A DNA stretch of 21,973 nt from a virus. The position numbers and the translations under genes were made by a program. Numbering within the stretch: position 1 is the first letter of the stretch; every line of letters begins with the position of its first letter. The stretch lies in IMG/VR virus record IMGVR_UViG_3300029309_000389, positions 1 to 21,973 of that record; one strand, 5' to 3'. This document shows positions 1 to 21,973 of this stretch, piece by piece. The notes beneath the pieces are model-generated. The model was not told where the DNA came from, searched no databases, and was given only the letters and a program-made list of their open reading frames with translations.

Positions 1-37
1 ATTTAATTTTTCAGGACATAGGGTCATAGGAGCATAA
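1..37 (+). CDS. C-terminal end of a tail adhesin-like protein (partial)
   Basis: Only the last eleven codons lie in the window, read in the frame of position 2 and ending in TAA at 35-37. The peptide FNFSGHRVIGA closely parallels the C-terminus of the C1q-like protein at 1765-2292 (FNWPFFQGHRIAV). This is therefore probably the tail of a paralogous jelly-roll adhesin. The next gene begins one base after the stop, and its ribosome binding site (AGGAGC, 28-33) lies inside these last codons. The identification rests on a short match to a neighbour, so it is tentative. Confidence 0.6.
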   Translation, partial: FNFSGHRVIGA

Positions 38-38
38 C

Positions 39-389
39 ATGGCAGTAACAACAATACCAACAGCGGGAATAGCGGATGATGCGGTCACTCCAGCTAAAAC
101 TTCAGGGGTTGGTATTACAATGGTAGACCAATTTAGATTGACTGCTAATTTAACCGCAGACGCAGACCCAATTACTTCTAATTTAGAAAGAGTAGATGAT
201 GCTTCTTTTTCACAAATAGGCACAGGAATGACTTTAAGTAGTGGAATATATACATTTCCTACAACAGGATTATTTCAAGTTAGTGTTAATGCTAGTTTTC
301 AAATCTCACAAGATGTTAATGCAGATGTTGAAACTTATGTTTCATCTGATAGTGGTGGTAGTTATGACCAAGTTGCTTTAGCAAAGTAG
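39..389 (+). CDS. C1q/TNF-like tail adhesin, N-terminal part, cut short by a frameshift
   Basis: This 116-residue product opens with a short module (TTIPTAGIADDAVTPAK) that recurs in the protein at 2855-3502 (NTLPAGAFADDAITADK). A beta-rich stretch follows, typical of C1q/TNF-like jelly rolls in phage tail fibres and appendages, for example GIYTFPTTGLFQVSVNASF. The frame ends at TAG 387-389, followed directly by a second TAG. Reading continues sensibly in the +1 frame to 561, so the intact gene would be 39-561 with about 173 residues. AGGAGC at 28-33 supports the ATG at 39. The product probably sits on the tail or virion surface and takes part in host binding. The family assignment is inferred from fold-like sequence patterns. 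Confidence 0.7.
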   Translation: MAVTTIPTAGIADDAVTPAKTSGVGITMVDQFRLTANLTADADPITSNLERVDDASFSQIGTGMTLSSGIYTFPTTGLFQVSVNASFQISQDVNADVETYVSSDSGGSYDQVALAK

Positions 390-561
390 TAGTTTTTCTA
401 ATTTTGTTTCAAATTCCATAGCTTTTGTAAATGTCTCTAACGCAAGTACATTTCGTGTAAAATTTGTTCTAAGTGGTGTTGCTTCTACCGATACAAGATT
501 ACAAGGTAATACTAATCGTAACTCAACAGCATTTACATTTATTAGATTAGGAGATACATAG
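388..561 (+). pseudogene. C-terminal part of the frameshifted adhesin, +1 frame
   Basis: From 388 the +1 frame stays open to TAG at 559-561 and encodes a beta-rich C-terminus (SSFSNFVSNSIAFVN ... RNSTAFTFIRLGDT). This is the expected second half of the jelly roll begun at 39; the last strand, FTFIRLGDT, looks like a normal domain end. No credible start codon or ribosome site serves this piece alone. The next gene starts two bases after its stop, as expected for a real gene end. The shift must lie between 382 and 387 (CAAAGT), because the +1 frame has a stop at 379-381. One extra A in the AAA run would suffice. A real mutation, a sequencing error and recoding are all possible. Confidence 0.75.
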
Positions 562-562
562 A

Positions 563-1036
563 ATGGGATACATCGGAAACCCTATAGTACAGGGAAATTT
601 TTCAGTTATTGATGATATTAGCGGAAGCTTTAATGGTTCTGACACACAGTTTACTATAGCTGTAGGGGGCACCACACAAACAATAGGTTCACTAGCATCG
701 CTAATGATTCATATAAATGGTGTCTATCAAGTACCAGGAACAGCCTTTACAGCGGGCTCAACATCTGGTACAATAGCATTTACAGGACCACCTGCAAACG
801 GTGCAACGTTTTCAGGGCAGATATTCGGAGATACTTTAGACATAGGTACTCCAAGTGACGCAACAGTTACTGCTGCGAAACTAACAAGTATTCAAGGTGC
901 GTACAGAAATGTACAAACTTTGACAGGTGGCTTATCTATAGCAGCATCAGAGAATGCTAGTATAGTGGGTCCTATAACAGTGTCCTCAGGACAGACAATA
1001 AACGTAGCCAGTGGTGGAACGCTGGTGATACTATAA
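563..1036 (+). CDS. Small beta-rich tail fibre/appendage protein
   Basis: A 157-residue protein, rich in Gly, Thr, Ser and Ala. It starts MGYIGNPIVQGNFSVIDD and includes a central segment with alternating beta-like residues (LASLMIHINGVYQVPG). It ends in a low-complexity beta segment (ENASIVGPITVSSGQTINV) like the repetitive shafts of phage tail fibres. It also carries SDATVTAAKL, a version of the short ADDA(V/I)T-K module of its neighbours. It begins two bases after the end of the frameshifted adhesin and is followed by the ribosome-site cassette GGAGTAAACA. One GGGGGCAC octamer lies inside it at 665-672, read as Val-Gly-Gly-Thr. It is probably a structural tail component; no enzymatic motif is visible. 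Confidence 0.65.
   Translation: MGYIGNPIVQGNFSVIDDISGSFNGSDTQFTIAVGGTTQTIGSLASLMIHINGVYQVPGTAFTAGSTSGTIAFTGPPANGATFSGQIFGDTLDIGTPSDATVTAAKLTSIQGAYRNVQTLTGGLSIAASENASIVGPITVSSGQTINVASGGTLVIL
665..672 (+). repeat. GGGGGCAC octamer, copy 1
   Basis: Inside the gene 563-1036, read GTA GGG GGC ACC (Val-Gly-Gly-Thr). First of ten exact copies in the window. Confidence 0.85.
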
Positions 1037-1046
1037 GGAGTAAACA

Positions 1047-1415
1047 ATGGCAGATTGTGCACAAGCAATACAATCAATTGGTTCATACGAGTTTGTCATA
1101 AGTGGTGCCCCCTCTACCGAAGCGGAGTTTAATTCGCAAGTTAAATGGGTATCTGGCGCTGACTCTAACGGTACGGCTATTTTTGGCTCTAAACCAGATG
1201 CTGTTACTTGGGCAAAAGTCAAAGCCGATATGGACAAACAAGACAAGTTCGCTGATCAAAAAGTAATCAACGAATCTGCAAGAGCTTATCTTGCATCTAC
1301 TGATTGGTATTCAATCAGAGAGGCAGAAGGCGGAACTGCTATGCCTTCTGATGTAAAAACAAAGAGAGCAGCAGAACGTGCTAAGGTTGTGGAATACGCA
1401 GACTTTAGCGGATAG
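1047..1415 (+). CDS. Putative tail assembly protein (tail-fibre chaperone-like)
   Basis: A 122-residue, mostly soluble protein. The C-terminal half carries YLASTDWYSIREAEGG followed by GTAMPSDVKTKRAAERAKV. This resembles the (Y)LxxTDWYxxRxxExGxxxPxxVxxxRxxAR pattern common in small phage proteins encoded next to tail fibre genes and annotated as tail assembly or tail-fibre assembly proteins. The N-terminal half (IGSYEFVISGAPSTEAEF) may be a small substrate- or fibre-binding domain. It sits between an adhesin-like gene and a second chaperone-like gene, with identical ribosome-site cassettes on both sides. A GTGCCCCC octamer lies at 1105-1112. The function is inferred from motif and context and was not confirmed by a search. 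Confidence 0.55.
   Translation: MADCAQAIQSIGSYEFVISGAPSTEAEFNSQVKWVSGADSNGTAIFGSKPDAVTWAKVKADMDKQDKFADQKVINESARAYLASTDWYSIREAEGGTAMPSDVKTKRAAERAKVVEYADFSG
1105..1112 (-). repeat. GGGGGCAC octamer, copy 2
   Basis: Reads GTGCCCCC on the plus strand, inside 1047-1415, with codons GGT GCC CCC (Gly-Ala-Pro). Confidence 0.85.
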
Positions 1416-1424
1416 GAGTAAACA

Positions 1425-1754
1425 ATGGTACAGTTATCTACAAAAATAAAACTATACTGCGAGGCTAACTCAAAGACTGTAGACTTTACAAAAGACGTTT
1501 TACTTCAGGACGATTCTGATGGTAAGGGTCCTTACATTAAAGAATGGAATGTTTCAGGATTAGATAAACCAACAGATGAACAACTTGCTGCGCAAGAAAC
1601 AGCGGGTAATACTGAAGAAGCAAACAACGTTGTAAGGGCTACACGTAGAGCAGCTTACGGAGATATCGGAGATCAACTAGACGAGATTTATAAAGATATT
1701 GACGCATGGAAAGTTAGAATTAAAGCTATCAAAGACGCAAACCCAAAATCATAA
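1425..1754 (+). CDS. Putative tail accessory/assembly protein
   Basis: A 109-residue protein with an N-terminal segment of acidic and polar residues. Its charged helical C-terminus reads VVRATRRAAYGDIGDQLDEI, then YKDIDAWKVRIKAIKDANPK. The pattern R-xx-R-xxx-Y-xx-IGDQLD-xx-Y ... W-xx-(R/K)I-xx-IK-xx-(N/Y)P recurs in small proteins near phage tail fibre genes and is usually labelled tail or tail-fibre accessory. It follows the probable assembly protein at 1047-1415 with a nine-base spacer containing GAGTAAACA, and it precedes the C1q-like gene. No catalytic motif is seen. Confidence 0.5.
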   Translation: MVQLSTKIKLYCEANSKTVDFTKDVLLQDDSDGKGPYIKEWNVSGLDKPTDEQLAAQETAGNTEEANNVVRATRRAAYGDIGDQLDEIYKDIDAWKVRIKAIKDANPKS

Positions 1755-1764
1755 GGAGTAAGTA

Positions 1765-2292
1765 GTGGCATCACAGTTAAAGGTAAATGAGATTATAAAG
1801 CAGTCAGGCTCATCAATTACGATTGGTGAGGACGGAGATACTTTATCTGGACCTTTTACGAACACCCCTGCGTTTGGTGTATATGGAAATGGAACATCAG
1901 TAAGTGCAAACTCATACACAAAAATAGATTTTCAAAATGAGGCTTATGATACGAACAGTGCTTTTGATACCTCTAATAGTAGATTTACAGTGCCCACAGG
2001 AAAAGCAGGTTATTATTGGTTTACTATAGTCTTAGCTCCTGATAATGGTGTAACATTTACTGATTGGAGAGCACAACTTTATAAGAATGGTTCTGCTGGT
2101 GCACAATCAGCAGGATTTTTTAATTTTGTATCTGACACAAAAGATGTATCAGGAGATTTTCCTTCTATTACAGGTAGTTGCACTGTGAATCTTGCAGTAG
2201 GCGATTACATAGAAGTTTATGGCTATCAAAATAGTGGTGGTAGCCGAACATTTAATTGGCCTTTTTTTCAAGGACATAGGATTGCAGTATGA
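1765..2292 (+). CDS. C1q/TNF-like tail adhesin
   Basis: A 175-residue protein. Its N-terminal module (MASQLKVNEIIKQSG) matches the start of the next protein (MTSKLKVNLINDSGD) and probably anchors the subunit or helps it trimerise. The rest looks like a C1q/TNF jelly roll: SRFTVPTGKAGYYWFTIVL is the canonical 'F-T-V-P-x-x-G-x-Y' strand region, and the domain closes with VGDYIEVYGYQNSGG and FFQGHRIAV. The start is GTG at 1765, placed by GGAG at 1755-1758. There is no in-frame ATG nearby. Its TGA overlaps the ATG of the next gene (ATGA, 2289-2292). It is probably a receptor-binding tail protein. Confidence 0.7.
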   Translation: MASQLKVNEIIKQSGSSITIGEDGDTLSGPFTNTPAFGVYGNGTSVSANSYTKIDFQNEAYDTNSAFDTSNSRFTVPTGKAGYYWFTIVLAPDNGVTFTDWRAQLYKNGSAGAQSAGFFNFVSDTKDVSGDFPSITGSCTVNLAVGDYIEVYGYQNSGGSRTFNWPFFQGHRIAV

Positions 2293-2855
2293 CAAGTAAA
2301 CTTAAAGTAAATTTAATTAATGACAGTGGTGATAATAATATTATCACGTCTGACGGTTCTGGTGTTATAACCTCCTCAAAGTTTAAGATTGGTCAAGTTG
2401 TACAAACATCACTTACAGCTAGTGATTACTTTAGTTCAACATCGTCATCTCTTGTAGAAATCACTGGAAGTCCAGCTTTTAATGTTTCAATTACTCCTAC
2501 AAGCACCTCTAGTAAAGTTTTAATTACTGGTCATGTTTCCATAGGTTCTGGAACTGGTGCAAGAGTAGGTATTCAGTTAAGACGAGGAGATTCTACCATT
2601 ATAGGTTCTGCTGATGCTGCTGGAAGCAGACAAAGAACAGTATCTGCTATGAGGCAAGACGATGGTAATTATGCTACTACACTTACATTTAATTTTTTAG
2701 ACAGCCCAGCTACAACTTCTGCTGTTACTTACAAAATATTTGGTATGGCAGAGGGTTCAGAAACACTACAAGTAAATAAAGGAAATGGTGACTCAGATAA
2801 TGCAACTGTTTTTAGATCAGCTTCAACATTAACAGCAATGGAGGTTTTACCCTAA
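2289..2855 (+). CDS. Beta-rich tail structural protein/adhesin
   Basis: A 188-residue protein that shares the S-K/Q-LKVN N-terminal module with the C1q-like protein just upstream. It then continues as a different beta-rich domain containing SKVLITGHVSIGSGTGARVG and IQLRRGDSTIIGSADAAGS. Proteins of this 'SSKVLI ... V-x-LxRGxTxIG' type are common as minor tail or appendage proteins in marine phages. It overlaps its upstream neighbour by ATGA and its downstream neighbour by TAATG, so it should be translated in a coupled way. It is probably a paralogous or mosaic receptor-recognition component; the exact role is unknown. Confidence 0.65.
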   Translation: MTSKLKVNLINDSGDNNIITSDGSGVITSSKFKIGQVVQTSLTASDYFSSTSSSLVEITGSPAFNVSITPTSTSSKVLITGHVSIGSGTGARVGIQLRRGDSTIIGSADAAGSRQRTVSAMRQDDGNYATTLTFNFLDSPATTSAVTYKIFGMAEGSETLQVNKGNGDSDNATVFRSASTLTAMEVLP

Positions 2856-3502
2856 TGGCACTTAATACATTACCCGCAGGAGCTTTTGCAGATGATGCAA
2901 TCACAGCTGATAAAATTAATTTAGCTAATACATTTGCGTTTACAGGCACAGTAACTGGTACACCTAACGACTTGGTAAAAATATCTTCAGCTAATGGTAC
3001 GAGTCTTGCCTCTTTAGAATTAACAAATGTATTTACAACAACTTATAATAACTATTTACTAGTAGGTACTTTCACACCAGTTAATGATGGTAATGATCTT
3101 AAAGGATCTTTTATGAGTGGTTCCACAGCTACTTCTGATAGTGAGTACAGATACATACTAAGATCCAGTATTGGCTCATCTTCATCAGCTTCACAAAGTG
3201 ATACACGAGGTTTTAATACAGATCATTTTAGATTAAATTCATCAGGAGTATCCAATAGCAATAATTTTGGAATAAATGTTTCTGTTTACATAATGAATCC
3301 TATGGCTTCATCAACTACCAACACACCAGGTGATCCTCATGTTTTTGGTGACAGTTTTCATTATGCAGATAATAACACAGTTGTTAGAAGTTACTTCGGT
3401 GTTAATTATCAAACGAGTGCTGATTACAATGGTTTTAAATTAATATTTTCTAATAACAGCATACAGTTGTATAACTATTGCTTATATGGGTTTAATAAAT
3501 AA
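2855..3502 (+). CDS. Tail appendage protein with shared N-terminal module
   Basis: A 215-residue protein. Its start, MALNTLPAGAFADDAITADK, is clearly related to the module at the start of the frameshifted adhesin (39-389). The body is rich in Ser, Asn and Tyr with alternating beta-like segments (NNYLLVGTFTPVNDGNDLKG) and ends FSNNSIQLYNYCLYGFNK. It looks like a carbohydrate- or receptor-facing domain carried on a shared attachment module. TAATG overlaps on both sides place it within the coupled tail operon. No enzymatic residues are recognised, and the family assignment is by module similarity only. Confidence 0.65.
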   Translation: MALNTLPAGAFADDAITADKINLANTFAFTGTVTGTPNDLVKISSANGTSLASLELTNVFTTTYNNYLLVGTFTPVNDGNDLKGSFMSGSTATSDSEYRYILRSSIGSSSSASQSDTRGFNTDHFRLNSSGVSNSNNFGINVSVYIMNPMASSTTNTPGDPHVFGDSFHYADNNTVVRSYFGVNYQTSADYNGFKLIFSNNSIQLYNYCLYGFNK

Positions 3503-3795
3503 TGGTTTTATATAAAGGCGTAAACGGTGTAAAAGTAGAGATGACTGCTGAGGAAGAAGCAGCATTAAGAGCTGAATGGAAAAAGTGGGATGATGAAAAT
3601 CCTGCTTTAGATAGAGCATTAGCACAATTTAGATTAACAAGAAACAGTTTACTAGAAAAAACAGATTGGTGGGGTGCCTCTGATAATACTATGACAGACG
3701 CACAGAAAGAATATAGGCAAAAACTTCGTGACGCTACTAATGGTTTAGATACAGTAGAAAAAATACGAGCATATGAATTTCCAACTAAACCATGA
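3502..3795 (+). CDS. Phage tail assembly chaperone-like protein
   Basis: A 97-residue charged protein. After a short N-terminal lead (MVLYKGVNGVKVEMTAEEEAA) comes the pattern RNSLLEKTDWWGASDNTMT followed by YRQKLRDATNG. This corresponds to the R-xx-LL-xx-(T/C)DW ... YRQ-x-LRD signature of the phage tail assembly chaperone family (Phage_tail_APC type, often encoded next to tail fibres). Such proteins help fold or attach fibre subunits and are usually absent from the mature virion. It closes the tail module, overlapping the preceding gene by TAATG and the following membrane protein gene by ATGA. Confidence 0.75.
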   Translation: MVLYKGVNGVKVEMTAEEEAALRAEWKKWDDENPALDRALAQFRLTRNSLLEKTDWWGASDNTMTDAQKEYRQKLRDATNGLDTVEKIRAYEFPTKP

Positions 3796-3992
3796 AGATA
3801 GATCTTAAATTAGTAGCACCATACGTAGTAATGGCTTTTGGTATAGCCATGACATGGGGTATGTGGTCTGAAAGACTAGATGCTGTTGAGGCTAAAGTAG
3901 ACGCTATTACTCAGATGCAACAAGACATTGCCATTATCAAAGAAAAGATAATGTGGATGGAGAATTTTTTAGTAACTACACCTAATAGGTAG
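3792..3992 (+). CDS. Small membrane protein with coiled coil
   Basis: A 66-residue protein. Residues about 7-25 (LVAPYVVMAFGIAMTWGMW) form one hydrophobic helix. Residues about 27-60 form an amphipathic heptad-like helix (ERLDAVEAKVDAITQMQQ). One membrane helix plus a coiled coil would suit a lysis accessory such as a spanin-like or holin-like protein, or an inner-membrane protein that interacts with the injection machinery. It lies far from the holin and lysozyme genes at 20195-21478, so a lysis role is uncertain. Its ATG overlaps the stop of the chaperone-like gene. Confidence 0.6.
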   Translation: MKIDLKLVAPYVVMAFGIAMTWGMWSERLDAVEAKVDAITQMQQDIAIIKEKIMWMENFLVTTPNR

Positions 3993-3995
3993 AAA

Positions 3996-4003
3996 GGGGG
4001 CAC
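3996..4003 (+). repeat. GGGGGCAC octamer, copy 3
   Basis: Intergenic, in the 16-base spacer before the gp10-like gene. Its G run supplies the ribosome site AAAGGGGG. Confidence 0.85.
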
Positions 4004-4008
4004 GGCAA

Positions 4009-5862
4009 ATGCCATTAGTACAATTAACAGCGCCTCCAGGAGTTATCACAGACATAACAGACTATCAAGCGCAGATGCGTTATACTAACGCAGACAAGGT
4101 GCGTTTCTTTCAAGGCTTTGCAGAGAAGATAGGTGGCTGGACTAAACGATTTAGTTCATCACAACTACAAGGGCAATGCCGTAAAATATTCCCACATAGA
4201 GATACAGATGGTAGTAAGTTTATATTTATGGGAACATCAACTCACTTCTTTGTGGAGTATAGTGGTCAAGTCTATGACATTACACCATTTAGAACAGACC
4301 CTATAACTTTAACTAATCCATACACTACAGGTTCTGCAGGTTCTAATGTAGTAACAGTAACACATGCTAATCATGGTTTAGCTCATACTGATCCAGGTTC
4401 TCGTGTTGTTGTACAATCAGCAGTTACATTCGATGGTGTTACTATTGCAGCTCAAGAATATGTAGCAACATTTATTAATTCTAATCAATACAGTATTGTA
4501 GCTTCTTCAGGCACAGCCTCATCTGGAAGTCAAACAGGCGGAGGTTCTATAACACTTAGATACTTAACTAACAATGGACCAGATGATGGTTTAACAGGTT
4601 ATGGTTTTGGTGCTGGTGTGTGGGGTGCTTCTTCATGGGGCACAGCTCGTTCTGCTTCTGGTGTTGTATTATCTCCTAGAGTTTGGTCTATAGATGCGTT
4701 CGGTGAAGACATCGTAGCTTCTGTAGGAGGTGGTGAAGATACAATATATTATTTTGATGTTAGTGCTTTTGTAGCGGCTCCTGATACATTTAGGGGAACT
4801 ACACTAGCGTTTTACGTAACAAACACTTTAAGTGGAGATGCTTCACAGATACCTACTAAAGTTGGACAAGTGTTGGTGTCTACACCAGATAGGCACTTAG
4901 TTGTATTTGGTTCTAATCCTCAAGGTTCTTCTGTATATGATAGAATGACCATAAGATTTTCAGATCAAGAAAGTCTGAGTACATGGAATGCACAGATAAC
5001 AAATACGGCTGGTGAACAGAGGCTAGGTACAGGAACTAATATAGAAGCTGTAGAAAAAGGACGTGGTCAAATATTTGTTTGGACAGATGCAGACGTATAC
5101 TCTATGCAATTTATTGGTCCACCTTTTACATTCTCATTCTCTGTATTAGGAGAGATATCTGGAACTATATCCAAGAACGCAGCTACCACAATTGAAGGTG
5201 CAGCATTTTGGATGGGTGTGGATAATTTTTATATGTATGATGGTGCAGTTAGAACTTTACCATGTCCTGTATTACAACATGTATTTGATGATTTTAATCA
5301 AGTACAAAGAGAAAAAGTATTTGCTGGTCAGAATATTAAATTTAATGAGATATGGTGGTTCTACCCATCAGCTGGCTCTGATGATATTGATAAGTATATA
5401 ATATATAATTATATAGATAATAACTGGTCAATAGGTACTTTAGGTAGAACAGCGTGGGTAGATTCTAATATCTTTGCTAACCCATTAGCAGTAGATAAGC
5501 TTGGCTTACAATATAATCACGAGTCTGGAACTGATGATGCAGGTTCTGCTATTACAGCTTTTGTAGAAACAGGTTTCTTTAATGGTGATGCTAATGGTGA
5601 CAATCTTTATTTTGTAAATAGAGTTATACCTGATGTAACATATAGTTCAGGTACAAATATTAAATTTACTTTGAAGACAAAAGTATTTCCACAAGATACC
5701 GAAATAACAAAAGGACCTTTTACAATATCTAATACAGATAATAGATTAGATATGCGTGCTAGAGGTAGATCTTTTCAAGCTAGATATGAAACAGATGCTA
5801 CAGGTGTGGCATGGCGTTTAGGCACATGGAGAGCAGAAGGAAGAACAGACGGAGCTAGATAA
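4009..5862 (+). CDS. Packaged DNA stabilization protein, P22 gp10-like
   Basis: A 617-residue protein. Its N-terminus has the recognisable pattern LTAPPGVITDITDYQ followed by MRYTNADKVRFFQGFAEKIGGW. In the P22 gp10 family this segment introduces a large beta-rich, propeller-like tail hub or plug protein that seals the portal after DNA packaging. It is longer than P22 gp10 (about 470 residues), as are many marine homologues. Conserved-looking segments include FIFMGTSTHFFVEY, DRHLVVFGSNPQGS and MGVDNFYMYDGAVR. AAAGGGGG at 3993-4000 provides the ribosome site, and its G run belongs to a GGGGGCAC octamer. The family indicates a short-tailed virion. It ends in a TAATG overlap with the next gene. 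Confidence 0.8.
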   Translation: MPLVQLTAPPGVITDITDYQAQMRYTNADKVRFFQGFAEKIGGWTKRFSSSQLQGQCRKIFPHRDTDGSKFIFMGTSTHFFVEYSGQVYDITPFRTDPITLTNPYTTGSAGSNVVTVTHANHGLAHTDPGSRVVVQSAVTFDGVTIAAQEYVATFINSNQYSIVASSGTASSGSQTGGGSITLRYLTNNGPDDGLTGYGFGAGVWGASSWGTARSASGVVLSPRVWSIDAFGEDIVASVGGGEDTIYYFDVSAFVAAPDTFRGTTLAFYVTNTLSGDASQIPTKVGQVLVSTPDRHLVVFGSNPQGSSVYDRMTIRFSDQESLSTWNAQITNTAGEQRLGTGTNIEAVEKGRGQIFVWTDADVYSMQFIGPPFTFSFSVLGEISGTISKNAATTIEGAAFWMGVDNFYMYDGAVRTLPCPVLQHVFDDFNQVQREKVFAGQNIKFNEIWWFYPSAGSDDIDKYIIYNYIDNNWSIGTLGRTAWVDSNIFANPLAVDKLGLQYNHESGTDDAGSAITAFVETGFFNGDANGDNLYFVNRVIPDVTYSSGTNIKFTLKTKVFPQDTEITKGPFTISNTDNRLDMRARGRSFQARYETDATGVAWRLGTWRAEGRTDGAR

Positions 5863-6050
5863 TGTCTATATACAGTAAGCCAGCATACCCAGAACCTTCT
5901 TACAAAGAAAGAGCAGAAGGCAAGATAGATGTTAGAACTTTTGATACCTTGATACAAGTTTTAAAATTAAAAGATTTCTCAGAGGAAAATCCTCCTGTTA
6001 AGATTGCAGATCAAACAGAGCAGACTTCTATAAGTTGGTTTTTAAGTTAA
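5862..6050 (+). CDS. Conserved small protein of unknown function
   Basis: A 62-residue soluble protein (MSIYSKPAYPEPSYKERAEG ... SISWFLS), Pro/Tyr-rich at the N-terminus and charged in the middle. I do not recognise a family. TAATG overlaps on both ends place it firmly in the operon between the gp10-like gene and another small gene, so it is probably a minor virion or tail-assembly component. No membrane segment or catalytic motif is visible. Confidence 0.6.
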   Translation: MSIYSKPAYPEPSYKERAEGKIDVRTFDTLIQVLKLKDFSEENPPVKIADQTEQTSISWFLS

Positions 6051-6391
6051 TGGCTATAGAATATAAAAGTAAAAAAGTAGATTTAACTACAACAAATAAT
6101 ACCACTATATACACATGTCCTGCAGAGACTAAAGCTATTATCAAATCAATATTAATATCTGATGACTCTGGCTCAGGTGACACAGCAACCTTAACAATAA
6201 CAGATGCAAGCTCTGCTGTATTTAGATTGAAGAAAGAAACTGTAAGTGGTGATGCAACAGATGAGATATTGACGCACCCTTTAATTATGGAAGCTACTGA
6301 GATATTAAAAGCGCAGGCTGTAACAGCTGGTAGACTGCACGTAATAGTAAGTTTAATGGAGGTAACGAGTGATACAAATAACCCACTGTAA
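6050..6391 (+). CDS. Small beta-rich virion protein of unknown function
   Basis: A 113-residue protein starting MAIEYKSKKVDLTTTNNTTI. It includes YTCPAETKAIIKSILISDDS and DTATLTITDASSAVFRLKK, a beta-sandwich-like pattern seen in small head-tail or tail proteins of marine phages. I prefer the ATG at 6050, in a TAATG overlap with the previous stop, over the in-frame ATG at 6035. That upstream start would overlap the previous gene by 16 bases and add only MVFKL. The gene is the last before an intergenic spacer with a promoter, so it probably ends the tail/connector transcription unit. Confidence 0.65.
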   Translation: MAIEYKSKKVDLTTTNNTTIYTCPAETKAIIKSILISDDSGSGDTATLTITDASSAVFRLKKETVSGDATDEILTHPLIMEATEILKAQAVTAGRLHVIVSLMEVTSDTNNPL

Positions 6392-6399
6392 ATTTGCCC

Positions 6400-6407
6400 G
6401 TGCCCCC
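6400..6407 (-). repeat. GGGGGCAC octamer, copy 4
   Basis: Intergenic. Reads GTGCCCCC on the plus strand, with one extra C before the -35 box of the promoter at 6409. Confidence 0.85.
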
Positions 6408-6408
6408 C

Positions 6409-6437
6409 TTGTTAGAAAGGTACAAAAAAGGTATAAT
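6409..6437 (+). promoter_or_regulatory. Sigma-70-type promoter placed for a leaderless start
   Basis: TTGTTA (6409-6414) and TATAAT (6432-6437) are separated by exactly 17 bases. The -10 hexamer is perfect and the -35 matches TTGACA at four of six positions. The ATG of the next gene lies six bases after the -10 box, where transcription would normally start, so the predicted mRNA has essentially no leader. No Shine-Dalgarno sequence precedes that ATG. A GTGCCCCC octamer (6400-6407), with one further C at 6408, abuts the -35 box. The 52-base spacer 6392-6443 holds nothing else. Confidence 0.7.
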
Positions 6438-6443
6438 ATTTAG

Positions 6444-7682
6444 ATGCAGTTTGCAGGTCCTCTCAATCCAGGTGATATGGCGGTGCGCACAAATGAAGTA
6501 GCACCAGGTGTTGCCGCATTATTACGTAAGCAAGGTAGAAACGCTAACAGTGGAATATATGAATTACCTGTAGCTAAACCAGAGAACCCAGATTTTTATA
6601 ATATGTCATTAGACAATGTACAATCACAATTAAGAAATTTTGCAAGAACTATTAATACATTAGCGCCCGAAGGTGAATCTCTTGCATACATTAATCCAGA
6701 AGAAGCGGGCATACTTAAACTATTAGGTGGTGCAGGTGAACCAGAACCTGTCACAGGCATACCTTCATTTTACTTAGGAGAAAGTTCAGATTTTCCAAGT
6801 GGCGGTAACAAATCTTCAGGATTAAAAATGAGTGATTTAGGTAAAAGAATTCAAGAAAAAATGAAAAGCTCTAAGCCAGATCCTGTAGGTCGTTCAGAAA
6901 CTTATGGTGGTTCACAAGACCCTAATCAGTTTGATTATGTGCCTATGATTGCTGGTGGTATTGGCGAAAAAGAATTTGACAAAGATACAGAACTAAAAGA
7001 TAAAGCGGCACAACAAGCTTTAATAAATGCATATGTAAAAAACACTGTCCCTTTAATGCAACAAGATGCTAGTGGTAAATTTAGATTTGAAGATGCAGGT
7101 ACATCACAAGCAGGACTAGATGCTCTTCAAGGTTTAGCAGCTTTACGTGGACAGGCTAACAATACTTTATTTAGTAGTGACTTTAACAAAATGTTTAATC
7201 AAGCTTTAAAAGACGAAGACATGGTTAAGAAAAATATATTTGGAGATTATACTACAGAAGAAGGTAAGATGTTAAAACAAGCATTGGGTGGAGGATCTTC
7301 AGGTGTAGGTAATCTTCTATCATCTATAGGCTTAACAGGTTTACTAAGTAATTTATTTAATACAGATGATTTAACATTGGAAGAAAGATTACGTAGACAA
7401 AAGATGATTAAAGAAGCTATGGAAAGACAACAAAAAAATAAAGGTGGCGATAACAATCAACAAACTATGAAAGCAGATACTGAAGAAAAAGAAAAAGAAG
7501 ACGAGGAAGAAGAAGAAGAAATAGATTTCTTTAGTAATTTACAAAGAAGATTTAATATGCCAATAACTCTTGAATCACTAAGAAACAGATTTATGACAGG
7601 TGACCCTAATCGTCAGAACTTATTAGAAAATTTATCTGATGCAGTAGATAGAGCTAAAAAAGAAAACGAGGCAAGCACATAA
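6444..7682 (+). CDS. Putative internal virion protein, unknown family
   Basis: A 412-residue protein that I cannot assign to a family. It begins MQFAGPLNPGDMAVRTNEVA and has a largely helical middle. A Gly/Leu-rich segment near residues 275-300 (GGGSSGVGNLLSSIGLTGLL) is followed by a strongly charged stretch near 345-360 (KEKEDEEEEEEIDFF). ATG 6444 is the first start after an in-frame TAG at 6441-6443 and lies six bases after a -10 box. It heads a coupled block (TAATG at 7682 and 8575) that leads to the giant polyvalent gene. By position it could be one of the proteins ejected with the DNA, as P22 gp7/gp20/gp16 are. That is a context-only inference. Confidence 0.6.
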   Translation: MQFAGPLNPGDMAVRTNEVAPGVAALLRKQGRNANSGIYELPVAKPENPDFYNMSLDNVQSQLRNFARTINTLAPEGESLAYINPEEAGILKLLGGAGEPEPVTGIPSFYLGESSDFPSGGNKSSGLKMSDLGKRIQEKMKSSKPDPVGRSETYGGSQDPNQFDYVPMIAGGIGEKEFDKDTELKDKAAQQALINAYVKNTVPLMQQDASGKFRFEDAGTSQAGLDALQGLAALRGQANNTLFSSDFNKMFNQALKDEDMVKKNIFGDYTTEEGKMLKQALGGGSSGVGNLLSSIGLTGLLSNLFNTDDLTLEERLRRQKMIKEAMERQQKNKGGDNNQQTMKADTEEKEKEDEEEEEEIDFFSNLQRRFNMPITLESLRNRFMTGDPNRQNLLENLSDAVDRAKKENEAST

Positions 7683-8575
7683 TGTTAGATTTTTTATTTG
7701 GAACTAAACAGGCACAGCAAACTTCTACACAACAAGTACAGCTACCTGAGTATATGCAAAAAGCTGCATCATCTTTAGTAGCAACTGCTGGTGATGTAGC
7801 AAAAGAAAATTTTATACCGTACACAGGACCTAGACTTGCAGGCTTTTCTGATCTAGAACAACAAGCTATGGCACAGGCTCAACAAGGCAGAGGTCTTGGT
7901 GGTCTCAGGGGGGCACAAGCATTTACAGCTGCGACAGCAGCAGGGATGCCAGCAGCCGCTGACATATCAACATATATGAATCCATATATGACAAACGTAG
8001 CAGATATTGCCGCTAGAGAATTAACGCGAAGATCTGACATGCAGAGAGTTGCCAACCAAGCACAGGCAACACAAGCCAGAGCGTTCGGTGGTTCAAGAGC
8101 AGACATAGTAGAAGCAGAACGTCAAAGAAATTTACAACAAGGTCTTGGTGATATTTATACACAAGCACAGGCTAGAGCTTTTGACACAGCACTAAAAGCA
8201 GCACAACAAGATAGACGAACACAATTAGCATCTGGGTTAGGTATGGCACAAACTGCTGCAACTGCAGATGCATTAGAAGCATCTGATATACAAAGACAGT
8301 TAGGTATCGGTGGATTACAAAGAGGCATGGATCAATCAATACTAGATTTAGGCTATCAACAATTTGTACAAGAAAGAGACTTTCCAAAACAACAACTTGG
8401 ATTTTACTCTGATATATTACGTGGTGTTCCAACAGGATCAATGACTACTACAGTAGGAGCAGCTCCACAACAACCTAGTTTGTTTGGACAAATAGCTGGT
8501 GCTGGTATAGGTGCATTGGGAGCAGCAGGTAATTTAGGATTAACATGGGGAGATATAACAGGATTTTTTAGCTAA
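7682..8575 (+). CDS. Putative internal virion / DNA-ejection protein
   Basis: A 297-residue, Ala/Gln-rich, mainly helical protein. Notable segments are PYTGPRLAGFSDLEQQAMAQ near residue 40, QATQARAFGGSRADIVEAER near 125, and LDLGYQQFVQERDFPKQQLG near 225. It ends in a Gly/Ala-rich hydrophobic tail (QIAGAGIGALGAAGNLGL). This 'PYTGxRxAGFS ... AFGGSR ... Y-xx-FxxxxxxPxxxL' pattern recurs in small phage proteins encoded just before very large internal proteins in marine and Pseudomonas-type podoviruses. A role in the ejected core or tube across the cell envelope would fit the helical, Gly-rich composition. It is joined to both neighbours by TAATG. Confidence 0.6.
   Translation: MLDFLFGTKQAQQTSTQQVQLPEYMQKAASSLVATAGDVAKENFIPYTGPRLAGFSDLEQQAMAQAQQGRGLGGLRGAQAFTAATAAGMPAAADISTYMNPYMTNVADIAARELTRRSDMQRVANQAQATQARAFGGSRADIVEAERQRNLQQGLGDIYTQAQARAFDTALKAAQQDRRTQLASGLGMAQTAATADALEASDIQRQLGIGGLQRGMDQSILDLGYQQFVQERDFPKQQLGFYSDILRGVPTGSMTTTVGAAPQQPSLFGQIAGAGIGALGAAGNLGLTWGDITGFFS
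7909..7916 (+). repeat. GGGGGCAC octamer, copy 5
   Basis: Inside 7682-8575, read AGG GGG GCA CAA (Arg-Gly-Ala-Gln), a different frame from copy 1. Confidence 0.85.
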
Positions 8576-9804
8576 TGGGAATACAAGTAGGTAAAGACGG
8601 AGAATTAGTTTTAACTTTAGATGATGATTTTAATCTTTCTACTGATGCATTAAGAACATTAGGATTAGATACATATGGCGCTAAAAAGAATACTCCTGGT
8701 GGTATACTAAAAGATTCAAACTTAGCCCCATTTATTTTTCCTGCAGGAACTAACAATCCTTTAAAAATGGCTATGGATAACTTATCAGACAAAACCTATA
8801 ACGCCATGTTACCTGATGTACCAGAACCATTGAGTGATCAGGAATTGAAAGACATAGAATTAAAAAAATTAGAGAAAGAACTAAATCCTTCAAATGCAAT
8901 TGATGAATTTATAAACCGCACAATAAATCCTATGAAAGAATTTCTTACGGAAGATCTTATGGATATGATTAAAAATCCAGATGGTATGGATTTACTTAAT
9001 AGATTATTACCTGATGATCTTAGAGAAGATATACTTAAAGAAAAAAATAAAACAATGATAGACGGAGTTCCAGGTTCAACAGATAATAAAGATTCTAAGT
9101 CTGATATAAAAATTAAAGAAATTATTGAACAACTAATACCACCTACTAAAAAGAAAAACTTAAGCGATTTAGAAGAAGAGTTAAAAAAATTTAACGAAAA
9201 AAACAGAGGCAAAAAAGGTGACGACACTACAGATTCTGGTAATAGAGATCTTGCAAAGCAAATGGAAGAAAATGCAAAAAAACAAACAGAAGTTAAACCA
9301 GAGAAACCTAAATCTAAAATAGAGAAGATTATGGATGGTCTTTTAAGTAAAGATGATTTCCTAATGGACTTAGGTTTAAGTTTAATGCAAGGTGAAGGAT
9401 TATTCCCTGGTGTTGTTAAAGCTGCTAAAGCACAAAAAGCTGCTGATAAATCTGAAGCTGCATCTAAACTTCAAACTGAACTAGCAGAATCTTTAATCAA
9501 ATCAAGACTTGCGCCTGCTGATGTTTTACAGATTGCACAAATAGAAGCAGCTAATGTAAACCCAGATCCTAACAGTCAAGAATATAAAGATGCACTTAGC
9601 GCGTCTATTATTAGACAAACAACAAAAGCAGATGATGATGATCTTAGTGTCACTGACTTAATGACATTAAGTTTATACGCAGGTGAAGACTTACAAAAAA
9701 TTGCAAAAGATAGACTATCAAGTGATACAATAAATATTCCTGAGTTGGGTGGTAAAGAGCAACCTATTATATCTTACAACCAAAACGCAGCGGCTAAATC
9801 ATAA
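8575..9804 (+). CDS. Putative internal virion protein, unknown family
   Basis: A 409-residue charged protein. An N-terminal globular part (MGIQVGKDGELVLTLDDDFN) leads into a long Lys/Glu/Asp-rich middle (about 100-250). A helical C-terminal part contains LMDLGLSLMQGEGLFPGVVK and APADVLQIAQIEAANVNPDP. The LGLSLMQGEG...G element resembles a segment found in several phage internal or ejection-type proteins, but I would not assign a family. It starts by TAATG after the previous gene. A 48-base spacer with two hairpins separates it from the giant gene. Confidence 0.6.
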   Translation: MGIQVGKDGELVLTLDDDFNLSTDALRTLGLDTYGAKKNTPGGILKDSNLAPFIFPAGTNNPLKMAMDNLSDKTYNAMLPDVPEPLSDQELKDIELKKLEKELNPSNAIDEFINRTINPMKEFLTEDLMDMIKNPDGMDLLNRLLPDDLREDILKEKNKTMIDGVPGSTDNKDSKSDIKIKEIIEQLIPPTKKKNLSDLEEELKKFNEKNRGKKGDDTTDSGNRDLAKQMEENAKKQTEVKPEKPKSKIEKIMDGLLSKDDFLMDLGLSLMQGEGLFPGVVKAAKAQKAADKSEAASKLQTELAESLIKSRLAPADVLQIAQIEAANVNPDPNSQEYKDALSASIIRQTTKADDDDLSVTDLMTLSLYAGEDLQKIAKDRLSSDTINIPELGGKEQPIISYNQNAAAKS

Positions 9805-9807
9805 CTA

Positions 9808-9825
9808 AAAAAGCGTAAGCTTTTT
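9808..9825 (+). terminator. A/U-rich hairpin with GUAA tetraloop; weak terminator or processing site
   Basis: AAAAAGC (9808-9814) and GCTTTTT (9819-9825) form a perfect seven-base-pair stem closed by GTAA, a GNRA-type tetraloop. It lies just after the stop of the gene ending at 9804. The U run is part of the stem and only two pairs are G:C, so it is a weak intrinsic terminator at best. Partial attenuation or an mRNA end/processing site is equally possible. Confidence 0.45.
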
Positions 9826-9828
9826 GAA

Positions 9829-9842
9829 TACACTATTGTGTA
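9829..9842 (+). promoter_or_regulatory. Second hairpin, directly before the ribosome site of the giant gene
   Basis: TACAC (9829-9833), loop TATT, and GTGTA (9838-9842) form a perfect five-base-pair stem three bases after the first hairpin. Its 3' arm touches the ribosome site AAAGGA (9842-9847) of the gene starting at 9853. It could modulate loading of ribosomes on the giant gene. The short stem makes this a modest candidate. Confidence 0.35.
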
Positions 9843-9852
9843 AAGGACATAA

Positions 9853-12800
9853 ATGGCAGAAGAAACAACAGGCATAGATTTAAGTAATATAAACTTAAAC
9901 AATATTAAGACTTTAAATGAAATGCTTTCTGATGCCGCGTCAGGACAACCTTCATCAGCTGCTGTCGAAGCAAAAAATAATTACTATTCTATATCAGACG
10001 ATCCTTCAGCTCCACTTGTAGAGATCCCTAAAAATTTATCCCCTGAAGAAGTAGATGCGTATCTAGCATCTGATGAATTACAAGCACAAATATTTAATCA
10101 AGGATTTTTATACATTCCTGGCACAGCCGCTAGAAAAATAGAAGCTCCTACTCTGGATGAAAAAGGAGCATTCGCTAGAGGCTTTGGTCAGATAAAAGAT
10201 TTAATATTAAATGCTCCAACATATATAAATAATAGTTTTCAAGATATAATAGGTAACGAAGATTACCAGATAGAATTAAACTCTATAATCCGACAGTATG
10301 AAACTGATGCAGCAGCTAAATCATTTTTTACTACAGAAGATGGAGAGGTTAAACCATTCGCACCGAGTGTAGAAGATATATTTATGTCAGGTGACGAGGG
10401 AAAAATAGGAGACTTTATAGATTACGTAGCAAATCTTGGTGGACAAATCACAGCTGCTGCTATCCCACAAGCAATAATAGGATTGGCTTTAAAGTTTACA
10501 CCAGCAGGAAGAGCTGTTCAATTTACAGCACAAGCAGTTACGTCTGCTGCTGCTTTAGGTTTACCTCTTATTTTGGGTAAACAATTAGAAGAAACAGATG
10601 ATCCAAATGCAGCAGTTACGCTTCTAGGAAGTTCTGTATTTGGCACAGTAGAAGCAGCACTTGGTCTTCCATCAAGAGTTATAACAGGAGCAGTAAAGAA
10701 AAAAATTGGAGAACAAGCTTATAACAATTGGGCTAGATCATTTGTTACAGGCGGATTCAAGTCTGGTCTTCTTGAGGCTACAGCAGAAACACTTCAAGAC
10801 GCAACTATAGAAACAGCAGGTGCAGCAGAACGTGTTGATGATATATCAGAATTACCACAAGAATTATCTAAAACATTTTCTGATCCTGCAGTTTTAAAAA
10901 ATTTAAGAGAAGCTGGTTATGGTGGATTCATAGGAGGTTTTTTATTTGGTGGTCCAATACAGGTAGTTTCTGATAGGCACGCAAAACAAGCATATGAATC
11001 TGCTAAAAAATTTGAAGGCACCACTAGGTTAATAACCACTACTAACTTTAATGATCCTGCAGTAAACGAATATAAAGAAAAGAAAGTAACCGTTAAAGAT
11101 TTACCTGAGATAGCAGACAAAGATGGTAATGTCATAAAAGATAAAGACGGTAATCCTGAAGTTCCTAAATTTGTAGTGGTAGGTACAACAGTTATAGATG
11201 GTGAAAAACATGTTGTATTAATTAACACTACTGATAAAACAGATATGCCAAGCACAACTGTTCCTTTAAAAGAAGCTCCAAATTTATTAAGTATTTACAC
11301 AGAACCAGAAGTTGTAGAAAAAACAGAAGTCAATACAGAGGCTATACCAGATACCACAACAACTTTATTTAATGAAATATCTGAAGATAATAAAAAAAAT
11401 AAAAGAAAGATAATAGGTGTTACCGAAGAACAAGGTGAGTTAATTGCACAAGAAATGCGTAAAGGCGTTTCTTTTGAAGAGGCTGTTAAGAAGCACGCAC
11501 CTGGTGCTGCTTACATGGACTTTAATAAAAAGAAAGAAACTAAACCTGCAGAAGTAATTGAACCAGAAGAAGAGACTTTTGTAAATCATAATAAGAATAC
11601 TGTTAAGGCTGCTGAAAGAAGATTATTAGAGAGAGGGTATTCTAAGAAAACTATAAACTCTATATATAAAGAACCTAATGGTAGTGACGATATAATATCA
11701 TTAGCAGATGATGAAATGAATTATATAGATGACTTACGTTCTGACTTAGAAAATTTAAATTACTATAAAGGACCTGAAGGCATTGCTAAGATAGAGCGTT
11801 TACAAGAAGATATTGCTAAAGGTAAGCGAGGTAAGACTAGAGGTAGAGAATTATTAGAAGACATTGTAAAAAGTAAAATAGCATTCCAACCTATAGAAGT
11901 AACTAACAAATATAGATCTGGTGAAAAAGTCGTGCCCCCTTTGTCGAAAGAAGAATTACAAAAAGCAGGATATACTGTAGCCCCAATAAAATATATAAAG
12001 GCAGATTTTGAGAAAGATCTTATTAATAGTAGAGCTGAATTAAATAACACTACAGATGTAAATGAAAGAAGTATTATAGAAAGAAGAATAAGATATTTAA
12101 AATCTTTATTTAAAATATCTGGGCAACCTTTAGAAAACAGATACAATACTCTAAGAAGTATGATAACTGGTAAAGGTTACTTATTTTTAGATCGTCAAAT
12201 AACTAAGATAGGAGACTTACCTGCACAATTAAAAGGAGTGCAAGATGCTTTAGATGGTGCACTAAAAAACAATTTTTTAAGTGACGTAGAAAAAAGATTA
12301 TCAGTATCAGAATTTACAAAGAGAATAGATAATATATTACAAGATCAATCAGACTTTGACGTATTGCTAATTAGTTTAGGAGCAACAGAAACCATACCTT
12401 TAAACGAGTTATCTAAAATTAGTATGGGTAATCCTATAATAAGCAAAATAACTAAAGATGTTAAAGGTAAAATAATACCACAATTTAAAAAAGAAACCAC
12501 AATGCAATGGTCTTTGCAAGGTGATAGCCCTAAAATGCAAGATAGTTTCCAAGGAGATCTACCTAAGTTAAGAGAACAAATGGTAGATGAATTGCAAAGG
12601 TTAATGGGATTAGGTCCAAATGATTTAGAGATAGTAAATAATTTTTTAACAAACACAGGCGAAGCTCTTAATGGTGGGTTCTTAGTAGATTTTGCTACAG
12701 TAGATGTAGCAACAAGAATGAGAACTATAGCTACATTACTTAATAGTGGAATGCCTATGGAACAAGCTACATTAGTAATACCACAAATAGTTCCACAAAA

Positions 12801-15800
12801 TAAAATAATAATAAGCACAAATGCTAATGAGCCTTTTGCTTTTAATCTCAAACAAGATCCTAGATTATTTACATTACATCACGAGACCATGCACGCTTTA
12901 ATGGTAAATGGTTTCTTTACAAAAGAAGAAACTAAAATACTAAAAGATGCCGCAAAAAATTATTGGATGAAACAATATGACATAAGCAACAGACCTGGCG
13001 CAGATAAATTAACAGAGGAACAGTTACAAGAAGAAGCTATTGCAAACGCTTTTGCGGGGTACATGGCTTTTAAATATCAACCTAGAGGTTTTATCGCCAC
13101 ATTATTTTACAGATTAAAATCTTATATAAACGCATTATCTAATGTTTTATTTAACAATGCATATACTAATGCAAATGAAATATTTGAACAAATAGATTTG
13201 GGCAAAATTAAAAAAAGAAAATATGATGCAGAAATACAAAGCTCTTTAGATTTATCTTACAGGAATGCAGCGTATATAGCTGGTAAAAAAATAAAAGACA
13301 TTAAAAAAGAATTAGAAACTTCAGCAGTGAAGGGGGGCACCGCGGAAAATGTGGGTCTTGTAGGTGTCAGTACGCAAAACAAAGCTGGTAATATAATATT
13401 AAATAGTCCTGCTATACGTAATGCCGTAAATGCAATGGCTTTAGAAGCAACTAAAACTTCACCAGAATTAGGTTTGGCAATAGATAAAATATATAATTAT
13501 GTTAACCATTTGACAGGTAATCAAAATGAAACAGGTTTACCTACAGTAAGTGATATTATTGAAATGGATAGTTTAATAACAGACACAAAAAGATTATTAT
13601 CATCTATAGATTATCGTAATTATACAGGAGCTGGTCTAACCCCACCAGGAGTTAGTAGATCTAACTTATCTAATGATTTAAATAGACTAAGAGCAACTCT
13701 TACTACACCGCAACAAAAAGATGCAATGCAATTATTAATAAATTTAATTTATACTAATTCAGGATTAGACTCTTCGCTCAATGGTACACAGAGAGGAAGA
13801 AGTTTAGATATAGCTGCTACTATATTTGCAACTAGATTAACAGAACAGAATATAGCTTTAGCTAACTCTCCTGTTATAATGTATCATGGTAGTAAAAAAG
13901 AATTTGAAGTATTTAAAAGACAATTTAAAGATGATTTCTTTTTTCATATAGGAAGTCCTGTTGCTGCTAATATAGCGGTTAACCGTAAAGCGGATGCTAA
14001 TCCTAGTATTATTATGAGAGTCATACCTAATTTAAAAAATCCTTTACGTATGAAAGACATTGGTACTTGGGATGCTGACACTATTTTAAATGAATTAAAT
14101 ATAACTGATACTAGAGGCAGGGGTGCTTTTACAACTAAGAAAGGTATATTTGTATCATCTGACATGGAAGCTGCTATAACTGGACCCGATGGTGTAGTAG
14201 ACTATGAACTAATAAATGTATTACATCAACAAATATTTACACCAGAAGAAACTCTAAGATTAAAAAGAGCTTTTAAACGTGAAGAAGATATCTTACGAAA
14301 AGTTCAAGAAAGTGAAATAGAAGCAGCTCGTAAAAAAATAGATGAAGATGATTTAGCTGCACAAGCTTCTGCAGTGCGTAAAATAGAAGGCGAATATAAA
14401 GATAAAATAGATAAAGCAAAAGACGAAAGATTAGCTAATGCATTAAGTAAAAAAGGTTACGATAGTATAGTTTATTTAAATTTAAATGAAGCATCGTCTG
14501 TAGAAGGCGGACCTAGAGATTCTTATATAGCATTTAAAAATGAACAACTAATACCAATTAAAGAAATACCTGCTGATTATGATTTAGGTAATCCTTTATT
14601 CCGCGCATCTTTAAATTCTAATCAAGATCCTTCTGCAACAGATTCTACACTTGATGAATTTCCTGAAATGAACAGACAGCAAGAAAATCAATCTATACGA
14701 ATTGTAGACAAATTAGTAGCAGACTATAGAAAAGCGTATGATGGTAATGTAAAACAATCTGAAGAACAAGTTGTAGAAAAGTTAAATAAATATAATAAGA
14801 TTGCTACCCACATAAGAATTTGGGCAGCTAATAACCCTATCTTTTCTCCTCTGTACAACACAGTAAAAGGCAGAGAGCAATTTACAACTGGATTACAGTT
14901 TCAATTACAACAACTTTTAGCTAGAAACTATCAGCCTGCTATGAAAGATACGCAAACAAATATTAACTTAACTAAAGCATTAGAAATATCTTCACAAGTT
15001 CCTGGTAGATATCTAGCAGATAGACCGCTAGATCAAGGTGGTAGAATTACTTTTATTGCTAAAGAAGATGGCAGAGGGGCAGGTAGTACATTAAAGGCAG
15101 GAGATGTTGTAATATTAGAAGGTGATGCAGCTCAAGCATATCTTGATGTACAAGAAGCTATGCAAATGGCTAATAAAGAAATTATTAGAGGATTGATGGC
15201 TAATGAAAATGTTACACCTATGTTAAAATTTGCAATTGGTGTTATAAAAGCCAACAGACCTGATTTAGCCGATACTACATTTGGTGATAATGAAACTCCT
15301 ATTGTAAATTATGATGATGATCAAATACAAAACATGGAATATGATGAAGTTAAATTTCTTGTTGATGCACTAAAAGATCCTGCTACATATTTACAACCTA
15401 ATAATAAATATAGTGTAGAATTAGCTAAGGTAGCAACTACTGTACTTAGTAAGGAGGCTACAGAAAGAGATGCGGATGGTTCTATTATTAAAACTACAGG
15501 TGTAGGCACTGGATTAAATGCTTTGGTGCAAGAATTATTTACATATAAAACTTTTAAACAAAATGATTATGTACCACTACAAAGATACGGTAATTATTTT
15601 ATAGCTGTAAAAGATGCAGATGGTAATGTAATAGAATATAGAATGTTTAATAAAGGAAAGTTTTTTGGTAAATTTTTAAATGAAGAGGATGATGTTAGAG
15701 AAGAGTTAAAAAAGAAATACCCTAACTTAGATATAGATAGTTTAGAAACTAGAGAGGTAGATATACAAAACTTAAGACAAGGAGCCAACGCTGATTTGTC

Positions 15801-17856
15801 ACACATGGATTCTATAGCACAATTCTTATCAGATTTAAATGCTAATAATTATATAGATGTTAGAAAAGAATTAGAAACATTAATAAATAAAAAAGTTGGA
15901 GCAGACATACGTGGCTATGGTGTATTCTTAAAACCTAGAAAAGAACAAGGTGGTGTTCCTGGATTTAGCATTGATTTTGGTAGAGCTATAAGTCAATACT
16001 TAACACTTGCAGCAGGATTTGCTGGCAAGAATAGATTTAAAACTACAGAAATAAGATTGTTAAATGATGTTAAACAAAGTGGTAAGAAAAATTTAAAAGA
16101 TGCTGTTACTAGATGGTATGAATATTCAGACGATCCTTATCAAGAGTTTGCGTTACCTAGAAGATTAGGTTTCTGGTGGTATTTAGGAGGCAACATATCA
16201 TCTGCCTTACTACAAACAATGAGTATACCTCAATTTGTTTTTGGTAAGTTAGGTACTTTTTCTAATACAGCAGTAGCTACAAAAGAATTAATGGTAGCCC
16301 TAAACGATGCTAGAAGAATGTTAACTTTACCTGGAATTACTCAAACTAAATTTCAACAAAGAACTTTACAAGATATATTTTTAGACTTTAGTAAGGTGCC
16401 AGATGATGTTAAACAAGATTATTTAAGAGATGTAGCTAACGGTATAATAAAACCAGGATCTGCTTTTAAAGAATCTGGTATGCCCACAAGTCAAGTTAAT
16501 TATAGAACTACCAGCAAAGTTAGAGAAGGTTTAAAAACTGCTGAAAATACTGTAATGGGTGGTGCTTTTGCTACTATGGAAACATTTTCACGTACTGCTG
16601 CTTACATTGCAGCATATAGATTATTTAGTAAAAATAAGAAAGCCAGAGATAAAGCTCATAAATATTTTATGCATGATGCTAATTATAGATATTCCCTACA
16701 GTTAAACAATAATGAAATTAGTCCTAGAACATTATCACAATTTGTTATTGAAGAAGACTTTGGTGTATATGGTAAGACCGAAAGACCAGCAGTAATGCGT
16801 GGTCCTGGTTCTGTGGTATTCTTATTTAATACATATGTAGCACAGATGTTAAGTCAAATATTTAGAAACCTAACAAGCAGAGGTTTGCTTGGAAAAGAAA
16901 TGGCTGCAAAGGCATTGACAATGATAGGTTTAACTGGTGGTATATTTGCTACTCCTTTCTTTGATGATGCCGCGTGGTTGGCAGAGTTTGTATACAATCA
17001 AGTTACAGGTATAAGAACAGATAGAAGACAAGTTATAAAAAGATACTTTGCTGATTACGGTTTTGGTCCAGGTGTTATTGAAGCTGCAGAAAATGGTTTA
17101 GTAAATAAGTGGTTAGGTTTTGATCTAGCTAGCAGAGTTAGATTTAATGTTCCTGGTGTACAACAATTTAAAGCACTTCTAAATATGGCAGGTTTTAACT
17201 CTGGAGCTCGTGGTGAAGAAGCCCTTGGAGCTTTTGGCAGCATGACATTTGGTAATGCTCGTGGTATAATGAATAAGATAGAACAAGCAGGAGGTATAAG
17301 TCAATTAGATGGTGGAGATTATATTAAGATTATAGGGTCGGCTTTACCTACTTTTATGAAAAATTTAATAACAGCTACAGACTATTATTCGGGCGGTCCT
17401 ATATTTTCTGGAAAGGGTACTTTATTAATAGATAATCCTACAGCATATCAAGGGTTTTTAAAAACAATAGGTTTTAATCCTACAGAAATACAAAAAGCAC
17501 AACAGCTATTGTATCTAGAAAAAGTAAATGGTGGTGTTACTGCAGAAGCTAGACAAAGATTTAATACTAGAATAAAAAATTATTACAGAGACTTAATGAT
17601 ATACAGAGATAACCCAAAAAAGCTAGCTGAATTAGCGAAAGAAGAAAGAGAGATTATAGAAGATTTAATTAAGTTTAATAGCAACTTGCACCCTGGATTA
17701 AAGTTTTCTCCAAATGTTTATAGACTGATGCAAGAAGCTATGAAAGATGTGAATAGAATTTACAGGATAAGTGGTGGTAGTACGTATGAGATAATGTCTA
17801 ATCTACAAGATTATCAAATAGCTGGCATGGGTTTACTGCCTGCTCAACCGTACTAA
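9853..17856 (+). CDS. Giant polyvalent virion protein with metallopeptidase-like and ADP-ribosyltransferase-like domains
   Basis: A 2667-residue protein. Residues about 190-250 and 352-375 are hydrophobic and Gly/Ala-rich (GGQITAAAIPQAIIGLALKF, GYGGFIGGFLFGGP) and may contact membrane. HHETMH gives an HExxH zinc motif at H1010-H1014, with a possible third ligand at E1060/E1061 (EEAIANAFAGY). An ART-like domain opens with MYHGSKKEFEVF (Y1344-H1345-G1346), is interrupted by a charged helical insert, and closes with GYDSIVYLNLNEA and DSYIAF (about 1536-1561). YVPLQRYGNYF (about 1906-1916) and the long C-terminal part resemble associated domains of phage polyvalent proteins. Such proteins are usually packaged and injected with the DNA. 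No lysozyme motif is evident. AAAGGA at 9842-9847 sets the start. Confidence 0.75.
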   Translation: MAEETTGIDLSNINLNNIKTLNEMLSDAASGQPSSAAVEAKNNYYSISDDPSAPLVEIPKNLSPEEVDAYLASDELQAQIFNQGFLYIPGTAARKIEAPTLDEKGAFARGFGQIKDLILNAPTYINNSFQDIIGNEDYQIELNSIIRQYETDAAAKSFFTTEDGEVKPFAPSVEDIFMSGDEGKIGDFIDYVANLGGQITAAAIPQAIIGLALKFTPAGRAVQFTAQAVTSAAALGLPLILGKQLEETDDPNAAVTLLGSSVFGTVEAALGLPSRVITGAVKKKIGEQAYNNWARSFVTGGFKSGLLEATAETLQDATIETAGAAERVDDISELPQELSKTFSDPAVLKNLREAGYGGFIGGFLFGGPIQVVSDRHAKQAYESAKKFEGTTRLITTTNFNDPAVNEYKEKKVTVKDLPEIADKDGNVIKDKDGNPEVPKFVVVGTTVIDGEKHVVLINTTDKTDMPSTTVPLKEAPNLLSIYTEPEVVEKTEVNTEAIPDTTTTLFNEISEDNKKNKRKIIGVTEEQGELIAQEMRKGVSFEEAVKKHAPGAAYMDFNKKKETKPAEVIEPEEETFVNHNKNTVKAAERRLLERGYSKKTINSIYKEPNGSDDIISLADDEMNYIDDLRSDLENLNYYKGPEGIAKIERLQEDIAKGKRGKTRGRELLEDIVKSKIAFQPIEVTNKYRSGEKVVPPLSKEELQKAGYTVAPIKYIKADFEKDLINSRAELNNTTDVNERSIIERRIRYLKSLFKISGQPLENRYNTLRSMITGKGYLFLDRQITKIGDLPAQLKGVQDALDGALKNNFLSDVEKRLSVSEFTKRIDNILQDQSDFDVLLISLGATETIPLNELSKISMGNPIISKITKDVKGKIIPQFKKETTMQWSLQGDSPKMQDSFQGDLPKLREQMVDELQRLMGLGPNDLEIVNNFLTNTGEALNGGFLVDFATVDVATRMRTIATLLNSGMPMEQATLVIPQIVPQNKIIISTNANEPFAFNLKQDPRLFTLHHETMHALMVNGFFTKEETKILKDAAKNYWMKQYDISNRPGADKLTEEQLQEEAIANAFAGYMAFKYQPRGFIATLFYRLKSYINALSNVLFNNAYTNANEIFEQIDLGKIKKRKYDAEIQSSLDLSYRNAAYIAGKKIKDIKKELETSAVKGGTAENVGLVGVSTQNKAGNIILNSPAIRNAVNAMALEATKTSPELGLAIDKIYNYVNHLTGNQNETGLPTVSDIIEMDSLITDTKRLLSSIDYRNYTGAGLTPPGVSRSNLSNDLNRLRATLTTPQQKDAMQLLINLIYTNSGLDSSLNGTQRGRSLDIAATIFATRLTEQNIALANSPVIMYHGSKKEFEVFKRQFKDDFFFHIGSPVAANIAVNRKADANPSIIMRVIPNLKNPLRMKDIGTWDADTILNELNITDTRGRGAFTTKKGIFVSSDMEAAITGPDGVVDYELINVLHQQIFTPEETLRLKRAFKREEDILRKVQESEIEAARKKIDEDDLAAQASAVRKIEGEYKDKIDKAKDERLANALSKKGYDSIVYLNLNEASSVEGGPRDSYIAFKNEQLIPIKEIPADYDLGNPLFRASLNSNQDPSATDSTLDEFPEMNRQQENQSIRIVDKLVADYRKAYDGNVKQSEEQVVEKLNKYNKIATHIRIWAANNPIFSPLYNTVKGREQFTTGLQFQLQQLLARNYQPAMKDTQTNINLTKALEISSQVPGRYLADRPLDQGGRITFIAKEDGRGAGSTLKAGDVVILEGDAAQAYLDVQEAMQMANKEIIRGLMANENVTPMLKFAIGVIKANRPDLADTTFGDNETPIVNYDDDQIQNMEYDEVKFLVDALKDPATYLQPNNKYSVELAKVATTVLSKEATERDADGSIIKTTGVGTGLNALVQELFTYKTFKQNDYVPLQRYGNYFIAVKDADGNVIEYRMFNKGKFFGKFLNEEDDVREELKKKYPNLDIDSLETREVDIQNLRQGANADLSHMDSIAQFLSDLNANNYIDVRKELETLINKKVGADIRGYGVFLKPRKEQGGVPGFSIDFGRAISQYLTLAAGFAGKNRFKTTEIRLLNDVKQSGKKNLKDAVTRWYEYSDDPYQEFALPRRLGFWWYLGGNISSALLQTMSIPQFVFGKLGTFSNTAVATKELMVALNDARRMLTLPGITQTKFQQRTLQDIFLDFSKVPDDVKQDYLRDVANGIIKPGSAFKESGMPTSQVNYRTTSKVREGLKTAENTVMGGAFATMETFSRTAAYIAAYRLFSKNKKARDKAHKYFMHDANYRYSLQLNNNEISPRTLSQFVIEEDFGVYGKTERPAVMRGPGSVVFLFNTYVAQMLSQIFRNLTSRGLLGKEMAAKALTMIGLTGGIFATPFFDDAAWLAEFVYNQVTGIRTDRRQVIKRYFADYGFGPGVIEAAENGLVNKWLGFDLASRVRFNVPGVQQFKALLNMAGFNSGARGEEALGAFGSMTFGNARGIMNKIEQAGGISQLDGGDYIKIIGSALPTFMKNLITATDYYSGGPIFSGKGTLLIDNPTAYQGFLKTIGFNPTEIQKAQQLLYLEKVNGGVTAEARQRFNTRIKNYYRDLMIYRDNPKKLAELAKEEREIIEDLIKFNSNLHPGLKFSPNVYRLMQEAMKDVNRIYRISGGSTYEIMSNLQDYQIAGMGLLPAQPY
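11932..11939 (-). repeat. GGGGGCAC octamer, copy 6
   Basis: Reads GTGCCCCC on the plus strand inside the giant gene, with codons GTG CCC CCT (Val-Pro-Pro). Confidence 0.85.
13333..13340 (+). repeat. GGGGGCAC octamer, copy 7
   Basis: Inside the giant gene, read AAG GGG GGC ACC (Lys-Gly-Gly-Thr), between the peptidase-like and ART-like parts. Confidence 0.85.
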
Positions 17857-19091
17857 CATAGCCAGCTAACCCACTCTTTAGACTTAGAACCCTTAGGTTC
17901 ATCAACTACCACAGGAACTTGGAATGTCACACCGTATTCTGGGTGTGTAAACCATAACGCTTGTTGTGGTCGCTCTGATGTAAATCTATTTGAGTAAGCA
18001 TACTCGTCATATCCTTTAGTAGATCCATTAACAATGGTGCCTTTCAAAGATATATACTGGTGGTAGTGCCCAAGTAATACGTAGTCAATAGTCTTATTTC
18101 TATTGTGGTATTCTTGTTTAATTTTCTGTACACCACGGGCTATGGGTCCAAGCATACCCACAATTCCCGTGCCCCCTGCCACACCGAGACGATCTCCATG
18201 TGTTAGTAAGTAATTAATACCATAGACTTTATATACTGTGTCAAAGCCTGTAGGTATTTGGAACTGTATACGGTTATCATTTTTAAAATGTCTTGCTAAC
18301 AGATTGTACAGCATCCAATCATAGTTAGTTTTTGCCGCTTGTTTGTGGCGATATTGCTTGTAAGTTCTGGAGTGATTACCATAGGTACAGGGTACAAATA
18401 CTTTACCGAAAACTTTAGCAAATCTTTCTAGTGCCCATGTCATATTATCTAGCAAATCCAACACATGTTCTATATTAGTGCCATCATTGTTTTCTGCTAG
18501 CTCGTCATGTATATCACCAGATATCATATCGCCACCCAAAGCACAGATTATTCCTGGATATCTAGGATTAACCATGTGATTCGTACATAAGTCAATAGTA
18601 GTTTCTACTACGTTCTTAAATCTTTTTAATGCTATATCTCTATCGTATTTATTAATACCATTAACAGCTTGTTCATCTACCACTTCGCCCCAATGAAAGT
18701 CAGATAAAAATATAGTAGGCACACCTGGTGCACCCTTTGCTTTTGTATTTTTAGTCAGCCATTTTGGCGGCTTGGCTACATGCTTTTCTGCTTTTATTAA
18801 ACTGTCTTTTAATCTTTGATGCGCTAAGTTTTCTCTAGCTAGTACATCTACTTTCTTTTTTAATTCACGAACTTCTGTATCGTGTTCATACTGCTGTTCT
18901 ATTAATGCTGCTTCTGCATCGGGGGGCACGACTGTGGGTTTAATACCCTGTAGTTGTGCTTGTTCTATTCTTTCTAGTAGTGTTGTGCGTGGTATACCCA
19001 GCTCTCTGGAAGCTGCGGCTTTGTTACCCTTGTTATTAATTACTGCATTTAATGCATCAATTAATATACTTTTTGCTGTTGGTTTACCCAT
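17853..19091 (-). CDS. Fis-type HTH fused to calcineurin-like metallophosphoesterase
   Basis: A 412-residue protein. Residues about 10-45 form a Fis/NtrC-type helix-turn-helix (NNKGNKAAASRELGIPRTTL). A coiled coil follows (about 65-100). The metallophosphoesterase domain shows all the usual metal-binding motifs: SDFH (D131, H133), GGD (D188), GNH (N239, H240), THGD (H298) and GHYH (H342, H344). Family members include Mre11/SbcD-type nucleases and phosphodiesterases; the substrate cannot be told here. The HTH suggests DNA targeting. It is the only leftward gene in the window. Its TAG overlaps the giant gene's stop by four bases, leaving no room for a terminator. AGGAG lies upstream of the ATG, with its own promoter beyond it. 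Confidence 0.85.
   Translation of the reverse strand: MGKPTAKSILIDALNAVINNKGNKAAASRELGIPRTTLLERIEQAQLQGIKPTVVPPDAEAALIEQQYEHDTEVRELKKKVDVLARENLAHQRLKDSLIKAEKHVAKPPKWLTKNTKAKGAPGVPTIFLSDFHWGEVVDEQAVNGINKYDRDIALKRFKNVVETTIDLCTNHMVNPRYPGIICALGGDMISGDIHDELAENNDGTNIEHVLDLLDNMTWALERFAKVFGKVFVPCTYGNHSRTYKQYRHKQAAKTNYDWMLYNLLARHFKNDNRIQFQIPTGFDTVYKVYGINYLLTHGDRLGVAGGTGIVGMLGPIARGVQKIKQEYHNRNKTIDYVLLGHYHQYISLKGTIVNGSTKGYDEYAYSNRFTSERPQQALWFTHPEYGVTFQVPVVVDEPKGSKSKEWVSWLC
18169..18176 (-). repeat. GGGGGCAC octamer, copy 8
   Basis: Reads GTGCCCCC on the plus strand. In the leftward gene it encodes Gly-Gly-Thr within VAGGTGIVG. Confidence 0.85.
18922..18929 (+). repeat. GGGGGCAC octamer, copy 9
   Basis: Within the leftward HTH-phosphoesterase gene, antisense to its coding strand, where the codons are GTG CCC CCC (Val-Pro-Pro). 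Confidence 0.85.
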
Positions 19092-19109
19092 GATGTTCTC
19101 CTGTAATTG

Positions 19110-19122
19110 TGGTATATTACCA
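19110..19122. promoter_or_regulatory. Palindrome over the -10 box of the leftward promoter (candidate operator)
   Basis: TGGTA-TAT-TACCA is a perfect inverted repeat with five-base arms. It covers the whole -10 hexamer of the promoter for the HTH-phosphoesterase gene, including its TG extension. A protein bound here would block leftward transcription. The helix-turn-helix protein encoded just downstream is the obvious candidate, which would make it autoregulatory. The arms are short, so chance occurrence in AT-rich DNA cannot be excluded. Confidence 0.4.
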
Positions 19123-19142
19123 TTATTTTATGCTATTGTCAA
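19114..19142 (-). promoter_or_regulatory. Sigma-70-type promoter of the HTH-phosphoesterase gene
   Basis: On the minus strand TTGACA (19142-19137, perfect -35) is followed after 17 bases by TAATAT (19119-19114). A TGG just upstream gives a TGn extended -10. The predicted start near 19107 leaves a leader of about 15 bases that contains AGGAG before the ATG at 19091. Its -35 shares five bases with the -35 of the divergent promoter. Confidence 0.65.
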
Positions 19143-19164
19143 GTAAATTCCACTGTGATATAAT
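19136..19164 (+). promoter_or_regulatory. Strong extended -10 promoter of the lysis/small-protein operon
   Basis: TTGTCA (19136-19141) and TATAAT (19159-19164) are separated by 17 bases, and TGA precedes the -10 to give an extended -10 element. This is the best promoter-like sequence I found in the window. ATG 19171 lies six bases after the -10 box, the same geometry as at 6432-6444. The mRNA is therefore predicted to be leaderless. Confidence 0.75.
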
Positions 19165-19170
19165 TATCTA

Positions 19171-19275
19171 ATGATACACACAGATGCAATAGAAATGACA
19201 GCTCCTGTTGTTAAGATTACTGGGGATGCGGTTAAAGTGGAAGAATCTTCAGAAGATTCTGAATCTAAAGAGTAA
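19171..19275 (+). CDS. 34-residue acidic peptide, first gene of the lysis/small-protein operon
   Basis: MIHTDAIEMTAPVVKITGDA is followed by an acidic Ser/Glu tail ending VEESSEDSESKE. The ORF begins at the predicted transcription start of a strong promoter, and an in-frame TGA at 19156-19158 excludes a longer N-terminus. The ribosome site of the next gene overlaps its stop (AAAGGA, 19274-19279). It could be a real small protein or a leader ORF that primes translation of the operon. I recognise no family. Its acidity contrasts with the very basic proteins that follow. Confidence 0.5.
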   Translation: MIHTDAIEMTAPVVKITGDAVKVEESSEDSESKE

Positions 19276-19284
19276 AGGAAATCC

Positions 19285-19491
19285 ATGAACAGAGCTGCTA
19301 TGGAGCAGATGATTAAAAATGCTCCTGCTTCTCGTAAGAGAAAGCCTAAAAAAACTAACGTGGATAAGCGTGTTAAGAAGTTAATGTCTAAGCAAGCTAA
19401 GAAAAAATCTTTCATGTCTAATTTAACTAAGCCCGCTCCTACTTTAGCTAGGATACAAAAAAATTTAAAGATGAAAAAGAAAAGAACATGA
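19285..19491 (+). CDS. Small basic protein of unknown function
   Basis: A 68-residue protein with a very high Lys/Arg content (RKRKPKKTNVDKRVKKLM, then a C-terminal KMKKKRT). It looks like a nucleic-acid-binding or DNA-neutralising peptide, but no fold is recognisable. AAAGGA at 19274-19279 supports the ATG at 19285. It overlaps the next gene by ATGA at 19488-19491. Confidence 0.6.
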   Translation: MNRAAMEQMIKNAPASRKRKPKKTNVDKRVKKLMSKQAKKKSFMSNLTKPAPTLARIQKNLKMKKKRT

Positions 19492-19664
19492 AGAAAAAAT
19501 CTACAGTTAATAAAGCAGGTAACTATACAAAACCTGGTATGCGTAAAGCATTATTTAATAGGATCAAAGCTAGCGGAAAAGGTGGTGCCCCAGGACAGTG
19601 GTCAGCCCGTAAAGCTCAAATGTTAGCTAAACAATACAAAGCAAAGGGCGGAGGTTACAAATGA
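19488..19664 (+). CDS. Small basic protein, GNYTKPGMRK type
   Basis: A 58-residue protein containing AGNYTKPGMRKALFNRIKAS, then GGAPGQWSARKAQMLAKQYK and a C-terminal KAKGGGYK. I recall this pattern (GNYTKPxMRKxLFxxIKxGxKGGxPGQWSARKAQ) as frequent in uncultured marine phages and some other environmental phages, always as a small uncharacterised protein. The Trp, Tyr and Arg/Lys pattern would suit binding to nucleic acid. It is joined to both neighbours by ATGA overlaps. No function is known to me. Confidence 0.7.
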   Translation: MKKKSTVNKAGNYTKPGMRKALFNRIKASGKGGAPGQWSARKAQMLAKQYKAKGGGYK

Positions 19665-19753
19665 TTCGTATTATTAAAAAAATTGTTTGCAAAATATTTC
19701 GTATAAAAGAATGCAAATGCAAATTACCTAAGAAAAAGAAAGGGAAAAAATAA
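19661..19753 (+). CDS. 30-residue cationic, cysteine-containing peptide
   Basis: MIRIIKKIVCKIFRIKECKC is followed by KLPKKKKGKK. The first 16 residues form an amphipathic helix of alternating Ile/Val/Phe and Lys/Arg. Cys10, Cys18 and Cys20 follow, and the tail is almost all Lys. It is linked to its neighbours by ATGA upstream and TAATG downstream, which supports a genuine gene despite its size. Membrane-active or nucleic-acid-binding roles are both plausible. Confidence 0.5.
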   Translation: MIRIIKKIVCKIFRIKECKCKLPKKKKGKK

Positions 19754-19935
19754 TGCCAATGGGAAAAGGAACTTACGGAAGTAAGAAAGGCAGACCATCT
19801 AAGAAAGCTAAGAACCAGAAGCCAATGAAAGAAGTTAAGAATGGTAATGGTACAAAAGGTAAATTAACTGGAGCTCAAAAGACTTTACCTAAGTTCTTGC
19901 AAGACAAGATTACGAAGTCTAAAAAGAAAAAGTAA
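19753..19935 (+). CDS. Small basic protein, MPMGKGTYG type
   Basis: A 60-residue protein beginning MPMGKGTYGSKKGRPSKKAK. This opening is frequent among small proteins of marine phages. The C-terminus (GAQKTLPKFLQDKITKSKKK) is a basic helix. TAATG overlaps join it to both neighbours. There is no recognised domain. The Gly-rich GTYGSKKGRP segment looks like an AT-hook-type GRP core in a basic context, which is suggestive only. Confidence 0.65.
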   Translation: MPMGKGTYGSKKGRPSKKAKNQKPMKEVKNGNGTKGKLTGAQKTLPKFLQDKITKSKKKK

Positions 19936-20195
19936 TGGCTCTTGCCAAATCGCAGAGAAGTTTAAAGTCATGGACCAAACAGAAATGGAGAACCAAATCT
20001 GGAAAGCCATCGACACAAGGACCTAAAGCTACAGGAGAAAGATATCTACCTTCTGCTGCTATAAAGTCTTTGTCATCTGCTGAGTACGCTGCCACTACTA
20101 GAGCTAAAAGAAAAGCCAGAGCTGCTGGTAAACAACACGCGGCTCAACCAAAGAATATAAAGAAGAAAACAAAAAGATTTAGAAAGGTATCATAA
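19935..20195 (+). CDS. Small basic protein resembling DUF5872
   Basis: An 86-residue protein: MALAKSQRSLKSWTKQKWRT, SGKPSTQGPKATGERYLPSA and AAIKSLSSAEYAATTRAKRK, ending in a basic helix. The order SLxxWTxQKWRTxxGKPS - GERYLP - A-x-SLSxxEYAATxxAKR is what I remember of the DUF5872-type family, found in phages and environmental sequences. No biochemical role is known to me. TAATG overlaps on both sides place it directly before the holin. The DUF label comes from memory and was not searched. Confidence 0.7.
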   Translation: MALAKSQRSLKSWTKQKWRTKSGKPSTQGPKATGERYLPSAAIKSLSSAEYAATTRAKRKARAAGKQHAAQPKNIKKKTKRFRKVS

Positions 20196-20593
20196 TGTTT
20201 AACTTATTGGTAGGACCTCTAACATCTTTGTTAGGAGATACAGTTAAGGGGTTTGTTGAGACTAAGAAAGCAAAAGCTGACTTAGCTTTGACAGAAATAA
20301 AAGCACAGAAAAGTTTAAAAGAACAACAGATCGCAGGTAAAATATCGTGGGAAGCTTCTGCTGTAGATCAAATGAAAGGGAGCTGGAAAGACGAGGTAAT
20401 TTTACTATGCCTGTTGGTTCCTGCGGTACTAGTATTTATTCCTGGGTGGACACCACACATTAAGGCAGGATTTGAAGCACTGCACAGCTTACCAGATTAT
20501 TATAAACATTTATTATATATAGCTTGTAGCGCTAGCTTTGGTATCAAAGGAGCTAAAGGTGCTATGGGTTTATTAACTAAAAAGAAAGGGTAA
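20195..20593 (+). CDS. Holin, three-helix (GTA-holin-like) family
   Basis: A 132-residue protein. A hydrophobic N-terminal helix (MFNLLVGPLTSLLGDTVKGF) is followed by a charged linker helix (KKAKADLALTEIKAQKSLKE). Two further hydrophobic segments lie at about 67-85 (EVILLCLLVPAVLVFIPGW) and 104-122 (KHLLYIACSASFGIKGAKG), and the C-terminus is basic. This matches the 'holin of 3 TMs' layout known from gene transfer agents and marine phages. Holins form the inner-membrane lesion that lets the lysozyme reach the peptidoglycan at lysis. The lysozyme gene follows two small genes downstream. It starts at a TAATG junction. Confidence 0.75.
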   Translation: MFNLLVGPLTSLLGDTVKGFVETKKAKADLALTEIKAQKSLKEQQIAGKISWEASAVDQMKGSWKDEVILLCLLVPAVLVFIPGWTPHIKAGFEALHSLPDYYKHLLYIACSASFGIKGAKGAMGLLTKKKG

Positions 20594-20595
20594 CC

Positions 20596-20715
20596 ATGAA
20601 GAAAAAAGGAAAAGCTAAAGTTAGAAAAGTTATATCTGGTTTAGGTAAAGCAGTCAAAGCACACACAGCCCAGAGAAAACTTTTAAAGTCTGCACTGAAG
20701 AATGGCAAATCCTAG
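20596..20715 (+). CDS. 39-residue basic peptide
   Basis: MKKKGKAKVRKVISGLGKAV is followed by KAHTAQRKLLKSALKNGKS, a Lys/Arg-rich helical peptide. AAAGGG precedes the ATG, which starts two bases after the holin stop. It overlaps the next gene by 14 bases. The peptide resembles short basic proteins often found beside the lysis genes of marine phages. The function is unknown. Confidence 0.6.
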   Translation: MKKKGKAKVRKVISGLGKAVKAHTAQRKLLKSALKNGKS

Positions 20716-21004
20716 GATACCTAGAAAGAAAGGACAACCAGCTGGATCTAAAAAACATTCAGACTTATATACAGATGAAAACCCTAAAGGAACAATCAAA
20801 GGACTTGGGTTCAAAGATGAATCATCAGCTCGCAGTAGCGTGGCTAAGATTCGTAGAAGCGGTAGAAGTCATGCCCACAAAACTCAAGCGGCTATTGCAA
20901 TGGAGCAGCGAGCTCGTGTTGCTGGCAAGGCTAAGCCTGCTTCTATATATAGAAAGTTTATTGAAGCCCAAAAAAAGAAAACAAAATCAAAAAGACGAAC
21001 ATGA
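20702..21004 (+). CDS. Small conserved basic protein of unknown function
   Basis: A 100-residue protein containing PRIPRKKGQPAGSKKHSDLY, then TDENPKGTIKGLGFKDESSA, RRSGRSHAHKTQAAIAMEQR and a basic end (KKKTKSKRRT). The order KKHSDLYTDENPKGTIKGLGFKDxxxAxxSVxxIxxSGRxHAHKxQAAxAMxQR is one I recognise from many phage and environmental proteins of unknown function. The conserved His/Arg cluster and high basicity suggest nucleic-acid contact. It overlaps the 39-residue gene upstream by 14 bases and precedes the lysozyme by 27 bases. Confidence 0.7.
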   Translation: MANPRIPRKKGQPAGSKKHSDLYTDENPKGTIKGLGFKDESSARSSVAKIRRSGRSHAHKTQAAIAMEQRARVAGKAKPASIYRKFIEAQKKKTKSKRRT

Positions 21005-21031
21005 GAAACACTGGGGAATAGGAGGATTTTA

Positions 21032-21478
21032 ATGTTTGAAGAACTTAAGGAGAGAATAAAAGAACACGAGGGATTTAGAAATATCGTATACAAGGATAGC
21101 TTAGGATTTGCTACCATAGGATATGGTCACCTCGTTACAACGGAGGATAGCTATGAAGAAGGTATTGAATATAGTCAAGAACAATTGGAAGCCGTGTTTG
21201 AAAGTGATTTTGAAAGCGCCTGTAATTCTGCTGACGTGGTCGCTCAAACAAATAATATCAATCTTGACGATCATCCGCAACCTGTTAAAGAGGTTCTTAT
21301 AGAAATGGTATTTCAGCTAGGTGTTGGGGGTGTAGGTAAGTTTAAAAAATTCTTAGCAAACTTATCTACTAAGACTTATCACCTAGCCGCAGATGAAATG
21401 CTCGACTCGCGCTGGGCAAAACAAACCCCGATGCGTGCTGAAAAACTTTCTTATATCATAAGAGAACTAGCTCACTAG
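21032..21478 (+). CDS. Endolysin, T4-type lysozyme (glycoside hydrolase family 24)
   Basis: A 148-residue muramidase. Residues 9-33 carry the family signature: IKEHEGF with catalytic E13, then YKDSLG with D22, then TIGYGH with T28. This is the same E-D-T spacing as Glu11-Asp20-Thr26 of T4 lysozyme. The C-terminal half (IEMVFQLGVGGVGKFKKFLA and SRWAKQTPMRAEKL) matches the helical lobe. It cleaves the MurNAc-GlcNAc bond of peptidoglycan. No signal peptide is seen, so export should depend on the holin encoded at 20195-20593. A strong AGGAGG lies a few bases before the ATG at 21032. Confidence 0.9.
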   Translation: MFEELKERIKEHEGFRNIVYKDSLGFATIGYGHLVTTEDSYEEGIEYSQEQLEAVFESDFESACNSADVVAQTNNINLDDHPQPVKEVLIEMVFQLGVGGVGKFKKFLANLSTKTYHLAADEMLDSRWAKQTPMRAEKLSYIIRELAH

Positions 21479-21479
21479 A

Positions 21480-21973
21480 GTGGCATATTTAAATCACAAT
21501 CTGCCGCCATTTAGCGCATACATTAGAAATGAATACTTATTCGACCACGAAAGGGGGCACGGAGAATATACGTTTGCTGATGTGCACACAGTAAATAGTT
21601 TAGAAAGAAGAGCGTTACTATTTGAATGTCTATTACCTAATGGAGTAAACTGGACACGAAGACCTATCCATGCATTTTGTTGGAAGAAAGACGCACCTAA
21701 ACATCCTTTAAATATACATCAATATTGGGATTGCTTTTCACCTTACGTGGATGTACAGAGAAGAAATAGATTAGCAAACTGTAGAGCAGAACTTGTAGAC
21801 TACAAAGGTACAAAAAGAAAAGGTACATATATGTTTACTATAGACTGGGCATGGGAAAATAAAGCAGGTATGTTAGATACAAACTTTAGTGAAGACCCAG
21901 AACACAAATGTGCTCACATGTTTAGAATGGATGATGGTAATTTTTTTGCATACCCTAACAATAGAACTATCTG
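21480..21973 (+). CDS. Unrecognised protein, 3' end beyond the window
   Basis: The frame starting with GTG at 21480 stays open to the right edge (at least 164 codons). It begins one base after the lysozyme stop. An in-frame TAG at 21468-21470 rules out a longer start and no ATG lies near, so GTG is the best start. The product (AYLNHNLPPFSAYIRNEYLF, NGVNWTRRPIHAFCWK, GTYMFTIDWAWENKAG) is rich in aromatic residues and His/Cys, like a compact globular or virion protein. I do not recognise a family. A GGGGGCAC octamer at 21553-21560 encodes part of Glu-Arg-Gly-His-Gly. Confidence 0.6.
   Translation, partial: MAYLNHNLPPFSAYIRNEYLFDHERGHGEYTFADVHTVNSLERRALLFECLLPNGVNWTRRPIHAFCWKKDAPKHPLNIHQYWDCFSPYVDVQRRNRLANCRAELVDYKGTKRKGTYMFTIDWAWENKAGMLDTNFSEDPEHKCAHMFRMDDGNFFAYPNNRTI
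21553..21560 (+). repeat. GGGGGCAC octamer, copy 10
   Basis: Inside the partial gene at the right edge, read AGG GGG CAC (Arg-Gly-His). Its flank GAAAGGGGGCACGG matches copy 3 in a longer word. Confidence 0.85.

Follow-up and report, generated by a model that had tools for sequence, protein, structure and literature searches.

A predicted C1q/TNF-like adhesin gene of a marine, probably SAR11-infecting phage, probably inactivated by a 14-base short-homology deletion in a module swap slot

Introduction

How should a phage gene be read when its frame closes at two adjoining stop codons while a shifted frame carries the same protein onwards? Positions 39–561 of the window raise this question, the window being the whole stretch of DNA analysed here, positions 1–21,973 (21,973 bases) of an IMG/VR virus record for which no completeness is given. 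A sequence-only reading of this locus had described one jelly-roll gene with a frame change in a host-recognition module. As causes it had offered one extra base, a +1 recoding signal, on/off variation, decay of a duplicated gene, or a sequencing or assembly error.

Results

One gene in two frames

The frame break comprised the following features.

39–389, plus strand: truncated ORF of 116 aa, consisting of a shared N-terminal tip and the first part of the jelly roll (residues from ~25 on match the related locus L001)
380–384, plus strand: putative deletion junction with one remaining AGCAA, where relatives are 14 bases longer (DNA alignments, repeat in L001)
385–561, plus strand: out-of-frame second gene part, 58 codons plus TAG (open frame, match to L001)
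387–392, plus strand: two adjoining TAG stops that close the frame from 39 (read from the sequence)

The frame from ATG 39 was open to AAG 384–386 and met TAG at 387–389, with a second TAG (390–392) directly behind it. The +1 frame had no stop across 385–558 and ended at TAG 559–561. The counterpart in L001 is a single uninterrupted protein of 181 aa that covers both window parts. In protein comparison, window 111–383 corresponded to its residues 28–118 (94.5% amino-acid identity) and window 418–558 to its residues 135–181 (93.6%). As both parts match one uninterrupted protein, the second frame is homologous coding sequence, and this homology rules out a chance open frame. The interruption of the gene is real in the sequence as given. 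The tandem stops, the coherent continuation to 561 and the site CAAAGT at 382–387 were all located correctly by the sequence-only reading. Its view of a single jelly-roll gene with a frame change, in a module of host-recognition type, is supported by the L001 match together with the predicted fold and published C1q genes described below.

Fourteen bases are absent from the window

In comparison to L001, the closest relative (93% DNA identity over 107–565), the only gap was 14 bases absent from the window at 380–384. A second close relative, one contig represented by loci L024, L044 and L087 (85% DNA identity over 291–557), was also 14 bases longer at this site; further along, where the sequences have diverged, its alignment also had two single-base gaps that compensate each other. 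In both, the reading frame was open across the break site. We infer that the bases were lost by the window, not gained by its relatives.

An extra base in the A run or the AGT triplets had been suggested as the cause. The 14-base difference to both close relatives rules this out, as does the A/AGT stretch, which is identical and in frame in L001 and so cannot itself be responsible; one base is equivalent to the observed change modulo three only. Programmed +1 recoding joining the two frames would suit two conserved parts with a stop codon at the shift point. However, the stretch CAAAGTAGTAGT is in frame in L001, the window is without 14 bases that code in its relatives, and the other 116 distinct family copies (≥140 aa) are all read without a shift (0/116 need one), so the two-frame arrangement is not kept in relatives. 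As the A run and AGT triplets are unchanged and read in frame in L001, a recoding signal would be superfluous. We give recoding next to no credence.

The extra stretch in L001 is flanked by two copies of AGCAA (5 bp), 14 bases apart with nine other bases between the copies; in L044, the second copy differs. This arrangement fits the signature of a short-homology deletion, and slipped-strand or another short-homology deletion would be the mechanism of the loss. Of 398 different 14-bp deletions that the L001 gene would allow, only the window's has 5 bp of junction homology, a post hoc count that fits a short-homology deletion but is no proof of one. The same gene offers 25 deletions of 4–40 bp with at least 5 bp of homology, some of it longer (up to 12 bp), and the 5-bp repeat is thus modest. 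Codon differences from L001 amounted to six replacing and five silent in the first part and three of each in the second, and are too few to show relaxed selection or to date the deletion.

String searches of viral contigs found the exact junction in no other contig (0; records closely similar to the window might be absent from this search) and gave no match (0) to a degenerate left-flank pattern. The right-flank string was present in the L001 contig only. When the loop absent from the window was searched as a degenerate pattern, 33 stretches matched, with a family match only in two already-known contigs (as L060 and L087).

The break is confined to the window copy

We sought family copies in the window and 167 loci using 28 query proteins. 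This gave 148 copies, 123 of them distinct by their last 250 bases; distinct copies were counted because several loci are the same contig. Six shorter copies were set aside, leaving 117 of the 123 that span at least 140 aa. Two frames or an internal stop occurred in one of these 117, the window's own, in a set biased towards good matches. One set comprised the 80 best loci out of 579 relatives, a selection that would tend to pass over broken copies; the loci found with the two gene parts separately (42 and 12) are less biased. Five of the six short copies were inspected. Four ran into a locus end (L133, L136, L031 and one of L161) and the fifth, also in L161, was a partial hit inside an open ORF. 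In the sixth, L024, the match started at base 1 of its locus.

The break region was highly variable in sequence and length among 28 aligned relatives. Other small indels were compensated single-base pairs in low-identity stretches of L039, L048, L050 and L051, and single-base indels at match edges in L027 (at 1053) and L005 (at 14, upstream of the gene). Neither part of 39–561 matched a PHROGs family at E 0.01; the L001 protein had a weak PHROGs match only (phrog_5986, unknown function, E 0.0015). A cellular-genome scan with the single L001 protein retrieved one relative, on a contig titled as a Prochlorococcus single-cell genome.

Reversible phase variation of the adhesin had been proposed, and this is a type of host-recognition gene in which variation is expected. 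However, there is no tandem repeat tract: the window has a single AGCAA, and its A run is three bases long. What was lost between the two repeat copies is unique sequence, which a second slip of this kind cannot bring back, and none of the other 116 distinct copies (≥140 aa) has a switch of this type. A repeat-driven on/off switch therefore finds no footing here and is very hard to credit. Decay as such is possible. As for a duplicated gene, window 1–1100 used as a DNA query against the record matched only itself, and the fragment thus holds no near-identical duplicate.

The main rival explanation is an intact phage gene, with the 14-base deletion introduced during amplification, sequencing or assembly. 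The site lies close to the left contig end (~380 bases), 116 of the 117 distinct copies of this span are uninterrupted, and the junction was seen in no other viral contig. In addition, such contigs are not free of errors or breaks: the related contig L035 has its own one-base frame break, at the position corresponding to window 644. On the other hand, short-read and homopolymer errors do not typically take the form of 14 bases lost at a 5-base repeat. The remaining window also looks intact: 24 hand-picked ORFs cover 95.7% of it, one of them of 2667 aa, and 562–1842 showed no indel against five relatives (L031, L033, L034, L036 and L038). We consider an artefact unlikely, though a serious alternative.

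The L035 break consists of one additional base inside the downstream tail-fiber-type gene, where the protein match extends over just 36 residues at 69%; it is that contig's own frame break, true or error.

A swap slot in the tail-module gene row

The gene and its neighbour were divided into the following modules.

39–114, plus strand: shared N-terminal tip module, ~25 codons (DNA matches up to 114 in L031, L033–L038 and L040; 17 loci carry the tip)
107–561, plus strand: C1q/TNF-like jelly-roll module, putatively swapped in, with a relative in L001 (93% DNA identity to L001 over 107–565; predicted fold of L001)
549–553, plus strand: AGGAG, probable ribosome-binding site of the next gene, inside the out-of-frame part (function suggested by its position, 9 bases before ATG 563)
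563–1036, plus strand: next gene, conserved slot partner with a tail fiber family match (phrog_18673, E 4.6e-28; synteny)

The region ~39–114 and that from 562 onwards, as far as ~1842 in the best cases, were common to a group of viral contigs (L031, L033–L039 and others), across which the downstream gene had 76–96% DNA identity. The intervening 107–561 matched L001, whose N-terminus and downstream gene differ from those of the window. The locus thus combines a conserved N-terminal end and conserved neighbours with a variable C-terminal domain, the window's domain coming from another context. In 11 of the 17 tip-carrying loci, the downstream-gene homologue started at the stop of the slot gene (TAATG overlap), and in two more (L005 and L027) it came after an extra stretch. 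All 17 slot ORFs were open within the available sequence, those of L017, L040 and L042 running off the locus end. Slot proteins were identical in three pairs (L033/L034, L035/L037 and L036/L038).

Since AGGAG 549–553 sits in the out-of-frame part, adhesin loss need not silence the next gene. The codons of a conserved C-terminal RLGD motif (549–563) contain this AGGAG. In nine relatives, other slot domains close with codons such as ATGGAGGT just ahead of the overlapping TAATG, and different slot domains may share a need to supply the ribosome-binding signal.

In L042, positions 2963–3047 had 99% DNA identity to window 1–85, and the adjoining 3081–3182 had 99% identity to window 2935–3036. Pieces 2.9 kb apart in the window are side by side there, a further sign of mosaic exchange. 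A separate gene of the row, 1765–2292, had a weak, below-cutoff Pfam C1q match (E 0.0023); on the strength of this match, the phage may carry a second C1q-like adhesin.

Predicted fold and the truncated product

Single chains were predicted with AlphaFold2, using an alignment of 28 sequences for the L001 protein. The L001 model (pLDDT 88.5, pTM 0.79) matched TNF ligands and C1q-like proteins in a Foldseek search of the PDB, from E 1.1e-6. VIA-align 2 placed C1QL3 (Z 15.9, rmsd 2.2, 130 aligned) level with the TNF-family protein EDA-A2 (Z 15.8, rmsd 1.9, 132 aligned). Both have the same fold as the L001 protein at ~11–12% identity, and a common fold shows no common function. In BFVD, the best four matches of the model were nameless and several further ones were C1q domain-containing phage proteins. 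Pfam returned no family for the L001 protein at E 0.01, nor a match to the C1q profile PF00386, so its relation to C1q rests on fold. The gene product is thus predicted to be a C1q/TNF-type jelly roll, as modelled on L001 rather than on a joined window protein, and its role would be that of an adhesin.

The window frame ends at the end of strand 113–120, and of the ten strands listed, those at 128–140, 147–153 and 172–179 lie behind the break. The product therefore lacks the last three predicted strands. The truncated window product was modelled with pLDDT 66.7 and pTM 0.50 (compared to pLDDT 88.5 for the intact relative), although a poor model alone shows no misfolding. The truncated product is most likely inactive, and the window gene would have lost its function. 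A functional role for the 116-aa protein itself, such as that of a tip or plug lacking the receptor-binding domain, could be imagined given the intact N-terminal tip module. However, it ends inside the jelly roll with three strands missing and gives a poor model, and the shorter family copies were locus-end cuts or partial hits where inspected (5/6). We regard such a role as very unlikely.

Host and remaining gene content

The nearest named relatives of the gene and its neighbours were pelagiphages. This included HTVC115P, with 72.1% DNA identity over 1414–1754 and 48.7% protein identity for 563–1033. Other window genes matched phages of several hosts, among them the head-and-packaging-type gene 4009–5862, with <40% identity among the matches listed. 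SAR11 would be the likely host.

Elsewhere in the window, the 2667-aa ORF (9853–17856, plus strand) had just a partial match to phrog_11358, of unknown function. An exonuclease-like gene (17853–19091, minus strand; phrog_284, E 1.1e-48) stands among plus-strand genes. Beside it, 19092–19752 has few convincing ORFs and is possibly a regulatory or end region.

Discussion

We consider it probable that 39–561 is a swap-slot C1q/TNF-like adhesin gene inactivated by a 14-bp short-homology deletion. Its slot would belong to the row of tail-module genes in a marine phage that probably infects SAR11. Behind the slot's shared N-terminal tip, a jelly-roll module akin to the L001 one would have been placed; 14 bp would then have been lost between two 5-bp repeats, by slipped-strand or another short-homology deletion. 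Such a deletion would leave the final three predicted strands in the wrong frame, beyond two stops, so that the product is truncated and most likely inactive. This order of events, module swap before deletion, is the one we infer.

Going further, the break might be a real and selected allele, the adhesin being switched off by a simple deletion, e.g. when its receptor becomes a liability, with the tip and the ribosome-binding site of the next gene kept as landing ends for later recombination with a new domain. We think this improbable. Should the break prove real, an uncultured marine phage has here a naturally occurring null version of a gene of receptor-binding type, apparently shortly after the module was swapped. 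This would point to one adhesin of the row being dispensable, if only temporarily. Otherwise, the locus shows that a small error close to the end of a single contig can resemble recoding.

We found no report of this case in the literature on pelagiphages, C1q-like proteins, tail-fiber variation and short-repeat deletions, which is not proof of absence. Related architectures are known. C1q receptor-binding-type genes in metaviromic islands of pelagiphages, related to Ca. Pelagibacter phages (PMC3909814), resemble the window in having a C1q-type domain near tail-fiber genes and in combining a variable C1q part with an N-terminal end that is conserved. The window copy differs in being broken, and the word frameshift occurs 0 times in the main text of that paper. 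A Mu-like phage of cryoconite holes has C1q-domain gene variants (PMC7468147) that, like the window's module, are interchangeable on a conserved backbone; environment and phage are different, and the portion of that report covered here describes no broken copy. Family members in the Pelagibacter phages HTVC204P, HTVC034P and HTVC035P, annotated as hypothetical, had 34–37% protein identity to L001 over 86–94%, and in HTVC034P the gene comes two genes after a 'putative tail fiber'. Unlike the window gene, all three matched as one uninterrupted piece. The window gene is best read as an adhesin allele that was inactivated recently, within a hypervariable module of a known kind.
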